A stretch of 64,000 nt of DNA from Nodosilinea sp. FACHB-131 (GTDB lineage Bacteria > Cyanobacteriota > Cyanobacteriia > Phormidesmidales > Phormidesmidaceae), in the NCBI RefSeq assembly GCF_014695395.1, contig NZ_JACJOF010000023.1:124001-188000 (forward strand), written 5' to 3'. The translations under genes were made by a program, and so were the position numbers. Below the pieces are notes generated by a model. That model was not told the origin of the DNA. It saw only the letters and a program-made list of their open reading frames with translations, and made no database searches. Numbering within the stretch: position 1 is the first letter of the stretch; each line of letters starts with the position of its first letter. This document shows, one piece after another, positions 1-64,000 of this stretch.

Positions 1-1
1 C

Positions 2-562
2 TATCCCCTGCCCGAAATGCACATGCTGGGCAATCTGCCGGGCAGCCGGGTGCACTACGGTCTGGTGCTGGGACTGGTGGCCTGCGGTTTGGCCTACTTC
101 TTGATTCAGCGGACAACCTTTGGCTTTGCGGCGCGCACCGCTGGGGGCAATGTGCGAGCGGCGCGGGTGGCGGGGCTACCCGTCGGCAAGCTCACCCTGG
201 CGATCTGCTTTTTGGGCGGGGCCTGCGCGGGCCTGGCGGGGATGGTTGAGGTGGCCGCCGTCCACGGTCGAGCCAACGAATCGCTGAACGCGAACTACGG
301 CTACGGCGGCGTGCTGGTGGCCTTTATTGCCCGCCACAACCCGATCGCGGCTAGCCTGGTGGCCCTGCTCTTGGGCGGCATTCTGGCCAGCGGCGGCATT
401 CTACAGCGCAGCCACGGCCTGCCCGATGCCACGGTGATGGTGTTCCAGGGCATTGTGTTTCTGTCGGTGCTGTATAGCGATTCGCTCTACGGGCGGCTGC
501 CCATCTTCAAGGAGCGCGGCGTGCAGCCCAGTCCGCCGATGGCGACGGCAACCCCAGTCTAG
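2..562 (+). CDS. ABC transporter permease, BMP/nucleoside-sugar type (5' partial)
   Basis: C-terminal 186 or so residues of an inner-membrane permease of the simple-sugar/nucleoside ABC family (BPD_transp_2 type, as in YufP or NupP). The reading frame stays open to the window edge, so the start lies upstream. Hydrophobic helices alternate with the short cytoplasmic coupling region 'AARTAGGNVRAARVAGLPV', typical of this family. It is followed 85 bp later by a second permease and then by the ATPase, so the three form one importer. The periplasmic BMP-type binding protein would be expected upstream, outside the window. Substrate is not determinable from sequence; neighbouring amidohydrolases suggest a nitrogen-rich small molecule. 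Confidence 0.85.
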   Translation, partial: YPLPEMHMLGNLPGSRVHYGLVLGLVACGLAYFLIQRTTFGFAARTAGGNVRAARVAGLPVGKLTLAICFLGGACAGLAGMVEVAAVHGRANESLNANYGYGGVLVAFIARHNPIAASLVALLLGGILASGGILQRSHGLPDATVMVFQGIVFLSVLYSDSLYGRLPIFKERGVQPSPPMATATPV

Positions 563-647
563 GTGTGTTGGGTTAGACGGTCGCAATGGCGCGCAATGCC
601 CCAGTCCATAAACGTCTTCAACAGTAATCTACAGAGAGTTTAGAGCC

Positions 648-1577
648 ATGGCCAGTGAAGCACTAGGGTGGTGGGGTGTTCCCCTCGCAATCATTGCTGG
701 AACCCTGCGGGGCAGCGCTCCGTTTCTGTTGGTCAGCTTGGGGGAATGCCTGACCGAAAAAAGCGGCAAGATCAACCTGGGCCTGGAAGGTACTCTGCTG
801 ATGGGAGCCATGAGCGCCTACGCCGTGTCGTACCTGACTGGTTCGCCCTGGCTGGGGGTGATTGTGGCCGGTGTAGCCGGTATGTTCTTAGGGGTCATTC
901 ACGGCTGGCTGGCCCAGCAGCCCCGGGTCAACGATGTGGCGGTAGGCATTGCCATGATTATCTTTGGCAGCGGTCTGGCCTTCTTCTTGGGCAAGCCGTT
1001 TATTCAGCCCTCGGCACCTCAGCTACCAACTCTATCCCTGGCGGGGTGGACCCAAATTCCTCAGCTCGAGTCGGCCCTGAGCATTAGCCCACTGTTTATT
1101 TTGGGGGTAGCGATCGCCCCGCTCATGCAGTGGTTCTTTCGCTCTAGCCGCTGGGGTCTGCTGGTGCGCGCCGTGGGCGACAGCCCTGATGCCGCCAAGG
1201 CGATGGGGATTTCGATTTTCAAGGTGCGAATGGCCAGCATTGTCGCGGGCAGCTTTTTGGCCGGCATTGGCGGGGCCTCTCTATCGCTGTTTTATCCCGG
1301 CAGCTGGTCAGAGCGAATCTCCAGCGGTCAGGGGTTGATGGCCGTGGCCCTGGTGATTTTTGCCCGCTGGAACCCGGTGCAGTGTCTCTACGCGTCGCTG
1401 CTGTTTGGCGGTGCCCAGGCTATTGGCCCCGCCCTGCAATCGGTGGGCATTGACGCCTATTACTACTTGTTCAACGCCTCGCCCTACATTTTGACCCTGT
1501 TGATTATGGTGATTACCTGCTCGCCCAAGCGGACCTTAACAGGTGCCCCCGGCTCCCTCGGACAGGCGCAGGAGTAA
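648..1577 (+). CDS. ABC transporter permease, BMP/nucleoside-sugar type
   Basis: A 309-residue membrane protein with about eight hydrophobic segments, the second permease of the importer (YufQ/NupQ-like). The family region 'GECLTEKSGKINLGLEG' near residues 28-44 is the conserved N-terminal motif of these permeases, and 'RAVGDSPDAAKAMGI' near residue 175 is the cytoplasmic loop that contacts the ATPase. Length is normal for the family. The ATG is preceded by a purine-rich GAGAG stretch. The gene lies 85 bp after permease 1 and 174 bp before the first amidohydrolase, consistent with one operon. What is seen is the family; the substrate is unknown. Confidence 0.9.
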   Translation: MASEALGWWGVPLAIIAGTLRGSAPFLLVSLGECLTEKSGKINLGLEGTLLMGAMSAYAVSYLTGSPWLGVIVAGVAGMFLGVIHGWLAQQPRVNDVAVGIAMIIFGSGLAFFLGKPFIQPSAPQLPTLSLAGWTQIPQLESALSISPLFILGVAIAPLMQWFFRSSRWGLLVRAVGDSPDAAKAMGISIFKVRMASIVAGSFLAGIGGASLSLFYPGSWSERISSGQGLMAVALVIFARWNPVQCLYASLLFGGAQAIGPALQSVGIDAYYYLFNASPYILTLLIMVITCSPKRTLTGAPGSLGQAQE

Positions 1578-1751
1578 CATTGGCCACTGTTCTTTAGAGC
1601 ACTTTATGGCGATCGGTTGAACGGTAGGTTGAGTGAAACACAGTGGAACCCACTCAGCTGCCGTTGGGGTCGCTAACGCTGCCCTCGCCTGACCGCCCAA
1701 CTACCAATAAAGCGCGCTAATACCCGTTAGCTATCCAACCGGAGAGAACCC

Positions 1752-2510
1752 ATGGGAATTTTCGTTGAATCCGAGCCGTATCCATACCCCTACGACGGGG
1801 AGCTGCGGCCCGAAAATACGGCGCTGATTGTGATCGACATGCAGACCGATTTCTGCGGCATCGGCGGCTATGTAGACAAGATGGGCTACGACCTGTCGCT
1901 CACCCGCGCCCCGATCGCACCGATCGCCAGGCTGCTAGAAGTGCTGCGCGATCGCAACTTCACCATCATCCACACCCGCGAGGGCCATCGCCCCGATCTG
2001 TCAGACCTGCCGGAGAACAAACAGTGGCGATCGCGCCAGATCGGCGCAGGCATTGGTGACCCCGGCCCCTGCGGACGCATTTTAGTGCGCGGCGAGCCTG
2101 GCTGGGAACTCATTCCCGAGCTGCAACCCCTGCCCGGTGAAGTGGTGATCGATAAACCCGGTAAAGGCTCCTTCTACGCCACCGATCTGGATTTAATTCT
2201 GACCCGCAAAGGCATTCGCAACCTGATTTTGGCGGGCATCACCACCGATGTGTGTGTCCACACCACCATGCGCGACGCCAACGATCGCGGCTACGAGTGC
2301 CTGCTGCTGTCAGACTGCACAGGCGCTACCGACTACGGCAACCACTTGGCCGCGCTGAAGATGGTCAAAATGCAGGGCGGCGTGTTTGGTGCAGTAGCCC
2401 ATTCCGAAGCCCTGATCGAAGCTTTGGCCCAATCCGAGATGAGTTTTGGGGAAATGGTGGGCAGTGCCCACCCTACGGTTGTTTCGCAAGCACAGCCTAC
2501 TTTCTCCTAA
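1752..2510 (+). CDS. Isochorismatase-family cysteine amidohydrolase 1
   Basis: A 252-residue cytosolic hydrolase of the isochorismatase/cysteine hydrolase superfamily, which includes biuret hydrolase, RutB ureidoacrylate hydrolase, N-carbamoylsarcosine amidase and nicotinamidase. The Asp-Lys-Cys triad is visible: D29 in VIDMQTDF, K135 in [16 protein letters not shown] and C168 in [11 protein letters not shown] with the preceding cis-peptide TT. GGAGAGAACCC just before the ATG is a good ribosome-binding site. It sits inside an ABC importer operon, so it probably hydrolyses the imported amide, ureide or carbamoyl compound; biuret- or RutB-like activity is inference. The last 15-17 residues are unlike the paralog at 4557 and are encoded by a palindromic repeat (see repeat at 2456). 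Confidence 0.85.
2456..2476 (+). repeat. 21-bp palindromic repeat, copy 1, inside a coding end
   Basis: A 21-nt unit whose core GTGGGCAGTGCCCAC is a near-palindrome followed by CCTAC. The identical 21 nt occurs in reverse orientation at 58672-58692 in non-coding DNA. Here it lies in frame in the amidohydrolase gene and encodes part of the C-terminal tail (GSAHPT). Confidence 0.8.
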
Positions 2511-2549
2511 TCTCCCCATCACTCCCTACCCCCTACTCCCTACTTCCCT
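2506..2549 (+). repeat. C-rich low-complexity tract
   Basis: Pyrimidine-rich spacer of CCCCATC and CCCTAC words between amidohydrolase 1 and the ATPase gene. It contains no Shine-Dalgarno sequence before the ATG at 2550. Similar tracts occur at 4522, 16000, 22527 (reverse), 25870 and 26590 (reverse). Confidence 0.7.
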
Positions 2550-4094
2550 ATGAAAACCGCGATTGCTGCACCGCAGATCAAAACCGCGCCCCCCGAGCTA
2601 GAGGTGATTAACCTCACCAAACGCTTTGGCAGCTTCACTGCCCTCGATCAGGTCTCGATCAAAGTTACCCCCGGCAGCTTTCACGCTCTGCTAGGAGAAA
2701 ACGGAGCGGGCAAAAGCACCCTAGTGAAATGCATCATGGGCTTCTACACCCCCACCTCGGGGGAGGTGCTAGTCGATCGGCAATCTCGTGCGATCGATAG
2801 CCCTAAGGATGCCCACCACTTTGGCCTGGGCATGGTCTACCAGCACTTCACCTCGGTGCCCGCCATGACCGTGGCCGAAAATCTGGTGCTCTCCCGCTAC
2901 GACAGCCCCCAGTGGATCAACTGGAAGACCGAGTACGATCGCCTTGACGCCTTCATGGCCACTTCCCCCTTCCAGATCGACCTGCGCACCCCCATCGCTC
3001 AACTAGCGGCCGGCCAAAAGCAAAAGCTCGAAATTCTCAAGCAGCTCTATTTGAATAGCCGGGTGCTGATTCTCGATGAGCCCACCTCGGTGCTCACCCC
3101 CGACGAAGCCGACGAGGTGCTGGGCCTACTGCGGGAAGAGGTCACCGCTGGCCACCTCAGCGTGCTGATGATTTCCCACAAGTTTCGCGAGGTGATGGCG
3201 TTTACCGACGAGGTAACGGTGCTCCGCAAGGGGAAGCTGGCAGGCCACGGCTACGTGCGCGATTTGACCGTCGATGACATGGCCCACATGATGCTGGGCG
3301 AAAAGACCGAAGCCACCCCAGTGGAAAAGGTCGCGATCGCCGACTCGCAGCCGGTTCTAGAGCTCAAAGACCTGTGCGCCGATCGCGACAACGGCCTGCC
3401 CGCTGTGTGCAGCGCTAATCTAATCGTCAACAGTGGCGAAATCGTTGGCATTGCCGGCGTCTCGGGCAACGGCCAGCGCGAGCTAGTGGAGGTGCTGGCC
3501 GGACAGCGCCCCCGCCACAGCGGCGATATTCTTGTCAACGGCGAGCCCTATCAGTCGACCCGCAAAGAAATGGCTCGTCACCAGGTCTACACCCTGCCCG
3601 AAGAACCGCTGCGCAACGCCTGTGTCCCCCACATGAGTGTGGCCGAAAACATGGCCCTGCGCACCTTCGACTGCCCGCCCCAGGCTCGGCGCGGCTGGCT
3701 GCTCAGCCTGCGCAACATTCGGCGCATGGCCGAGGGCTTAGTCAAGGTCTTCTCGGTCAAAACCCCGTCGGTCGATACCCCGGTAGGTCATCTCTCTGGC
3801 GGCAACGTGCAGCGCACCGTGCTAGCCCGAGAACTGTCGTCAACCAACATCAACCTGCTGATTGCCGCTAACCCCTGCTTTGGTCTCGACTTTTCGGCGG
3901 TCGACTATATCCACAGCCAGATCCTCGCTGCCCGCAATCGGGGCGTGGCGGTGCTGCTGGTAAGCGAAGACCTCGATGAGTTGCTGAAACTGAGCGATCG
4001 CATCGTTGTGATCAGCGGCGGCGAACTGGTTTACGAAAGCCCCACCGCTGCTGCCGATATCAAAACCCTAGGTCACAAGATGGCTGGGCACTAG
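2550..4094 (+). CDS. ABC transporter ATPase with two nucleotide-binding domains, BMP/nucleoside type
   Basis: A 514-residue cytoplasmic ATPase with tandem ABC domains, like YufO or RbsA. Domain 1 has Walker A GENGAGKST (49-57), a degenerate signature AAGQKQ (153-158), Walker B LILDEPTS (173-180) and switch H210. Domain 2 has a degenerate Walker A (GVSGNGQREL, lacking the K-S/T) but a good signature LSGGNVQR, so the two sites are asymmetric as usual in this family. It energises the two upstream permeases. The ATG follows a C-rich tract with no ribosome-binding site, so translation may depend on coupling or on leader features. Gene order is odd in that the hydrolase separates the permeases from the ATPase. 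Confidence 0.92.
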   Translation: MKTAIAAPQIKTAPPELEVINLTKRFGSFTALDQVSIKVTPGSFHALLGENGAGKSTLVKCIMGFYTPTSGEVLVDRQSRAIDSPKDAHHFGLGMVYQHFTSVPAMTVAENLVLSRYDSPQWINWKTEYDRLDAFMATSPFQIDLRTPIAQLAAGQKQKLEILKQLYLNSRVLILDEPTSVLTPDEADEVLGLLREEVTAGHLSVLMISHKFREVMAFTDEVTVLRKGKLAGHGYVRDLTVDDMAHMMLGEKTEATPVEKVAIADSQPVLELKDLCADRDNGLPAVCSANLIVNSGEIVGIAGVSGNGQRELVEVLAGQRPRHSGDILVNGEPYQSTRKEMARHQVYTLPEEPLRNACVPHMSVAENMALRTFDCPPQARRGWLLSLRNIRRMAEGLVKVFSVKTPSVDTPVGHLSGGNVQRTVLARELSSTNINLLIAANPCFGLDFSAVDYIHSQILAARNRGVAVLLVSEDLDELLKLSDRIVVISGGELVYESPTAAADIKTLGHKMAGH

Positions 4095-4098
4095 TGGA

Positions 4099-4131
4099 TG
4101 GGTGGATGGGTAGGGGGTGGATGGGTAGGGG
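4099..4131 (+). repeat. 33-bp inverted repeat, left arm, flanking the cupin gene
   Basis: G-rich arm built of GGGTGGAT and GGGTAGGG words. Its exact reverse complement is at 4522-4554, so the two arms bracket the cupin gene and could pair over 33 bp in DNA or transcript. Confidence 0.85.
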
Positions 4132-4161
4132 GTGGATGAGTGAATGAGTGGGAGAGTTAGT

Positions 4162-4506
4162 ATGCAATCGATTGTTTTGCCTGACCTAAAAGCTATGGCG
4201 GCTGACCCAGAACTGGATTGGGAGCCGTTTCGGTCTGGAGTCGAGATCCATTGGCTCTACCCCGCCGAACCCGGTGGGGCCGCCGCTGCCCTGCTGCGCT
4301 ACCAGCCTGGAGCCTCGGTTCCCTACCATCGTCATACCGGGTTTGAGCACGTTTTGGTGCTGTCAGGCTCCCAAACCGATGACAACGGCACCTATGGGGC
4401 GGGCACCCTAGTAGTCAATCCACCCGGCACCTGCCACACCGTCAGCAGCCCCGAGGGCTGCATCGTCCTCGCCATCTGGGCCAAACCCATCGAGATCGAA
4501 CCCTAA
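4162..4506 (+). CDS. Small single-domain cupin protein
   Basis: A 114-residue cupin resembling the ChrR/anti-sigma C-terminal cupin type. Motif 1 is [16 protein letters not shown] (His-x-His...Glu-His) and motif 2 [10 protein letters not shown] carries the third metal His, so a divalent metal site looks intact. I chose ATG 4162 rather than the in-frame ATG at 4144 because GGAGAG lies 5 nt upstream. It lies in the uptake/amidohydrolase operon, which suggests a metal-dependent enzyme or sensor acting on the same substrate, but the reaction is unknown. The gene is bracketed by a perfect 33-bp inverted repeat. Confidence 0.82.
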
Positions 4507-4521
4507 GGCAGACACGCTCTA

Positions 4522-4554
4522 CCCCTACCCATCCACCCCCTACCCATCCACCCA
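4522..4554 (-). repeat. 33-bp inverted repeat, right arm
   Basis: C-rich arm that is the exact reverse complement of 4099-4131. It ends two bases before the ATG of the second amidohydrolase and so replaces its ribosome-binding region. Confidence 0.85.
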
Positions 4555-4556
4555 CC

Positions 4557-5243
4557 ATGCCCCTACCCGCCCTACCCTACCCCTACCCCCTACCCGCCAC
4601 CGGCCTCGCGCTGCTCATTATCGACATGCAGCGCGATTTCATTGAGCCCGGTGGTTTTGGCGATGCCTTAGGCAACGATGTCAGCCTGCTGCGATCGATC
4701 ATTCCCAACGTGCAGGCATTGCAGGAGGCGTTTCGGCGCTACCATCTGCCGATTTTTCAGACTGTGGAGGGGCACCTGCCGGATCTCTCGGACTGTCCGC
4801 CGTCGAAGCGCGATCGCGGCAATGGATCGCTCAAAATCGGCGATCGCGGTCCTATGGGGCGAATTTTGATATTGGGCGAACCGGGCAACGGCATCATCCC
4901 CGAACTCGCACCCTTGCCCAACGAGGTGATCATTCCCAAACCCGGCAAGGGAGCCTTCTATGCCACTGAGCTAGAGGTCCACCTCAAAGCCCAAGGCATC
5001 ACCCACCTAATCATTACCGGCGTGACCACCGAGGTCTGCGTGCAGACCACCATGCGCGAGGCCAACGATCGCGGCTACGAATGCCTGCTGGTCGAAGACG
5101 CTACCGAGAGCTACTTGCCCGAATTTAAGCAGTCTACCCTCGAAATGGTGCGTGCCCAAGATGGCATCATCGGCTGGACGGGGCACACCGAGACGCTGCT
5201 CAACGCCCTAGCGGCTCAGTATGAAACTCCGGTAATAGCTTAG
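4557..5243 (+). CDS. Isochorismatase-family cysteine amidohydrolase 2
   Basis: A 228-residue paralog of the protein at 1752. The triad is D23 (IIDMQRDF), K128 ([16 protein letters not shown]) and C161 ([11 protein letters not shown]). Shared blocks such as [12 protein letters not shown] show clear relationship to paralog 1, yet specificity-loop regions differ ([16 protein letters not shown] versus [16 protein letters not shown]), so the two may act on successive or alternative substrates. The ATG follows directly on a C-rich tract with no ribosome-binding site. It is the last gene of the operon. N-carbamoyl or ureido-amide hydrolysis is inferred from family and context only. Confidence 0.85.
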
Positions 5244-5452
5244 GAATGGAGCAGGTGTGAGTCCAATTGCACTGTTGGGGAGTTTTTGGGAGCGATCGCC
5301 GTCTCTTGGACCCCTTTAGTTGTCCTGCGCAACCTTGTCACTCTGTCAAATCGAGGGTTTTCGGGTTATCCCTTCTGGCAGACTACATCACTTACCTTTA
5401 ATCGTTAAGGTCTGTAACGAAAGCGTTGTTAGCCTAACCTTTTCAAAACTTC

Positions 5453-5467
5453 AGTTCAGCTTGAACT
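5453..5467. promoter_or_regulatory. Palindromic operator candidate upstream of the carotenoid protein
   Basis: AGTTCA-GCT-TGAACT, a 6-3-6 palindrome about 50 bp before the start of the helical carotenoid protein gene. It could be a dimeric regulator site. The rest of the 273-bp gap to the previous gene holds no convincing gene. Confidence 0.35.
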
Positions 5468-5516
5468 TAGGTTTTGACAGGAAAGCACAGTGCAGAACCT
5501 TACACAGGAAGTCCCC

Positions 5517-5969
5517 ATGACTAACTCAACTCTAGACGCAATCAAAGAGCCTCTAAAACAGTTTGAAGCCTTCGATGCTGACACCCAGCTAGCGCTGCTG
5601 TGGTATGGCTATTTAGACATTAAAGATCAGCTCAATCCTAACCCCGACAGCAAAGTAGAAGGAATGGGCCAAACCCTCTACGATCACATAGTCGTTCTGT
5701 CCAAAGAGGACCAGCTTCAGGCTCAGCGCGATATCGCCAACCGAGCTGACACCGACATCAGTAAACAGTATGGTGCCCTCAGCCCCTCGTCGAAGCTAGA
5801 GACTTGGCTACTACTGGCCCAAGGTATGGAGTCGGGCGAGATTATTAACGTCCCCAGCGACTACTCTTTGCCTGAGCACACCCAGGGATTTGTTGACCAA
5901 ATCAAAGCCTTAGACTTCGAGCAGCGGATTACCTTTACCCGCGACGCCGTCACCGGTATGGGCGCGTAA
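5517..5969 (+). CDS. Helical carotenoid protein (stand-alone OCP N-terminal domain homolog)
   Basis: A 150-residue all-helical protein homologous to the carotenoid-binding N-terminal domain of orange carotenoid protein. Conserved carotenoid-pocket positions are present: LALLWYGYLD gives the W41/Y44 equivalents (W29, Y32), KLETWLL gives the W110 equivalent (W97), and TRDAVTGMG carries the R155 equivalent (R142). ANRADTD matches the OCP signature NRADT. The NTF2-like C-terminal regulatory domain is absent, so this is an HCP-type protein: a soluble keto-carotenoid holder for singlet-oxygen quenching or phycobilisome interaction. AGGAAG 5 nt upstream supports ATG 5517 over the in-frame ATG at 5490. 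No CTD homolog is found within the window. Confidence 0.88.
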   Translation: MTNSTLDAIKEPLKQFEAFDADTQLALLWYGYLDIKDQLNPNPDSKVEGMGQTLYDHIVVLSKEDQLQAQRDIANRADTDISKQYGALSPSSKLETWLLLAQGMESGEIINVPSDYSLPEHTQGFVDQIKALDFEQRITFTRDAVTGMGA

Positions 5970-6175
5970 AAAGTCACTTTCGGGTAGCAATAGATGCCCT
6001 CAGTAGGTACCGGCGAGTAAACCCTTCGGGGCTAGTTATTGCTGGTCTAATAAGTATCAATAGCTGAGATGCTTATAGCCGGATTAAATAGGTTGTGACC
6101 AAGCCACAACTGGCTTTGCGGGGTTCCACTATTAGCCGACCTACACGTTTAAATTTGACAGAACAATAAATCTTA

Positions 6176-6209
6176 GGAGTTAGCCCGCTAGTGGCTGGCT
6201 CCTTTTTTT
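6176..6209 (+). terminator. Rho-independent terminator
   Basis: Stem GGAGTTAGCC / GGCTGGCTCC (two G-T pairs) with a short loop, followed by seven T. It lies about 200 nt after the carotenoid protein stop codon, leaving a long 3' UTR or room for a small RNA. Confidence 0.8.
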
Positions 6210-6470
6210 GTTGGGCAGTTCAGCTATTGGTATAAAAAGTCGTCAGACGATGTTCTAGAGTTAGGCACTAGGGATCGCCTATTCGTTAGGCACGAATTTG
6301 ACGAGATGCTTGACCGGTGCCCCTACCGAGCATCTTATTTTGAATAGGGTTTAAGTAAGATTCAGCATCACCTATCGATTAGATCGTTTCGAAAGGGAGC
6401 AAGTGGTGAATAATCAGAATTTTCCATTGATTCCCTAGTAGCTACGCTCTCCCATTATTTTCAAGAAGGT

Positions 6471-6515
6471 TTCGAACAGTTCGAAAAACAACTGTTCTGC
6501 CTATGGACAGAACAG
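6471..6515. promoter_or_regulatory. Overlapping inverted repeats upstream of sbtA-like operon
   Basis: TTCGAACAGTTCGAA (6471-6485), GAACAGTT/AACTGTTC (6474-6497) and CTGTTCTG/CAGAACAG (6492-6515) overlap within 45 bp. The arrangement resembles multi-site LysR-type operators (CmpR/CcmR-like regulators control carbon-uptake genes), but no regulator gene is adjacent and the assignment is inference. Confidence 0.45.
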
Positions 6516-6535
6516 CAAAGATTTTGACAAAACCA

Positions 6536-6563
6536 TTGACAGGAGTGGATTCGACACGATACA
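6536..6563 (+). promoter_or_regulatory. Candidate promoter for the carbon operon
   Basis: TTGACA (6536-6541), 16-bp spacer, GATACA (6558-6563), about 85 nt upstream of the sbtA-like start and just downstream of the inverted repeats. Further TTGACA words at 6524 and 6590 make the choice uncertain. Confidence 0.4.
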
Positions 6564-6646
6564 CCATGGGGGCGTAGGGCAATAATAGTTGACAGCATGC
6601 AAAGTTTGTTTAAGTTTCGGCGATATCTGCATCAGAAGAGGTGGAC

Positions 6647-7615
6647 ATGAATGCCAACTTGATCGTGTCCAACATTCTGAATCCTCCAGTGCTATTTTTC
6701 TTCTTGGGAATGATAGCTGTTTTAGTTAAATCTGATTTAGAAATTCCGCCGCCAATTCCAAAGCTATTTTCTCTGTATTTGCTGTTGGCGATCGGGTTTA
6801 AAGGTGGGGTTGAGCTAACGAAGAGTGGTATCAACCAGCAGGTAGTTTTAACGATTTTGGCGGCGATCGTGATGGCCTGCGTCGTGCCGCTATATACGTT
6901 TTTTATTCTACGGTTGAAGCTCGACACCTACGACTCAGCGGCGATCGCAGCCACCTACGGCTCGATCAGCGCCGTTACGTTCATTACAGCCAGCGCCTTC
7001 CTGACCGAGTTGGGCATGCCCTTTGACGGGTTTATGGTGGCCGCCCTAGCCCTGATGGAGTCTCCAGCTATCATTGTCGGGCTGATTCTAGTAAATTTCT
7101 TCGCTAGGGACGAAAAGCGAGAATTTGTTTGGTCTGAGGTCCTGCGAGATGCGTTTCTCAACAGTTCAGTCTTTCTGTTGGTCGGCAGCTTAATCATCGG
7201 TGTGCTCACCGGTGAGCACGGTTGGGAAGTCTTGTCGCCCTTTACCCAGCAGATGTTCTACGGGGTGCTGACCTTCTTCTTGCTTGACATGGGTCTAGTC
7301 GCGGCCCGACGCATTAAAGACTTGCAAAAAACCGGCGTGTTCCTAATTTCCTTTGCCATACTGATCCCAATACTGAATGCAGGCGTTGGATTGCTAATCG
7401 CCAGGGCGATCGATATGTCCCAAGGTAATGCCCTCCTTTTTGCTGTGCTGTGTGCCAGCGCATCCTATATTGCGGTGCCAGCGGCTATGCGGTTAACGGT
7501 GCCCGAGGCTAACCCGAGCCTGTACGTTTCTACAGCTTTAGCGGTCACATTTCCGTTCAATATTATCGTCGGAATTCCGCTCTATCTGTACGGCATTAAC
7601 CTGTTGTGGAGCTAA
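6647..7615 (+). CDS. sbtA: SbtA-like sodium-dependent bicarbonate transporter (DUF897/Sbt_1)
   Basis: A 322-residue membrane protein with about ten hydrophobic segments, matching the Sbt_1/DUF897 bicarbonate transporter superfamily. The first repeat contains LLLAIGFKGGVEL and the second LCASASYIAVPAAMRLTVPEANPS, equivalent to the SSSDISGPPTLRAGIPSANPS region of Synechocystis SbtA. It is shorter than classical SbtA and lacks its long hydrophilic central loop, so it belongs to a divergent branch and substrate assignment is by family and context. ATG 6647 is preferred, with GAGG 5 nt upstream; a GTG at 6641 is possible. It is followed after 3 bp by a PII-like gene and then a carbonic anhydrase. 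Confidence 0.82.
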   Translation: MNANLIVSNILNPPVLFFFLGMIAVLVKSDLEIPPPIPKLFSLYLLLAIGFKGGVELTKSGINQQVVLTILAAIVMACVVPLYTFFILRLKLDTYDSAAIAATYGSISAVTFITASAFLTELGMPFDGFMVAALALMESPAIIVGLILVNFFARDEKREFVWSEVLRDAFLNSSVFLLVGSLIIGVLTGEHGWEVLSPFTQQMFYGVLTFFLLDMGLVAARRIKDLQKTGVFLISFAILIPILNAGVGLLIARAIDMSQGNALLFAVLCASASYIAVPAAMRLTVPEANPSLYVSTALAVTFPFNIIVGIPLYLYGINLLWS

Positions 7616-7618
7616 GCC

Positions 7619-7930
7619 ATGCACCTCGTCAAAAAAATCGAGATTATTGCCAATTCCTTTGAGTTACCCAAGATTTTAGACAGCCTCAAAAAGTCAGGTG
7701 TTCATGGTCACGCGGTGATTCGCAACGTAGAGGGCGAGGGGCTGCGGGGCGGGAGCGAAGACCTCGACATGACTATGGACGACAACGTCTACATCGTCGC
7801 GTTTTGCATGCCTGACGAAATCAAAACCGTGGCCGAGAACGTGCGGCCGCTGCTGAACAAATTTGGCGGCACCTGTTACATCTCCGATGTGATGGAAATC
7901 CGTTCTGTGAAATGTGTGGCGTCGCTGTAA
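7619..7930 (+). CDS. sbtB: SbtB-like PII-family regulator
   Basis: A 103-residue PII-fold protein. The pattern LVKKIEIIANSFELPKILDSLKKSGVHGHAVI followed by the glycine-rich loop VEGEGLRGGSED and a C-terminal beta strand fits SbtB-like trimers rather than canonical GlnB (no uridylylation-type T-loop tyrosine). The C-terminal CxxxxC redox loop of Synechocystis SbtB is absent; C92 and a single C-terminal Cys remain. Only 3 bp separate it from the transporter stop, so translation is probably coupled. By analogy with SbtB it would bind adenine nucleotides (cAMP, AMP, ADP or ATP) and gate the transporter at the membrane. Confidence 0.8.
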   Translation: MHLVKKIEIIANSFELPKILDSLKKSGVHGHAVIRNVEGEGLRGGSEDLDMTMDDNVYIVAFCMPDEIKTVAENVRPLLNKFGGTCYISDVMEIRSVKCVASL

Positions 7931-7941
7931 GGAATTGAGTT

Positions 7942-8649
7942 ATGGACCATAGCGATAGAGGTATTGATCGCCGCCGGGTGCTGACTTTTGGCGGTGGATT
8001 ACTTGGGTTAGCGGCGCTGGGGCCAGCGCTCTGGCCGACGAAATCAGCGGCGGCGGCGACTTTAGCACCGTCATCCCTCAGCCCTGAGGAGGCGCTGCAG
8101 CGATTGCTAGACGGCAACCAGCGGTTTACTGGGCACCACCTCGAACACCCCGACCAGTCGGAGGAGCGGGTGCTAGAGCTGACCCAGTCCCAGCATCCCT
8201 TCGCCACAGTGCTCAGCTGTGCCGACTCGCGGGTGGCGGCTGAGATCATCTTTGATCAGGGTTTGGGCGACATCTTTGATGTGCGGGTGGCGGGCAATAT
8301 TGCCACGCCTGAGGTGGTGGGCAGCATTGAATATGCCGTGGGACTGCTGGAAACTCCGCTGCTGCTGGTGCTGGGTCATGAGCGCTGTGGCGCAGTGACA
8401 GCAGCCGTGAAAAATGAACCGCTACCGGGAGAGATCGGCACCTTTGTCCAGGCAATTTTGCCGGCGGTGAATCAGGTGAAGGGGCAGCCTGGAGATGCGG
8501 TAGACAACGCCGTGACGGCCAATGTCCGCTACCAGGTCGAGCAGGTGTTGAGGTCATCGCTGGTGCGCGATCGCCAGCGGTCGGGCCAGCTTCAGGTGGT
8601 GGGTGCCCGCTACGACCTCGATACCGGCACCGTCACCCTAGTCACCTGA
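7942..8649 (+). CDS. Tat-exported beta-carbonic anhydrase
   Basis: A 235-residue beta-class carbonic anhydrase. Zinc ligands and dyad are visible: C93, D95, R97 in SCADSR and H146, C149 in GHERCG. The N-terminus carries a twin-arginine signal: DRRRVLTFGG, then a hydrophobic stretch ending near AAAAT, predicting folded export to the periplasm or thylakoid lumen (EcaB-like location). It lies 11 bp after the SbtB-like gene, the third gene of a carbon operon; it could interconvert CO2 and bicarbonate next to the transporter. It ends 5 bp from the convergent GMC oxidoreductase gene. Confidence 0.88.
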   Translation: MDHSDRGIDRRRVLTFGGGLLGLAALGPALWPTKSAAAATLAPSSLSPEEALQRLLDGNQRFTGHHLEHPDQSEERVLELTQSQHPFATVLSCADSRVAAEIIFDQGLGDIFDVRVAGNIATPEVVGSIEYAVGLLETPLLLVLGHERCGAVTAAVKNEPLPGEIGTFVQAILPAVNQVKGQPGDAVDNAVTANVRYQVEQVLRSSLVRDRQRSGQLQVVGARYDLDTGTVTLVT

Positions 8650-8654
8650 GGCGC

Positions 8655-10166
8655 TTACCGCAGCCGCTCCAGCAGATGCTCGCCCACCCGCAGGGCATTG
8701 GCAATCACCGTCAGCGCTACCCCCACGCTGGCGCTGGAGGGCATAAAGCTGCTGTCTACTACGTAGAGGTTATCGAGCGCGTGGGCGCGGCAGTTAATGT
8801 CGAGTACGGAGGTGGTGGGGTCAGTGCCCATACGGCAGGTGCCACACTGGTAAGCCATCACCGACTGGGGCACCTCGCCCCGCGGGTGCAGGCCCGATCG
8901 CGAGAACAGGCTGCTGTCTTTCTCAACCGCCTTGAGCACGTCGAGCCAGCGATATACGAGGCGATCGTGAGCCTCAGCATTGTTGGCGGTGAATGCCACC
9001 GAGAGCTTGCCGTCCTTCACCGTCACCCGGTTTTTGGGGTCGGGCAGCACCTCAGTCATGGCCCACCAGGCGATCGATCGCGTCGCCAGCTGCTTTAGCC
9101 CAAAGTTGGGCAGAAACTTAGTCACCAGGGAAAGCACCGGGGGCGACTCGGCAAAAATGGCGTCTTGCAGTACCCCGCCCATGTTTTGTATGTGGCCCAT
9201 GGGGTAGTCAACCTGGCTGTCGCCCCAGTAGTAGTCGTTGATGCCTACAGAGCGCGGAAATTTTCCAGAGTTGGACTGGGCCGTGACCTGCACAATCGAA
9301 CTCAGCTGGGTCTTCATCAGGTTGCGACCCACCTGATCAGAGCTGTTTGCCAACCCGTTAGGGTGCTTCTCGTTGGCCGATTGCAGCAGCAGCGCCGCCG
9401 AATTCACCGCCCCGCAGGCCAGCACAACAATGTCGGACATAAAGATATAGAGCTGTCCGTTGATCTCGGCCTGCACCGCTTTGACCGCTGTCCCCGCCGG
9501 GTTAGTGAGAACGCCGGTAACTTTAGCCGAGGTCTTGAGGGTAACGTTGCCAAAGTCTAAAGCCGGATTAACCCCAAACACCTCAGCATCCCCAGTTGGG
9601 TCATCCTCCCGCAGCGACAGCGATATCGGCAGCGGGTAGGGGTGGCAGCCCTGGTTAGCAATGCCCTCTACCACGGGCTGAATGGTGGGGTCGTGGGCGA
9701 TCGCCGGATAGGCATAATCGCCACTGCGACTTGGCTCAGTAGGATCTACTCCGCCCTGACCATGCACCTGGTACATCGCCTCCGCCTCAGTGTAGTAAGG
9801 CTCAAAGTCACTGTACTTCAGGCACCACTCAGGCGAAGGGCCGTCCTGGTGGTTCACCATTTCAAAATCTTTTTCGCGCATGCGCTGCAGGGCAGCCCCG
9901 TAGATCTTGGTGTTGCCACCGATCGCATACTTCATCTGCGGCGTAAAAGGTTCACCATCGCCGTCGTACCACTGTTCGGGGGCGTGGTAGCGCTGCTTTT
10001 GAAAAATATCCACATCGCTAATGTTTTGCTCTTCGAGGGGCATCGCGCCGCCCCGCTCCAGCAGCAAAATCCGCTTACCTGAGGGCGCAAGCTTGCGGGC
10101 CAAAGTACCGCCCCCCGCCCCGGTACCGACAATGATCACGTCATAGTGCTGGTCGTCGATAATCAT
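8655..10166 (-). CDS. GMC-family FAD oxidoreductase
   Basis: A 503-residue flavoprotein of the glucose-methanol-choline family. The N-terminal Rossmann motif is VIIVGTGAGGGTLA (GTGAGG at 14-19) with the acidic ribose ligand in LLLERGG; AIGGNTKIYGAAL is the second FAD contact; QCGTCRMGTDP and the C-terminal VVDSSFMPSSASVGVALTVIANA are the family end motifs. No signal peptide, so cytosolic. The substrate (an alcohol or sugar) is not predictable. GAGAAT lies upstream of the start. It is convergent with the carbonic anhydrase gene. Confidence 0.88.
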   Translation of the reverse strand: MIIDDQHYDVIIVGTGAGGGTLARKLAPSGKRILLLERGGAMPLEEQNISDVDIFQKQRYHAPEQWYDGDGEPFTPQMKYAIGGNTKIYGAALQRMREKDFEMVNHQDGPSPEWCLKYSDFEPYYTEAEAMYQVHGQGGVDPTEPSRSGDYAYPAIAHDPTIQPVVEGIANQGCHPYPLPISLSLREDDPTGDAEVFGVNPALDFGNVTLKTSAKVTGVLTNPAGTAVKAVQAEINGQLYIFMSDIVVLACGAVNSAALLLQSANEKHPNGLANSSDQVGRNLMKTQLSSIVQVTAQSNSGKFPRSVGINDYYWGDSQVDYPMGHIQNMGGVLQDAIFAESPPVLSLVTKFLPNFGLKQLATRSIAWWAMTEVLPDPKNRVTVKDGKLSVAFTANNAEAHDRLVYRWLDVLKAVEKDSSLFSRSGLHPRGEVPQSVMAYQCGTCRMGTDPTTSVLDINCRAHALDNLYVVDSSFMPSSASVGVALTVIANALRVGEHLLERLR

Positions 10167-10253
10167 AAAGAATTCTCACTAGGGGGCTAGAAAAATGAAC
10201 TGGCTTAAACCAGTTGGGGGTAGAGAAAGTTGAGAGGGTGCAGCACATCGCTG

Positions 10254-10589
10254 CTAAGCTACCGCAAACCCTGTGTAGGGTCTGACCGAAGGTTCTTGAA
10301 ACCCGAGAACGATATCTGTTTCAGGTATTCCTGCCGCCACTAGTTCATTGGCAATGCCGTCTTCAGTGCCATCGCGTTGTACCCAAACTTTGCCGTCGCG
10401 AACTTCAATATGAATCAGGCACCCGTGGTGGTGGCGTTGGCCGTTCCAGCCTTCAGAGAGAATAATGTATTGGTCGGTGTCCGCGTCAAAGGCGGCGAGA
10501 TTGCGGACATCGACATTAGCGTAGGCAAGACGGGTGTAGGGATTCAAAACCTTGCGAATAATCTGGCGATAGCTCTCTAAGGTATCCAT
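10254..10589 (-). CDS. xisI: XisI-family protein
   Basis: A 111-residue protein matching XisI, named as an fdxN-element excision controlling factor in Anabaena. Family landmarks include LESYRQIIRKVL, RHHHGCLIHIEVRDGKVWVQRDGTEDGIANELVAAGIP and the C-terminal FQEPSVRPYTGFA. It overlaps the 3' end of xisH by 13 bp, the usual arrangement. No fdxN element, nif gene or site-specific recombinase is present here, so the excision role is unlikely in this setting. XisH/XisI pairs occur in many copies in cyanobacteria and behave like a mobile two-gene module. Confidence 0.92.
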   Translation of the reverse strand: MDTLESYRQIIRKVLNPYTRLAYANVDVRNLAAFDADTDQYIILSEGWNGQRHHHGCLIHIEVRDGKVWVQRDGTEDGIANELVAAGIPETDIVLGFQEPSVRPYTGFAVA

Positions 10590-10993
10590 CGAGTGATTAC
10601 CTCCTGCTCAGGGTTAAACGACACGAGTTTGATAATATTTCGCTCTAAAAGCATTTTGCCAATCTCTGCTTCGAACAAATCGAGATACACTGCTTCTCGA
10701 ATCGCCAGGTAGAGAGTTCGGTCTGGTTCGGTGAGGCTCAAAGCATTTTCGTAAAGCACGAACTGACCTAAAGCATTTTCTAAATCACGGATTTCTGAAG
10801 GACCAACAAAGCTCTTAATTTCAACAGCGATTTTATCTGAGCCTTTCTCTGCTGCCAGCAGTTTTTCGGCACCTAGGTCAATAAACAGGTCCTTTTTACC
10901 TATGCGTAAACTTAGAGGATCCTGGGTAATTGTCCACCCATCCTTAATCAAGGCAGTTTTGACAGCATCATGGTAAATATCCTTTGCGGGCAT
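10577..10993 (-). CDS. xisH: XisH-family endonuclease-like protein
   Basis: A 138-residue XisH protein. It has a restriction-endonuclease-like fold signature: LFIDLGAEKLLAAEKGSDKIAVEIKSF provides the D...ExK (VEIKSF) core. The N-terminal MPAKDIYHDAVKTALIKDGW is diagnostic for the family. It precedes xisI in an overlapping pair. Known experimentally only as needed for fdxN element excision; a toxin-antitoxin-like or nuclease/regulator role has been suggested for the wider family but cannot be shown here. Confidence 0.92.
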   Translation of the reverse strand: MPAKDIYHDAVKTALIKDGWTITQDPLSLRIGKKDLFIDLGAEKLLAAEKGSDKIAVEIKSFVGPSEIRDLENALGQFVLYENALSLTEPDRTLYLAIREAVYLDLFEAEIGKMLLERNIIKLVSFNPEQEVITRWIP

Positions 10994-11101
10994 AGTGACT
11001 TTTGCTAATGCAAATCTTGCTGGCAGCGATCCTGGGGTTCTTTAGAGGAATGGTAAGCAAACTAAAGCGGTTCAAAAAACCTTGGGATTTGAGACAACAA
11101 C

Positions 11102-11707
11102 CTACTGCCAAACGTAGATCAAGATAAATAGGATGATCCAAATTACGTCGACGAAGTGCCAGAACAACGAGGTTGCCGCCACACCGAACTCGCCTCCAGC
11201 ATAATTGTTGGGCAAAAACGATCGCCCCAGCATAATCCCCTGCAAGAGCACGCCGGTCATCACGTGCAGGCCGTGGAAGCCGGTCAGCAGGTAGAATGTG
11301 CCGCCAAACACACCGTCAGTAAAGCCAAAGGGCAATCCCATCCACTCCACGGCCTGACCGTAGAGAAAGAAACTGCCCATAGCCATGGTCAACAGCCAAA
11401 AGGCGCGAAAGCCCCAGAGATTGTCTTTACGCAAAAACCGCTCGGCAAAGTAAATCACAAAACTGCTCGACACCAGCACGATGGTATTGATCAGCGGTTC
11501 GCGCACCTCTAGCCCCTCTACACCTGCCGGCAGCCAGTCGGTAAGATTGGTTTTGTAGACGGTGTAGCCGACAAAAAAGCTCAGAAAAATTACGCTTTCT
11601 GACAGCAGAAAGATGATGAAGCCAAACATGCGATGGTCTTCTTCTTCGTGCTCGGCGGCGTGGGCGCTGTGGGTATTGAGGGTGGGGTCGAGGTTAGCTG
11701 TGCTCAC
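11102..11707 (-). CDS. ctaE: Alternative respiratory oxidase subunit III
   Basis: A 201-residue cytochrome c oxidase subunit III homolog with five membrane segments, the short form usual in cyanobacteria. Landmarks: MFGFIIFLLSESVIFLSFF, YLLTGFHGLHVMTGVLL and SLFWHFVDVIWIILF. It overlaps the 3' end of the subunit I gene by 14 bp and is the last gene of the five-gene oxidase operon. Subunit III supports stability of the catalytic core and takes no direct part in electron transfer. Confidence 0.92.
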   Translation of the reverse strand: MSTANLDPTLNTHSAHAAEHEEEDHRMFGFIIFLLSESVIFLSFFVGYTVYKTNLTDWLPAGVEGLEVREPLINTIVLVSSSFVIYFAERFLRKDNLWGFRAFWLLTMAMGSFFLYGQAVEWMGLPFGFTDGVFGGTFYLLTGFHGLHVMTGVLLQGIMLGRSFLPNNYAGGEFGVAATSLFWHFVDVIWIILFILIYVWQ

Positions 11708-13379
11708 TGATCAACTCTCCAGCGGGATTGTTGGCAACTAAAGATTCATCGGAGCCGTAGCCGTAGGGGCCAGACACCACAATCGGAATTTCTTCAAAAT
11801 TTTCGACCGGCGGCGGCGAAGGAATCAGCCACTCCAGACCGATCGCATTCCAGGGGTTGGCCGGAGCTCGCTTGCCCAGCACCCAGGAACTCACGATATT
11901 GAGAATAAAGGGCAGGGTCGAGACTCCCAGCAAAAAGCCGCCCAGACTGGCGATCACGTTCCAGTAGGCAAACTCGGGGTCGTAGGAAGCCACTCGCCGG
12001 GGCATGCCCATCAGCCCTAGAGGGTGCATAGGGAAGAAGTTGAGGTTGACGCCAATAAAGGTGAGGACAAAGTGCAGCTTGCCCAGACCCTCGTAGTACA
12101 TGTGGCCCGTCATTTTGGGGAACCAGTGGTAGATGGCGGCATAGATGCCCATCACCGTAGCGCCGTAGATCACGTAGTGGAAGTGGCCCACCACAAAGTA
12201 GGTGTTGTTGACGTGAATATCGAAGGGCACAGCCCCCAGCATGACGCCGGTAATGCCCGCGAACAGAAAGCAGACTAGGCCGCCCAGGGCAAACAGCATG
12301 GGAGTATCGAGTCGCAGTTTGCCGCCCCACACCGTGGCTACCCAGGCAAACACCTTCACCCCGGTAGGCACCGAAATCAGCATGGTGGAGAACATAAACA
12401 GCATCCGCATCCAGCTGGGGGTGCCGCTGGCAAACATGTGGTGCACCCATACCATGGCACTGAGCACGGTGATGATCAGCGAAGACACTACAACAAACCG
12501 GTAGCCAAACAGGGGTTTACGGGCGTAAACCGGAAAAACCTCCGAAAACGTGCCGAAAATCGGCAGAATAATCACGTAAACCGCCGGGTGGGAGTAGAAC
12601 CAGAAGAAGTGCTGATACAGCACCGGGTCGCCGCCCTTGGCTGGGTCAAAAAAGCTGGTGCCCGCCGTCAGATCTAGCAGCAGCATCACGGCGCCCGCTG
12701 TCAGGGAGGGCAGACCAAATAGCTGGATCATCTGGGCGCTGAGCACCGTCCAGCAGAAGGCGGGCATTCTAAACCAGCCCATGCCGGGGGCCCGCATGCG
12801 AAAGATGGTGGTGACGAAGTTGACCGCCCCCATGATCGACGACACCCCCGAGAGGGCCACCGCCAGCAGCCACAGCACCTGGCCGTTGATCAGATTGCCG
12901 GTGGGGTTTTGCAGGCTGACCGGGGGGTAGGCCCACCAGCCCGACTGCGACGGCCCGCCGGGGATAAAGAAACTGACCATCAGCAGGGTGCCAAACACCG
13001 GCACCAGCCAGAAGGCGGCAGCGTTGAGCCGGGGAAAGGCCATATCCCTGGCCCCAATCATCAGCGGTACCAGGTAGTTGGACAGCCCGTTGAGCATGGG
13101 GAATGTCCACATGAACAGCATGATGGTGCCGTGCATGGTGAATAGGGCGTTGTAAACGGTGCGATCGACCAGGTCGGCCTCGGGAGTGATCAGTTCGCCC
13201 CGCATAACCATAGCTAGCAGCCCGCCGATCAGGAAGAACACAAAGGCGGTAACCATGTACTGGATGCCAATCACCTTGTGGTCGGTGCTGAAGCTGAAAA
13301 ACCGTCGCCAGTTGTTGGGGGCTCCAGGAAACGGCTGATCGCTCTTGGCGGCGATCGCATCGAGCGACGCATTACTCAT
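11694..13379 (-). CDS. ctaD: Alternative respiratory oxidase subunit I (heme-copper oxidase)
   Basis: A 561-residue catalytic subunit with about 12 membrane helices. Heme and CuB ligands are visible: HGTIMLF (low-spin heme), SHPAVY (CuB His cross-linked to Tyr), VHHMFASG (two CuB His) and GHFHYVIYG (high-spin and low-spin heme His). The helix VI sequence FWFYSHPAVY has the YS pair of A2-type oxidases in place of the D-channel Glu. ATG 13379 is chosen (MSNASLD) because AGGAAG lies 7 nt upstream; it overlaps subunit II by 8 bp. Combined with the CuA-less subunit II, this is best read as the alternative respiratory terminal oxidase, likely a quinol oxidase. Confidence 0.92.
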   Translation of the reverse strand: MSNASLDAIAAKSDQPFPGAPNNWRRFFSFSTDHKVIGIQYMVTAFVFFLIGGLLAMVMRGELITPEADLVDRTVYNALFTMHGTIMLFMWTFPMLNGLSNYLVPLMIGARDMAFPRLNAAAFWLVPVFGTLLMVSFFIPGGPSQSGWWAYPPVSLQNPTGNLINGQVLWLLAVALSGVSSIMGAVNFVTTIFRMRAPGMGWFRMPAFCWTVLSAQMIQLFGLPSLTAGAVMLLLDLTAGTSFFDPAKGGDPVLYQHFFWFYSHPAVYVIILPIFGTFSEVFPVYARKPLFGYRFVVVSSLIITVLSAMVWVHHMFASGTPSWMRMLFMFSTMLISVPTGVKVFAWVATVWGGKLRLDTPMLFALGGLVCFLFAGITGVMLGAVPFDIHVNNTYFVVGHFHYVIYGATVMGIYAAIYHWFPKMTGHMYYEGLGKLHFVLTFIGVNLNFFPMHPLGLMGMPRRVASYDPEFAYWNVIASLGGFLLGVSTLPFILNIVSSWVLGKRAPANPWNAIGLEWLIPSPPPVENFEEIPIVVSGPYGYGSDESLVANNPAGELISEHS

Positions 13380-14334
13380 AGCTATCTTCCTCAGAGCTGG
13401 CAAAGTTTACACGGGGAGGCGGAGCCGGTTCGACGGTTTTCCAGCCGGCGCTGATGGGGCGATCGCCCAACTTGGTGAATTCGCGAAAGGCGCGATTGTC
13501 AGCTTCGGTAAGGGGCTGCTGAGCGGCGGTGGCTAGCCACTGCTGGTAAGCCTCGGCTGACTCAACCACTACGGTGCTCTGGTTGGCGGCAAAGTAGGTA
13601 CCGCTGTAGTCAGAGTCGCGCAGCCGGTAGCGCCCCTCGCGAATGGGCATAAAGCCAAAGTCAATGGTGCTGCCAGGAATCACATCCTGCTTGACGCGAA
13701 AGGCGGGCACGTAGAAGCCGTGCAGCACGTCTTCGGAGATCAGCTTCAGCCTGGCCCGCTCGTTTACCGGCAGATGCAGTTCGGTGCTGATGATGTTTTG
13801 GTCGGGGTAGTGAAACTCCCAGGCCCACTGGCGCACGTGGACTTCGATTGGGGTCTGCTCAGGCACGGCGGGCAGGGTCGCGGCCTCGGCGGAGGGCATC
13901 AGGCTCAAACTAGGCACGTGGTTCATGTGCTCCATGGGGCCGAGAATCGCCATCTGGTCATAAATTTGGTAGCTATAGGTGGCAATCCAGATCACCAGCC
14001 CTAGGGGAATTGTCGTCCAGAGAATTTCGACTAGCAGGTTGCCTTCGACCGGGGGGCCATCGCTGATGTCGTACTTGTCTGCTCGCTGAAACAGCACCGA
14101 GTACAGCAGCGCGGCGGTGACCCCTAAAAAGATAAAGCTGCCAATGGTGGTCAAAAAGCCAAACAGATCGTCAACTAACAGCGCCTCAGCCGAGGCCTGA
14201 GGCGGCATCCAGAGGTAAGCCTGGCGACCCACCCAAACGCTGATTGCGGCATCGGCGATCGCTAGGGCGACCAGCTGCGCAACGGTGCGAAAGGAAAGAC
14301 TGCGGGGTTTTGTCGGTGTCGTCGGTGTCGTCAT
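13372..14334 (-). CDS. ctaC: Alternative respiratory oxidase subunit II lacking the CuA site
   Basis: A 320-residue subunit II with membrane segments near 59-82 and 100-122 and a periplasmic cupredoxin domain. WAWEF (170-174), VLHGFYVPAFRVKQDVIPG (203-221) and REGRYRL are conserved. The dinuclear CuA loop is lost: where cytochrome c oxidases have C-x-E-x-C-G-x-x-H, this protein reads D240-SDYSGTYF, so both Cys and the following His are replaced; only H205 remains. Loss of CuA is the known hallmark of cyanobacterial ARTO (CtaII), which is thought to oxidise plastoquinol rather than cytochrome c or plastocyanin. It lies 15 bp after the second DUF2231 gene. Confidence 0.93.
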   Translation of the reverse strand: MTTPTTPTKPRSLSFRTVAQLVALAIADAAISVWVGRQAYLWMPPQASAEALLVDDLFGFLTTIGSFIFLGVTAALLYSVLFQRADKYDISDGPPVEGNLLVEILWTTIPLGLVIWIATYSYQIYDQMAILGPMEHMNHVPSLSLMPSAEAATLPAVPEQTPIEVHVRQWAWEFHYPDQNIISTELHLPVNERARLKLISEDVLHGFYVPAFRVKQDVIPGSTIDFGFMPIREGRYRLRDSDYSGTYFAANQSTVVVESAEAYQQWLATAAQQPLTEADNRAFREFTKLGDRPISAGWKTVEPAPPPRVNFASSEEDSYE

Positions 14335-14349
14335 ATCGCTGTGGTTCCT

Positions 14350-14937
14350 CTAGATCTGGTTGGGGTCGCCCCCCGATCGCAGCAGTTGATCGGCCGTGAC
14401 ATGCACCCCAAAATCACCCCCCAGGTGAGCGCCCAGGGTGCCCTGAGCAAACATCAGCCCAAAGACAACTAGACCCAACAACAGGTAACTCCACTGCACC
14501 TGCCGGGCCCGGTCTTGCCGCCACACATAGCGCTGAAACCCTCGCCAGACGGTCATAGCTACAATCAGCGTCAGGATCAGCACGCCTCCCAAACCGTGCC
14601 AGACCATGGTGTCTTTAACTCCCAGCCCCCAGGCGCTGACCCCAGGCACCGACATGTCGGCTAGCAAAATTTCGTAAAAGCCAGCAGCGACGGTAAAGAA
14701 GGTGACGATCGCGGCGGCCACCATGTTGTACCAGCCCACATCAAACAAATTGGAGCGGGTGGCCGGAATCGCCAAAAACTTAAACACCCGCTTTTCTAAG
14801 GGAAACAGCGCCCCCACAATATCAAAGCCAATCGCCACAATAAACAGACCCAGCGTCAAATGCACCAGGTTGGGGTGAATGGGAATGGCGTACGGCAGGT
14901 CGTTAGGCCCCGTCTCAGCCACCAAAGACCAAACCAT
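14350..14937 (-). CDS. DUF2231 membrane protein (oxidase operon, second)
   Basis: A 195-residue four-helix membrane protein of the DUF2231 family. The diagnostic IHPNLVHLTLG near residue 20 places two His at a membrane face, and VWHGLGGVLIL holds a third, an arrangement that could bind heme b, although this is inference. ATG 14937 (MVWSLVAETG) is preferred; GGGAGGTG lies upstream and the TGATG junction with the previous gene implies translational coupling. It precedes the CuA-less subunit II by 15 bp. DUF2231 genes next to ARTO are recurrent in cyanobacteria, suggesting an accessory subunit or quinol-related partner. Confidence 0.82.
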   Translation of the reverse strand: MVWSLVAETGPNDLPYAIPIHPNLVHLTLGLFIVAIGFDIVGALFPLEKRVFKFLAIPATRSNLFDVGWYNMVAAAIVTFFTVAAGFYEILLADMSVPGVSAWGLGVKDTMVWHGLGGVLILTLIVAMTVWRGFQRYVWRQDRARQVQWSYLLLGLVVFGLMFAQGTLGAHLGGDFGVHVTADQLLRSGGDPNQI

Positions 14938-15434
14938 CACAGTACACCTCCCCGGGTGGCTTCTACTAAGGGCGCGCTGTGCAGCCCATAAACCCAAACC
15001 AGCTTGTCACCCAAATAAACTTGGAAGAGCACAATCCCAGTCAGCAGCACGTTTAAGCCCAGGTAGGGCATGGGCAGCTGGTCAGGGGTGCGAATGCGAA
15101 TGATGTAGCGCCAGCCGGTCAGAGCGGCGATAATGCCCGAAAGGGACCAGCCGATTAGGGTGTGTAAGTTCAGGTCATTAACGGCGGCGGCGTAGGGTTC
15201 TGCTAGACCGGCTTCGATCTGGCCAAAAATAATGGCGATGAAGATAGACACTGTGGCGAATACCATGTTCCACCAGCCCACTTCAAACAGGCGGGTGTTT
15301 TTGGTGAAATAGCCAATTAGATCGCAGAAGACGGCAAACAGCACCATCGCAATCACGAAGTGCACCACGATGGGGTGAATGGTGTCGGGGTAGGGAAGGT
15401 TGTGGTCGTTGAGAGGGGGCAGGTACTCAAACAC
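14937..15434 (-). CDS. DUF2231 membrane protein (oxidase operon, first)
   Basis: A 165-residue membrane protein with four predicted helices and the DUF2231 motif TIHPIVVHFVIAM near residue 20; a further His lies in NLHTLIGWSL. It starts with GTG preceded by AAGGAAAG. It is the first gene of the oxidase operon and overlaps the next gene by one base (TGATG). Function unknown; paired His and operon position suggest a redox or structural partner of the terminal oxidase. Confidence 0.82.
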   Translation of the reverse strand: MFEYLPPLNDHNLPYPDTIHPIVVHFVIAMVLFAVFCDLIGYFTKNTRLFEVGWWNMVFATVSIFIAIIFGQIEAGLAEPYAAAVNDLNLHTLIGWSLSGIIAALTGWRYIIRIRTPDQLPMPYLGLNVLLTGIVLFQVYLGDKLVWVYGLHSAPLVEATRGGVL

Positions 15435-15751
15435 GGGGCTTTCCTTGGGAGGTAGGGGGCCTGAGCGACGAGGGGAACAACACGGTTAGAGTTTAGCGTC
15501 TGGGCAACTTTTGTGCTGACCGCAGATTGAGCATAACAAGCTGCTCTCTACAGGGTAGGTATCAGAGCTATCAATAGCTAGGGGCATGTTAGATGTGGGC
15601 AGATTCTCTCACTGGTGAGGCAGGAATCAGCTGTGTTTTTATGAAATGTTAGTTTCTGTCGAGAGAATTTTGTTCTGCTTGTCGGTAGAGCAGGGGAGGG
15701 GGCGAAATATTACTTGGGGAGGAGGTGGGATGGGTCGAGCGCCCTTCTGTA

Positions 15752-15771
15752 GGGGCAAATGGCGTTTGCCC
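15752..15771. repeat. 20-nt hairpin repeat, copy 1
   Basis: GGGCAAA/TTTGCCC stem with a five-base loop. The identical 20 nt occurs at 26632-26651. It resembles the short GC-rich palindromes scattered in cyanobacterial intergenic DNA. Confidence 0.75.
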
Positions 15772-15819
15772 AGTGCAACGTCTGTAACGTTGAATTTGAG
15801 AATATGGCACCAGCGTCGC

Positions 15820-15961
15820 GGCGCACAACTGGGGTCAAAAGCCAGATCTACCGCTGGGGCCATTTCGCAGGCCCCAGACCCCCGTCGAGAATGGCGTTCC
15901 GCCGCCCTTCACCCCACGGAAAGGATTGGCCGATCATCGGTTTAAACCTCTGCTCTGCAAA
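15820..15961 (+). repeat. Dispersed 142-bp repeat, copy A
   Basis: Nearly identical over its length to copy C (22690-22830, reverse strand) and related to copy B (20433-20592). The unit begins GGCGCACAA, carries an 8-bp stem CTGGGGCC/GGCCCCAG, then CCGATCATCGG and GTTTAAAC, and ends in CTCTGCAA. It is followed after about 38 nt by a C-rich CCCCATCTC tract, as copy C is. No transposase and no obvious coding capacity. Confidence 0.85.
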
Positions 15962-15999
15962 TGGGCCTGTAGGTGGGGGAGACGGGCCTCTTATTGCAT

Positions 16000-16046
16000 C
16001 CCCATCTCTCTCACCTTCCCCATCTCCCTTACCCCTTTCCCCCTAC
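16000..16046 (+). repeat. C-rich low-complexity tract
   Basis: CCCCATCTCTCTCACC-type words downstream of repeat copy A; the pxcA stop codon (16043-16045, reverse strand) lies inside its CCCTAC word. Confidence 0.6.
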
Positions 16047-17425
16047 TCGTTCATGTTCTTATAGGTCGCTACCGCCGAGGGCGAGATCCGGTTCAGGTAG
16101 CGGAAGATCCAATACTTGAAGATGGTGTCGAGGATAACGGGGAAGGTGGCGATGAATAGAAAGATGAAGTCGCGGTTGGCGGGTAGGCCTAGGTGTCGCG
16201 AGAGTCCTTCTAGGATAATTTCCCAGCCGTGGGGCGAGTGGAAGCCGACGAATGTATCGGTGAAGAGAATGATGATGAAGGCTTTGGCGCTGTCGCTGAG
16301 ACCGTAGACGATCTCGTCCATAAAGGCTTTGATGTTGGCTACGTCCTGCTTGCGGTAAATCAGCAGGAGGGCAAAGGCGATTGCCGCCAGAATATCGGAA
16401 AACACGTTTTTGACGGAGCTAGCGCTGCGATCGCGGTACTCTTCCTCGACTTCGGCAGCTTTAGCGCGGACTCGCTCTTCAATATTCAGCTCAGACAGGG
16501 CTGGGACTTTGCCAATCAGCACTTCAAAGCGCAGGCGCTCTTCAAACTGCTGTAGCTCGTGGAGGGCTTCTTCCTCCATTTCGGGATTGAGAAAAACTTC
16601 AATTTCTTCGCCCCCGGCCCGCACCCGATCGACGATCGGCCCGACGATAAAGGCTTTGGTAAACTGCTGGGTCAGCAGCGGCACAATCACCAGCAGCAGC
16701 ACAAACCGAATAGCGGCAGTGGTTTTGGCTTTGGAATTGCGGAACTCCTTGACCACTTCTTGCTCGGCGTTGGGGTCGAGGTCTTGGCGAATGCGATCGA
16801 CGGTGCGGAGGATGGAGCGGGGCAGCACGTTGGCCCGGTCGGAGAGGCCCGCTGCCCGGGTGCCGTCTTTGGGAGGAGTGTTGGGCGTTGACCCGTTTGG
16901 GCCAGTCAACAGCTGCCCATCCCGCGCCTGGTTAGTCTGCGATCGCAGCACCGGGCTTGAAGGAGCAGGTTCTAAGCTGCCGCTGGCTCCGTTGGCAAGG
17001 GTGATCACCCGTTCTGGGTTGGTGTCGAGGCTGGCGTAGCGGGCCAGCACGTCGTCGATCAGCTGGAGTTTGCGAAAAAACATCGCCTGCTGGTCAATCA
17101 CGCTGACGGCCAGCTCATCGGCCCCAGCCGCAGGTAGCTGCACCTCGGTCACTCTAGGGTCAGTGACCCGCACGAGCGATCGACTGGCTCGGAACACAGC
17201 CATGCGAACCTTGATCAGGTTCAGGTATTTTTTTAGCTCGCCCTGAAAGTAGGCAATGGCGCTGTCGCCGTAGCTGCCGTAGCGAGGTGAGATCGGGTTG
17301 CCACCAAAGTACTCACGCTCGATCGCCTCAATCATTTGGGCGGCTTCGTAGGCTTGGTTAAGGGCACGCTCGGGGGTGCGAGAAACCCACCGCTGGGCGC
17401 TGCGAAAAAAGCCTGAGTTCTGCAT
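16043..17425 (-). CDS. pxcA: Proton extrusion protein PxcA (CemA family)
   Basis: A 460-residue homolog of PxcA/CotA and chloroplast CemA. A long hydrophilic N-terminal half (starting MQNSGFFRSAQRWV) precedes a first membrane segment (RFVLLLVIVPLLTQQ) and C-terminal helices (FAFALLLIYRKQDVANIKAF, FIFLFIATFPVILDTIFKYWIFRYLNRISPSAV). The PSAVATYKNMNE end is typical of the family. PxcA controls light-induced proton extrusion and helps acclimation to light and low inorganic carbon. It is followed by a C-rich tract and repeat copy A. Transcribed leftward, apparently alone. Confidence 0.93.
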   Translation of the reverse strand: MQNSGFFRSAQRWVSRTPERALNQAYEAAQMIEAIEREYFGGNPISPRYGSYGDSAIAYFQGELKKYLNLIKVRMAVFRASRSLVRVTDPRVTEVQLPAAGADELAVSVIDQQAMFFRKLQLIDDVLARYASLDTNPERVITLANGASGSLEPAPSSPVLRSQTNQARDGQLLTGPNGSTPNTPPKDGTRAAGLSDRANVLPRSILRTVDRIRQDLDPNAEQEVVKEFRNSKAKTTAAIRFVLLLVIVPLLTQQFTKAFIVGPIVDRVRAGGEEIEVFLNPEMEEEALHELQQFEERLRFEVLIGKVPALSELNIEERVRAKAAEVEEEYRDRSASSVKNVFSDILAAIAFALLLIYRKQDVANIKAFMDEIVYGLSDSAKAFIIILFTDTFVGFHSPHGWEIILEGLSRHLGLPANRDFIFLFIATFPVILDTIFKYWIFRYLNRISPSAVATYKNMNE

Positions 17426-17695
17426 TGGGTTGGGTATTGGCGCTGAGATGTCCCGATCCTACTACAGTCGGTTGAGACCAGGGGATGAGGGGCGGCAGAC
17501 AAAGCAGCATATATATTTATTGATATATACGTGTGCTGAACAACGCAAACCGCTCTTAAGGAAGTCATCGGCAACGCTTTTTGGAGCTAACTAGAAGATT
17601 TCTTGCGGCTACTAGCTAAGCAAAGCTGCAAGCAAACGTGAAATATCTACGCGCAACATTCGTGCCGCTAGCTATTCCCAAAGCGCTAGCTCGTT

Positions 17696-18706
17696 TCAAA
17701 CTGCCAAATCAGAAAAGTCACGGTCCATTGAGGCCAGACTAGTTTGCACACCACTGCGGCGGATGCCGCCCGTTTGAATATCAAAGCCAATGATTTCACC
17801 GTCCAATTCAGGCACGATACGACAGGCATAGAGCCCTTGAGTCTCTGCGACTAGCACATGGATAGCTTGGGTAGATAGAGGGAGTGGAATACGAGCGCGC
17901 TCCTGCATCCAGAGTTGGGGAATCGTTAGGCCCTGGAAGCCACCTACCCCTCCTGTAACGGGTGAGAAATCGTATTTTGCCCAGCACGAAAATACCAGTT
18001 CATAGCCACCTTCAACATGTCGATAGAGCTGTGGCACTTCCATTTCAGAGTAGCCGCCAGGTTCTAGCAGCGGCGGGAGGTATTGCCATTCGCTATCTCC
18101 GCGCACAGCTTGGGCAAAGTTGTCGTCGGCAACTTGCAATAGGGCGACTACACCACGCCTGCCCATCGGTCCATTCAATGCCTTAGCTGACGCCAGCATA
18201 AAAATTTGGCGGCTGGCTCGATCCCGAAATAAAAATGGATCTCGCCAGGCGTGAATGGTTAAATCCTCAGCAACGCCTCGGGTTTGATAAAAGAATTTTG
18301 GCTTTAGCTGGGTATCAAAGAAATGCCACTGATTCAAGAACAAATCGCTGGTGTAAGCAACGCCTATGCTTTGGGTCATGCCGTCGTCTTGACGGCAATC
18401 TCGCGATGTAAAAAACATGAGATAGCCGTTTTGGAATTTAATAATATCGCCGCTCCAGATGCAGGTATTTGCCCAGTGCTCTATGGGAGGCTTTAGCACG
18501 TCAAAATTGCTCTCGTTGCCCCAGTCAATCGCGACAAAATTTGTGGTGGTGGCGTGGCCTACGCAGGAGGCGTAGTGATGCTGCTCTGACGCTACCAGCG
18601 CCCGATCGGCATTTAGATAAAAAATATGAAAGAGTTTGGTTCCTGGGTCAAAATGATACCAAAAATCCCACACATGGCGACTGGGATGCTGCATTGGAAA
18701 GGGCAT
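17696..18706 (-). CDS. GH32/GH68-like five-bladed beta-propeller protein
   Basis: A 336-residue protein related to glycoside hydrolases of the furanosidase superfamily (GH32/43/62/68). HVWDFWYHFD near the N-terminus would supply the nucleophile-region Asp, WRDPFLFRD is the RDP-type motif and YSEMEVPQLY occupies the position of the general acid Glu. No signal peptide. AGGTGG about 5 nt before the ATG at 18706 supports this start. Likely a sucrose- or fructoside-acting enzyme, or a non-catalytic relative; the exact substrate cannot be told. Divergent from the RemA-like gene. Confidence 0.65.
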   Translation of the reverse strand: MPFPMQHPSRHVWDFWYHFDPGTKLFHIFYLNADRALVASEQHHYASCVGHATTTNFVAIDWGNESNFDVLKPPIEHWANTCIWSGDIIKFQNGYLMFFTSRDCRQDDGMTQSIGVAYTSDLFLNQWHFFDTQLKPKFFYQTRGVAEDLTIHAWRDPFLFRDRASRQIFMLASAKALNGPMGRRGVVALLQVADDNFAQAVRGDSEWQYLPPLLEPGGYSEMEVPQLYRHVEGGYELVFSCWAKYDFSPVTGGVGGFQGLTIPQLWMQERARIPLPLSTQAIHVLVAETQGLYACRIVPELDGEIIGFDIQTGGIRRSGVQTSLASMDRDFSDLAV

Positions 18707-18836
18707 TTTGCCACCTGTACAAACGTCGCGTAAACCCCTACCTAAAATACCGTAGAATCCTCTCCTATCATTGCTTCTAGCGATTCTTCAAAGTCTTTAT
18801 CATAGGGATATAGCGGTAGTAGACGTAATACGCAGT

Positions 18837-19193
18837 ATGAAGATTCAATCATCGGTATTAGTACACTTAGGTTTTGGCAAATATGTGCGATCGGATCAGG
18901 TAACATCGCTGCAGCCAGTTGAGGAGGAGCGCGGTCCAGGGCGGCGAACATTTGTTTATTTAGAAGGGCAAACTGACCCCGTTGTGGCCTCGCGGGCAGA
19001 AGATACTATTGTGCGCGATTTGGTGCAGGAACCGCGTGAGGTAATTCAGTCGCGGCAGCAGCAGGAAATTTTAACTGACCTGCTTCAAGATTTGTCGAAG
19101 GTCAACTCGACGGTGCGCCGCATCAGCCGTGACGAAGGCGGGCTGGATCTCGATCAGCTAGAGCGCCGCATTCAGCGGGTGCTGGAAGCGTAG
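18837..19193 (+). CDS. RemA/DUF370-like small protein
   Basis: A 118-residue protein. The N-terminal half (VLVHLGFGKYVRSDQVTSL) resembles RemA/DUF370, small DNA-binding regulators of biofilm and osmolyte genes in Firmicutes, and the linker PGRRTFVYLEG fits their second strand. A C-terminal part rich in Gln, Arg and Leu (DLLQDLSKVNSTVRRIS) could form a coiled coil. ATG 18837 is chosen because the homology begins there; no clear ribosome-binding site is seen. DNA-binding function is inference from weak similarity. Confidence 0.6.
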   Translation: MKIQSSVLVHLGFGKYVRSDQVTSLQPVEEERGPGRRTFVYLEGQTDPVVASRAEDTIVRDLVQEPREVIQSRQQQEILTDLLQDLSKVNSTVRRISRDEGGLDLDQLERRIQRVLEA

Positions 19194-19229
19194 GTCTAGC
19201 ATTTTTCATTTGTGAGATAGTCAAATGCT

Positions 19230-19254
19230 CCCCCTCTGTCCTCCTAAGAGGGGG
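19230..19254 (+). terminator. GC-rich hairpin between convergent genes
   Basis: CCCCCTCT/AGAGGGGG with a nine-base loop, lacking a T-run. It lies between the RemA-like gene and the convergent ADP-ribosylglycohydrolase and may block transcription from either side, or be a REP-type element. Confidence 0.45.
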
Positions 19255-19284
19255 TTACGGAGCGTAGGTTGGTATGAAGGGGCG

Positions 19285-20187
19285 TCATGGCGTAGCAGTG
19301 TGTAATCGATCGGCAAGCTCAGCAATTTGCTCGCCCATAGCGAGTCGTTTAAGCCAAGACGTCGGTATGCCCGATTCTCCGTAATAAGCTCCAGCTACTT
19401 GACCACAAATAGCGGCGGTTGTGTCGGCGTCATCACCAAGGTTGGCTGCCGCAAGAATGGCTTGTTCGTAACTTTCCGTTGTCCAAAAACACCACAGCGC
19501 TGCTTCTAAACTGTCTACGACATATCCTGTGCCCCGAATATCACCGACTCGCTTGCTTTGATATTCCCCATCGGCAATGGCTTGAATGGCGGGAGATGCA
19601 ATTGTCTCTAGGTTGTGCTCAAAGAGAATTTCGGTTTTGCTAGCCCCTGAGAGCGCTCGGAACAGCATATTCCCAAAGAGACGAGTGGCATCAATACATT
19701 CTGGTGCCCCATGGGTTGTGCGAGAGCTCTCGCCTGAGAACTGGATGGCGCGATCGCGATCGGGAAAATAAAACATTGGGATGGGGGCAAGCCTCATCAA
19801 GCAACCATTTCCGGCAGACCTTGGATGGGTAGAACCGCTGAACGGATTGCCGGAGGTTTTGTATTGAGACAGCGCTTGACTGACAGTATTACCAATATCA
19901 AAACAGTCTCCGGTGCTGCTGAGATAACCGTCGTCGCGCCAGTCACAGTAGCGATTCATTTGGTCAACGGCATCAAAGGCACCGACCTCGACTAGGCTAG
20001 TGGCCAGACATAGCGCCATTGATGTGTCGTCGGTCCACTGCCCTGGCTGGAGGTCGAATGGGCCACCGCCCACCATGTCTGTCACCGGTGCAAACGAACC
20101 ACGGGGCTGAAACTCGACCGTGGTGCCGACGGCGTCGCCTGCCGCTAGCCCCAACAGGCACCCTCGAAATCGCTGTGATGAATTCAT
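19285..20187 (-). CDS. ADP-ribosylglycohydrolase family protein (DraG-like)
   Basis: A 300-residue DraG/ARH-type hydrolase that removes ADP-ribose from arginine or related acceptors using a di-magnesium site. Metal ligands are visible: WTDDTSMAL (TDDTS 52-56) near the N-terminus and LGDDADTTAAICGQVAGAYYG near the C-terminus. I chose ATG 20187 (MNSSQRFRGCLLG) since homology starts there; the longer frame upstream runs through AT-rich and repeat DNA. No DraT or nitrogenase gene is nearby, so the target is unknown. Downstream of dispersed repeat copy B. Confidence 0.85.
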   Translation of the reverse strand: MNSSQRFRGCLLGLAAGDAVGTTVEFQPRGSFAPVTDMVGGGPFDLQPGQWTDDTSMALCLATSLVEVGAFDAVDQMNRYCDWRDDGYLSSTGDCFDIGNTVSQALSQYKTSGNPFSGSTHPRSAGNGCLMRLAPIPMFYFPDRDRAIQFSGESSRTTHGAPECIDATRLFGNMLFRALSGASKTEILFEHNLETIASPAIQAIADGEYQSKRVGDIRGTGYVVDSLEAALWCFWTTESYEQAILAAANLGDDADTTAAICGQVAGAYYGESGIPTSWLKRLAMGEQIAELADRLHTATP

Positions 20188-20575
20188 TGGAATGATTGTT
20201 TCTCCAGCCACTATTTCTTGGTCTTCTGATTCTATAAAAGACTTTTTTCTAAAAATGTTGTATTCCTTCACAAGCTTTTGGTTTGAGATTCGATCAGGAA
20301 ACTGACCCCAAAGCTTAGAGAAGTTCTTTTTCAGTGCTGCTAGCAGATTGAATAGCAAGGCTACCAATCCCTTGGTGTTCGCCCCTACAGTGAACCTGTA
20401 GCGTTGTTTGTGTAAGCTCCATGGGCGTGCGTGGCGCACAATTGGGGTCAAAATCCAGATCTGCTGCTGGGGCCATTTCGCAGGCCCCAGGCTCCCGGCT
20501 TCGTGTGTCCTCCGACCTACGAGCAGGACGTTCCGTCGTCCTGTACCTCACGGAAAGGATCGGCCGATCATCGGT
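20188..20575. other. 388-bp gap carrying repeat copy B
   Basis: Upstream of the DraG-like gene; an AT-rich stretch (20190-20300) that may hold its promoter, then dispersed repeat copy B. No gene is supported. Confidence 0.6.
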
Positions 20576-20592
20576 TTAAACTTCTGTTTTGC
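20433..20592 (+). repeat. Dispersed repeat, copy B (160-bp variant)
   Basis: Shares both ends and the CTGGGGCC/GGCCCCAG stem with copies A and C, but the middle is replaced by a longer variant segment (20485-20545). Its right end overlaps the ABC ATPase gene: the GTTTAAAC word supplies the TAA stop at 20576-20578 and the next four or five codons. Confidence 0.85.
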
Positions 20593-21292
20593 GTGGCAGA
20601 TGAATGGGTGTTCTGGTAGGGTTGTCGGCGATGATTTGACCGTCGCGAAAGGTGATGGTGCGATCGCACTGCCCGGCCACCTCCTGGTCGTGGGTCACCA
20701 GGATCACGGTCATGCCTTCGCGGTTGAGATCGGCGAAGATTTGCATCACGCTCTGGCTGGTTTGAGAGTCGAGGGCTCCGGTAGGTTCATCGGCGAGCAG
20801 GAGTTTGGGGCGGTTGACGATAGCGCGGGCGATCGCGACTCTTTGCTGCTGACCACCCGATAGCTGGCTGGGGCGGTTGTGAAGGCGATTACCGAGGCCT
20901 ACTCGTTGCAGGGCGCGGGTAGCGCGCACCCTGCGCTTGGTTTTGGGCAGGTTGGCGTAAACCATGGGCAGCATCACGTTCTCTAGGGCGGTAAGCTGGG
21001 GCAGCAGGTGAAACTGCTGAAACACAAAGCCCAGGGTGCGATTGCGTACTTCCGCCAGGGTATCGGCTGCCAGGCTGTTCACAGGGTTGCCATTGAGGTG
21101 ATAGGTGCCCTCGGTGGGGCGATCGAGGCAGCCGAGAATGGCCATCGCTGTCGATTTACCTGACCCCGACGGCCCCACAATGGCACAGTACTCTCCCGCC
21201 TCAATGGTGAGGCTGACGGGGTGTAGGGCATGGACAGCCAGTTCGCCGCTGCCGTAGGTTTTGCTGACGCGATCGAGTTCGATGAGGGCCAT
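20576..21292 (-). CDS. MacB/LolD-type ABC transporter ATPase
   Basis: A 238-residue ABC ATPase of the LolD/MacB group. Walker A is GPSGSGKST, the Q-loop lies in VFQQFHLLP, the signature is LSGGQQQR, Walker B is LLADEPTGALD and the switch is VTHD. Start ATG 21292 (MALIELDRV) fits the family; it lies 4 bp after the permease stop. The last residues (KTEV) and stop are encoded by dispersed repeat copy B, implying the original C-terminus was replaced. Works with the adjacent FtsX/MacB permease and the HlyD-type adaptor in an export or mechanotransmission machine. Confidence 0.92.
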   Translation of the reverse strand: MALIELDRVSKTYGSGELAVHALHPVSLTIEAGEYCAIVGPSGSGKSTAMAILGCLDRPTEGTYHLNGNPVNSLAADTLAEVRNRTLGFVFQQFHLLPQLTALENVMLPMVYANLPKTKRRVRATRALQRVGLGNRLHNRPSQLSGGQQQRVAIARAIVNRPKLLLADEPTGALDSQTSQSVMQIFADLNREGMTVILVTHDQEVAGQCDRTITFRDGQIIADNPTRTPIHLPRKTEV

Positions 21293-21296
21293 GGGT

Positions 21297-22526
21297 TTAG
21301 CTCCGCAGGGCAACGATAGGGTCGAGCTGAGCAGCGCGGCGGGCAGGCAAAATGCCAAAGACCAAGCCAATGCCGCCAGAGACCGAGAACGAGAGGGCGA
21401 TCGCCACCCAGCTTACCCCCGCCTCCAGCGGGCTCAGCAGCGCCACCAGCCCAACGCCACCAGCCCCAAACACCACGCCCACCAGTCCGCCAATCACCGC
21501 TAAGATCACTGCCTCAATGGTGAACTGAGCCATCAGATCCGCGCCCTTGGCCCCGATCGCCTTGCGCAGGCCAATCTCTTGAGTGCGCTCGGTGACCGAC
21601 ACCAGCATGATATTCATGATGCCAATGCCCCCTACCAGCAGCGAAATGCTGGCCGTAAACCCCAGCAGCAGCACCAAAATGTCGGACACACTGGCCGCCG
21701 TAGACAACAATTCTTGCTGGCTCTGCACGGTAAAGTCGTCGGCTCGGTTGCGCAGCTCGTGGCGCAGGCGCAGCAGGTTAGTGATCTGGTACTGGGCGGC
21801 GCTGGTATCTGCCTCGCTGCGGGCCGACACCGCGATCGTCTGCACCGTGGGGCTGGTTTGGCCCGACTCCAGCCCTGTAATCTGGTTCACCATCGCCTCA
21901 ATGGGAATGTAAATCGCCTCATCCTGGTTTTGACCAAAAGAAGACCCCCGCGGCGACGCCACCCCCACCACCGTAAAACCCACCCCGTTGATGCGAACGC
22001 GCTGATTGAGCGGGTCTTCGCTGCCAAACAAAATCTTCGCCGCCTCGCTGCCCAGCACCGCCACAGCCAGCCCCCCCTGAGCATCCACTGGGTGCAAAAA
22101 GCGCCCTTTATCCACCGTCACATTCCGCACCACCGGATAGTCGGGCGTGGTGCCAATCACGCTGGCCTGAGTCTCAGCCGCGCCCTGCGTCACCCGCAGC
22201 CGCTCACTCTTTTCCGGCGACACCGCCTGAATAGCCAAGACTTCCGCTGCGATCGCCCGCGCATCCGCCAGCGTCAGCGTATCGGCCCGCGCCACCCCCG
22301 CCTGCGGCCCCCGCTGCGCGTCCCCCGGCGTAACAAACAAAACATTCGTCCCCAACGCCTCAAACTGCTGCGTCACAAACCTCTGCGCCCCCTGCCCCAC
22401 CGCCACCATCGCAATCACCGACGCATTGCCAATCACAATACCCAGCATCGTCAAACCGCTGCGCATCCGGTTGGCGTTCAGAGTTTTGACCGCCATTGCG
22501 GCGTTTTCGACAATGTTGAGAGACAT
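21297..22526 (-). CDS. MacB/FtsX-type ABC transporter permease
   Basis: A 409-residue permease: one N-terminal membrane helix (MRSGLTMLGIVIGNASVIAMVAVG), a large periplasmic MacB_PCD domain (about 50-270) and three C-terminal helices with the FtsX motif TERTQEIGLRKAIGA. The start ATG 22526 (MSLNIVEN) follows directly on a C-rich tract without any ribosome-binding site; the longer upstream frame is a reading through repeat DNA. The gene is separated from the adaptor gene by repeat copy C. The substrate may be a peptide, lipid or macrolide-like compound; unknown. Confidence 0.9.
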   Translation of the reverse strand: MSLNIVENAAMAVKTLNANRMRSGLTMLGIVIGNASVIAMVAVGQGAQRFVTQQFEALGTNVLFVTPGDAQRGPQAGVARADTLTLADARAIAAEVLAIQAVSPEKSERLRVTQGAAETQASVIGTTPDYPVVRNVTVDKGRFLHPVDAQGGLAVAVLGSEAAKILFGSEDPLNQRVRINGVGFTVVGVASPRGSSFGQNQDEAIYIPIEAMVNQITGLESGQTSPTVQTIAVSARSEADTSAAQYQITNLLRLRHELRNRADDFTVQSQQELLSTAASVSDILVLLLGFTASISLLVGGIGIMNIMLVSVTERTQEIGLRKAIGAKGADLMAQFTIEAVILAVIGGLVGVVFGAGGVGLVALLSPLEAGVSWVAIALSFSVSGGIGLVFGILPARRAAQLDPIVALRS

Positions 22527-22663
22527 AGGGGTGGATGGGTAGGGGGTGGGCGAGTGGGTGGGTAGATGGGTGGTTGGGTAGATGGGTGGTTGGGTAGATG
22601 GGTGGACGAGTAGGTGGGTAGGAAAGGGAGATGGGGAGGATGAGGGAGATGGGGGAGGTGAGG
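22527..22663 (-). repeat. G/C-rich microsatellite-like tract
   Basis: About 135 bp of GGGTGGAT, GGGTAGAT and GGGTGGTT words on the plus strand, C-rich on the coding strand. It fills the gap between repeat copy C and the permease start. The G-rich strand has many closely spaced G-runs with G-quadruplex potential. Confidence 0.75.
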
Positions 22664-22689
22664 CCGATCGCAGTTGCTCACAAGCCCGT

Positions 22690-22830
22690 TTGCAGAACAG
22701 AGGTTTAAACCGATGATCAGCCACTCCTTTCCGTGGGGTGAAGGGCGGCGGAACGCCATTCTCGATGGGGGTCTGGGGCCTGCGAAATGGCCCCAGCAGC
22801 AGATCTGGCTTTCGACCCCAATTGTGCGCC
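22690..22830 (-). repeat. Dispersed 141-bp repeat, copy C (inverted)
   Basis: Reverse-strand copy almost identical to copy A. It starts 6 bp after the adaptor gene stop codon and is followed on its own strand by a C-rich tract, exactly as copy A. With copy B it forms an inverted pair around the permease and ATPase genes. Confidence 0.88.
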
Positions 22831-22836
22831 GCCTCC

Positions 22837-24216
22837 CTAACCCGGCGGCGGCGACGGTGGACTAAACGGCGATCCCCCCTCCTCCCTTGGCATATCCAGA
22901 AAAACGCGATCGCTCCCCTCCACCCCCGTCAAAATCTGCGTCTTCCCATCCTGGGTCAGCCCTACCGTCACCGGCCGAAAAACCGGATTGCCAGCGGCAT
23001 CCGCCACCCGCACCCCCAGCTGGCCATTCTCAGTTGCGATCGCAACCGTCGGCACCAGCAGCGCATCCGCCACCGTCTCGCCCACAAACGTCGCCGCCAC
23101 CGTCATCCCCGATCGCAGCCGATCCAGCCCCGTTTGCAGCTCCACCGCCACCTGAAACACCGTGACGTTATTCTCAATCAGCGCCTCCGGAGCAATCCGC
23201 TTTACTCGGCCTTGAAAAGTCTCCTGCGGAAAAGCATCGGCCACAATCTCCACCATTTGCCCCACCGCCACCTGGCCAATGCTCGCCTCCGACACCTCCA
23301 CCTCCACCTCCAGCCCCGAAGACAGCGCCAAAATTGAGCTAGAGGTCGCCGAAGCCGTCGCTGAGGCGCTGGTCGTCGGCGTCACGATCGCTCCCAACGT
23401 TGCATAGGTCTGCGTCACCACCCCACCAAACGGAGCGCGAATCGTCGCCTCGCCCAGCTGAGTTTGAACAATCTCGACCTGGGCTTTCGCCGCCGCCACC
23501 GCTGCCGCCGCCGCCGCAATCTCCTCTGGGCGAGAGCCACTGGTGGTTTCGGCCAGCTGCTGCTGCACCTCGTTCAGACTCGCTGCCGCATTGCGGGCCT
23601 CGGTTTCATACTGATCGAGCTCGTTTTGAGAAATTGCCCCCTGGGCCGCCAGGTCACGAAAGCGATCGCGCTGGCTCACCGCCAACTCCACCTGCGCGTG
23701 GGCCGAGGCCACCTGCGCCTCAACCCGACGAATCGCTTCGGGCCGATTCCCCGCCACTGTACGATCGTATTCAGCTTCAGCCTGGGCCAGTTGGGCGCGA
23801 CGCTGGGTCAGCTCGGCCTCCAAAGTGCCTACCTCCATACGAGCTAGCACCTGCCCAGCAGCTACTATGGCCCCCTGGTCTACATAGAGTGCCTCCAATC
23901 GTCCTGCGGTCTTAGGGCTGAGATTCACCGTAGTCACCGCGACGACGCTGCCCCGCCCCTCCACCCGCACCGTCAGCGCCGCTGTTTCGACGGGTTGAGT
24001 CAAGGCGTTGAGGTTACTGCTAGCCGCTGGGCGTTTAGGAGACGGTGGCAACAGCCCCACCCGAGGGCCGACGATCGGCACTAGCCCCAGCAAGCCCAGC
24101 ACAGCGAGCAACCAGAACCACCGAGGCCAGCGTTTTGGCTTTGCCTCAGCATCTACAGGGTCGGCATCGGGCGATCGCTCCCCCGATAAAGGAGCCGTTG
24201 AAAAAGACTCTGCCAT
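22837..24216 (-). CDS. HlyD/MacA-type periplasmic adaptor (membrane fusion protein)
   Basis: A 459-residue adaptor: short cytoplasmic N-terminus, one membrane helix (WFWLLAVLGLLGLVPIVG), a lipoyl/barrel-sandwich half (VRVEGRGSVVAVTTVNLSPKTAGRLEALYVDQGAIV), a long Ala/Glu/Gln-rich coiled-coil hairpin (about 130-240), a second lipoyl half (ATIRAPFGGVVTQ), beta barrel and C-terminal domains. Start ATG 24216 (MAESFSTAP) has AGAGAA upstream. It is first in the order adaptor-permease-ATPase, and divergent from a NarL-type two-component system that may control it. Confidence 0.9.
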   Translation of the reverse strand: MAESFSTAPLSGERSPDADPVDAEAKPKRWPRWFWLLAVLGLLGLVPIVGPRVGLLPPSPKRPAASSNLNALTQPVETAALTVRVEGRGSVVAVTTVNLSPKTAGRLEALYVDQGAIVAAGQVLARMEVGTLEAELTQRRAQLAQAEAEYDRTVAGNRPEAIRRVEAQVASAHAQVELAVSQRDRFRDLAAQGAISQNELDQYETEARNAAASLNEVQQQLAETTSGSRPEEIAAAAAAVAAAKAQVEIVQTQLGEATIRAPFGGVVTQTYATLGAIVTPTTSASATASATSSSILALSSGLEVEVEVSEASIGQVAVGQMVEIVADAFPQETFQGRVKRIAPEALIENNVTVFQVAVELQTGLDRLRSGMTVAATFVGETVADALLVPTVAIATENGQLGVRVADAAGNPVFRPVTVGLTQDGKTQILTGVEGSDRVFLDMPREEGGSPFSPPSPPPG

Positions 24217-24248
24217 AGGTTCTCTATCTGCAACCGTAGTGAGGAAAG

Positions 24249-24282
24249 CTTCTCTTGGCCCCGGGGTTGAGGCCAAAAGAAG
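24249..24282. promoter_or_regulatory. 12-bp imperfect inverted repeat in divergent promoter region
   Basis: CTTCTCTTGGCC and GGCCAAAAGAAG (one mismatch) around a 10-nt loop, 33 bp upstream of the adaptor start. A candidate response-regulator site or leader hairpin. The remainder of the 323-bp divergent gap (24217-24539) shows no gene. Confidence 0.4.
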
Positions 24283-24539
24283 CAAGGAGTGATGTTCGGG
24301 AAGTGAAAAGTTGGAACACACAACCAACCCAGTTGGGTTAGCCCCATCCTACGGAGCTGACCTTGCCCCGCGCCTGAAGCAAAGCTCCCAAACCTTGTAG
24401 GGCAAATGTCGCTGTGATGGTGCCCCAAAGCTAGGAGATTTGTCCTACTAGAACTGGGCCGCAATGGGATGTCAGCCCCTAGTCACTGCCAATTGGCGGC
24501 TTGTACAGTTGAAGCAGCAACCCTTTTTGGACGCTAACT

Positions 24540-25835
24540 TTGGTGAAATCTGCGTTTCTGCTAGGGTCAAAGCCCGCCCCCTTGAGGGAATTGCCTAGAG
24601 CCGACCTAAGCCACCCCTCGCCGCTCCGACAGCTGCTCTACGTAGAGTGGGTGCTGCTCGGCATTGCCATCTGCCTAACCCTGCCCTCCTTTGTGGTGGA
24701 CTTTGAAGCCGGTATAGCCTGGCTAGAGGTGTTGACCATTGCCCTGCTGGGCCTGATGGGCCTGTGGCGACCGCCGCAAAGGTCCCAAAAACTGCTCTAC
24801 ACCGCTATAGAGTTGGGCTTGCTGCTGCTGCTGGCAATGGCCACTAGCCATGTTCCCGCCATGATGCGCATTTTGCCGCTGCTGGGGTTAGTCGTGGTGG
24901 TGCGCAGCTGTCAGCGCTTTGGGCGGTGGGGGCAGGCTGCGGTGGTGGGCGTTATTTTTGTGCTGCATGGGGCGATCGCCATGATCTACGCCGGCACGTC
25001 TCTGCACGAAGACATCGGGCAGCGCATTATTCCACCCCCAGAACAACTGCACCTCCACATCTTTCAAACCAACGCCATGATTGTGTTTGGTTTGGTGCTG
25101 GTATTTGTGTCGCTGCTGGTCAATGCGCTGCTGTCGGTTTACCAAAGTCAGCAGAAGCTCGCGATCGCCCACGAGCAGCTACGCGCCTACGCCACGCGGG
25201 TCGAAAACCAGGCCACGCTGCAAGAGCGCAACCGCATTGCCCGCGAAATTCACGATTCCCTCGGTCATGCCCTGACAGCCCAAACCATTTTGCTAGAGAA
25301 TGCCCTGCTGTACCTGCCCTCCCAGGCCGACCAAGCTAGAGGCTACCTCACCAGCGCCAAAGACTCGGCCTACCAAGCGCTGCGAGATGTGTCGAAGTCG
25401 GTTTCGGCCCTGCGCACCAGCCCGTTGCAGGGGCAATCGCTGACCACGGCGGTGCCCCTGCTAGTGGATGAATTGTGCCAATCGGCGGGCATGGGGGCCG
25501 ACTGCTCCGTCGAACTGCCCGAGCCGCTGCCCGACGACATCAAGCTGGCTCTGTTTCGGATTGTGCAGGAGGCGATTACTAATGTGGTGAAGCACAGCCA
25601 GTCCACCGCCGTGCAGGTCAAGCTGGCAGCCAAAGCCAGCCGCGTTTACCTTCAGGTGCTCGATAACGGCCAGGGTTTTGACCCTAGCAAAAACACCACG
25701 GGCTTTGGCCTGCGAGGCATGCGCGAACGGGCGATCGCCCTTAGCGGCACCTGCCAAATTTGGAGCGCCCCCGGTGCGGGCTGTCGCATCAGCGTCATCT
25801 TGCCCTTGCCTGGGGCGATTGAACGTCCCGCATAG
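24540..25835 (+). CDS. NarL-type sensor histidine kinase
   Basis: A 431-residue membrane kinase with about six hydrophobic N-terminal segments (roughly 37-200), a HisKA_3 domain with H238 in RIAREIHDSLGHAL, and a HATPase_c domain with QEAITNVVKHS (N box), DNGQGFD (G1) and GFGLRGMRERA (G2). The sensor part is entirely membranous with almost no periplasmic loop, as in intramembrane-sensing DesK-like kinases. The start is TTG 24540 or the next codon GTG 24543; no ATG fits the membrane topology. The partner regulator follows after 95 bp. Confidence 0.88.
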   Translation: MVKSAFLLGSKPAPLRELPRADLSHPSPLRQLLYVEWVLLGIAICLTLPSFVVDFEAGIAWLEVLTIALLGLMGLWRPPQRSQKLLYTAIELGLLLLLAMATSHVPAMMRILPLLGLVVVVRSCQRFGRWGQAAVVGVIFVLHGAIAMIYAGTSLHEDIGQRIIPPPEQLHLHIFQTNAMIVFGLVLVFVSLLVNALLSVYQSQQKLAIAHEQLRAYATRVENQATLQERNRIAREIHDSLGHALTAQTILLENALLYLPSQADQARGYLTSAKDSAYQALRDVSKSVSALRTSPLQGQSLTTAVPLLVDELCQSAGMGADCSVELPEPLPDDIKLALFRIVQEAITNVVKHSQSTAVQVKLAAKASRVYLQVLDNGQGFDPSKNTTGFGLRGMRERAIALSGTCQIWSAPGAGCRISVILPLPGAIERPA

Positions 25836-25865
25836 GGTTGGTGCAGTCCTGTCCCGACTGCACCC

Positions 25866-25930
25866 TACTCGATCCACCCCTCAATCATCTCATCCCCCTT
25901 AGCCTCCCCATCTCCCTCATCCCCTCACCC
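25866..25930 (+). repeat. C-rich tract
   Basis: CCTC and CCCCATCTCC words between the kinase and regulator genes; no ribosome-binding site precedes the regulator ATG at 25931. Confidence 0.6.
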
Positions 25931-26593
25931 ATGATCCGCCTCCTGCTTGTCGACGACCAAACCATCATTCGCCAGGGATTGGCCAACCTGCTAGAGGCTC
26001 AGCCCGATCTCACCGTGGTGGGCGACGCCGAAAACGGCCAGCAGGCGGTGGAGCAGGTCGCCGCTCTCTACGCCACCCCCCACCAGCCCGACGTGGTGCT
26101 GATGGATATCCGTATGCCTCAGGTAGATGGGGTCGCCGCCACCCGTCAGATCTGCGATGAGTTTCCGAAGGTAAAAATTTTGGTGCTCACCACCTTTGAC
26201 GATGACGACTACGTGCAGCAGGCTATGCGCTATGGGGCTAAGGGCTACCTGCTAAAACAGACTCCCATTGAGCAACTGGCGATCGCCATTCGCGCTGTTC
26301 ATCAGGGTTATACCCACATGGGGCCAGGGCTGTTTGAGAAAACCCAGTTCCCCGCTGCCGAACTGCCCGAGACCCTGATTCCGCCTGAGCTAGCGGCGCT
26401 GTCACCCCGTGAGCAGGAGGTGCTGAGGCTAATTAGCAACGGCCTCAGCAATCGTGAAATTGCTGCCGCTCTCTATATTGCTGAGCGCACGGTGAGGAAC
26501 CACGTAACCAGCATTTTGAGCCAGCTGCGGCTGCGCGATCGCACCCAGGCCGCGCTCTATGCCAGTGGGTTTTGGCCCAGAGTGGGGAGGTAG
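25931..26593 (+). CDS. NarL/LuxR-type response regulator
   Basis: A 220-residue regulator: receiver domain with the acidic pair in LLLVDDQ and phospho-acceptor D59 in VVLMDIRMP, K in GYLLKQTP, then a LuxR-type helix-turn-helix (LSPREQEVLRLISNGLSNREIAAAL...TVRNHVTSIL). Start ATG 25931 is fixed by the receiver N-terminus. Paired with the kinase at 24540; the likely target is the divergent MacAB-like operon, but this is inference. DesR-like pairs respond to membrane state. Confidence 0.92.
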   Translation: MIRLLLVDDQTIIRQGLANLLEAQPDLTVVGDAENGQQAVEQVAALYATPHQPDVVLMDIRMPQVDGVAATRQICDEFPKVKILVLTTFDDDDYVQQAMRYGAKGYLLKQTPIEQLAIAIRAVHQGYTHMGPGLFEKTQFPAAELPETLIPPELAALSPREQEVLRLISNGLSNREIAAALYIAERTVRNHVTSILSQLRLRDRTQAALYASGFWPRVGR

Positions 26594-26636
26594 GGAGTGG
26601 GTGGGTGGATGGGTAGGTGGGTAGATGGGTGGGGGC
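26590..26636 (+). repeat. G-rich microsatellite-like tract
   Basis: GGGTGGAT, GGTAGGTGGG words immediately after the regulator stop codon, same type as at 4099 and 22527. It runs into the 20-nt hairpin repeat. Confidence 0.65.
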
Positions 26637-26651
26637 AAATGGCGTTTGCCC
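26632..26651. repeat. 20-nt hairpin repeat, copy 2
   Basis: Identical to 15752-15771; stem GGGCAAA/TTTGCCC. It lies between convergent genes (response regulator and cbiT). Confidence 0.75.
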
Positions 26652-26685
26652 TTAGAGCATGGGGCATAGCCTAGCAGGACTCAGA

Positions 26686-27285
26686 TTATTCGTACTTTTC
26701 GCCGCTGAGAATGAAGATCGGGTCTACTGCCGTAAATACCTGGTAGTTGCCCTTAGTCTCTAGCCGGTTGACGGCAGGTTGAGCGGCTTCAATGTTGCGC
26801 ACCCTCAAATGGGCAAAGGTCTCAGACACCACGTAAAGGGTTTCCAGGTTGCCCGCCGTCACCACTACCCGCCCCAGCGATGGCAGGTAGTCCCAGGCAG
26901 CTAGCAGAATGTCTTTGAGGTTGCGCCCGCCTTCGACAAAAATGCAGTCGGGGTGGTGGGGCAGCTCGCTCAGACAGCCGGGGGCGCTGCCCTGAATCAC
27001 CTGCACGTTGTTAAGGCCAAAGCGATCGCAGTTGCGCCGAATCAAATCGGCCACATCCTCGTCACGCTCGACCGCTACTACCTTGCCACCGGGGCACATC
27101 AGCGCCGCCTCAATGGCTAGAGTGCCGGTGCCTGCACCAATATCCCACAGCACATCCTTGGGCTTGAGCCGCAGGTAGCCCAGCAGCAGCAGCCGCACCT
27201 CCCGACTGCTGAGGGGAATGCCGGGCAACTGCTCGAACAGGTGATCGGGAATGCCGGGGGTGGCATAGGGCCAGAGTTTCGCCAT
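26686..27285 (-). CDS. cbiT: Precorrin-6B / cobalt-precorrin C15-methyltransferase CbiT
   Basis: A 199-residue SAM-dependent methyltransferase. The SAM motif WDIGAGTGTLAIE (48-60) and VAVERDEDVADLI are visible, and GIPDHLFEQLPGIPLSSREVR at the N-terminus is diagnostic of CbiT. It methylates C15 and decarboxylates in cobalamin corrin-ring synthesis; cytosolic. The partner CbiE is not adjacent and other cob genes are absent from the window, consistent with scattered cobalamin genes in cyanobacteria. Confidence 0.9.
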   Translation of the reverse strand: MAKLWPYATPGIPDHLFEQLPGIPLSSREVRLLLLGYLRLKPKDVLWDIGAGTGTLAIEAALMCPGGKVVAVERDEDVADLIRRNCDRFGLNNVQVIQGSAPGCLSELPHHPDCIFVEGGRNLKDILLAAWDYLPSLGRVVVTAGNLETLYVVSETFAHLRVRNIEAAQPAVNRLETKGNYQVFTAVDPIFILSGEKYE

Positions 27286-27524
27286 AGAATTGCCGGGAAT
27301 AGCGCTAGCTCTATTATGGCGGGGGGAAAGGAAGGGGCGATCGCGCAGACTCTAGAACGGAAGCCGAGTAGGTATTGTTAGAGGAGCGTGATCGGCATCA
27401 GACCGCGAAGTGTTTAGAACTTCGAGTAATTAGTTTGTGAGGCGTTTTAGCTTGTACTAAAGGTTCGGCTCTTCCTCAACGCGGCTCAGCCCCCATTGCG
27501 CTCCTCCAACCCTTTGGTTAGTTC

Positions 27525-27947
27525 ATGAAAGCCTTCTACCACCACGAATTTGTTGTGCCAACTGAGGTTGTCGACGGCAACGGCCATGTCAACAACGTCG
27601 CCTACGTGCAGTGGATGCAAGATATCGCCATTGCCCACGCCACCAGCGTCGGCTGCACCGCCGAAACTCAAGCCCTAGGGGCTACCTGGGTAGCAAGATC
27701 GCACCAGATCACCTACCTGCGCCCAGCCTTTGGGGGCGATCGCCTGCGCCTTACCACCTGGATCACCACCCTGCGCAAAGCCCGCAGCACTCGTCAGTAC
27801 AAATTTTCGCGCCTCAGCGACGACACCGTGCTGGCAACCGGCGCAACCGAGTGGGTCTTTGTCGATGCAGTTAGCCATCGCCCCCGCACCATTCCCGTCT
27901 CCGTGTCAGGCTGTTTTGAATTGGTAACCGCCGCAGAAGCTCTCTAA
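27525..27947 (+). CDS. 4HBT/YbgC-like acyl-CoA thioesterase
   Basis: A 140-residue hot-dog-fold thioesterase. EVVDGNGHVNNVAYVQWMQDIA carries the catalytic Asp/Asn region and the alpha helix; the rest alternates beta strands (VARSHQITYLRPAFGGDRLRLTTWI). Acts on acyl-CoA or acyl-ACP; the specific chain is not predictable. It is not the DHNA-CoA thioesterase type judging from the motif. Convergent with the AAA ATPase gene 17 bp downstream. Confidence 0.8.
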   Translation: MKAFYHHEFVVPTEVVDGNGHVNNVAYVQWMQDIAIAHATSVGCTAETQALGATWVARSHQITYLRPAFGGDRLRLTTWITTLRKARSTRQYKFSRLSDDTVLATGATEWVFVDAVSHRPRTIPVSVSGCFELVTAAEAL

Positions 27948-27964
27948 ATCGCTTCAATGTATGA

Positions 27965-29056
27965 CTACCGCAGCCGCTGTTTGAGCCAAAAATCGAGCAG
28001 CGGTAGCGCAATCCGGTAACCGAACTGGGGGCCGTAGATTAAGCCCTTTTGCTCCAGGCTGGTGAGTGCCCCCTGGAGGCCACCGCCCCTCGAGAGCTGG
28101 TGTTTCTTGATATAGGCGTTGGACTGAGGACTGTCGGTGGGGTCGAGGGCCAGACTTTCGAGCACGCGGGCTTGGGTAGAGGGCAGCAGCAGCAGCAGAG
28201 CTTCGAAGACAACCGCCATATCCTGGGCCAGACCCAGCATGGTGCTGTGCACCAGGGGCGCCTGAATTAGCTCTGGGGTTGGTGAGGCGATCGCATTGCA
28301 GCCCAACCACAAACGCTGGGCCAGGGTAATGGCATCCTTCATGTGACCCTGCACGTAGCTGAGAAATAGCTCCAGGGCCTGGCTTTCGGGGTCAAACTTG
28401 AGGCCCGCTGTGGCCATGGTGCTAATCACCCAGGGTTGCAGCTCGCGATCGCTCAGGGGGGTGAGCGCAATCACTGGCAGCTGGCTGGCGGTCATCCAGG
28501 GTTCGGCCACGGTGGCGATCAGGGCGTAGCTAACCCGGTTCTGCCGCTCAATCTCCTGGCGCAGGTGGCTTTCCCACTTGCCCTGACGATCCCACGAGCG
28601 AATGTGAGGGAAGTTGTGAAAGATGATTACCACCTGGCAGTTGAGCCATTCTGCCAGGTACTGCGGCAGCGACAGTAGGTCTTCAAACAAGGGCCACTCT
28701 TTGCCCAGGGTCTTGGGCCACACCAGTCGTGCTTCGGCTTCTAGGGTCTGATCGACGCTGAGGGGCTGATTCTGGCTCCACCGCTGAATCTGGGCAATTT
28801 CACTTGGTTCTGAGAAGGCGTCGACAATGCCATCGGCCAAAAACCGCAGAAATTGACCGGCATTGCGGCAGCGCAGCAGATCGATTTCTAGACAGCGCGA
28901 GCCCTCCTGATAGGCGGCGCTGCGAATTAGGGTGCGGCGGCCAATGCCCGGCACGCCGGTGACGACAAAATCGCTGTCTTGACGGAGCAGGGCGCAGACG
29001 CGCTCTAATTCGCTTTCTCGGCAAATCAGCGACTGCGGCACAAACGGATTGAACAT
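27965..29056 (-). CDS. AAA/STAND-like ATPase with degenerate P-loop and winged-helix end
   Basis: A 363-residue protein of the archaeal-type ATPase/Orc1-Cdc6-like AAA superfamily. N-terminal FVPQSLICRESELERV is typical of these proteins; the P-loop reads GVPGIGRRTLI, so the usual Lys-Ser/Thr is replaced by Arg-Arg-Thr; a Walker B-like strand is CQVVIIFHNF without the second acidic residue. The C-terminal 80 residues (LLPSTQARVLESLAL...LSRGGGLQGALTSLEQKGLIYG) look like a winged helix. Probably a nucleotide-binding scaffold rather than an efficient ATPase. Divergent from the P-type ATPase gene. Confidence 0.6.
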   Translation of the reverse strand: MFNPFVPQSLICRESELERVCALLRQDSDFVVTGVPGIGRRTLIRSAAYQEGSRCLEIDLLRCRNAGQFLRFLADGIVDAFSEPSEIAQIQRWSQNQPLSVDQTLEAEARLVWPKTLGKEWPLFEDLLSLPQYLAEWLNCQVVIIFHNFPHIRSWDRQGKWESHLRQEIERQNRVSYALIATVAEPWMTASQLPVIALTPLSDRELQPWVISTMATAGLKFDPESQALELFLSYVQGHMKDAITLAQRLWLGCNAIASPTPELIQAPLVHSTMLGLAQDMAVVFEALLLLLPSTQARVLESLALDPTDSPQSNAYIKKHQLSRGGGLQGALTSLEQKGLIYGPQFGYRIALPLLDFWLKQRLR

Positions 29057-29068
29057 TGAGGCGGAGCT

Positions 29069-29122
29069 GCACTATTTTTTAGTGCTATAAATATAGGCTA
29101 GATACTGGCGAATAGTAGCACT
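29069..29122. promoter_or_regulatory. Nested inverted repeats in the divergent AAA / P-ATPase promoter region
   Basis: GCACTA/TAGTGC (29069-29085, 5-T loop) overlaps AGTGCTA/TAGCACT (29081-29122). The TAGTGC word thus occurs in three orientations within 54 bp, suggesting an operator for either divergent gene. Confidence 0.4.
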
Positions 29123-29146
29123 TGATTTTTGAGGTAAATTGCACCC

Positions 29147-31972
29147 GTGGCCCAAAGCACCATCCCCAGCAAAAGCGCGTCTGCTAACCTTTGGCATACC
29201 CTCACCCCGGAGCGGGCGATCGCGCTGTTAGAGAGCAGCCCCGAAGGGTTAAGCCCCAGCGAAGCCGAGCACCGACAGCAGGTCTATGGCCCCAACGAGC
29301 TTCAGGAGGGGGCCACCCGTAGCCCCTGGGAAATTTTGTGGGACCAGTTCAAAAACATCATGCTGCTGATGCTGATCGCGGTGGCGCTGGTGTCGCTGGT
29401 GCTCGATCTGCGCGAGGGGGGCTTTCCTAAAGATGCGATCGCAATCTTTGCCATTGTGCTGCTAAACGGCATTTTAGGCTACCTGCAAGAGAGCAAGGCC
29501 GAAAAAGCCCTGGCCGCCCTCAAAAACATGACCTCCCCCCGGGTGCGCACCATTCGCCAGGGCCAGGAGCAGGAAATCGACGCCAAAGCCCTGGTGCCAG
29601 GCGATGTGGTGCTGCTAGAGGCGGGGGTGCAGGTGCCCGCCGACGGCCGTCTGCTCAGCGCCGCCAATTTGCAGGTGCGCGAAGCCGCCCTAACTGGCGA
29701 AGCCGAAGCGGTAATCAAGCAGCCTGAGCTGCTGTTAGAGGACGAATCTGCCCTGGGCGATCGCCTCAACCTGGTCTACCAAGGCACCGAAGTTCTCCAA
29801 GGACGCGGTACCGTGCTGGTCACCCAAACGGGAATGACCACCGAGCTGGGCCGCATTGCCACCCTAATTCAGTCGGTGGAGTCAGAGCCCACGCCCCTCC
29901 AGCAGCGCATGGCCCAGCTGGGGAATGTGCTGGTGACCGGCTCCCTGGTGCTCGTAGCCCTAGTAGTAGTGGCGGGGCTGCTGCGCACCGGCGATCTCAG
30001 CCTGTTCGATGAGCTGCTAGAAGTCTCCCTCAGCATGGCCGTCGCCGTGGTACCGGAAGGTCTACCTGCCGTCATCACCGTCACCCTAGCCCTGGGCACC
30101 CAGCGCATGGTGAAACGCCACGCCCTGATTCGCAAACTGCCGGCGGTAGAAACTCTAGGCTCGGTCACCACCATCTGCTCCGACAAAACCGGCACCCTGA
30201 CCCAAAACAAAATGGTGGTGCAGCAGGTTAAAACCGTAGAACACCAGTATGAGGTGACCGGCGAGGGTTATGCCCCCGTAGGCAACCTCTTGGAAAATGG
30301 GTCCGCTATCTCCCCTCAGTCTGACCCGTCCCTCCAGGCGTTGCTGATGGCTTGCGCCCTGTGCAACGATGCCAACCTCAGCCAGTCAGGCAGCATTTGG
30401 ACCCTGCTGGGCGACCCCACCGAGGGAGCCCTGCTGGCCGTAGCGGGCAAAGGTGGCTTTGATCAAGAGAAGCTGAGTCAACAGAGCGATCGCATCGGCG
30501 AAGTGCCCTTCACCTCAGAGCGCAAGCGCATGAGCGTCTTCGTGCAGGCCCATGGCGATGCTGCTTGGCCTCTGGCCCCCCAGGTGATGTTCACTAAAGG
30601 CTCCGCCGAGCTGGTGCTAGAGCGCTGTAGCACTAGCCAGGGCGAGGGGCAGCCCGTGCCGCTCACTGAGGCTCAGCGACAGGCTATTTTGGCCCACAAC
30701 GACGCCATGGCCTCCAGTGGCCTGCGGGTGCTGGGCTTTGCCATGAAGCCTACGAACGTAGCCAACCCTAACGGCAACCTAGAGCCCGAGGAGCAGAACC
30801 TGATCTGGCTGGGTCTAGTGGGCATGCTAGATGCCCCACGCCCCGAAGTGCGCGACGCCGTAATCGACTGTCGGCGAGCCGGCATTCGCCCAGTGATGAT
30901 CACAGGTGATCACCCACTGACCGCTAAGGCGATCGCCGAAACCCTTGGCATTGCCCAACCCGGCGACACTATCCTGACTGGGCGCGAGCTGAGCCACCTT
31001 TCCTCAGAGGAACTAGAGCAAACTGTTCCCCACGTCAGCGTCTACGCTCGCGTAGCCCCAGAGCACAAGCTGCGCATCGTGCAAGCGCTGCAAAAACAGG
31101 GCGAATTTGTCGCCATGACGGGCGACGGCGTCAACGACGCTCCCGCCCTTAAGCAGGCTGATATTGGCATTGCCATGGGCATCACCGGCACCGACGTCAG
31201 CAAAGAAGCCAGCGACATGGTGCTACTCGACGACAACTTTGCCACCATTGTGGCGGCCACCGAAGAGGGCCGAGTCGTCTACGACAACATTCGCCGCTTC
31301 ATCAAATACATTCTGGGCAGCAACATTGGCGAGGTGCTCACCATCGCTGCCGCCCCGATTATGGGCTTGGGTGGCGTGCCCCTTTCGCCCCTGCAAATTC
31401 TGTGGATGAACCTAGTGACCGATGGTGTGCCCGCCCTGGCTCTGGCTATGGAACCTGCCGAACCCGACGTGATGGAGCGTCCGCCCCACAATCCGCGCGA
31501 GAGCATCTTTGCTCGCGGCCTGGGTTCCTACATGGTGCGGGTGGGTATCGTGCTGGCGGTGCTGACGATTGGCCTGATGGGCTGGGCTTACCGCTATACC
31601 AATGCCCCCGGCTATCCCGGTCATCCCGACACCTGGAAGACGATGGTATTCACAACCCTCTGCCTAGCCCAGATGGGCCATGCCCTGGCGGCTCGCTCAG
31701 ACACACGCTTAACAGCTCAGCTCAATCCTTTGTCGAATCCTTACATATGGGGTGCGGTTTTACTCACCACCGGCCTGCAAGTGTTGTTACTGTACGTTCC
31801 AGTCCTGGCGCAATTTTTCGGCCTTCATCCCCTGTCAGCCTCAGAACTGACCATTTGCTTCGGCTTTAGCGCTCTCATGTTTGCCTGGCTAGAGCTCGAA
31901 AAACTGGTCATTCAACTGTCGCTACGGCGCAAGCAGCCGGGTCTGCCCAATGGGTCTAAACATGTGCTTTAA
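29147..31972 (+). CDS. P-type (IIA) cation-transporting ATPase, calcium type
   Basis: A 941-residue PacL/SERCA-like pump. TGEAEAV (183-189) is the actuator motif, PEGLP (303-307) the ion-binding M4 motif of calcium pumps, and D346 in CSDKTGTLT the phosphorylated Asp. [33 protein letters not shown] and the M5-M6 region with [16 protein letters not shown] follow. The N-terminal cation-ATPase domain is present; length is normal. GTG start, with GAGGT about 11 nt upstream. Exports calcium, or possibly another divalent or sodium ion, across the plasma membrane. The next gene begins 23 bp downstream. Confidence 0.92.
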
Positions 31973-31995
31973 TCCCACCCAACTTCCTCACCCCT

Positions 31996-32619
31996 ATGGA
32001 TTCTGACTCTCCTCAACACAGCTTTTCCCAGGAAATCAAAGTCCTGCTAGAGCGCGTCGCCGAGCAGCCGCTAACTATCTCCCACGTGCTCAATGAAACC
32101 GCCGAGCGGGGCTTTTGCCTGGTGATTGGGCTACTGGTGCTGCCGTTCTTGTTCCCCATGCCACCGGGGTTTACCACCATTCTGGGGTCGGCCTGTCTGC
32201 TGCTGTCGTTGCAGATGGCGGTGGGACGACGATCGCCCTGGCTACCCCGACGAGTCGCTCAGTTTCAGTTCCCGTCGGTGCTGGCCAAAACGGTGCTCAG
32301 CAACCTCAAACGGGTAACGCGAGTCACCGAGCGGTTTGTGCGGCCTCGTCTACCAAGGTTTGCCAACCGATCCACCATCTGGCGCATCAACGGGTTATGT
32401 ATTAGCTGGCTGACGCTGCTGCTGATGAGTCCAATTCCCTTTACCAATCCCATCCCTACGGTTGGCATTTTGATCTTTGTGGTGGCCACCCTCGAAGCCG
32501 ATGGCGTAGTAATGATTTTGGGCTATGTAGCCACAGGATTGATTACCAGTACCTTTGGCTTGGTGGGTTATCTGCTGTGGCGATCGCCCGAACTACTCCA
32601 AAATTGGTTTCAACGCTAG
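31996..32619 (+). CDS. ExoD family membrane protein
   Basis: A 207-residue protein of the ExoD (exopolysaccharide synthesis) family. RGFCLVIGLLVLPFLFPMPPGFTTILG is the family core, followed by hydrophobic helices near 130-195 (LLLMSPIPFTNPIPTVGILIFVVATLEADGVVMILGY). In rhizobia ExoD affects exopolysaccharide and alkali tolerance; the molecular function is unknown. The 23-bp gap to the pump suggests co-transcription. The ATG follows a C-rich stretch without a ribosome-binding site. Confidence 0.85.
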   Translation: MDSDSPQHSFSQEIKVLLERVAEQPLTISHVLNETAERGFCLVIGLLVLPFLFPMPPGFTTILGSACLLLSLQMAVGRRSPWLPRRVAQFQFPSVLAKTVLSNLKRVTRVTERFVRPRLPRFANRSTIWRINGLCISWLTLLLMSPIPFTNPIPTVGILIFVVATLEADGVVMILGYVATGLITSTFGLVGYLLWRSPELLQNWFQR

Positions 32620-32726
32620 AGCCGATTCTATTCCCTGCTCTCCCGTAGCGGCATTCAAACTCCAGGAGACCTTCTCCAAACTAGCGGTGGCTTTGACTTC
32701 GCTATCCACCAGCAGCCATAGACCTT

Positions 32727-32762
32727 AAAAAAAGCCCTTTGTTTACCAAAGGGCTTTTTTGT
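32727..32762. terminator. Bidirectional rho-independent terminator
   Basis: AAAAAAAGCCCTTTG / CAAAGGGCTTTTTT with a five-base loop, between the convergent exoD-like and DUF1517 genes; T-runs on both strands. Confidence 0.92.
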
Positions 32763-32784
32763 AATTTGTAAGCTAAAAAGCAGT

Positions 32785-33732
32785 TTAAATCAGCTTCAGC
32801 TCTGGGTATTGAGAAATTAGCTCATCGCTGCTGAGGGTTTCCCCTGACTGCTGTGGCGTCCAAAGAACTTCCACCGCTAGCAGGTTTTCGCCGGAGACTG
32901 CACCAATCTGGCTCAGGGCCTGGCGCAGGTCGGCCGAGGAGTAAATATCAGGCAGGTCAAGCTTGCCCTGGGTGGCCACAACTACCGTGGCAAGAATATA
33001 TTCGCCGGGAGCCTGGTCAGTGTCGCCCGTTAGCAGAGCCTGGGGCTCAGCCTGGGTAAGCTGGTTGTTGACGTTGGACAGGGTTTCGGCACTGAACCGG
33101 CTGCGGGCCGAGAGGGTATAGCGGTTAAACTCTTGCTCAGCGCTCAGCAGACGGGTTTGCTTGTCTTCGCTGGCGGCGTAGGCCCAGTAGTCGGGATGGC
33201 GCAGCAGAGCCAGGGTAGTTTCTTGCAGCAGTTTGGCCAGACCCTGAGAGGTACCGGTGTCTGCCGTGGTTGCTAAGCGGTTGAGGTCGTCTTGCAGAGC
33301 GCGAGCGTCGGCCAACAGCCCTACCTGGAGCTTAGCAATAGACACCGGTGGGTTGCTGCTAGCAGGAGCGGCATAGTCGTAGTCGTCACCAGCGGTTGCG
33401 CCCCTGAGACCGCGCACCACTACATTGGCGATGGCAATAAAGATCAGCAGGGTAAACAACCCGCCAAAACCACCCCCAATGCCAATAAAGGGGAATAAAA
33501 ACGGAAAGCCAAAGCCACCGCCGGGATAGTAGCCGCCACCGCCACCGGGGGCATAGGTGCGAGGGGCCGGACTCATGCGAGGAGCCGGAGCCCGGAAGCT
33601 ACCGCCTCCTATACGGCCACCCGCAGCGGCCCAGGCACCCTGAGCGGTGCCGAACACCAACACTACGGCCAGGACCATGGCCATCAGAGGCTTCAAAAAC
33701 GGCTTAAGGCGTTGAAAAAGTTGTTTAACCAT
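32785..33732 (-). CDS. DUF1517 membrane protein
   Basis: A 315-residue protein of the DUF1517 family found in cyanobacteria and plastids. It has a Sec-type signal or anchor (MAMVLAVVLVFGTAQGAWA), then a Gly/Pro/Tyr-rich low-complexity region (GGGGGYYPGGGFGFPFLFPF), a second membrane helix (GLFTLLIFIAIANVVV) and a soluble C-terminal domain (QVGLLADARALQDDL...ELISQYPEL). The function is unknown; topology suggests thylakoid or plasma membrane with the domain exposed. Confidence 0.85.
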   Translation of the reverse strand: MVKQLFQRLKPFLKPLMAMVLAVVLVFGTAQGAWAAAGGRIGGGSFRAPAPRMSPAPRTYAPGGGGGYYPGGGFGFPFLFPFIGIGGGFGGLFTLLIFIAIANVVVRGLRGATAGDDYDYAAPASSNPPVSIAKLQVGLLADARALQDDLNRLATTADTGTSQGLAKLLQETTLALLRHPDYWAYAASEDKQTRLLSAEQEFNRYTLSARSRFSAETLSNVNNQLTQAEPQALLTGDTDQAPGEYILATVVVATQGKLDLPDIYSSADLRQALSQIGAVSGENLLAVEVLWTPQQSGETLSSDELISQYPELKLI

Positions 33733-33837
33733 CGCGTAAAACCGGAGTGCTAACGTGGATTGCTTTATGTCTTTAATGTAACGCGAAGTGTTGCTGCTGC
33801 TTGGCCAACTAACGGCGGAAACCCGTACCTAATGGCC

Positions 33838-34062
33838 CTAACCGCCCCCGACAATGGTGACAATCTCTAGCCTGTCATCAGGACGCAGGTAGGTAGTTTC
33901 CCACAACTGACGATGAAGAATTTCGCCGTTGTACTCTACTGCCACCAGGCGAGGATTCAGACCTAATAATTCTAGAAAATTGGGCAGCAGCGTACCAGGA
34001 GCGCAGGGCTGAGATTCGCCGTTGACGAGAAGATGAAAGTTGTCGGTGGTGGGGTCGTTCAT
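33838..34062 (-). CDS. thiS: Sulfur carrier protein ThiS
   Basis: A 74-residue ubiquitin-fold sulfur carrier ending in the required Gly-Gly (IVTIVGGG), with LELLGLNPRLVAVEYNGEI typical of ThiS. The C-terminal thiocarboxylate donates sulfur for the thiazole of thiamine. Start ATG 34062 (MNDPTTDN) is chosen by length; the upstream extension runs through low-complexity DNA. It lies downstream of thiE on the same strand, 126 bp away. Confidence 0.9.
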   Translation of the reverse strand: MNDPTTDNFHLLVNGESQPCAPGTLLPNFLELLGLNPRLVAVEYNGEILHRQLWETTYLRPDDRLEIVTIVGGG

Positions 34063-34073
34063 GGGGAAAGTCG

Positions 34074-34138
34074 GGTATAGGGTGTAGGGGTTCAAGGTTT
34101 GGGGTTGAGGGATGTATGGCAACCTTAGACCCTATACC
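34074..34138. repeat. Inverted low-complexity repeat between thiE and thiS
   Basis: GGTATAGGGT (34074-34083) and ACCCTATACC (34129-34138) enclose GGGTTCAAGGTTTGGGG-type words similar to the hairpin at 52083. It could fold in the thiE-thiS transcript. Confidence 0.5.
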
Positions 34139-34188
34139 TTGCACCCCAAATCCCATTGTTTGCGACAGTTAATCAACTTGATAGCGGC

Positions 34189-35274
34189 TCAACCAGTGGG
34201 GGTAGCGACGGTGTGAAAGGTTCGACGGTGGTTGGTTTGAGCAGCAAAGTATTGGGCGATCAGGGTGGGATTTTCGGCTTCGAGCAGCGCCCGCACGACG
34301 GCGACTCGCTCAGCTCCAGCCTGCAACACTTCGCTCAGATTTTCGGTGTTGATGCCGCCGATCGCATACCAGGGCACGGTGGCGTGCTCGGCAGCGTAGC
34401 GTACGTAGTCAAGGCCAGCGGCTGCTTTGCCGGGTTTGGTAGGGGTGGCATAGACCGGGCCAACGCCGATGTAGTCAGCGCCCTCTGCGATCGCCCGCTG
34501 CATTTCGTCGGGGTTGGTGGTTGAGCGGCCAATGATGCACTGACTGCCCAGCAGTTGGCGGGCGGTGACGGTGGGCAGGTCGGTTTGGCCCAAGTGGACG
34601 CCGTCGGCCTCCACGGCCAGGGCAAGATCGACGCGATCGTTGATTAAAAATAGCGCTCCATAGCGGTGGCACAGATCCTTCAGCTTTTGAGCTAGATCTA
34701 GGCGCAGGTGGTCGTCTGCATCTTTGTCGCGGTACTGCACCAGGGCAATGCCTCCCTGCAGTGCAGCTTCAACAATGGGCAGCAGGCGATCATTTGGCGA
34801 TGTCACCAGGTAAGTCAAGCCCTGGCGCAGCCGCTGCAGCCGATGACTACCCAAAATTTCGCTTTCTAAAGCGTAAATCTTGTAGCGCATGACCTTAGAC
34901 CCTGCCGCTAGATCATCACGGTAGAGCTTGCCGTATTCTTCGAGGGCTCGCAGGGCCTCTTGCACCCGACAAAAGTTGGCTTGAAGCACCGCTGTCACAC
35001 TGGTGCGCTCCGCCTCCTGGGGGTGGGTGAGGGCAGTACCGGGGTCACCGGGCGTATCGCGGCACAGGCGTAGCTCAGGGGTATGCCACTGGGCCAGGGT
35101 TTGCCGCAGGTGCTTAATCTGCTCGGTTTGAGCTGAGTTATTCAGCCCGAAGCGGCACCACTCTTCGATAACGCGTAGCCCTTCGCGGGCGCGATCGAGG
35201 TTGGCATCGAGAATTCGGTAAACGGCAGCATCGGCACGAGTGGGCAGCACTGGCAGCCCGGTTAACTCCGGCAT
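34189..35274 (-). CDS. thiE: Thiamine phosphate synthase ThiE (cyanobacterial long form)
   Basis: A 361-residue ThiE. The C-terminal TIM-barrel (from about residue 140) has QYRDKDADD, FLINDRVDLALAVEADGVHLGQTDLP, IIGRSTTNPDEM, YIGVGPVYATPTKPG and YAIGGI, matching pyrophosphate and HMP/thiazole binding. The N-terminal 130 residues (YRILDANLDRAREGLRVIEEWCRFG) are the extra helical domain usual in cyanobacterial ThiE. Joins HMP-PP and thiazole phosphate to thiamine phosphate. ATG 35274 is chosen; a TTG six codons upstream lies close to a GGAGGT and is an alternative start. Confidence 0.92.
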   Translation of the reverse strand: MPELTGLPVLPTRADAAVYRILDANLDRAREGLRVIEEWCRFGLNNSAQTEQIKHLRQTLAQWHTPELRLCRDTPGDPGTALTHPQEAERTSVTAVLQANFCRVQEALRALEEYGKLYRDDLAAGSKVMRYKIYALESEILGSHRLQRLRQGLTYLVTSPNDRLLPIVEAALQGGIALVQYRDKDADDHLRLDLAQKLKDLCHRYGALFLINDRVDLALAVEADGVHLGQTDLPTVTARQLLGSQCIIGRSTTNPDEMQRAIAEGADYIGVGPVYATPTKPGKAAAGLDYVRYAAEHATVPWYAIGGINTENLSEVLQAGAERVAVVRALLEAENPTLIAQYFAAQTNHRRTFHTVATPTG

Positions 35275-35344
35275 GGAAACACTGTGGGGCAAAGAACCTC
35301 CACATCCTACCAGGCAAGGGCCAGGCAGAGATTAGGCAAGGGTG

Positions 35345-35506
35345 CTACTGCTTAGGCTGCAAAATGTCGTGAATGCCTTCTACCGCCGGGTCAGAACGCC
35401 AGACATCAAAAGCCTTCCAGGCCACGAAGCCAAAGGCCAGCAGCGCCAAAATAGTCACTAGCGCTGAGAAAAACCGAGTAAGCGGAGTACCAGTATCGAG
35501 GCGCAT
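35345..35506 (-). CDS. Small single-span membrane protein (53 aa)
   Basis: A 53-residue frame beginning MRLDTGTPLTRFF, with one hydrophobic helix (FFSALVTILALLAFGFVAW) and a hydrophilic end (VEGIHDILQPKQ). AGGGAG lies about 6 nt before the ATG. It sits in the gap between thiE and the TPR gene on the same strand, and coding character and ribosome-binding site both support it. I do not recognise the family; topology suggests a small membrane subunit or regulator. Confidence 0.65.
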   Translation of the reverse strand: MRLDTGTPLTRFFSALVTILALLAFGFVAWKAFDVWRSDPAVEGIHDILQPKQ

Positions 35507-35666
35507 AACCACTCCCTGAAAAACAATGAAGAGCAGAAAGAGGTAGAGTATCGGTGCAATATCCTGCCATAGCAGGATCCCTATACCTACTTATATACCC
35601 TGCAGATTGTATTTTCATAACGCCTGCTTAGAAGAAGGCTTAGCCAAAGGAGGTTTAGCCCGGCAG

Positions 35667-36206
35667 CTATGATTTTTCGGCAGGAGAAACGCGCTTTTTG
35701 AGCGAGTCGAAGCGGCGGCGGGCAGTGGAATTCTTGGGCTCAAGCGCCAGTGCGGCTTCGTACATCTCCAGAGCCTGGGTGGTGAGCTGCTTGCGCTCGT
35801 AGCTGTGGCCTAGGTTGTTGAGGGCGGTGACGTACTCAGGCGAAATTTTGAGCGCTTCTTTGTAATTGCGAATGGCCAGGTCGTACTGGTCTTGGGCAAA
35901 GTAGGAGTAGCCCAGGGCGTTATAAACCACGGCGGCGTTTTCGGCTTCGTCGTTACCCAGTTGCTTGATAGCCTGCTGGAGGTAGAGGGCAGCCTGGGTG
36001 TAGAGCTTTTTGTCGAGCAGTAGACTGCCCAACTCGTAATACTCCTGAGCGGTGCCCTTTTCTTTGGTTAACCGTGACTGAAGTCGCCCCAAAGTGCTTT
36101 CGATGCGGCGGGTCTTGAGCACCTGGCGCACCACAAAAAAGGCGGCAACGCTCAGCAACGCCAGCAGAATACCCAGATAAATAAGGAGCAGGTTGCTGTT
36201 TTCCAT
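35667..36206 (-). CDS. Ycf37-like TPR membrane protein
   Basis: A 179-residue protein with one N-terminal membrane helix (LLLIYLGILLALLSVAAFFVV) and three tetratricopeptide repeats (about 55-165: YYELGSLLLDKKLYTQA, VYNALGYSYFAQDQYDLA, ALNNLGHSYERKQLTTQA). Length and layout match Ycf37, which assists photosystem I trimer assembly or stability. The TPR fold is certain; the Ycf37 identity is likely but other membrane TPR proteins look similar. Confidence 0.72.
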   Translation of the reverse strand: MENSNLLLIYLGILLALLSVAAFFVVRQVLKTRRIESTLGRLQSRLTKEKGTAQEYYELGSLLLDKKLYTQAALYLQQAIKQLGNDEAENAAVVYNALGYSYFAQDQYDLAIRNYKEALKISPEYVTALNNLGHSYERKQLTTQALEMYEAALALEPKNSTARRRFDSLKKRVSPAEKS

Positions 36207-36249
36207 GCGGTCTTTGTCTGCACTTGAGAACTACCTTATCTTGCCATGG

Positions 36250-37017
36250 CTAGGGCAACCCCCAAAAGGTGGTCCGTTCTTCTAGCCAACCGCTTTGATG
36301 CCAATCGATGACGGTCTGATTGACCAGGCTACGCAACTCATTGTACTGAGTGCCCTTAGGCAGAGCGATCGCCAGGGGTTCAGCCGACAGCAGGCTGGGC
36401 ACTAAATAATAGTCGCTGTGGGCCTGCTGCCACCCGCTCAGCACCGTCACATCGCCAGCAAAGCCGTCAATTTGGCCTGTGCTGAGGCGATCAAAGGCAT
36501 CTTGATAGCTATTTAGAGGGGTGAGGATGGCCAGTGGCAGCAGATAGCGAAGTACCGCTACGGTACTTGCCCCTTGCAGCACCCCTAGCCGCTGGCGCTG
36601 GAGATCACTCAGGCTCTGCAACTGGGGATCGCGTACCAGCACGGCGGTGCCATCGAGGTAGTAGGGTGGGCTAAAGCTCACCAGCCGCTGGCGACCCGAG
36701 GTCAAGGTGAGGCCAGCGATCGCCATATCAGCTCGATCTTCCAGCACCGCCGGCAGTCGCTCGCTGTTGGGCACGACTACAAACTCAACCGCCGCGGGGT
36801 CAGCAAAGATAGCTGTCGCCAGTCCGTGGGCTATGTCAACCTCTAAGCCGACTAGGTCGCCTTCGCGATCGCGAAAACTCAGGGGTCGCCAGCCATCTCG
36901 CACCGCCACTACCAAGTGGCCACGGGCGTGAATGGTGTCAAGATCCGCAGCAAAAACTGGGAGCACAGCTAGCTGCGCCCCCAGTGCTAAACCAAACCCA
37001 AGCCAGTTCCATGTCAT
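36250..37017 (-). CDS. Extracellular solute-binding protein, family 3 (amino-acid type)
   Basis: A 255-residue periplasmic binding protein with a Sec signal (LGFGLALGAQLAVLPVFAADL). The domain starts DTIHARGHLVVAVRDGWRPLSFRDREGDLVGLEVDIAHGLA and includes TSGRQRLVSFSPPYYLDG, typical of SBP_bac_3 amino-acid receptors. No permease or ATPase is adjacent, so it may work with a distant ABC system or as an orphan sensor. Downstream of rplT by 49 bp on the same strand. Confidence 0.85.
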   Translation of the reverse strand: MTWNWLGFGLALGAQLAVLPVFAADLDTIHARGHLVVAVRDGWRPLSFRDREGDLVGLEVDIAHGLATAIFADPAAVEFVVVPNSERLPAVLEDRADMAIAGLTLTSGRQRLVSFSPPYYLDGTAVLVRDPQLQSLSDLQRQRLGVLQGASTVAVLRYLLPLAILTPLNSYQDAFDRLSTGQIDGFAGDVTVLSGWQQAHSDYYLVPSLLSAEPLAIALPKGTQYNELRSLVNQTVIDWHQSGWLEERTTFWGLP

Positions 37018-37066
37018 GGCGCGGCCGTGCCTAAACTACGACTGCTCCTACTGTCTGGGCCAATCC

Positions 37067-37417
37067 TTAAGATTGATTGGCAACTTCAACTACCTTGGCA
37101 AACCCATCGGGGTCAAGCACGGCCATTTGGGCCAGCATTTTGCGGTTGATGTCGATATTGGCTTTCTTGAGCTGGCCAATCAGCTGGCTGTAGCTCAGAC
37201 CATGCATGCGAGAAGCCGCGTTGATGCGGGTGATCCACAAGCGGCGAAAATCGCGCTTCCGGTTGCGGCGATCGCGATAGGCGTATCGCAGCGCCTTCAT
37301 CACCTGTTGGTTGGCTGTGCGAAACAGTTTAGAGTGCGACCCTCTAAACCCTTTTGCCAGCTTGAGAATTTTGTTGCGGCGCTTGCGTGCTACGTTGCCG
37401 CGCTTGACACGTGCCAT
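37067..37417 (-). CDS. rplT: Ribosomal protein L20
   Basis: A 116-residue L20 of normal length: [36 protein letters not shown] and [17 protein letters not shown] are conserved. Binds 23S rRNA and is essential in 50S assembly. It follows rpmI by 54 bp, the standard rpmI-rplT order; infC is not adjacent. Confidence 0.98.
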
Positions 37418-37471
37418 GACTGTTTAACCCTTGGAACTATTAATGACTACTAGCAGACTCAAAGCCCTTAC

Positions 37472-37669
37472 CTAGAGGTAGGGCAACATTAGCTCCACGT
37501 TGGGAGCGTCTTCTTCTGACACTAAGGCAATCTTGGACAGGCGAGAACGACGCTCAGCATTTTTGTGCTGCAACATGTGATTCTTGAACGCCTTGCGACG
37601 CATGATTTTGCCGCTGCCACTGCGACGAAAGCGCTTAGCGGCAGCTTTGCGAGACTTAAGCTTGGGCAT
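37472..37669 (-). CDS. rpmI: Ribosomal protein L35
   Basis: A 65-residue L35: [18 protein letters not shown] and [19 protein letters not shown] are diagnostic. ATG 37669 is chosen over the ATG three codons upstream since all L35 proteins begin MPK. First gene of the rpmI-rplT operon. Confidence 0.97.
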
Positions 37670-37876
37670 GGTTACCACAATTTCGACACAGTCTTTGACT
37701 ATACCATGAGTGGCCCGCTATGGAAGCACGAAATTCAGCCATAGCGCTGCAGCGCGAAGCCACCCTTAGAGTGTCCGCTAGATAGCTGAGATCGGGGCCA
37801 AGCCAGAAATTTTCACCAAAGGGTTGTCAAGGTTGCACACTTATCGTTATTATTAGCTTCGCGGCTTCGCGATTAA

Positions 37877-37948
37877 TCCTCAGTAGCTCAGTGGTAGAGC
37901 GGTCGGCTGTTAACCGATTGGTCGTAGGTTCGAATCCTACCTGGGGAG
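37877..37948 (+). tRNA. trnN: tRNA-Asn (GUU)
   Basis: A 72-nt cloverleaf: acceptor stem TCCTCAG/CTGGGGA (one T-G pair), D arm with AGCTCAGTGGTAGAGC, anticodon stem GTCGG/CCGAT around loop CTGTTAA with anticodon GTT, and T arm GTAGG-TTCGAAT-CCTAC. The CCA end is not encoded. It lies upstream of rpaA. Confidence 0.97.
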
Positions 37949-38233
37949 TTTCTAAACTAATAGTTGGTACAAGCAGTGGTTTTTCTGCGTCAGTAGATCT
38001 CTAGGGATCTGACGAGCAGTACCTAAGTTTGCTCTAGAACCTAAAGAAAAGCTTAAGCTCGGCGAGCTGTAATCCGGTTTACTTAGGAAAATTTAAGGGT
38101 TCTGCTTATAATTTATCGAGGAATTGTATTATTCCGACACGGCTCTTTACGTTGTGATGCTAGGCTACTCAAAGCTTTGTGGCTTGCCTCTAGCTGAGTG
38201 AGTGTTGTTTTAGGGTTTCAGGTCTAGTTGGTA

Positions 38234-38947
38234 ATGCCTCGTATTCTTGTCATTGATGATGATCCCGCGATCGCGGAGCTTGTTTCCGTCAATTTGGAAA
38301 TGGCAGGCTACGACGTCAACCAGGCTGGAGATGGTATCAAGGGTCAGGCTCTAGCTGTGCAGCTGCTGCCAGATTTGATCATGCTCGACCTGATGCTGCC
38401 TAAGGTGGATGGGCTAACCGTGTGCCAGCGCCTCCGCCGCGATCGCCGCACCGCCGAAATTCCTGTGCTAATGCTCACGGCCCTATCGCAGACCCAGGAT
38501 AAGGTCGATGGTTTTAACGCTGGGGCCGACGACTATCTCACCAAACCCTTTGAGCTAGATGAAATGCTCGCTCGGGTACGCGCTCTGCTGCGCCGCACCG
38601 ATCGCATTCCCCAGGCGGCTAAACACAGCGAAATTCTCAACTACGGCCCTCTCACCCTAATTCCTGAGCGCTACGAAGCGATTTGGTTTGACGGCACCGT
38701 CAAGCTCACCCATCTGGAGTTTGAGCTATTGCACTGCCTGCTTCAGCGCCACGGTCAGACGGTATCTCCTAGCCAAATTTTGCAAGAGGTGTGGGGCTAC
38801 GAGCCCAACGACGATATCGAAACTATTCGAGTTCACGTACGGCACCTGCGCACTAAGCTAGAGCCTGATCCTCGGCATCCTAAATTTATCAAGACCGTCT
38901 ACGGAGCCGGCTACTGCTTAGAGTTGCCTGCTGTCACTGTAGAGTAG
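38234..38947 (+). CDS. rpaA: Circadian output response regulator RpaA
   Basis: A 237-residue OmpR-family regulator matching RpaA almost throughout: [35 protein letters not shown]52 in MLDLMLP, K104 in YLTKPFE, then a winged helix ([16 protein letters not shown]...[32 protein letters not shown]). It is phosphorylated by SasA and dephosphorylated via CikA to drive dusk genes; it also affects phycobilisome coupling. ATG 38234 is chosen over an upstream TTG. A terminator follows at 39056. No sasA is adjacent. Confidence 0.95.
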
Positions 38948-39055
38948 GGCCAGCCTAAGGGATACAGGACGCCCGGTCTCTGTTTAATGCTTGTCTACTA
39001 CTCCAGGCTCCAACTGAGGTGTAAAAGGCTTGTATATAAGTAGAGGCCAAAAAAC

Positions 39056-39084
39056 AGAGGGTTCCAGCAACCCTCTACTTTTTA
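39056..39084 (+). terminator. Rho-independent terminator after rpaA
   Basis: AGAGGGTT / AACCCTCT with a five-base loop, followed by ACTTTTTAT. Confidence 0.85.
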
Positions 39085-39183
39085 TATCAATCTGAGAGTA
39101 ATCCCAATCCTGGTTGCCCGCTTTAGTCTGACAGGGCAAACAATGTTGACCCCTACGGTGGCCTTTTTTACTGGCGTTAAGCC

Positions 39184-39972
39184 TCAGTCGGCAGAAAACT
39201 GAATGGTGCCGCTGTCAAAGGCTAGGTCTACGAAAAGATTGCCGTCTTGGAAAAAGTAGGTGCCAGAGTTCCCCAGAGCCTGCACAAATTCGTTGCCAAT
39301 TGACCCCTCGGGGCAGGCGGCTCTGGTGGTTGCAATGGACGAGACTTGAAGGGTGCGATCGTCGGTGGTTGTGAAATCGGCCCGACCTCGGTTACAGTCG
39401 GCTCGCACCAGCAGAGTGCCATCGTCTAAAAACTCAGCAGTGTAGTGATCGGGCTGATCGGCGACCAGCAGCTTGCCATCGCTGAACTGAATTTGCTGCA
39501 GCTTCCATAGAGTGCCAACCAGGGCTGGGGTAGGGGTACTCGAAAACTGCATCGTTCCGCTGTCAAACTTTAGCTCAATAAATAGATCGTCGTTTTGGAA
39601 AAAGAAAGAGTTAGCGTTGTTCATCGCCTGCAAAAACTGAGAGCTGATGCTTGCCTCTGGACAAGCGGCTAGGGTAGTTGGCCCCATAGAAACCGTAATT
39701 CGTCCGTCGGCGAATTCCGTAAATTGACCGATCGCCCGATTGCAGTCGGCTTTGACAAACACCTGTCCGTCTTCAGCAAACTCCGCCGTGTAGTTTTGCG
39801 GCGGATCTGCTGTTAGCAGTGTGCCATCGTTCATCTGAATTTGCTGGAGTTCCCAGATGCTGCCCGTGAGGGGTGGCACACCAGGACCAGAGGATGGAGT
39901 TACACAGGCCGTGGCTCCCCAGAAGACTGCAGAGGCTGCCGCTAATACCGCAGCAGAGCGAGATGAAATCAT
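39184..39972 (-). CDS. Tandem META-domain (HslJ-like) envelope protein
   Basis: A 262-residue exported protein: signal region MISSRSAAVLAAASAVFWGATAC (possible weak lipobox ATAC), then two homologous META/DUF306 domains of about 110 residues. Each contains LQQIQ, YTAEF, V.ADCNR and AACPE.SI (VKADCNRAIGQF and VRADCNRGRADF), showing internal duplication. HslJ-like META domains are linked to heat-shock or novobiocin resistance but have no defined activity. ATG 39972 is chosen from the signal peptide. Confidence 0.82.
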   Translation of the reverse strand: MISSRSAAVLAAASAVFWGATACVTPSSGPGVPPLTGSIWELQQIQMNDGTLLTADPPQNYTAEFAEDGQVFVKADCNRAIGQFTEFADGRITVSMGPTTLAACPEASISSQFLQAMNNANSFFFQNDDLFIELKFDSGTMQFSSTPTPALVGTLWKLQQIQFSDGKLLVADQPDHYTAEFLDDGTLLVRADCNRGRADFTTTDDRTLQVSSIATTRAACPEGSIGNEFVQALGNSGTYFFQDGNLFVDLAFDSGTIQFSAD

Positions 39973-40625
39973 AAAATCACCCAACGTTTTTAATGAGTCG
40001 ATCAGGAGCAATAAAGCCATACAGCCGTGGCTGACGACGAAATTTTGCTCAGCCAACATGGTCAGCTCACCAGGATTTATGGCCCAGATAATCGTGCAGC
40101 CCTAGTTTTGAATAAACTCAGCTTGGCTTGAAACATCTAGTTGATGCCTAATTTTAAGCGGGCTACAAGCACCCTAATAATTGCAACATCCTCTAAAAAA
40201 CGTCAACTCTTAGATTGCAAAATCCATAATTTTTAATGTTATTCAATCTCCAAAACAGTAGATTTAGAAACATAGCATCCTATAAATTTCATATTTTTAT
40301 TTCTACTCAATTCCCTGTAAAGTCGCTTCTTTCCAAGATCTATCAATGTTGTTTTGTGGCTTGACTAAATTCACCAGTTAAATTAATCACTTATACATTG
40401 AAACTTTGGTTGCTGTGTTGGATGTTTAATAGTCTTCTCAAAAAAGAGCCCGCCCGTTTAAACAGGCGGGCTCTTTTTGGTAGGCAACCGCAAGGACTAA
40501 TGTGTTGGACAGCCAGTGAGGTCTTTTCCCTGAACTCTTCACGGGTGCATTAACCCCTAATGGCTGCTAAGGGAAGGCTTTTGCTGCCCAGCCTAACTCC
40601 AGGCTGGGCAACAGAGTCAGGGCTC
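39973..40625. other. 653-bp gap, AT-rich, no gene
   Basis: Between two leftward genes. It contains an AT-rich stretch (40130-40430) unlike the GC-rich surroundings and the terminator at 40442-40479. I see no coding frame with a convincing start. Confidence 0.6.
40442..40479 (-). terminator. Rho-independent terminator
   Basis: AAAAAGAGCCCGCC / GGCGGGCTCTTTTT with a CGTTTAAACA loop. It lies 147 nt beyond the stop of the leftward gene at 40626; T-runs occur on both strands. Confidence 0.9.
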
Positions 40626-41144
40626 TTAGCGCTTGCCCAGCCACTTGGCGGCGATCGCTCCCACAGCCGCACCCACCATCGGATTGCTCAAAAACTTGAG
40701 AATAGTGGGTTGGTCAGCCAGCACTTCCTGAAAGACATCGGGGTGGTTGTGGTAAGCGAAAGCGGCCAGCTTAGAGACGTCATCTTCATTCATGCGGCCG
40801 GTGTGGTGGGTCGATAGCCCCAGCTGTCTCTCTAGATCTCGATCGTGGAGACCACGCTCTTTGAGATGCTTGAATAGATCGCGAGCAACATCGTCTCGTT
40901 GCTGGGGCTTGATTTGAGCGATCGCTTTGCGCAGCTCAGGCTCCATTTCGCTGGTGGGGATGCGATCGGGGTGAAACCCGCGCCCAAATAATTCCCGGCG
41001 CTCGTTACGAGACGAACGATTGGCGAAATCGTCAAAGTTGGCATACTCTTTCTCGGGCTGGGTAGCTTTGGCATCGATGCCTTCAACATTGCCACCAGCC
41101 AAGTCATTCATGATTTCACGTTTGTAATCTTTGCTGCTACTCAT
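40626..41144 (-). CDS. Hypothetical hydrophilic protein with C-terminal glycine-zipper helix
   Basis: A 172-residue protein, mostly charged and helical (NRSSRNERRELFGRGFHPDRI, QRDDVARDLFKHLKERGLHDRDLERQLGLS), with a final hydrophobic segment NPMVGAAVGAIAAKWLGKR. GGAGAG lies upstream of ATG 41144. I do not recognise a characterised family; composition resembles stress-inducible hydrophilic proteins. It begins a leftward-oriented group with a lipoprotein and a general-stress-like protein. Confidence 0.7.
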   Translation of the reverse strand: MSSSKDYKREIMNDLAGGNVEGIDAKATQPEKEYANFDDFANRSSRNERRELFGRGFHPDRIPTSEMEPELRKAIAQIKPQQRDDVARDLFKHLKERGLHDRDLERQLGLSTHHTGRMNEDDVSKLAAFAYHNHPDVFQEVLADQPTILKFLSNPMVGAAVGAIAAKWLGKR

Positions 41145-41327
41145 AGCGTAACTCTCCAAATTTTTGTTTTTTGATTCCAATCTGACCGGTCTCTACAGCG
41201 TTTCAGAGCTGAAAAAAACCGCTACTCTCAAAGCTCCCCTTCCTCAAGCAACTTATGAACGTTGCAGTGATTAGCACTTTCGAGACTGATATCTCGGTTT
41301 AGGCGAGCCATTAGGGAGCGTCGTCAC

Positions 41328-41753
41328 CTATTGGTATTCGACCTGCCGAGTCGTATCGTCATATTTGGCGGTTAAAATTAGCTCTTTGTCAGGTGCATAG
41401 ACCAAGACGCTCAGATCCCGATTGGGAAACTTTTTGTGGAACCCCTGCACCAGCGACTGGGCCAAGGTTTTTACCTCCCGGGGCTGCACATCTGGTGAGA
41501 TCACAACGCCGAGTTTGTTGTTGTCACGTACAAAAGCATCGCTGACCAATCCTTTTGCAGTCTGCATGACCCATCGCCCGTAGCTTTCGCCACTAGCGGT
41601 GTCACCCCGTTCGAGCTGGGTATAGGCACTGGTAGGCGATAGCCTAGGGGCGGTGCTGGTTTGAGTAGCGCTACCACAGGCGCTGGTGGTGAGCAAGATT
41701 ACTCCCAAACACAGGGCGATTACGCCAAGACGGATAGACTTTAAGAAATTCAC
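41328..41753 (-). CDS. Small lipoprotein of unknown function
   Basis: A 141-residue lipoprotein. I chose GTG 41753 because GAGGAA lies 6 nt upstream and the product then begins with a perfect signal (VNFLKSIRLGVIALCLGVILLTTSAC, lipobox TSAC). The mature part has LGVVISPDVQPREVKTLAQSL and LSVLVYAPDKELILTAKYD, an alpha/beta domain I cannot name. The longer frame from 41810 would mask the signal peptide. Confidence 0.7.
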   Translation of the reverse strand: MNFLKSIRLGVIALCLGVILLTTSACGSATQTSTAPRLSPTSAYTQLERGDTASGESYGRWVMQTAKGLVSDAFVRDNNKLGVVISPDVQPREVKTLAQSLVQGFHKKFPNRDLSVLVYAPDKELILTAKYDDTTRQVEYQ

Positions 41754-41847
41754 GGGTTTTTCCTCAATAACGACAGCATGTTTAGCAGTGCTAGCCATGG
41801 GCGCGGCCAAACGGCCCTCCCAACTCAGCTGCTAACTTTCGAACGTT

Positions 41848-42585
41848 TTAGGGCTCCAAGGGGTTGGAGGCATGGGGTAGTCCAGCGGCCTGGGGCACCT
41901 CCCCTCCTCGACGAGAATCGTCGTAAGGGTAAGCTTCATCCATGGGATGATCGACTCGGTTGTAGGGATTGCCTCGCCCCTGGACAACGTCAGCGGTTCC
42001 ATTGAATGTGGCGTTGGGAGAACCACTTCTGGCGTAAGATGCATCGGCTGGAGTCTCGTAAACTCCCCAATCTTCAATGCCCGCCGCCCTGAGGGTGCGT
42101 TCTGCCCGAGCGATTTCAGGCTCAGTATCCTTGAGCATAACGAGGTATTCGCCTCGGGCTATGCGATCGCGGTATTGCTTGGCCCGGTGCTCAGGAATGC
42201 CCAAACCAACCAGGGCACCTGCCACACCACCGGCTGCTGCTCCAGCGGCCCCGCCGATCAGCGTAGACACCACTGCGGCAGCTTCTCCCGCCAGTACGGC
42301 AGGGCCAACGCCAGGAATAACTAATGTGCCAAGGCCCACCAGTAGACCGGTGACTCCTCCCAACACGCCACCTGTCACCGCGCCGACGGTGCCAGCTTTG
42401 TCGGCGTGGTTGCCAGCCTCGTCGGTGACTTTAACCCCTGCGATCGCGCTTTGTCGCTCGGAGTCTTTAGCAATCACCGACACGTGACTCAGGCTTCGCC
42501 ATGAGTCACTAAGGGCTTGTAGAGCCGATGCTGTTTTAGGACGGTTGGAGAAAATACCTACCGCTCGTCTGTGTTGTGAAGCCAT
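41848..42585 (-). CDS. General-stress-like protein with glycine-zipper region (paralog 1)
   Basis: A 245-residue protein. The N-terminal 45 residues (AVGIFSNRPKTASALQALSD) resemble the general stress protein 17M/YflT domain; the middle is a long Gly/Ala/Val hydrophobic region (GGVLGGVTGLLVGLGTLVIPGVGPAVLAGEAAAVV..., about 70-130); then GEYLVMLKDTEPEIARAERTLRAAGIEDWGVY and a hydrophilic tail. AAGGAGGAA precedes the ATG. Related in layout to the protein at 45315. Likely a membrane-associated stress protein; molecular role unknown. Confidence 0.75.
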   Translation of the reverse strand: MASQHRRAVGIFSNRPKTASALQALSDSWRSLSHVSVIAKDSERQSAIAGVKVTDEAGNHADKAGTVGAVTGGVLGGVTGLLVGLGTLVIPGVGPAVLAGEAAAVVSTLIGGAAGAAAGGVAGALVGLGIPEHRAKQYRDRIARGEYLVMLKDTEPEIARAERTLRAAGIEDWGVYETPADASYARSGSPNATFNGTADVVQGRGNPYNRVDHPMDEAYPYDDSRRGGEVPQAAGLPHASNPLEP

Positions 42586-43082
42586 GTCGTGCTTCCTCCT
42601 TGTTGTGCGAAGCCAGCAGCTATTGCAAAGCTGACGATCGCTGCTTTGGTTAATATCCTAAAGGTTGCGCTCGGTTAGCCTTATCGCTCATTGGAGGGAT
42701 CAAAAATTGTAGAAAGGAGGAGATCCTATAGTGGGTACCGTTCACAAGCGTTGCCCTTTAGGGGGTTAGGTCAAGTTAGCGATCGCTAGCAGCCTGCATC
42801 TTCTCAGCCACCTAAACTACTGAAGTCGATTGATGAATGTTCTTAGAGCATCGATTGACTTCTCAACACTTTGTGGTCAAATACCCTGTGGGCTAGGGGA
42901 TGTAGAGTTTAGTCGGCCTGATAGAGATAAGGCGGAATCATTTAAGGTGTTCCGCTATTTCGATTGGTATTAGTCCTTGTGGTAGAACGTCGTTTAGATT
43001 AAATCACTCATTGAGTAGAGGGTAGTGCCTAGAGCTGCCGCTAGACTGAAACCTGAGTAATTTGACTACTGAGGTTAATCCT
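42586..43082. other. 497-bp divergent intergenic region
   Basis: Between two divergent genes. It holds a strong AAAGGAGG ribosome-binding site at 42713-42720 followed by a 12-codon frame (42731-42769), plus presumed promoters. Otherwise nothing recognised. Confidence 0.5.
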
Positions 43083-43220
43083 ATGACTGATAAACAGCAC
43101 AAGTCTTACGCCGAAAAGAACGAAGAGCGCATCACAGAATTTGTTGATAACATCAACGAAAAAGGGGAAAAGAAGCGGGAAGAGAAGAAGAAGGAAGCTG
43201 AGGCTGAAGTTTCTGAGTAG
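43083..43220 (+). CDS. Small Lys/Glu-rich protein (45 aa)
   Basis: A 45-residue frame (MTDKQHKSYAEKNEER...) with an extremely charged C-terminal half (EKKREEKKKEAEAEVSE). GAGG lies about 8 nt before the ATG, and a strong terminator (43257) follows directly, so this is a complete mini-transcription unit. Probably a small disordered stress protein; family not recognised. Confidence 0.7.
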   Translation: MTDKQHKSYAEKNEERITEFVDNINEKGEKKREEKKKEAEAEVSE

Positions 43221-43256
43221 CAATAACGACGTAGTTAACAACAACCCGCTATAGTT

Positions 43257-43299
43257 AAAGTGCCGCTAGATGGATTAAATTGATCCAGCGGCACTTTTT
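43257..43299 (+). terminator. Rho-independent terminator
   Basis: AAAGTGCCGCT / AGCGGCACTTT 11-bp stem with an internal GAT/ATC extension, followed by a T-run; 36 nt after the small charged protein gene. Confidence 0.9.
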
Positions 43300-43450
43300 G
43301 TGATAATGCTAATTTTGACGAGTGCTATAGCAGCGGCGATCGCTGCTGCAAAACAAAAATTTTAGGCAAGAGAATGGGAACGCCTGCGCTCCTTCGCGAG
43401 AACTGCCGCTACTTAGAAGCTCGTGAGGTCATTAATTCGTTGGGCTAGGG

Positions 43451-43669
43451 TTAATTTGATGATTTCAGCAGCGCCTTTAACTGCAAATAAGCCTGCTCTG
43501 GTGTGAGGGGCTCGTGATGCTCATCGGGAATATAAAATTGCCGCGTGTCGGCAAAGTGACGCACGACAAAGCTGTGGATTAACCCCTGCTGTAAAGCTTG
43601 GTTGCCAAGGTCTTCTGCTGCGTCTGCCAAGCTTTGTTCATCATGAAAGGTGGGTGGGTTAGTAGTCAT
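43451..43669 (-). CDS. Hypothetical 72-aa protein
   Basis: A small soluble protein (MTTNPPTFHDEQSLADAAEDLG...) with a predicted alpha/beta layout (GLIHSFVVRHFADTRQFYIP) and a helical end (LTPEQAYLQLKALLK). AGGAAT precedes the ATG. No family recognised. It lies 75 bp upstream of the oxidoreductase stop, same strand. Confidence 0.6.
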   Translation of the reverse strand: MTTNPPTFHDEQSLADAAEDLGNQALQQGLIHSFVVRHFADTRQFYIPDEHHEPLTPEQAYLQLKALLKSSN

Positions 43670-43744
43670 AATTTATTCCTAAGTAGGACGTAGAGATTTT
43701 GGGTTTGAGTGCAGTCAATTTGAGATTTAATTAGCTTCATCGCT

Positions 43745-44908
43745 CTAGCTATCCTCTGGGCTAGCCGCATGGACAAGGTCAGCGTGGTCTGCATTGGCTG
43801 GGCGAACCGTGATTAGGTCAGCTGTCGGGTGCTGGACAGAATCTATCTGGTCGAGAACGACGGGTTTGCCCTGCCGAATCGATTCATGCAGGGCACAGAT
43901 GATGCGGATGTCGTTAAGCCCTTCTATCCCCGATGGTTCCGGGTCTTTGTTCTGCATAACGCAGTTAGAGAAATAGGTAAACTCAGCTGCTAGCTGACTA
44001 TGGGGGCCAAAGGTCTGCTGGGAGGATTCGTTATTGATGGTTAGGTGGTGAGTGATTTCTGTATCCCACGCATAGGCTGGTTCTAGCCGTAGATCGCCAT
44101 TGGTGCCGATGACGTGGTAAGTCGAAACCGGACTGGCCCCAAAACTGACGGTGAAATTTGCCAGTTGCTGATCGGGAAAGCGGAGTATGACACTGATCAT
44201 TTCATCGACTTCACGAAACCGCTCTTCGCCGTTATTGGCGGCTGTAGCAAACACCTCAACGGGTTCAGCTTGAAACAGATACCGGGCGGCGTTAATGCAG
44301 TAGATGCCGATGTCTTCTAAAGCACCGCCACCAGTGGCCTTCTGGAGCCGAATATTGTTTCCCTTAACTTGTTGCGAAAAGACGGAGTTGAAAATGCGAG
44401 GTTGCCCAATTTGCCCTGATTGGACAATTTCAACCGCCTGCATATTGGCTGGGTCAAGGTGGAGGCGGTAGGCAATCATTAGCTTGACGCCGTTATTTTG
44501 GCATGCCTGAATCATGCGCTCACCTTCGGCTACGGTTGTGGCCATCGGTTTTTCGCACAGCACGTGAATACCGTGATTTGCCGCCCGCACGGTGTACTCA
44601 CAGTGCAGATGGTCGGGCAACGCAATATAGACGGCATCTACCGCTCCACTTCTGAGGCAGTCTTCGTATTCTTCATAGCTGTAGGTATATTGAATTCCGT
44701 AGTTCTGGCTAAGCTCTTGCAGCTTGGTGGGGTCATCAGAAACTAAGGCCACGACTTCGGAGTTTTCAGAACTGGGGAAGGAGGGCAAGGCTGCGGTCTG
44801 GGCAAACCAGCCAAGCCCTACTACGGCGTAGCGTATGCGATTCTCTGGGGAGGATTGAATCTCTTCAGAGACAGCGCGATCGCTAAGTGAATTTTGAGAC
44901 GCAGTCAT
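43745..44908 (-). CDS. Gfo/Idh/MocA-family oxidoreductase
   Basis: A 387-residue NAD(P)-dependent sugar-type dehydrogenase. Rossmann motif AVVGLGWFAQ (28-37), YIALPDHLH and the catalytic-region motif CEKPMA are visible; GGGALEDIGIYCINAARYLF is the C-terminal domain signature. Related to glucose-fructose oxidoreductase. ATG 44908 (MTASQNSLSD) with GGAG upstream is preferred; homology starts near residue 25. Substrate unknown. Confidence 0.9.
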   Translation of the reverse strand: MTASQNSLSDRAVSEEIQSSPENRIRYAVVGLGWFAQTAALPSFPSSENSEVVALVSDDPTKLQELSQNYGIQYTYSYEEYEDCLRSGAVDAVYIALPDHLHCEYTVRAANHGIHVLCEKPMATTVAEGERMIQACQNNGVKLMIAYRLHLDPANMQAVEIVQSGQIGQPRIFNSVFSQQVKGNNIRLQKATGGGALEDIGIYCINAARYLFQAEPVEVFATAANNGEERFREVDEMISVILRFPDQQLANFTVSFGASPVSTYHVIGTNGDLRLEPAYAWDTEITHHLTINNESSQQTFGPHSQLAAEFTYFSNCVMQNKDPEPSGIEGLNDIRIICALHESIRQGKPVVLDQIDSVQHPTADLITVRPANADHADLVHAASPEDS

Positions 44909-45314
44909 GGTGGGAGCTCCAAGAAGACTGACACGATCGCAGCTGCTCTCCACAGCAGTGCAATCCGTAGGGATCGATGCCCTTAGGCTAAACACTAGAG
45001 CTGAGTTTGGCCTCTGACAAGTGAGGCAGATTGACCATGGCTATAGCTCTGCCTTTAGTTAGAAAGAAATCAACATATTGCCTTGGAAGCGACTGAGATT
45101 GACGCTTAAAAAGCTTAGGTGGAGATTTAAGGTAACGAGTTGTATCAAACTAGCTAGATAGCGGTAGTTGAGCGATCGCCAAAGGTTTTAAAGAACCACT
45201 CTCGAACCAGAAAAAATACTGTATCTGCGGGCTGATGAGGATTATTGGCAAAAGGCGAAGGATGGAACTAGGCACACACGTAACGCCCTGCATCCGGTTG
45301 GCTAGGAGACCCTA
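44909..45314. other. 406-bp divergent intergenic region
   Basis: Between the Gfo/Idh gene and the stress protein at 45315. No gene, repeat or clear promoter boxes recognised. Confidence 0.5.
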
Positions 45315-45869
45315 ATGGCAGCACAACTTACCCATAGAGGCATTGGTTTTTTCGCTCAGGAAGACCAGGCAGAGCAAGCGGCTAAGGCTCTAGAATCGAC
45401 TGGCTTTGCCATGAATCAGGTATCAATTTTAGCCAAACAGCTAAAAAAAGATGTGGTAGCAGGGGGGGCAACCACGGGCCACCGGGTTAAAGGCCAGGAT
45501 ATTAATGCCTCTCAACGCTGGTCAGAGGACGCTTTGACGGGTGCCCTCTGGGGCGGATTGTTGGGTGGGTTGAGCAGCCTAGCGATACCAGGCGCTGGAA
45601 CTGTGATTGCTGTCGGTGCCCTTGGAACGGCTTTTCTAACTGTTGCGGCTGGGCAAGGGGCAGGGGCTGTTGCAACCATGAATTTAAAGGAGGGATTAAA
45701 GTCTTTAGGCCTTCCTGAAGATCAGATTGGAACTGCTTGCGATCGCCTCCTTGGCGAAGATTTTATGGTGGTAATAGATGGCACCCAGGACGAAATCAAC
45801 CAGGTCGAGCCACTCCTGATAAAACACAATATTCAAGCCTGGGGCATCTACCCTAAGCCTCAGTCCTAA
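45315..45869 (+). CDS. General-stress-like protein with glycine-zipper region (paralog 2)
   Basis: A 184-residue protein with the same layout as the protein at 41848: N-terminal GIGFFAQEDQAEQAAKALESTGF (17M-like domain), a Gly/Ala hydrophobic hairpin (GALWGGLLGGLSSLAIPGAGTVIAVGALG), then EDFMVVIDGTQDEINQVEPLLIKHNIQAWGIYP. The ending IQAWGIY matches IEDWGVY of paralog 1. AGGAGA precedes the ATG. Likely a membrane-associated stress protein. Confidence 0.78.
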   Translation: MAAQLTHRGIGFFAQEDQAEQAAKALESTGFAMNQVSILAKQLKKDVVAGGATTGHRVKGQDINASQRWSEDALTGALWGGLLGGLSSLAIPGAGTVIAVGALGTAFLTVAAGQGAGAVATMNLKEGLKSLGLPEDQIGTACDRLLGEDFMVVIDGTQDEINQVEPLLIKHNIQAWGIYPKPQS

Positions 45870-46093
45870 ACCGAAGAGTTGTCTTAAGGTTACTTTAAGC
45901 AACCAAGTTGCCTTTTCTAAACTTTGGTATTTCTCCAAGTTTTTCATCTTGGAAATCATCAAAGCTTAGAAAATCACCGGCTTGAGTTCTGAGTTTAGAC
46001 TTTGAACAAAAAGCTTGAAACTGAGCGATGAAAAGTAAAAACTCTCCGTTTTTCATCAACCCTAAACTTTAAACCCTAAACCCCAGCAAACCC

Positions 46094-46600
46094 ATGAACC
46101 CAACACAATTGAGTTACGAACTCCGCAAAGGCAGCAGCCCCGATCTAGAGAGACGCCGTCAGATCATCGGCTTGTCCATGTTAGGAGCGGCGATCGGAGA
46201 AGTCATCACCCTATATCAAACGGGGGTAGTCAAAGAGCTACCTAGCCTACCTGGCCCACTTTTTGATGCCAATAAAGTCGATGCTTCTAACTACGCCTAC
46301 AGCCGGTTCAATAGCCCCGACGGACCACTAATGACGGTTAACTACGGCATTACCGCTTGGCTAGCCTCGATGGGCGGCGAAAACCGAGGGCGAGAGCAGC
46401 CGCTGATTCCTTTAGCGATGGGGGCTAAGCTCTTGTTTGACGCCTTTCTGACTGCGGAATTGGCACGAGAGGAATGGGCAGAAAACAAGGCTCTATGTGA
46501 GTACTGCCAAGTAGCAACGCTGGCAACGTTTGCGTCACTTGCGATCGCAATACCAGAGATAACCACCGCCGTTCAAGCCCTGCTCGCAAAGACTGACTAA
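46094..46600 (+). CDS. VKOR-like membrane protein
   Basis: A 168-residue protein with a hydrophobic N-terminal segment (LSMLGAAIGEVITLYQTGVV, about 27-46) and two or three further helices. CEYC (135-138) lies at the start of a helix, as in the active-site CxxC of vitamin K epoxide reductase family proteins, which oxidise DsbA-like partners with quinone. The loop Cys pair of full VKOR is absent, so it is a reduced relative or a partner needing another Cys donor. No fused thioredoxin domain. Annotation as VKOR family is likely, function uncertain. Confidence 0.55.
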   Translation: MNPTQLSYELRKGSSPDLERRRQIIGLSMLGAAIGEVITLYQTGVVKELPSLPGPLFDANKVDASNYAYSRFNSPDGPLMTVNYGITAWLASMGGENRGREQPLIPLAMGAKLLFDAFLTAELAREEWAENKALCEYCQVATLATFASLAIAIPEITTAVQALLAKTD

Positions 46601-46810
46601 ACCAGTCTCTGGAATGATCCCATCATGCCGTGCCACATTGGCCAACAGTGTAAGCACGGCTTTAGGCCAACACACAATTACGGTAGTTGGTACCAGTTGC
46701 CTATTTCAACTTCAGGAAAACGAGACACCAGTAATTTCTGCCCAAGGATAGGTAAAAAACAGAAGCTTTAGCATCAAATTAAGACACACTAAGAAGAGAA
46801 AGGTGTGGTT

Positions 46811-48454
46811 ATGGTCTCTGTTGAGTTTAAGCTGTTCGCTCCCTACAACAAGGGCGCAGTTTTGACTAGTTCCTTTACCAAAGGGAAAGACATCCCTATG
46901 GAAAAAGGAGAAGACGGCTATTTTCGCACCCAAGTTGACTTAGATGATGGTCACTACGACTACAAGTTTCGGGTTCAATCTAAAAGCTTTTTTCTAGAAC
47001 CCGATCAGTGGATTGAGGTCATTGATCCAAGAGCTAGTCACGTAGACGAAAGCAATCAAACCGCTGTTTTGCATGTTAAGGACGGCGAACCTATAGTTGA
47101 CGATTATGTTTGGCATCACGATGATAAAGCACTGCCACAAAACGAAGAGCTGATCATCTACGAGGTTCTGGTTAGCGATTTTTCTGGCGGAGAGGATGAT
47201 TCCGATCTGCGTGGGCAGCTTAAGCATATTACCGAAAAGCTCGACTACCTCTGCGATTTAGGGATAAATGCCATTGAGCTGATGCCGATTCAGGAATTTC
47301 CTGGTGAGCAGGGCTGGGGTTACAATACTCACCATTATTTCGCAGTAGAGTCGGCCTATGGCAGCAGCAAAGACTTTAAACATTTAGTAGATGAGTGCCA
47401 TGCTCGAGGCATTCGAGTCATTCTAGATATTATTCTCAACCATTCGGGCTCTGAGGCTCCGCTGACAAAAATTGACTATAACTATTGGTACCGAAGCGAA
47501 CCTAAAGACCCTGAGCAAAGTTGGGGACCAGAATTTGATTACGATCACTACGACGAAAACTTGAATCTATGTCCCGCTCAGGAATTCGTCAAAGACGTCC
47601 TGCATTTCTGGATTACGGAATACCACATTGACGGCTTCCGATTTGATGCCGTCAGCCAAATGGGCCACTTTGACTTTCTGGGACAGCTTACTGAAGAAAC
47701 AAGCAAGCAGGCTCAGCCCAAACCCTTCTACAACATCGGAGAACTCATTCCCGAATCTCCCGATGCCACCAATTTAGAAGGCCCCCTCGATGCCTGCTGG
47801 CGCGATGGATTTCTGCACCAGCTGCTGCCTGTGCTGTGGGGAGATGAGACCAGTATAGATACCGTTAAGGAGCTAATTGATGCCAAGCAGTCAGGCTATT
47901 TAGGGGCTGTCAACGCCATTAACTATCTCAGCAACCACGACCACGATCGCTTAATGGTGCAGCTCGCCAACCATGAAATCTTTGACGAAACCGCCTTTAA
48001 GCGAGCGAAACTAGGGGCCGTTTTGGTGATGACTGCTATGGGCGTGCCCTTGATCTGGATGGGAGAAGAGTTTGGGGCCCACCAACCCAAAACCCTGGAA
48101 TCAGCCAAAATTGATTGGACACTGCTGAAGAACGATCGCAACCATGACCTGATGCAGCACTACCGAGGTCTGATTAATCTTCGCAAAGACAACTATGCCC
48201 TGCGCACCGAAAATGTAGAGTTTTTCTACGAGGATCCAGATTCTAAAGTGCTGGCCTATATTCGCTGGAACGATGAGGGATCTCGTGTTGTTGTTGTCAT
48301 CAATTTCTCAGACCAATATCTAGCTGACTACGAAGTTAAAAACTTTCCCCAGGGAAATACCTGGCACGAATGGATTAGCGACTACGATATCGAAGTGCAT
48401 GATGGTGTTTGGATAACAGATTTACCCGAATACGAGGCAAAGGTACTGGTCTAA
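46811..48454 (+). CDS. GH13 alpha-glucan-acting enzyme with N-terminal CBM48-like domain
   Basis: A 547-residue alpha-amylase superfamily enzyme. The first 100 residues form an isoamylase/CBM48-like domain (VEFKLFAPYNKGAVLTSSF, HYDYKFRV). The catalytic barrel shows VILDIILNHSG, GFRFDAVSQ (nucleophile Asp), FYNIGELIPE (general acid Glu) and YLSNHDHDR (third Asp). Resembles glucan branching enzymes, trehalohydrolases and glucosidases of cyanobacteria; no signal peptide, so it acts on intracellular glycogen or osmolytes. ATG 46811 with GAAAGG upstream is preferred over GTG 46805. Confidence 0.88.
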   Translation: MVSVEFKLFAPYNKGAVLTSSFTKGKDIPMEKGEDGYFRTQVDLDDGHYDYKFRVQSKSFFLEPDQWIEVIDPRASHVDESNQTAVLHVKDGEPIVDDYVWHHDDKALPQNEELIIYEVLVSDFSGGEDDSDLRGQLKHITEKLDYLCDLGINAIELMPIQEFPGEQGWGYNTHHYFAVESAYGSSKDFKHLVDECHARGIRVILDIILNHSGSEAPLTKIDYNYWYRSEPKDPEQSWGPEFDYDHYDENLNLCPAQEFVKDVLHFWITEYHIDGFRFDAVSQMGHFDFLGQLTEETSKQAQPKPFYNIGELIPESPDATNLEGPLDACWRDGFLHQLLPVLWGDETSIDTVKELIDAKQSGYLGAVNAINYLSNHDHDRLMVQLANHEIFDETAFKRAKLGAVLVMTAMGVPLIWMGEEFGAHQPKTLESAKIDWTLLKNDRNHDLMQHYRGLINLRKDNYALRTENVEFFYEDPDSKVLAYIRWNDEGSRVVVVINFSDQYLADYEVKNFPQGNTWHEWISDYDIEVHDGVWITDLPEYEAKVLV

Positions 48455-49113
48455 AGAGTTGCCGTGAAGGAAACGACTGTGGTCCGAGTGACTGATTGAG
48501 CCTCTCTGACCTTGACAGACACAGTGACAGACTCAAGGACTTAGATTTTAGTAGAGGGTACAAGGGTGTGGCAAAAAAGATCTTTTTTGCCACACCCTTG
48601 CCAGTGAAGCAGAACCTTGAAACCTACGCCTGAGGTGTGGCATTGCTGCTGCTGCTTATTCCCCCTTAGGAAATAGGCAGATACTTCTTAAGGAAGACGA
48701 AATAGGCTGGGCTAGTCACTAGACTCCTGGTAGAGCAAGTGTTCCCTGGTAGCCATTCCACAGAATGCTTTGTGCTGAAGGCTCTAGTCAGATCTTGATC
48801 AAAGTGCCATAGCAATGACTATCAATCTCTGGTTGAGAGGCGGCCCCCATTTGCAAAATTTTGGAAGCTGAGCATTGTGCCTGTGTCACAACGGGCAAGA
48901 ACGGAATGGCGATTCTCTAAGTAGCAACGGTGACGCCTTGTTCCAACGCTAGAAAATATGGCCCTTAGCTTTGACAACCCATGGGTTTTTCCCGTTTCCC
49001 CTTAAGGGACGTACGTGCAAGGGCAACATTTCAGTGGTTTCGAGCAGGGTTAGGCGTTGGGGACCGGTAGAGCGCTAAGGGTTGACAGTATAGTTTTGTA
49101 CCTAAGAGGCAGT
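48455..49113. other. 659-bp intergenic region with a perfect palindrome
   Basis: Contains the 40-bp palindrome at 48561-48600 and otherwise no recognisable gene. TTGACA occurs at 49082, close to the next gene. Confidence 0.5.
48561..48600. terminator. Perfect 40-bp palindrome, likely bidirectional terminator
   Basis: Two 20-nt arms (CAAGGGTGTGGCAAAAAAGA and its reverse complement) abut with no spacer. It lies 107 nt after the GH13 stop. The A6/T6 runs lie inside the stem instead of after it, so termination would depend on the inner U-run; cruciform formation is also possible. Confidence 0.65.
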
Positions 49114-49674
49114 ATGGAAACACGAGAAACTCAACAAAATCAGCAGGGTGGTGATGTTCCCTATCCAAATATTCCACCGCTGATTGACAGTCGCGCCACC
49201 GAATATCATGGCACCGGTATCACCAGCACCGTAGCTATTTTGGGCCACCCAATTCATCCGATTATTGTAATTTTCCCAGTTGCATTTCTCAGCGGCGTAG
49301 CTGGTGCTGATCTGGGCTACTGGCTAACCAAAGGCGAGTTTTGGGCACAAGCTTCGATTTGGCTGTTGGGGGTGGGTCTGCTATCTGGGGTGGCCGCCGC
49401 TATCACTGGCATGTTTGACTTCGTTCGTATTCCCAGGGCGCGCAAACGTCAGGCGGGCTGGTTGCACATGGGGCTAAACGTGGCAGTGCTGGTATTGAGC
49501 ATTGGCAACTTTGCACTGCGGTTGGGCAACCCAGAAACGAATATTTTGCCAACTGGCTTAGTGTTGTCTTTGGTGGTGTCGGTGCTACTGCTGGCCAGTG
49601 GTTGGTTTGGCGGTGAGTTGATGTTCCGCCACAAGGTAGGGATTGTAGGACCAGGTGAAACCCACTTGTCCTGA
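49114..49674 (+). CDS. DUF2231 membrane protein (third in window)
   Basis: A 186-residue DUF2231 protein. A hydrophilic N-terminus precedes ILGHPIHPIIVIFPVAFLSGV, the diagnostic HPIHP motif, and three more helices, with GWLHMGLNVAVLVLS holding another membrane His. AGAGG lies upstream of ATG 49114. Not linked to an oxidase here, unlike the two DUF2231 genes at 14.4-15.4 kb. Possible heme-binding or redox role; unproven. Confidence 0.8.
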   Translation: METRETQQNQQGGDVPYPNIPPLIDSRATEYHGTGITSTVAILGHPIHPIIVIFPVAFLSGVAGADLGYWLTKGEFWAQASIWLLGVGLLSGVAAAITGMFDFVRIPRARKRQAGWLHMGLNVAVLVLSIGNFALRLGNPETNILPTGLVLSLVVSVLLLASGWFGGELMFRHKVGIVGPGETHLS

Positions 49675-49834
49675 CGGAGTTGATATCGATTTATCTCAAG
49701 CTTAGTTTGACTGCCCCCAAATCCTATTGGGGCAAACCCCGTTTGATTTTAGAACGTTGCCTCTTTTGGTGTTGGGGGTGGTTGACTTCAAGATTTGGTC
49801 CGAGGCCCTAATTTAGGAAATGTAGAGATTTTTC

Positions 49835-50785
49835 ATGGAGCTTAAACCACTTAACCAGCAGGTTGTCGTTGTAGTGGGGGCCTCTAGCGGTATCGGTCGC
49901 GATGCCGCCCTAAAGTTGACCCAGCGCGGCGCTAAAGTTGTCGTGGCGGCACGCAACGAGAGCGGCTTAGCGTCGCTGGTAAAAGAAATTCAGCAGCTGG
50001 GCGGAGAGGCGATCGCCGTCACAGCCGATGTCGCCCAATTTGAGCAGGTCAGCGCGATCGCCGATGCTGCGATCGCCAGTTTTGGCCGCATCGACACCTG
50101 GGTGCACTGTGCCGCCGCCGGCATCCTCGCCCCCTTCGAGACCATGACCATTGAAGAGTTTCGTCGGGTAATTGACGTTACCCTGATGGGTCAGGTTTAC
50201 GGGGCCAAGGTGGCCCTGCCCCACCTCAAACAAGCGGGACGAGGTTCGCTGATTGCCATCTCGTCTATGGAGGGGCGACGGGCACTGCCGTTGCAGAGCG
50301 CCTATTCCACAGCTAAACACGGGCTGGAGGGCTTTCTCGAATCGCTGCGGGTAGAGCTGGAGCACGAGGGGTCTACCATCAATGTCACCAGCATTAAGCC
50401 AGCGGTGATCAACACCCCCTTCTACAACCACATGCGCACCAAAGTCGGCGTTAAGCCCACAGGCATTCCGCCCTACTACGACCCGAGCCTGGTCACCGAT
50501 GCCATTCTCTATGCTGCTGAGAACCCAATCCGCGACTACATCGTGGGTGATGTCGGTCGCCTGCTTGACTGGGGCCAGCGGTTGTCGCCGGGGCTAATGG
50601 ATGTTGCCCTCAACTACGTGGGCTTTCGCGGTCAGCGCACCGACGATCTGAAAGCTCCTCAGGCTCCAGACGGACTGTTTGAGCCAATGCCGGGCTATGA
50701 GCAGGTGAAGGGAGACTTTAATCACCTCACCGTGCCCAGTCTGTCGGACTGGCTGCTCAAGCTTATATTCGGGAACCGCGTCTAA
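49835..50785 (+). CDS. Short-chain dehydrogenase/reductase
   Basis: A 316-residue SDR. Cofactor motif GASSGIG (15-21), HCAAAG in place of NNAG, catalytic S143/S144, Y157 and K161 in YSTAKHG. The arginine after the first beta strand pair (AARNESG) favours NADPH. About 80 residues longer at the C-terminus than classical SDRs. Substrate unknown. Next to an aldo-keto reductase on the same strand 173 bp downstream, suggesting carbonyl detoxification. Confidence 0.9.
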   Translation: MELKPLNQQVVVVVGASSGIGRDAALKLTQRGAKVVVAARNESGLASLVKEIQQLGGEAIAVTADVAQFEQVSAIADAAIASFGRIDTWVHCAAAGILAPFETMTIEEFRRVIDVTLMGQVYGAKVALPHLKQAGRGSLIAISSMEGRRALPLQSAYSTAKHGLEGFLESLRVELEHEGSTINVTSIKPAVINTPFYNHMRTKVGVKPTGIPPYYDPSLVTDAILYAAENPIRDYIVGDVGRLLDWGQRLSPGLMDVALNYVGFRGQRTDDLKAPQAPDGLFEPMPGYEQVKGDFNHLTVPSLSDWLLKLIFGNRV

Positions 50786-50958
50786 CTGACAGCAGAAAGC
50801 CCTCCGAGACAACGCTGAGGGACGGGTGGGCTGGTTGGCATAATCTGAACCCGTCCTCAGACCCAGTTTTATGGGGGTTCTGTTAGTCGCCCAGCCCCGT
50901 CAGCTCAAGCCCAGGGTTCTAGATTTTGTCTCAATTTAACCAATGAAGGAGATTTAGG

Positions 50959-51918
50959 ATGAAATATCGGCAGCTGGGGGATAGCGACCTCACCGTTTCG
51001 GAGCTGGCCCTGGGGTCGTGGTTGACCTACGGCGGTGGGGTAGAGCGGCAGCAGGCGGAAGCCTGTGTGCACAAGGCCTTTGACGTCGGCATCAACTTTA
51101 TTGACACGGCCAACGTCTACGGACGTGGAGCTGCGGAGTCATTTTTAGGAGAGGTACTGCGGGGGCGCGATCGCAGCTCCTACGTGCTGGCCACTAAGGT
51201 CTTTTTTCCTATGTCGCCAAGCGATCAGGGACTGTCGGCAGCGCAAATTCACAAACAGATCGACGCCTCTTTGCAGCGCCTGGGCACCGACTATGTTGAT
51301 CTCTACCAGTGCCATCGCTACGATCCTAACACGCCGCTTGAAGAAACTATGGCCGCCCTCACCGAGGTGGTGCAGCAGGGTAAAGCCCGCTATATCGGCT
51401 TTAGCGAATGGAGCCCTGCCCAGATTCAGGCGGCGCTGGACCTGCCCAACGTCGAAAAGTTTGTCTCTAGCCAGCCCCAATACTCTATGCTGTGGCGGCA
51501 GCCCGAGGCCGAAGTCTTTCCCCTCTGTGCCGACCACGGCATTGGACAAATTGTTTGGTCACCCCTAGCCCAGGGGGTGCTCACGGGCAAATACAAGCCG
51601 GGGGCTACACCGCCTTCAGACTCCCGCGCTGCCAACGACAAAATGAATGGGTTTATGAACGAGCTGAAAAGCGATCGCGTTCTTAGTGCCGTGCAAAACC
51701 TCCAGCCCATTGCCCAAAAGCTCAACCTCTCCATGGCCCAACTAGCCCTCGCCTGGATTCTGCGCGATCGGCGGGTGACATCGGCGATTATCGGTGCAAG
51801 TCGTCCCGAACAGGTGGCCGACAATGCCGCTGCCTCTGGGGTGGATCTCAGCTCTGAAGTATTGCAGGAGATCGACGGAGTACTGGCTCCGGCCCTGCCG
51901 CAGGCAGCCAGGTCGTAA
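50959..51918 (+). CDS. Aldo/keto reductase
   Basis: A 319-residue TIM-barrel oxidoreductase. Catalytic D49, Y54, K80 and H119 are all visible (FIDTANVYG, LATKVF, YQCHRYD), and GFSEWSPAQI and IIGASRPEQV fit the KCNAB/YghZ-like subgroup. NADPH-dependent reduction of aldehydes such as methylglyoxal is typical of relatives. AAGGAG precedes the ATG. Length is normal. Confidence 0.92.
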   Translation: MKYRQLGDSDLTVSELALGSWLTYGGGVERQQAEACVHKAFDVGINFIDTANVYGRGAAESFLGEVLRGRDRSSYVLATKVFFPMSPSDQGLSAAQIHKQIDASLQRLGTDYVDLYQCHRYDPNTPLEETMAALTEVVQQGKARYIGFSEWSPAQIQAALDLPNVEKFVSSQPQYSMLWRQPEAEVFPLCADHGIGQIVWSPLAQGVLTGKYKPGATPPSDSRAANDKMNGFMNELKSDRVLSAVQNLQPIAQKLNLSMAQLALAWILRDRRVTSAIIGASRPEQVADNAAASGVDLSSEVLQEIDGVLAPALPQAARS

Positions 51919-52082
51919 AGCGCTGAGTTTAGCTGCGATCGCCCCAGATCACTTCGCCCAACGGGGAATTGCGAATTCCTACCAAAGACTGACGGCGACG
52001 CCCAAAAAAGCTGGAACAATTCGTTAATAGATGGGGCTTTTATTAGTGCTTGATCAAGCCGATGGTAACGGGGTGACGGGAT

Positions 52083-52136
52083 AGGGTTTAAGGTCTAGGG
52101 TTCAAGGCAGGTCATGAACCCTAGACCTTAAACCCT
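52083..52136. repeat. 22-bp perfect inverted repeat (54-nt hairpin)
   Basis: Arms AGGGTTTAAGGTCTAGGG.. and its exact complement separated by a 10-nt loop. Lies between the aldo-keto reductase and the TspO gene. There is no T-run, so it is not a standard terminator; the word set resembles the tracts at 34074 and 46060. Confidence 0.8.
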
Positions 52137-52213
52137 CTAATAACCTGTCACGTTTAGTTCGGCAGACTACTGGCCTCAAAAAAGTCTTATGCCGTTTAAA
52201 TCCCGACCCTAAA

Positions 52214-52687
52214 ATGCACGATAGCTGGATGATAATTGGGGGAATAACCTTCCTGGTTGCCCTGGGTAGCAGTTTTATTAGACCTCGAGATATCTCCTGG
52301 GGAAAGCGCCTCGATCGCCCCAGGTGGCTCTTCTTTGAACCCGCTATTCCGCTGATTTGGACGGTAATTTTTGCCTGCGGAGCATTCTCGGCCACCTACG
52401 TTTGGCAAGACGATCCGGGTAGTTCTAAAACCTGGCTGTTGATGGGTTTTTATCTATTGGTAGAAGTCATTACCGTCGCCTATATTCCTGCCACACTGTG
52501 GTTTAGAAGCCTGAAAGTCGGCACTGTGCTAGGTGGACTGGGGGTGGTTCTAGGCGTTGTGCTCACACTCATAGTTTTTCCGATCTCTGAGTTTGCTGCC
52601 CTGCTCCTTCTGCCCTACGTGCTCTGGAGCCCAGTTGGCACCTACACCACTGGCCAGATGATAGACCTTAACCCCAGCGCTGGCTAG
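52214..52687 (+). CDS. TspO/MBR family protein
   Basis: A 157-residue five-helix membrane protein. RLDRPRWLFFEPAIPLIWTVIF matches the TspO P-x-W...P-x-x-F-P-x-x-W motif, and LLLPYVLWSPVGTYTTGQMIDLNP matches the helix V PY..W...Y...N motif. TspO binds porphyrins and other hydrophobic ligands and influences tetrapyrrole and carotenoid physiology under stress. The crtO-like gene begins 14 bp downstream, so the two are probably co-transcribed. It is divergent in sequence from classical TspO. Confidence 0.75.
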   Translation: MHDSWMIIGGITFLVALGSSFIRPRDISWGKRLDRPRWLFFEPAIPLIWTVIFACGAFSATYVWQDDPGSSKTWLLMGFYLLVEVITVAYIPATLWFRSLKVGTVLGGLGVVLGVVLTLIVFPISEFAALLLLPYVLWSPVGTYTTGQMIDLNPSAG

Positions 52688-52701
52688 TCGAGTAGTACCC
52701 T

Positions 52702-54360
52702 ATGCAGACCTACGACATAATTTTGATCGGGGCTGGCCACAATGCCTTGATCTGTGCAGCCTATCTGCTAAAAGCGGGCTACTCGGTTCTACTGCTAGAA
52801 AAAAACTCAATCCCCGGTGGCGCCGCCACCACTGAAGAGATCATGCCAGATCAGGCACCAGGGTTTCACTTCAACCTCTGTGCGATCGACCATGCTTTCA
52901 TCCATCTCGGGCCTGTTGTGCAGGAATTAGAGCTGCATAAGTATGGTCTGGAATACCTCTTTTGCGATCCGTTAGTATTTTGTCCCCATCCCGATGGCAA
53001 ATACTTCTTTGCCCACAAATCGGTAGACAAAACCTGTCAAGAAATTGCCTATTTTAGCCCCAAAGATGCCCAGCGATATCGGGAATATATCGACTTTTGG
53101 CAGCGCCTAATTTCGGCAGTTGGACCTATCTTCAATGCGCCGCCTAAATCCCTGATCGATATTCTTGCCAACTACAGTCTGACCAATGTCAAAGACTTAG
53201 TTTCACTGCTTGGCTCCGACCGCAAAACCCTGGATTTATTTCGCACTCTGTTTACCAGTGCCGAAGATGTCATTCAGGAGCACTTTGACGCCGAATTTCT
53301 CAGGGCTCCTCTAGCCCGTATGGCCTCGGAGCTAAGTGTGCCTCCTTCCCAAAAGACCAGCGCCATCGGAGGCATGATGATGGCCATGCGCCACCATCCC
53401 GGTGTGGCTCGCCCTAAAGGCGGCACCGGCGCATTAACCGCTGCTCTGGTGCGTTTAGTCACCAGCCTAGGCGGCCAAATTTGGACTGAAAAACCCGTCA
53501 CCAAAATCCTGATCGACCAGGGCAAAGCGGTGGGGGTGCGGGTGGCAAACGGCGAGGAGTATCGCGCCCAAAAGGGGGTGATTTCTAGCCTAGATGCCAA
53601 GCGGGTGTTTCTCCAGCTAGTTGATGCTGCCGATGTCGATAAGGCTGATGAAATATTGCGCGATCGCCTTCAGCGGCGGGTCACCAGCCACAACGACGCC
53701 ATTATGAAAATCGACTGTGCCCTGTCTGAGCTGCCCCGCTTTGAGTATCACCAGCACCGCGATGACTACTGGACTGGGGCCGTTTTGATTGCCGACTCGA
53801 TTGATCACGTGGAGCTAGCCCACAGCGATCCCCACATTGGCCGCATCCCCGACGAAAATCCCTCGATGTATGCGGTGATTCCCTCCCTGCTTGACCCCTC
53901 CCTGGCTCCGCCCGGACAGCACACCCTTTGGATTGAGTTTTTTGCGCCCTACGCCATTCAAGGGGCAGAAGGCACTGGCCTGATGGGCACCGGCTGGACC
54001 GAAGACCGCAAACAGCAGGTGGCCGATCGCGTACTAAATAAGCTGGCCACCTACGCCCCCAACCTCAAGTCGTCCATTATTGCTCGCCGGGTCGAAAGCC
54101 CCGCCGAAATTAGCGATCGCCTTGGTGTCGAAAAAGGCAACTATTACCATTTCGATATGACGCTAGATTTGATGATGCCTTTTCGCCCCCTGCCAGAGAT
54201 TGCCAACTACCAGACCCCTATTGAGCAGCTCTTCTTGACTGGGGCAGGCACCCATCCCGGAGGTTCCATCTCGGGCATGCCGGGCCGCAACTGCGCCCGC
54301 CAGTTTTTACAGCAGCAAAACCCCTTAGGTATTTTCGGTCAATGGCTTTCTGGAGCGTGA
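52702..54360 (+). CDS. crtO: CrtO-type beta-carotene ketolase / phytoene desaturase-like FAD enzyme
   Basis: A 552-residue flavoprotein of the CrtI/CrtO family. The N-terminal FAD motif is IILIGAGHNALICAAYLLKAGYSVLLLEKN, the middle GGTGALTAALVRLVTSLGG is the second nucleotide contact and the C-terminal LFLTGAGTHPGGSISGMPGRNCAR is the carotenoid-enzyme signature. CrtO introduces keto groups to make echinenone or canthaxanthin, the pigments bound by OCP and HCP proteins; one HCP is present in this window. Closely spaced with tspO. A strong terminator follows. Confidence 0.82.
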   Translation: MQTYDIILIGAGHNALICAAYLLKAGYSVLLLEKNSIPGGAATTEEIMPDQAPGFHFNLCAIDHAFIHLGPVVQELELHKYGLEYLFCDPLVFCPHPDGKYFFAHKSVDKTCQEIAYFSPKDAQRYREYIDFWQRLISAVGPIFNAPPKSLIDILANYSLTNVKDLVSLLGSDRKTLDLFRTLFTSAEDVIQEHFDAEFLRAPLARMASELSVPPSQKTSAIGGMMMAMRHHPGVARPKGGTGALTAALVRLVTSLGGQIWTEKPVTKILIDQGKAVGVRVANGEEYRAQKGVISSLDAKRVFLQLVDAADVDKADEILRDRLQRRVTSHNDAIMKIDCALSELPRFEYHQHRDDYWTGAVLIADSIDHVELAHSDPHIGRIPDENPSMYAVIPSLLDPSLAPPGQHTLWIEFFAPYAIQGAEGTGLMGTGWTEDRKQQVADRVLNKLATYAPNLKSSIIARRVESPAEISDRLGVEKGNYYHFDMTLDLMMPFRPLPEIANYQTPIEQLFLTGAGTHPGGSISGMPGRNCARQFLQQQNPLGIFGQWLSGA

Positions 54361-54410
54361 TGCTAGATCGCCTAACAATGGCATCCCTTCCCTGAGGCTC
54401 TACCCGAGGT

Positions 54411-54449
54411 AAAAAAGCCTGCTGAGGTTTTGACTCAGCAGGCTTTTTT
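54411..54449 (+). terminator. Rho-independent terminator after crtO
   Basis: AAAAAAGCCTGCTGAG / CTCAGCAGGCTTTTTT with a seven-base loop. Confidence 0.95.
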
Positions 54450-54614
54450 ACAAGAATCGCGGCTGTACCCGATGGTCCCTATGGACGGCGTTACCAGCTG
54501 CCTAACCACAACCATGCCCAACATTCATATAAAATTTGGGGAGTTGATGGCAGCACGCGTTATGAAAGTTGATGTAGTTGGGCATGCTAAAGCAACCGTT
54601 TGTCAACTACCGAA

Positions 54615-54860
54615 ATGTTTATTCAACGCGAAAAAAATGTCATGCTGTGGGGCGCTACCCTAGTAATCTCAACCGGTATCCTCTTGGGCGGCGGCGCAGC
54701 GCGGGCTAAAAATCAGGCCTGCGCCCAATCACAGATAATGCCTGGGCACTGCCTCAGCGAATCCCCCAAAATGCAAGTGGCACAGGGCATGCTCGCTGGC
54801 GCTTTTGCCAGCGGTGGCGCGCTAATGATGATCGAACTGGGCAAGATTGCCAAACGTTAG
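54615..54860 (+). CDS. Small exported or membrane hypothetical protein
   Basis: An 81-residue frame starting MFIQREKNVMLWG, with a hydrophobic signal-like segment (LWGATLVISTGILLGGGAARA), a short two-Cys region (ACAQSQIMPGHC) and a C-terminal helix (MLAGAFASGGALMMIELGKI). No ribosome-binding site is obvious and ATG 54642 is an alternative start. Family not recognised; it may be a real small protein but is uncertain. Confidence 0.5.
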   Translation: MFIQREKNVMLWGATLVISTGILLGGGAARAKNQACAQSQIMPGHCLSESPKMQVAQGMLAGAFASGGALMMIELGKIAKR

Positions 54861-55364
54861 ACGGTCTAGATATTCACCTTTACAGAACCCTAGCCGTTTG
54901 GTAGCCAGTGAGCCAGCGACAGAGCCGCACCCAATGCGGTTGCCGCCAGTTGCCGCCAGGCCCATCATCGCTAGGAGCATAGCAACCGTAGCTGCCGCAT
55001 TGTTGTAGAGCCAAGCGCTCTGCATAGGTTGCTAGATGCCGCCCCGCCCCTTTGGGTTGGGGCGCGCCCCGTCATTTTTCGCTATTCTGTTTTTTTGCCA
55101 TACCGTCTCCGCAGACGATCGCTCAGCTAACACGCAGAACATTGCGCTGCGAAGATTGCCCATCACTAAAAACTTTGTGGCCATGAGCCCGTTGAAGGCT
55201 ATCTGAGGCGCTCAATTCGGCAACTAACTTCAGAGGGTAGCTACTATATCTCAGCAGTTATTTAAACAGCGGAATAAACAGAAAAAAACTCCCGGTAATA
55301 TCGTGGGAGTTTTTTGATCCGTCATACAGAGGAAGGGCACGATCGCATCCTTCCTCTAACTAAT
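54861..55364. other. 504-bp gap, no supported gene
   Basis: Contains a GC-rich hairpin near 55043-55068 (CGCCCC/GGGGCG) and the fasciclin terminator at 55283-55315. Confidence 0.5.
55283..55315 (-). terminator. Rho-independent terminator after the fasciclin gene
   Basis: AAAAAACTCCC / GGGAGTTTTTT with an 11-base loop, 50 nt beyond the fasciclin stop; T-runs on both strands. Confidence 0.9.
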
Positions 55365-55766
55365 CTATGCGGGGATAAGCACAGTATCGATAATGTGGAT
55401 GACACCATTATCGGTGGGCACGTCGGCGGTGGTTACCGTCGAGTCATTGATTTTTACGCCGCTAGAAGCATCGATTTTAACATCGGTGCCCTGGACGGTA
55501 GTAGCGGTCTTGAGCTTAGAGACATCCGCAGCCATCACCTTACCGGAGACGACGTGGTAGGTGAGAATTTCTTTCAGCTTGGCCACGTCTTTGAGTAGCC
55601 CGTCGACAGTGCCTTCTGGCAGTTTAGAAAAGGCTTCGTCAGTGGGTGCAAAAACGGTGAATGGGCCTGCACCTTTGAGGGTATCGACTAAGCCAGCGGC
55701 TTTAACAGCAGCCACTAGAGTAGTGAATGAACCGGCGTTTACGGCGGTATCTACAATGTCAGCCAT
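55365..55766 (-). CDS. Fasciclin (FAS1) domain protein
   Basis: A 133-residue single FAS1 domain: [31 protein letters not shown] and [11 protein letters not shown] are the H1 region, and [13 protein letters not shown] is the H2 end. No signal peptide, so either cytosolic or exported otherwise. FAS1 proteins mediate adhesion; in cyanobacteria short forms occur in several copies and rise in stress. Monocistronic with its own terminator. Confidence 0.92.
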
Positions 55767-56231
55767 GGGGTTGTTCCTAGATTTGTTACTAGTTAACTAA
55801 GGTCATCTGTCACGGATGAGCGGCTAACACTTCGAACTATAACAGATCTAGATCTAACGTGCCGTGGATTCAATGTTTTAGACCTAAACTTAGGCAGATT
55901 TTTTTCCTTAACCGTGATTTAAAACAAATTGATAAAGCGCGATCGCTATACCTGGTCTAGGGTCTGCTAGTGGGTAGGGCAAGTATAAGCGTGCTGTAAA
56001 AAGGCGTGGATTTGAATTGTTCGTATAGCCTGACCCAAACCATAGCGGCCTTAAGGGACGTTTAAGTATTCCTGCTCCTTATAGCAAAAGTGAAGCTCCG
56101 CTTAAATTCTCTTTAAGAAAGGGAATACCTACTCTTTTTGAAAGGAGCAAGGGAGATTATTAGGTGGCCAAAGCTACAACAAACTGCTCTTTAAACGCCC
56201 TTCTAGGAGAAAGCTGAACAGCGACTACCCC
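55767..56231. other. 465-bp gap between fasciclin and PII-like genes
   Basis: Contains the fasciclin promoter region and one GCGATCGC octamer. No gene or repeat recognised. Confidence 0.5.
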
Positions 56232-56531
56232 TTAGTCAAACAATCCTTCTACAGTTTGGCGAAAGACAATGAGAGCGTGGGTATCTTGAAAAGGTTTCAG
56301 GGCTTCGATCAGCTGATCGGAGATGTCAGCAGTAACAAGGGTTTTAAGCTCAATGTTGGTGTTATAGCCAGCGATATCGCCCATGCGTCTGCCATGGCTG
56401 CCAGCGCCCTGGGCAGGCACCAGGGTGTAGCCCGAGACCTTAAGCTCCGTAAGCAAACTAATCAGCCGATTTTGCAACACGGCTTCGCCAATGATAGTGA
56501 CGAGGGTGCCTTTGGTTAGAGAAGATGACAT
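56232..56531 (-). CDS. PII-like (SbtB-type) regulatory protein
   Basis: A 99-residue PII-fold protein. LVTIIGEAVLQNRLISLLTELKVSGYTLVPAQGAGSHG matches the SbtB pattern (strand-helix-strand then GxGS loop), NIELKTLVTADISDQLIEALKPF the second helix, and DTHALIVFRQTVEGLF the end strand. No CxxxxC tail and no GlnB T-loop motif. AGAGGTG upstream supports ATG 56531. It lies 87 bp after ftsH on the same strand, likely co-transcribed. Target unknown; regulation of the neighbouring membrane protease is a testable idea. Confidence 0.75.
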   Translation of the reverse strand: MSSSLTKGTLVTIIGEAVLQNRLISLLTELKVSGYTLVPAQGAGSHGRRMGDIAGYNTNIELKTLVTADISDQLIEALKPFQDTHALIVFRQTVEGLFD

Positions 56532-56572
56532 ATTCACCTCTTAAAAATGGTGTTTGGAAACTGGAGTAGAGA

Positions 56573-56592
56573 GTTAGGGGAGAAACCCTAAC
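56573..56592. promoter_or_regulatory. Hairpin between ftsH and the PII-like gene
   Basis: GTTAGGG / CCCTAAC with a six-base loop and no T-run. It may modulate read-through from ftsH to the PII-like gene. Confidence 0.4.
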
Positions 56593-56618
56593 CCCCGGTG
56601 CAAGCTAATGAATGCCTA

Positions 56619-58478
56619 TCAAGCTGGGCTGGCTTGATCGAGTAGATGGTGCAATGTCTGGCCTTCGATCGCCTCGGTTTCCAGCAGCTGCATGGTGATA
56701 GTCTCCATCAGGTCGCGGTTGTGGCGAATGGCTTCTAAGGCTTGCTGGTGAGCGGTTTCGACAATGTCTTTGACCTCGCGATCGATCGCCTGGGCAGTTT
56801 CTTCACTCATGGTGCGGCGACCGCTGGCTCCCTGGTCAAGAAACATCGGGCGTGACCCCTGCTGATAAGCCAGTGGCCCCAGCACCTTGCTCATGCCAAA
56901 GGCGGTTACCATCTGCTCAGCTAGATCCGTTGCCCGCTGCAAATCGTTGGAAGCTCCGGTGGTGATGCTGTTGAAGACAATTTCTTCCGCCGATCGCCCC
57001 CCCAGCAGAGTAGCAATCTGTCCCCGCAATTCAGCTTCATCCATCAAAAAGCGGTCTTCGGTGGGCAGTTGCAGGGTATAGCCCAGGGCCGCCATGCCCC
57101 GCGACACGATAGAGATTTTCTCGACTTTGCCGCTGCCCGCCATGAGAGAACCCACCAGGGCGTGGCCGACTTCGTGGTAGGCCACGATTTTCTTCTCTTT
57201 GTCGTTGAGCACACGGCTTTTTTTCTCTAGCCCAGCGACTACTCGCTCGATCGCCTCGGCAAAGTCGGCTTGGGCTACAGCCGGACGATAATTACGGGCG
57301 GCCAGCAGGGCGGCTTCGTTGACCAGGTTGGCCAAGTCGGCTCCGGCAAAGCCGGGGGTGCGGGTGGCGATCGCCTTCAAATCCACATCCTCCCCCAGTT
57401 TCACCGTCTGGGCGTGGATGCCGAGAATGGCCTCACGACCGGAGAGGGCGGGGCGATCGACTAGCACCTGACGGTCAAACCGACCGGGGCGCAAGAGAGC
57501 TGGGTCGAGAATTTCGGGCCGGTTAGTGGCTGCCAGCACAATCACCGTGGCATCTTCAGGGGCAAAACCATCCATCTCTGAGAGCAGCTGGTTGAGGGTC
57601 TGCTCGCGCTCATCGTTGCCGCCGTACATGCCGCTGCTGCTGCGCGACTTGCCGATCGCATCCAATTCATCAATAAACACAATGCAAGGGGCTTGTTTTT
57701 TAGCCTGCTCAAACAGGTCACGCACCCGCGACGACCCTACCCCCACAAACATCTCCACAAACTCAGAGCCTGAAATGCTGAAGAAAGGCACCCCGGCCTC
57801 CCCGGCGACGGCCTTCGCCAGCAGAGTTTTGCCGGTGCCCGGTGGTCCGACCAAAAGAACACCCTTGGGAATGTGCGCCCCAATTTGGGTGTAGCGCTCC
57901 GGTGTTTTGAGAAAATCGACGATTTCCACCAGCTCGGTCTTGGCTTCGTCTACCCCGGCTACATCAGCAAAGGTGATTTTGGCGGCTTCGCCCTCCACAT
58001 AGACCTTGGCCTTGCTCTTACCGATGGAGAGCATGCCCTGGGGGCCACCGCCGCCACCACTGCGACGGAGGAAAAACTGCCAGATGCCCACAAAGATCAG
58101 CGGCGGAATCACCCAGCTCAGCAGGCTGCCCACCCAGCGATTTTTGGGCGGAGCCGTGGCGGCAAACTCGACACCGTTGGCTTCAAGGGTTTTGGGCAGG
58201 CTCAAATCAAAGATGGGAGTGGTAGAGAAGACCTGCCCGGCCTCCTCGTCAGCCACGGGCTTGAGCTGATACTGAATCTGGTTTTCGCTCACCTGCACCC
58301 GCGCCACCTCGCCCTCCTGCACCTGGTGAATAAACAGGCTATAAGGCACACCCGGAATCTTCGGCCCGAGGATGCTGGGCAAGATGAAGCTGGCCGCCAG
58401 AAACACGACGCCCAAAATCAGAAAAATATTGTTGAAGAGGCGAAACTTTGGCGGCGTCGGCTTGTCTTTGATGGGCAT
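56619..58478 (-). CDS. ftsH: ATP-dependent zinc metalloprotease FtsH
   Basis: A 619-residue membrane AAA protease: helices near 17-37 and 118-136, Walker A GPPGTGKT (211-218), Walker B FIDELD (268-273), the second region of homology [20 protein letters not shown] and zinc site HEVGH (435-439). One of several FtsH paralogs expected in cyanobacteria; the N-terminus ([23 protein letters not shown]) suggests the FtsH1/FtsH3 branch over the PSII-repair FtsH2, though this is not certain. It degrades membrane and regulatory proteins in heteromeric complexes. Confidence 0.95.
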
Positions 58479-59393
58479 TTTGGCAACCTGGCAATAGGAC
58501 GGAGGGCTCTTTTAGAATGACGGTCTGAGGTTTGATTTCGAGTTTGAATTGATGAAGAGGGACACTAAAGTTTAGGCACCCAAAAAACCATCACCTCAAA
58601 GGTTAGAGTGATGGAAGCATGGAAAGCTTTAGTGTTGCCCAGCTGTGTAATCTTTCTTTGTTGCCTTAGAGGTAGGGTGGGCACTGCCCACCGCTAGAAA
58701 ATAGGGTTGTAAAATCCTGCACCAAATAGCAGACTAGATAACCAAGTACGCGTCCCAACTAGTTTTAAGGCTGAGCTAGGCGAGGGCGACAAGTTCATCT
58801 GTCAAAAGAGTGAAATAACGCCGACCACAAAAACTTATGCAGAAGAGTCACAGCGTTTAGAATCTTTTTTGGACTTCTTAACCCCGCTAGAATCCGCCTT
58901 CGGTTTCTCTATTGCCTTTCTTTTCCTTACCCACAACCATTACCTAATCTAAAGACTTAAACATCACTATCCAGGTTGATATTTGCAATCTCCACAGGTT
59001 CTTGCCCGCACAGGGCAAAGGCTAACCCTACAGAATTTTGCAATTCACTTAAAAGCGCATGGAATTTAACGGGGTGTTAAAACCTAGTTCGGCACCTACG
59101 CTGGTTGCCTCGCAACGGGTAGCGTTGTCGCCGGATAGCTTCAGTCTAGTTGGTATTGACTGGCTTTAACCGATCGCCAATCAATCATTGAGAAATGCCA
59201 GGGCTCAAACCTCCACTCCAGGGCTCTGGCTGAGCGGGATCGTAGGTGCACCTGCGATTGCCCACGTAGGCCTTAGCCAGGCGCGCAGATCCATGCCCCA
59301 GGTCAGCAAAATCGCGCTATATAGAGGGGGTTGAGCCGTCATACTGACCTAGACCCGCTCAGCGCAGTTATTAGACCGTGGCTTACCCCAGGT
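58479..59393. other. 915-bp gene-free region
   Basis: The longest gap in the window. It holds a hairpin CCATCAC/GTGATGG (58588-58614), the reverse copy of the 21-bp palindromic repeat (58672-58692) and presumed promoters. No coding frame, tRNA or terminator recognised; the next gene could start at TTG 59331. Confidence 0.55.
58672..58692 (-). repeat. 21-bp palindromic repeat, copy 2
   Basis: Exact reverse complement of 2456-2476; GTAGGGTGGGCACTGCCCAC. Non-coding here. Confidence 0.8.
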
Positions 59394-62354
59394 ATGGCTC
59401 TCCCGCAACCCTTCCCCACCGACGACGATTCACCAGCCTCTGCCTTACCAGAAGAGATGTTTCCGGTGGTGGCCATTGGGGCGTCAGCGGGAGGGCTAGA
59501 GGCTTTTACCCAACTGCTGCGCCATTTGCCCACTACTACGGGTATGGCCTTTGTGCTGTTGCAGCATTTAGACCCTAGTCAGCCTAGCCTGCTGAGCGAG
59601 ATCATGGGCCGCACCACCGCGATGCCGGTGCTGGAGGTGGTCGATGGGGTGGCAATCGCCCCTAACCACGTCTACGTCATCCCCCACAACACGGCGATGA
59701 CGATTGTGGGGGGCGAGCTGCGGCTGCAACCCCGACCGCGATCGCGCACCGGCAACCGCCTGATCGACAGTTTCTTTAACGCCCTGGCCGAGGAGCGGGG
59801 GAACAAAGCCATTGGCGTGGTGCTCTCGGGGGCCGATGCCGACGGCACCCTGGGTCTAGAGGCGATCAAAGCGGCGGGGGGCATCACCTTTTCGCAGTCA
59901 GAGGCATCGGCACAATTTAGCAGCATGCCCCACATGGCGATCGCGACTGGGCAGATCGACTTCATTCAAACGCCAGAAGAAATTGCCCAAACCCTGGCCG
60001 GCCTCAGCGCTCACCCCTACATCACCAGCCTCAGCCCAGCAGAACTCGTGGCCCAGGACAAGGACCCAAACGCCACTGGGCTAGACACCATTCTCACCCT
60101 GCTGAAGCGGGTCACCAAAATTGACTTTGCCCAGTACAAGCCCAACACCGTCAAGCGGCGCATCTCTCGTCGCATGGCCCTGCACCACCTGGAGAGCCTA
60201 GAGAGCTACAGTCAGTACCTCCAGGCCAACTCCGAGGAGGTGCAGGCCCTGCACCAGGAAATTTTGATTGGCGTGACCAGCTTCTTTCGCGACGGGGAAG
60301 TGTTTACGGCCTTAGAGCAGACCGTGTTTCCAGCGCTGCTTAGGGAGCGCAACCCCGAACTGCCCCTGCGTATCTGGGTGGCAGGCTGCTCGACTGGCGA
60401 AGAGGCCTATTCCATCGCCATTTGCCTACTGGAGTATCTGAGCCGCCACAACATTAGCCCGCCAATTCAAGTTTTTGCCACCGATGTCAGCGAGCTGGCC
60501 ATTGAAGTGGCCCGCTTGGGTTGGTACTCGCCCGTGCAGGTGAGCGACGTATCGCCAGAGCGGTTGCAGCGGTTTTTTGTGCCCGCCGACGGCGGCTACC
60601 AGATCAACAAAGTGGTGCGGGAGCTGTGCATCTTTGCCTGCCAAAATCTGATCACTGACCCACCCCTTTCACGCCTGGATTTAATTAGCTGCCGCAATGT
60701 GTTGATTTACTTCAGGGTGTCTTTGCAGAGCAAGGTGCTGCCCATGTTTCACTACGGCCTCAAGCCCGAGGGTTTTTTGCTGCTGGGGTCGTCGGAGACG
60801 ACGGGGGAGTTTAGCCACCTGTTTTCGCTGGTTGACAGCCGCTACAAGCTCTACGCCAAGCAGTCGACGTCGCTGCCCTTGAACTTTGACTTTGACCCCA
60901 CCACCTACACTCCCAGCCCCCAGCCCCCCCGACCCGAGCCCCCGCGAGAGCACACCTCAGAAACTGACCTCTATGCCCTGGCCGACCAAATGGTGCTCAA
61001 CCGCTACGGCCCAGTGGGGGTATTGGTAAATGACCGGCTGGAGATCTTGCAGTTTCGAGGGCAAACGGGGGCTTATTTGGAGCCTGCCCCCGGTCGCGCC
61101 AGCCTCAATTTGCTTGCCATGGCCAAGGAGGGGCTGCGGCTCGACCTGCGCACGGCCCTCTACCAGGCCCAGCAAACCAGCCAGGAGGTGCAGCGGCGAT
61201 CGCTGCTGATCGAAGCGGGTGATCGCCCCCGCCCTATTCAAATTGAGGTCGTGCCCCTCAGTCCTCAACCCGCTGACAAAGCCTACTATCTGGTGTTCTT
61301 CGCCGATTTGGGGTCAGACGGCACCGCCCCAAAAGCCGCCGTCCCCGTCACCGACATGGAAAATCAGTACCGGCAGGAAAACCTTGCCCTCCAGCAGGAT
61401 CTCAACACCACGCGATCGCACCTGCAATCGATTATCCAAGAGCAGGAAGCCACCAACCAGGATCTGCGGGCCGCCAACGAAGAGATTCTCTCCAGTAACG
61501 AAGAGCTCCAGAGCACCAACGAAGAGCTGCAAACCGCCAAAGAAGAAATTCAGGCCACCAACGAAGAACTCAGCACAATCAACGACGAGCTCTACCGCCG
61601 CAACTCCGAGACCACCCGCATCAGCAACGATTTTCAAAACCTGCTCAGCAGCATCCACATTCCCATTCTGATGTTGGAGGACGACCTCAGAATTCGCCGC
61701 TTTACCCCCACCGCAGCAGCCCTATTTAACCTGATTCCCGGCGACGTGGGCCGCCCCCTGGGCGACATCAACCACCGCCTGGCAATCACCGACCTCGAGG
61801 CCCGCATCCTAGCGGTGATCAATACCCTAGAGCAGAGCAGCCAGGAGGTACAGGATCAGGAGGGCTGCTGGTACGACCTGCGCATTCGCCCCTATCGCAC
61901 CCTCGACAACCGCATCGATGGGGCGGTGCTGGTGCTGGTGGATATTGATAACCTCAAGCGCAGTGCCGAGCAGCTGCGACAGGCCCGCGACTACGCCGAC
62001 GCCATTGTGCAAACCGTGCGCGAGGCCCTGGTGGTGCTCACCCACGACCTGCGGGTGGTGACGGCGAATCGGCAGTTTTATCAAACTTTTCAGGTTAGCC
62101 CCGGCGATACTGAGGGCCAATTGATTTTTGAGCTGGGCAACGGCCAGTGGGATATCCCGCAGCTGCGATCGCTGCTTCACGACCTGCTGCCCCAAAACAT
62201 GCAGATCGACGACTTTGAAGTGGTGCATAATTTTGAGACCATTGGCCCCCAAACCATGTGGCTCAACGCCCGCAAGATGACTCAAGTCAATGGTGACGAT
62301 TTAGTTTTGCTAGCGATTGAAACCGTGCTTGAGCGCGCTGCCAATGAGGACTAG
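59394..62354 (+). CDS. CheB-CheR-PAS hybrid protein
   Basis: A 986-residue multidomain protein. N-terminal CheB-type methylesterase (about 22-205): GASAGGLEAF with Ser31, LLQHLDPS and VLSGADADGTLG. CheR methyltransferase (about 235-490): FFRDGEVF, WVAGCSTGEEAYSIAI (SAM loop), LDLISCRNVLIYF. A coiled coil follows (NEELQSTNEELQTAKEEI, about 690-755), then a PAS_10 domain (RTTPTAAALFNL-like region) and a second PAS domain. No kinase domain follows. Such hybrids often feed two-component or diguanylate systems rather than flagellar chemotaxis. ATG 59394 is chosen; a TTG at 59331 is possible. Confidence 0.88.
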   Translation: MALPQPFPTDDDSPASALPEEMFPVVAIGASAGGLEAFTQLLRHLPTTTGMAFVLLQHLDPSQPSLLSEIMGRTTAMPVLEVVDGVAIAPNHVYVIPHNTAMTIVGGELRLQPRPRSRTGNRLIDSFFNALAEERGNKAIGVVLSGADADGTLGLEAIKAAGGITFSQSEASAQFSSMPHMAIATGQIDFIQTPEEIAQTLAGLSAHPYITSLSPAELVAQDKDPNATGLDTILTLLKRVTKIDFAQYKPNTVKRRISRRMALHHLESLESYSQYLQANSEEVQALHQEILIGVTSFFRDGEVFTALEQTVFPALLRERNPELPLRIWVAGCSTGEEAYSIAICLLEYLSRHNISPPIQVFATDVSELAIEVARLGWYSPVQVSDVSPERLQRFFVPADGGYQINKVVRELCIFACQNLITDPPLSRLDLISCRNVLIYFRVSLQSKVLPMFHYGLKPEGFLLLGSSETTGEFSHLFSLVDSRYKLYAKQSTSLPLNFDFDPTTYTPSPQPPRPEPPREHTSETDLYALADQMVLNRYGPVGVLVNDRLEILQFRGQTGAYLEPAPGRASLNLLAMAKEGLRLDLRTALYQAQQTSQEVQRRSLLIEAGDRPRPIQIEVVPLSPQPADKAYYLVFFADLGSDGTAPKAAVPVTDMENQYRQENLALQQDLNTTRSHLQSIIQEQEATNQDLRAANEEILSSNEELQSTNEELQTAKEEIQATNEELSTINDELYRRNSETTRISNDFQNLLSSIHIPILMLEDDLRIRRFTPTAAALFNLIPGDVGRPLGDINHRLAITDLEARILAVINTLEQSSQEVQDQEGCWYDLRIRPYRTLDNRIDGAVLVLVDIDNLKRSAEQLRQARDYADAIVQTVREALVVLTHDLRVVTANRQFYQTFQVSPGDTEGQLIFELGNGQWDIPQLRSLLHDLLPQNMQIDDFEVVHNFETIGPQTMWLNARKMTQVNGDDLVLLAIETVLERAANED

Positions 62355-62776
62355 ATGAAAATGGTTTGATTAAAGGTATGAAATGTATGGGTAAATCGCT
62401 AATAGAGCTCGAATGACAGCAAAATCCAACCTGCCATATCTAGTCGGCAGTAAAGTCTGCGAGGGTGGGCTGCGCCCTGAGAGCAGTATTTCTTCAGAGA
62501 AAATTAGACCTAATCCAAGCCCAGAAATAGAGTTTTTCCTAAGAGAAATCTACAGCTCCCGAGCTAGGCTGGCGATTGTAGAAAGACCGTCATGAACGCC
62601 TGACCTTATCCTTGCTGAAGAAGGCAAACTCAGTCCACCGGAGATTATACTCAGCAAAACATTTTGGTATGATATCTCCGACAGCAAGCGCTTTTTAGGC
62701 TGAAATCAAACCTCTGAGGAAGGTGCTGACAGCTACACTTTTTGGGATGACCGTCCATCCTCAGGGAGACTGACCC
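62355..62776. other. 422-bp gap
   Basis: Between the CheB-CheR hybrid and the PAS protein. No repeat, terminator or convincing gene; presumed promoter of the PAS pair. Confidence 0.5.
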
Positions 62777-63454
62777 ATGAGCATCTCTCACCAAATCGAG
62801 GCAGTCTACCAACGCGCCCTGCGGCTGCGTGAGCAGGCCACCACCAACCCGATCGACCCCGCCCTGCTAGAGCTAGCCCTCAAAGATCTTTACCTCGTGC
62901 TTGAAGAGCTCCAGGCCGTAGATGCGGAGCTGCACGAGCAAAACCAGATACTCAACAACACTCGCTATCAGGCTGACCTTGAGCGCCAGCGCTACCGCAC
63001 CCTATTTGAGCTGGCCCCCGATGGCTACCTGGTCACCGATGCCAGAGGCAAAATTTACCACGCCAACCGAGCAGCAGAAGCCTTATTTGCGCTACCCCAG
63101 GCGGGGCTGGTGGGCAAACCCCTAGTGGTGCTGATCGATCAGGGCGATTGGTCAGACTTTCAGCAGCGGCTAGCCCAGCCTACCGAGCCCTGGGAAGCCA
63201 CCCTCAAATCACGCCAGGGGGATCCGGTTAGGGTAGCGATCGCCACCAACTTCCTCAAAGACAGCCGCCTAGGCGGCACCACCATTCTTTGGTCGCTGCG
63301 AGATATTTCTCAGCAGCGTCGGGTAGAGCAGCAGCTCCAGGCGGCCCACGCCGATCTCGAAGATCTCGTTGCCGCCCGCACCGCAGAACTCACCCAGGCC
63401 AACGCTCAGCTGCGTCAAGATCTCAACGACTGCCGTCGGGGTGGGCCGCAATGA
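62777..63454 (+). CDS. PAS-domain protein with flanking coiled coils (1)
   Basis: A 225-residue soluble protein: an N-terminal helical segment (LKDLYLVLEELQAVDAELHEQNQIL), one PAS domain (about 75-185: YRTLFELAPDGYLVTDARGKIYHANRAAEALF) and a C-terminal coiled coil (AAHADLEDLVAARTAELTQANAQL). No kinase or output domain, so it probably acts as a sensory adaptor. It overlaps the next gene by 4 bp (ATGA) and is its paralog. Confidence 0.85.
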   Translation: MSISHQIEAVYQRALRLREQATTNPIDPALLELALKDLYLVLEELQAVDAELHEQNQILNNTRYQADLERQRYRTLFELAPDGYLVTDARGKIYHANRAAEALFALPQAGLVGKPLVVLIDQGDWSDFQQRLAQPTEPWEATLKSRQGDPVRVAIATNFLKDSRLGGTTILWSLRDISQQRRVEQQLQAAHADLEDLVAARTAELTQANAQLRQDLNDCRRGGPQ

Positions 63455-64000
63455 GTATCATGTTCAAGCGCATTGATGCCGTGCAGCAGCGGGCACTACT
63501 GCTGCACCAGCACGCCAGCGCGTCGCCTATTCAGCCCGAGGTACTGGCCCTGGCCCTAGCCGACCTCAGCCTGGTGCTTGAAGAACTGCGGGCCGCCCAC
63601 GAAGAGCTGACTGAGCAAAATTTGGTCCTGGCCGACTACCGCCAGCAGTTAGAAATCGAGCGCCAGCGCTACCAAGACCTCTTCAATCTCGCCCCCGATG
63701 GCTACCTGGTCAGCGATACCAAGGGCATTATTCAGGCGGGCAACGTGGCGATCGCAGCCATGCTGCACCTACCCCAGGAGTTGCTGGTGGGTAAACCCAT
63801 GGTGCTGTTTCTACCGATTAAGCACCGCCGCGCCTTCTATGCCATGTTGGCCCAGCTCAGCCGCGCCGCCCAGGCGTTGCCCACCAAAGCTTGGGAAACC
63901 AAGCTTTTGCCTCGGGATGGCCCGAATATTGATGTCGCTATTACTGTCTCCATCAGCCGCGAGGGCCGCGAAGCACACCTGCGCTGGCTGGTGCGAGACA
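63451..64000 (+). CDS. PAS-domain protein (2), 3' partial
   Basis: First 183 codons of a protein that runs off the window. It is a tandem paralog of the preceding gene: VLALALADLSLVLEELRAAHEELTEQN, then ERQRYQDLFNLAPDGYLVSDTKGIIQAGN matches ERQRYRTLFELAPDGYLVTDARGKIYHAN. Start ATG 63451 overlaps the previous stop as ATGA, so translation is coupled. Whether it carries a kinase or guanylate-cyclase output beyond the edge cannot be seen. Confidence 0.85.
   Translation, partial: MSIMFKRIDAVQQRALLLHQHASASPIQPEVLALALADLSLVLEELRAAHEELTEQNLVLADYRQQLEIERQRYQDLFNLAPDGYLVSDTKGIIQAGNVAIAAMLHLPQELLVGKPMVLFLPIKHRRAFYAMLAQLSRAAQALPTKAWETKLLPRDGPNIDVAITVSISREGREAHLRWLVRD

Follow-up and report, generated by a model that had tools for sequence, protein, structure and literature searches.

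The repeat and its surroundings

The window, by which we mean the whole 64,000-nucleotide stretch of Nodosilinea sp. FACHB-131 DNA that was analysed, contains a HlyD–permease–ATPase gene cluster with a MacB-like ATPase, together with three copies (A, B and C) of a short repeat. Over 153 nt, copies A (15818-15970) and C (22680-22832) match each other in inverted orientation with 93% complementarity, and B aligned to A and C in two matching blocks. A profile search of the whole window scored A, B and C at 169.7, 139.9 and 174.4 bits, with no fourth match at E <= 0.01; the three-copy repeat proposed in a sequence-only reading of this DNA is real, having been recovered by both profile and alignment. 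That reading had described shared ends, a stem and shared words: the CTGGGGCC/GGCCCCAG stem and GTTTAAAC are indeed present in all three copies, but the word CCGATCATCGG is found in A and B only, with CTGATCATCGG in its place in C. The boundaries also required revision, as the conserved unit begins at GCGGCGCAC (at 15818 in A) and in many copies a fading tail runs past the 3' end originally given. Copy B owes its greater length to an optional third hairpin, which is inserted between hairpins 1 and 2 and is found also in other copies. The features are as follows:

15749..15771, plus strand: GTAG-tagged palindrome (REP-like) near copy A, outside the unit and within the block missing from the G005 empty site
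15818..15974, plus strand: copy A, full conserved unit (from profile and pairwise comparison)
15854..15877, plus strand: copy A hairpin 1, CTGGGGCC - ATTTCGCA - GGCCCCAG
15889..15910, plus strand: copy A hairpin 2, GAATGGCG - TTCCGC - CGCCCTTC, stem with one T-C mismatch
15917..15921, plus strand: copy A CGGAA, potentially pairing with the hairpin-2 loop TTCCG (15897-15901) as a pseudoknot, from covariation across genera
15940..15947, plus strand: copy A GTTTAAAC palindrome, Nodosilinea form
15999..16047, plus strand: C-rich tract 3' of copy A, associated, outside the unit
20432..20595, plus strand: copy B, with the extra hairpin (20501-20522) between hairpins 1 and 2
20467..20490, plus strand: copy B hairpin 1
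20523..20544, plus strand: copy B hairpin 2; pseudoknot partner ACGGAA at 20550-20555
20576..20578, minus strand: stop codon of the ATPase (MacB-like) gene, from the reverse strand of copy B
22524..22660, minus strand: C-rich tract 3' of copy C
22672..22832, minus strand: copy C, in the same sense as the HlyD–permease–ATPase gene cluster
22740..22761, minus strand: copy C hairpin 2; pseudoknot partner at 22729-22733
22773..22796, minus strand: copy C hairpin 1

The inverted orientation of B and C around the permease and ATPase genes stands, but the pair was rejected as the ends of a composite transposon, since the two loci differ in distribution: locus C is common to G000, G008, G011, G009, G020 and LEGE 06152, whereas among the seven genomes compared at the MacB-like locus only G000 and G020 have a complete B, and G008 and G011 retain a right-half remnant of it. 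The suggestion that B gives the ATPase its stop codon was borne out, as the protein ends in RKTEV in G000, G020 and G011 (238, 244 and 246 aa), whilst element-free orthologues in G009, G005 and G016 (232, 232 and 236 aa) have other C-termini; at the ATPase end the DNA of G008 reads like that of the RKTEV genomes. At 9/33 Nodosilinea loci the unit has a C-rich tract 3' of it and at 0/33 loci one 5' of it, and so the tract is regarded as associated with the unit but outside it. The idea that A or C plus its tract forms a composite mobile or amplified unit was rejected, because 24/33 loci have no 3' tract of >40% C.

Copy number and distribution

The repeat is a member of a family of short, folded DNA elements that occur genome-wide within one group of filamentous cyanobacteria. 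A search of the genome and its relatives, proposed along with the original reading, found 18 copies in the Nodosilinea genome itself (A, B and C among them), all 18 with the GTTTAAAC palindrome, which was not seen in the copies from other genera that were read. By DNA search, matches were found in 16 of 22 other Nodosilinea genomes (the other six had none) and in 0 of 15 genomes of other genera; 13 of the 17 Nodosilinea genomes with matches carry 15-23 each. A covariance model, with at most nine candidates scored per genome, found the core in seven further genera of the same GTDB family and no match in five genomes of the same genus. Genomes with any match hold 1 to 36. Once matches scoring below 60 bits, duplicates and the three from the window itself had been removed, 171 rows became 161 and then 149 copies. 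The own-genome set and L020-L047 came from BLAST with no letter pattern required, whereas L048-L154 were found by an exact pattern containing both ACGGAAAGGA and GGTTTAAAC, so that these letters are overstated as conserved there. Weak model matches outside the family in G033, G280 and G538 were rejected as other double G-rich hairpins; G327, also outside the family, gave a weak match too.

Structure of the core

The conserved core of ~70 nt consists of two hairpins, the first with a loop around UUUCG, and a pseudoknot in which the loop of hairpin 2 pairs with a segment shortly downstream. In the model-fitted alignment, which leans to the structure and was complemented by alignment A4, for which the cores were excised and realigned with MAFFT, 93.3% of cells were paired; shuffles gave 82.9%, and sliding the alignment gave no more than 49.2%. 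Cells changed on both sides numbered 160 versus 42.4, and 32 of the cores aligned with MAFFT gave a similar result. Folding and covariation, also among the checks proposed at the outset, gave two hairpins and a pseudoknot with strong covariation. The C-G/U-A pairs of the pseudoknot covary (65/6 and 36/9 cells), its outer pair is unpaired in 26/71 lettered cells, and the two 5'-most loop positions are unpaired in 21/70 and 28/71 cells. Counter-examples are L245 (TCCGC opposite GCAGA), L227 and L276 of G038 (fewer pairs kept) and L237 and L241 of G372 (outer pair A against C). TTTCG occurs anywhere in the match in 57/74 aligned matches and TTCG in 69/74.

RNAalifold did poorly on the MAFFT alignment A1, with a double change in 1/16 pairs of its structure, we think because the two hairpin-2 types lie one base out of register. 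Single-sequence folding z-scores against shuffles were modest (A -1.8, B -2.5, C -1.6; antisense A -1.4), and the shorter cores of G208 and G104 reached -4.6 and -5.0. A nested helix of the 5' side of hairpin 2 with ACGG, suggested by single folds, was rejected by eye where the downstream segment is GCAG. Wobble counts do not clearly favour either strand: G-T to A-C was 34:1 in hairpin 1, 28:14 in hairpin 2 and 18:46 over all A3 helices, the last mostly from the outer pseudoknot pair. Rfam scans gave no credible match (snoRNA, lncRNA and viral families only, all weak and below the gathering score) and named no IS200/IS605-type guide RNA. The original view of a structured, non-autonomous interspersed repeat with no transposase was right. 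No paper describing the element was found by title or opening lines, in a search with most subscription journals outside its coverage.

A mobile form in sister genera

In g25 (G208) and g23 (G380/G293) the core lies within MITEs of ~280-310 bp (about 310 bp in G208) with TAGGGNTGATTC-type termini. Exact 11-12-bp target duplications flank 7 of the 17 G208 elements read, among them GGAGTTAGGGG, CGGTGTAACCC, GGGTCTAAGGG, CCCCAGACCCC and CCCTAGACCCC; a target duplication was also seen by eye in L267 of g23, and the duplicated targets are C- or G-rich. Both termini were present at <=3 mismatches in 8/8 g23 copies and 6/10 G208 copies tested (expected 0.3 and 0.2), and in 0/14, 0/5 and 0/4 copies of g17, g28 and g29; with the other genera searched, Nodosilinea has the core in common but not the arms. 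In G208, TAGGGMTGATTC occurs at 44 sites versus 0 for a backward control, some standing alone within genes. L293 is a MITE with the same ends and no core, and L296 also has no core, and hence the core is dispensable for movement. The elements are dispersed, short, present in several copies and, by size and eye, without coding capacity, as is characteristic of MITEs. No autonomous partner was found at single-TIR sites of G208 or at 16 DDE_Tnp_1 loci in three genomes. Inverted pairs 1.3-1.5 kb apart in several genomes were dismissed, the intervening gene being by eye an iron-type alcohol dehydrogenase and no transposase. A small ORF was noted by eye after the core in G208.

Fixed copies in Nodosilinea

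The proposed mobility is thus supported in g25 and g23 only, with their TIRs and target duplications; in Nodosilinea the loci are mostly fixed. Both MITE termini were found at <=3 mismatches in 19 of 132 Nodosilinea copies (6 expected), in 7 of 132 with GTAGGG masked (3.9 expected) and at <=2 mismatches in none of the 132; an excess of the left terminus alone persists with GTAGGG masked (43 versus 24.6). With no clear TIR pair, and no target duplication at locus A, the Nodosilinea copies are tied to the mobile form through the core alone. An orthologous copy at locus A is found in 9 of the 18 genomes holding the neighbouring gene, 16 of the 18 copies of the FACHB-131 genome have an occupied orthologous site in G011, and paralogues are hardly more similar within a genome (0.824) than between genomes (0.821), with no homogenisation. 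Vertical divergence at the same loci with no empty sites, which had been named as the pattern that would speak against mobility, is largely what is found between Nodosilinea species, although there is one near-clean empty site, locus A in G005.

In three genome pairs, core mismatches were 0.051, 0.081 and 0.094 versus 0.101-0.175 in the outer flanks, where the rates are lowered by alignment gaps. The core changes at about half the rate of the flanks, and the 5' and 3' parts of the unit itself roughly match the flanks in rate or exceed them. By these comparisons the core looks to be under mild, about twofold, purifying selection.

Thirty loci could be classified by gene pair (4 of 34 locus groups had no usable pair): 13 antisense, 11 sense and 6 convergent. 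None lies between divergent genes, compared with 83/258 gaps (p 2.5e-5). Copy C sits between the HlyD and permease genes in a likely operon, and two copies occur in a cluster reading by eye as glutamine-synthetase-like, alcohol and aldehyde dehydrogenase genes. No pathway common to the neighbouring proteins was found among the 20 of 56 scanned; a metabolite riboswitch was rejected in view of these unrelated neighbours and the occurrence of both orientations. At 22/33 loci on the left and 23/33 on the right, at least one member has GTAGGG or its complement nearby, counts with no chance control.

Relation to known elements

Bacterial MITEs (Correia/NEMIS, ERIC, RUP and the cyanobacterial Nezha) are likewise short, non-coding, intergenic and dispersed with stable stem-loops, and share TIRs and target duplications with the g25/g23 form (PMC10969869). 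As far as their descriptions set them apart, the present element differs in its two-hairpin and pseudoknot core covarying across genera and in duplicating 11-12 bp at C- or G-rich targets; Nodosilinea copies differ further in having no clear termini and in being inherited at fixed loci. GTAG REPs and their RAYTs are also palindromic intergenic repeats known from cyanobacteria, but a REP is one 20-40-bp hairpin with a GTAG foot (PMC3733652), and identity with REPs was rejected because the Nodosilinea unit is larger, with two hairpins and no GTAG foot. GTAG palindromes adjoin many copies. The STAXI motif (PMC2864571) is similarly a pseudoknot element with UUCG-type loops and an undecided RNA or DNA role, but its pseudoknots stand two to three in tandem near genes for DNA-handling proteins, whereas Nodosilinea copies are mostly single and beside unrelated genes.

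Origin and present role

The family is probably of the non-autonomous MITE type, its core pseudoknotted, and in Nodosilinea it has probably lost its mobility and is held under mild constraint. The g25/g23 elements would have inserted with TIRs and 11-12-bp target duplications, presumably mobilised in trans by a putative DDE transposase. Spread in Nodosilinea would have taken place before or early in the genus; copies now look immobile and appear mostly to have kept their positions through inheritance, either at the 3' ends of genes or between co-directional ones, and purifying selection seems to act mildly on the two-hairpin core. If the copies have an effect today, it would most likely be in cis: folded within the RNA, in a 3' untranslated region or between cistrons, they would alter transcript ends or stability, effects that have been reported for ERIC and Correia elements (PMC10969869).

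A somewhat doubtful alternative sees in the core an independently functional RNA family, working either in trans or as a module general to 3' ends, that mobile elements captured, its spread being a by-product. The sharing of the core but not the arms by the other genera searched, the core-less MITEs, the covarying pseudoknot, the recurrent TTTCG and TTCG, and the fixed loci with a core slower than its flanks are all consistent with it; the variable match count and the congeners with none argue against an essential function, and the poor Rfam results, the lack of a link among scanned neighbours and the undecided wobble counts also weigh against it. It is unlikely that the copies are functionless relics of an old transposon, alike through shared age and with pairing kept by template switching or module exchange. 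That explanation would suit the recurrence of the same few hairpin-2 versions across unrelated loci, the co-occurrence of G-C and A-T versions at 7 of the 17 loci with at least four members, the inverted hairpin-1 apex of L018 and a constraint of about twofold only. However, one partner in the covarying pseudoknot lies outside the palindrome, so that arm correction cannot account for this covariation, paralogues are barely more alike within than between genomes, and sites between divergent genes are absent.

Covariation suits folded single-stranded DNA as well as RNA, and the GTAGGG words near members and a RAYT-like protein recognised by eye in G208 (L316) could point to a single-stranded-DNA element whose hairpins are recognised, as for REPs, by a Y1/RAYT-type transposase; this is improbable given the TIRs and 11-12-bp duplications of the mobile form, marks that Y1 single-strand transposition is not known to make. 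Least probable is a bidirectional transcription terminator between genes: copies do lie at gene 3' ends in either orientation, but by eye no T run follows the stems, no terminator-like site was found in 15700-16100, the one stretch scanned, and some copies lie within likely operons, such as C and the dehydrogenase cluster pair.

To return to the MITE-type family, its core may, as a more tentative possibility, represent a new class of pseudoknotted structured RNA, restricted to one cyanobacterial family, carried by mobile elements to as many as ~15-36 sites per genome and then kept at Nodosilinea gene 3' ends; if this were true, many unrelated genes would have one RNA module in common. The core offers a testable pseudoknot structure for which no covering Rfam family was found. 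In two genera this folded core travels in a mobile element with clear insertion marks, in Nodosilinea it persists in copies that are fixed and conserved, and through this link the domestication of a bacterial MITE can be traced locus by locus.

Copies in the window

The three copies of the repeat that the sequence-only reading had located in the window are indeed present where it placed them:

A, 15818-15974, plus strand, element copy
B, 20432-20595, plus strand, element copy with an extra hairpin
C, 22672-22832, minus strand, element copy

A profile made from many copies gives three matches across the 64-kb window. A and C form a 153-nt inverted pair with a 93% match, and B aligns to both in two blocks. 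The greater length of B comes from an optional extra hairpin; this insert is also found in other Nodosilinea copies, and one similar in sequence occurs in genome G038 of genus g17 (loci L341 and L343). The word CCGATCATCGG, previously ascribed to all three copies, is missing from C, which has CTGATCATCGG instead. Elsewhere in the window, 1821-2315 and 4608-5099 resemble each other (82% over 33 nt, 79% over 107 nt) and are probably paralogous genes.

A dispersed folded core

In Nodosilinea the unit runs in the order GCGGCGCACAATTGGGGTCAAAAGCCAGATCTGCYG, hairpin 1, ACCCCCNTCGA, hairpin 2, ACCYCACGGAAAGGA, a stretch that varies, then GATCATCGGTTTAAACC, CTGTTCTGCNAAT and a tail that fades out, and within it lies a dispersed folded core. 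Pairing is retained despite variation in the stems of both hairpin 1 (GGCC, GGGC, GGAC, GGTA, GGGG) and hairpin 2 (GGACG/CGTCC, GGGCG/CGCCC). Of the cells in 74 model-fitted matches (73 of them distinct; several genera), 93.3% pair, against 82.9% in shuffles and at most 49.2% with slid partners, and double-sided changes were found in 160 cells against 42.4 in shuffles. When 32 of these cores were aligned with MAFFT, 92.2% of cells paired and 66 had double-sided changes, against 17.9; one of the five measures, the count of further pair types, did not rise above shuffles for either alignment. The hairpin-2 loop can also pair with the segment after it, which would form a pseudoknot: TTCCGC with GCGGAA in G208 (genus g25), TCTGC with GCAGA in two copies from G104, CTGC with GCAG in each of G038, G348 and G332, and in part of Nodosilinea TTCCGT with ACGGAA. 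Double-sided changes are seen at two of the six pairs; the outer pair and the two 5'-most loop positions are frequently unpaired, and the supported pseudoknot is therefore 3-4 bp. Folding as RNA and as single-stranded DNA is indistinguishable from the present data, and an Rfam search of the element returned no credible match. In copy L018 (own genome, C4:164617-164774) the hairpin-1 apex is inverted, with CAGCGAAATG in place of CATTTCGCTG, and in L079, L117 and L133, at different loci, part of hairpin 2 is replaced by a larger module around GCGCAAAC.

The own genome gave 19 BLAST matches, representing 18 distinct copies, since L019 lies within L018 as a reverse match. By DNA search, 17 of 38 genomes match (the own genome and 16 of 22 congeners), with 15-23 matches in 13 of the 17 and 2-10 in the remaining four; none of 15 genomes from other genera does. 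The exact pattern of the unit's 3' half occurs in at least 107 stretches, 105 of them with cyanobacterial names (Nodosilinea, Tildeniella, Leptolyngbya, Phormidium and unnamed filamentous cyanobacteria); the other two (Flavobacterium and Prolixibacteraceae; L078, L088) have no hit to the profile and are regarded as chance. No match was found in viral contigs by exact pattern or in plasmids and phages by blastn. Of 388 genomes of the class, 39 were matched by a covariance model built from 20 Nodosilinea copies: the genus accounts for 20, seven further genera in its GTDB family for 18, and one weak match lies outside. Scoring up to 150 candidates gives 36 matches for G208, 22 for G372 and eight for G104. 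A second model matched five of 386 genomes from across the phylum, two inside the family; the three outside are different double hairpins. A further double G-rich hairpin that is likewise repeated, TTTGGGGGG TTCTA CCCCCCAAA ... TTGGGGGCG TGGCG CCGCCCCCAA, was seen in G280 (L329, L334, L337) and G538 (L330, L333), of a different cyanobacterial family.

Inheritance in Nodosilinea

In Nodosilinea the element is vertically inherited under mild constraint. Flanking homology sorts 149 distinct copies into 34 groups, 26 with two or more members (one a tandem pair within one genome). Of the own 18 copies, 16 have an aligned locus that bears a copy in G011, 14 in G008 and 16 in G020, the last figure including copy B. 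Cores at one locus in different genomes are 0.874 identical (384 pairs), compared with 0.824 between loci within a genome (780 pairs) and 0.821 where both locus and genome differ (9860 pairs); the latter two are about equal, and paralogues are therefore not homogenised within genomes. The 60-base flanks average 0.635-0.683 for orthologues against 0.549-0.578 for different loci. Mismatch in the two-hairpin core is 0.051 for G008-G011 (14 locus pairs), 0.081 for G000-G011 (16) and 0.094 for G000-G020 (12); in the outer flanks of these genome pairs it is 0.101-0.175, and in the unit's 5' and 3' parts 0.110-0.283, about the flank rate or above. Versions of hairpin 2 reappear across unrelated loci, and 7 of 17 loci alternate between them, which may reflect exchange between copies.

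Locus A is filled in 9 of 18 genomes with the neighbouring gene. G005 has by appearance a near-clean empty site there, and the missing block also takes in a GTAG palindrome and the C-rich tract. Copy B is whole in G000 and G020, a remnant of the right half in G008 and G011, and absent in G009, G005 and G016, a distribution read as loss.

A mobile form in sister genera

In one genus, core-bearing elements show insertion of the terminal inverted repeat (TIR) type with target duplications. Copies in G208 are alike over about 310 bp and end in TAGGG(A/C)TGATTC and its complement; a 315-bp query gave 46 matches there and matched 8 of 12 genomes in all, with little beyond the core outside G208. Among the loci read, 7 of 17 G208 elements with both ends have exact 11-12-bp flanking duplications:

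L235, L238, L257, L302, L308 and L310, exact duplication
L240, exact duplication with one extra T

Several further elements have imperfect duplications, and none was seen by eye at L259, L298, L304 and L309. Insertion targets are rich in C or G. The sequence TAGGGMTGATTC occurs 44 times against 0 for a backward control. Both ends are present in 8 of 8 copies tested in g23 (0.3 expected) and 6 of 10 in g25 (0.2 expected), and in 0 of 14, 0 of 5 and 0 of 4 in g17, g28 and g29. L293 (173 bp) is among the elements that have the same ends without the core, which L296 lacks as well. No autonomous partner was found at the single-TIR regions of G208 or at 16 DDE_Tnp_1 loci from three genomes. By eye, L310 and L238 have a MITE within the CCCCAGACCCC after hairpin 1 of another copy or similar hairpin; G208 elements seem to insert into one another. 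A RAYT-like protein was also noted by eye at L316:4604-5173 (G208), near a chance TIR match.

In Nodosilinea, both ends occur with up to three mismatches in 19 of 132 copies (6 expected), or 7 (3.9 expected) once GTAGGG is masked, and with up to two mismatches in none of the 132. The excess for the left end alone persists after masking (43 against 24.6), and so end remnants may survive in this genus. GTAG-tagged palindromes (GTAGGGGCAAATGGCGTTTGCCC, GTAGGGTGGGCAATGCCCACC, GTAGGGTGCATTCGCGCAGCAATGCACC), which resemble the REPs of a RAYT system, cluster on either side of the element (window 15749-15771 and the flanks of many copies). C-rich tracts lie 3' of it at 9 of 33 Nodosilinea loci and 5' at 0 of 33 (for example, window 15999-16047 and 22524-22660).

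Placement and possible role

Divergent promoters are avoided: 0 of 30 loci lie between divergent genes, against 83 of 258 element-free gaps (p 2.5e-5; one vote per locus, control gaps of at least 150 bp from the same loci, genes called by our own codon-usage script). Six loci are convergent, and those between co-directional genes comprise 11 in the sense and 13 in the antisense orientation. Among the neighbours are 6-phosphogluconate dehydrogenase, CemA, heme oxygenase, homoserine dehydrogenase, DnaG, UvrC, tocopherol cyclase, CpeS and MacB, with no common pathway among the 20 of 56 flanking proteins scanned.

Titles and opening lines, with few subscription journals covered, yielded no description of the element family; sources consulted in excerpt deal with MITEs (PMC10969869), GTAG repeats (PMC3733652) and candidate RNAs (PMC2864571). 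The element would have been mobilised in trans by a DDE enzyme, its ends would since have been lost in Nodosilinea, and the core may act in cis in 3' or intercistronic RNA.
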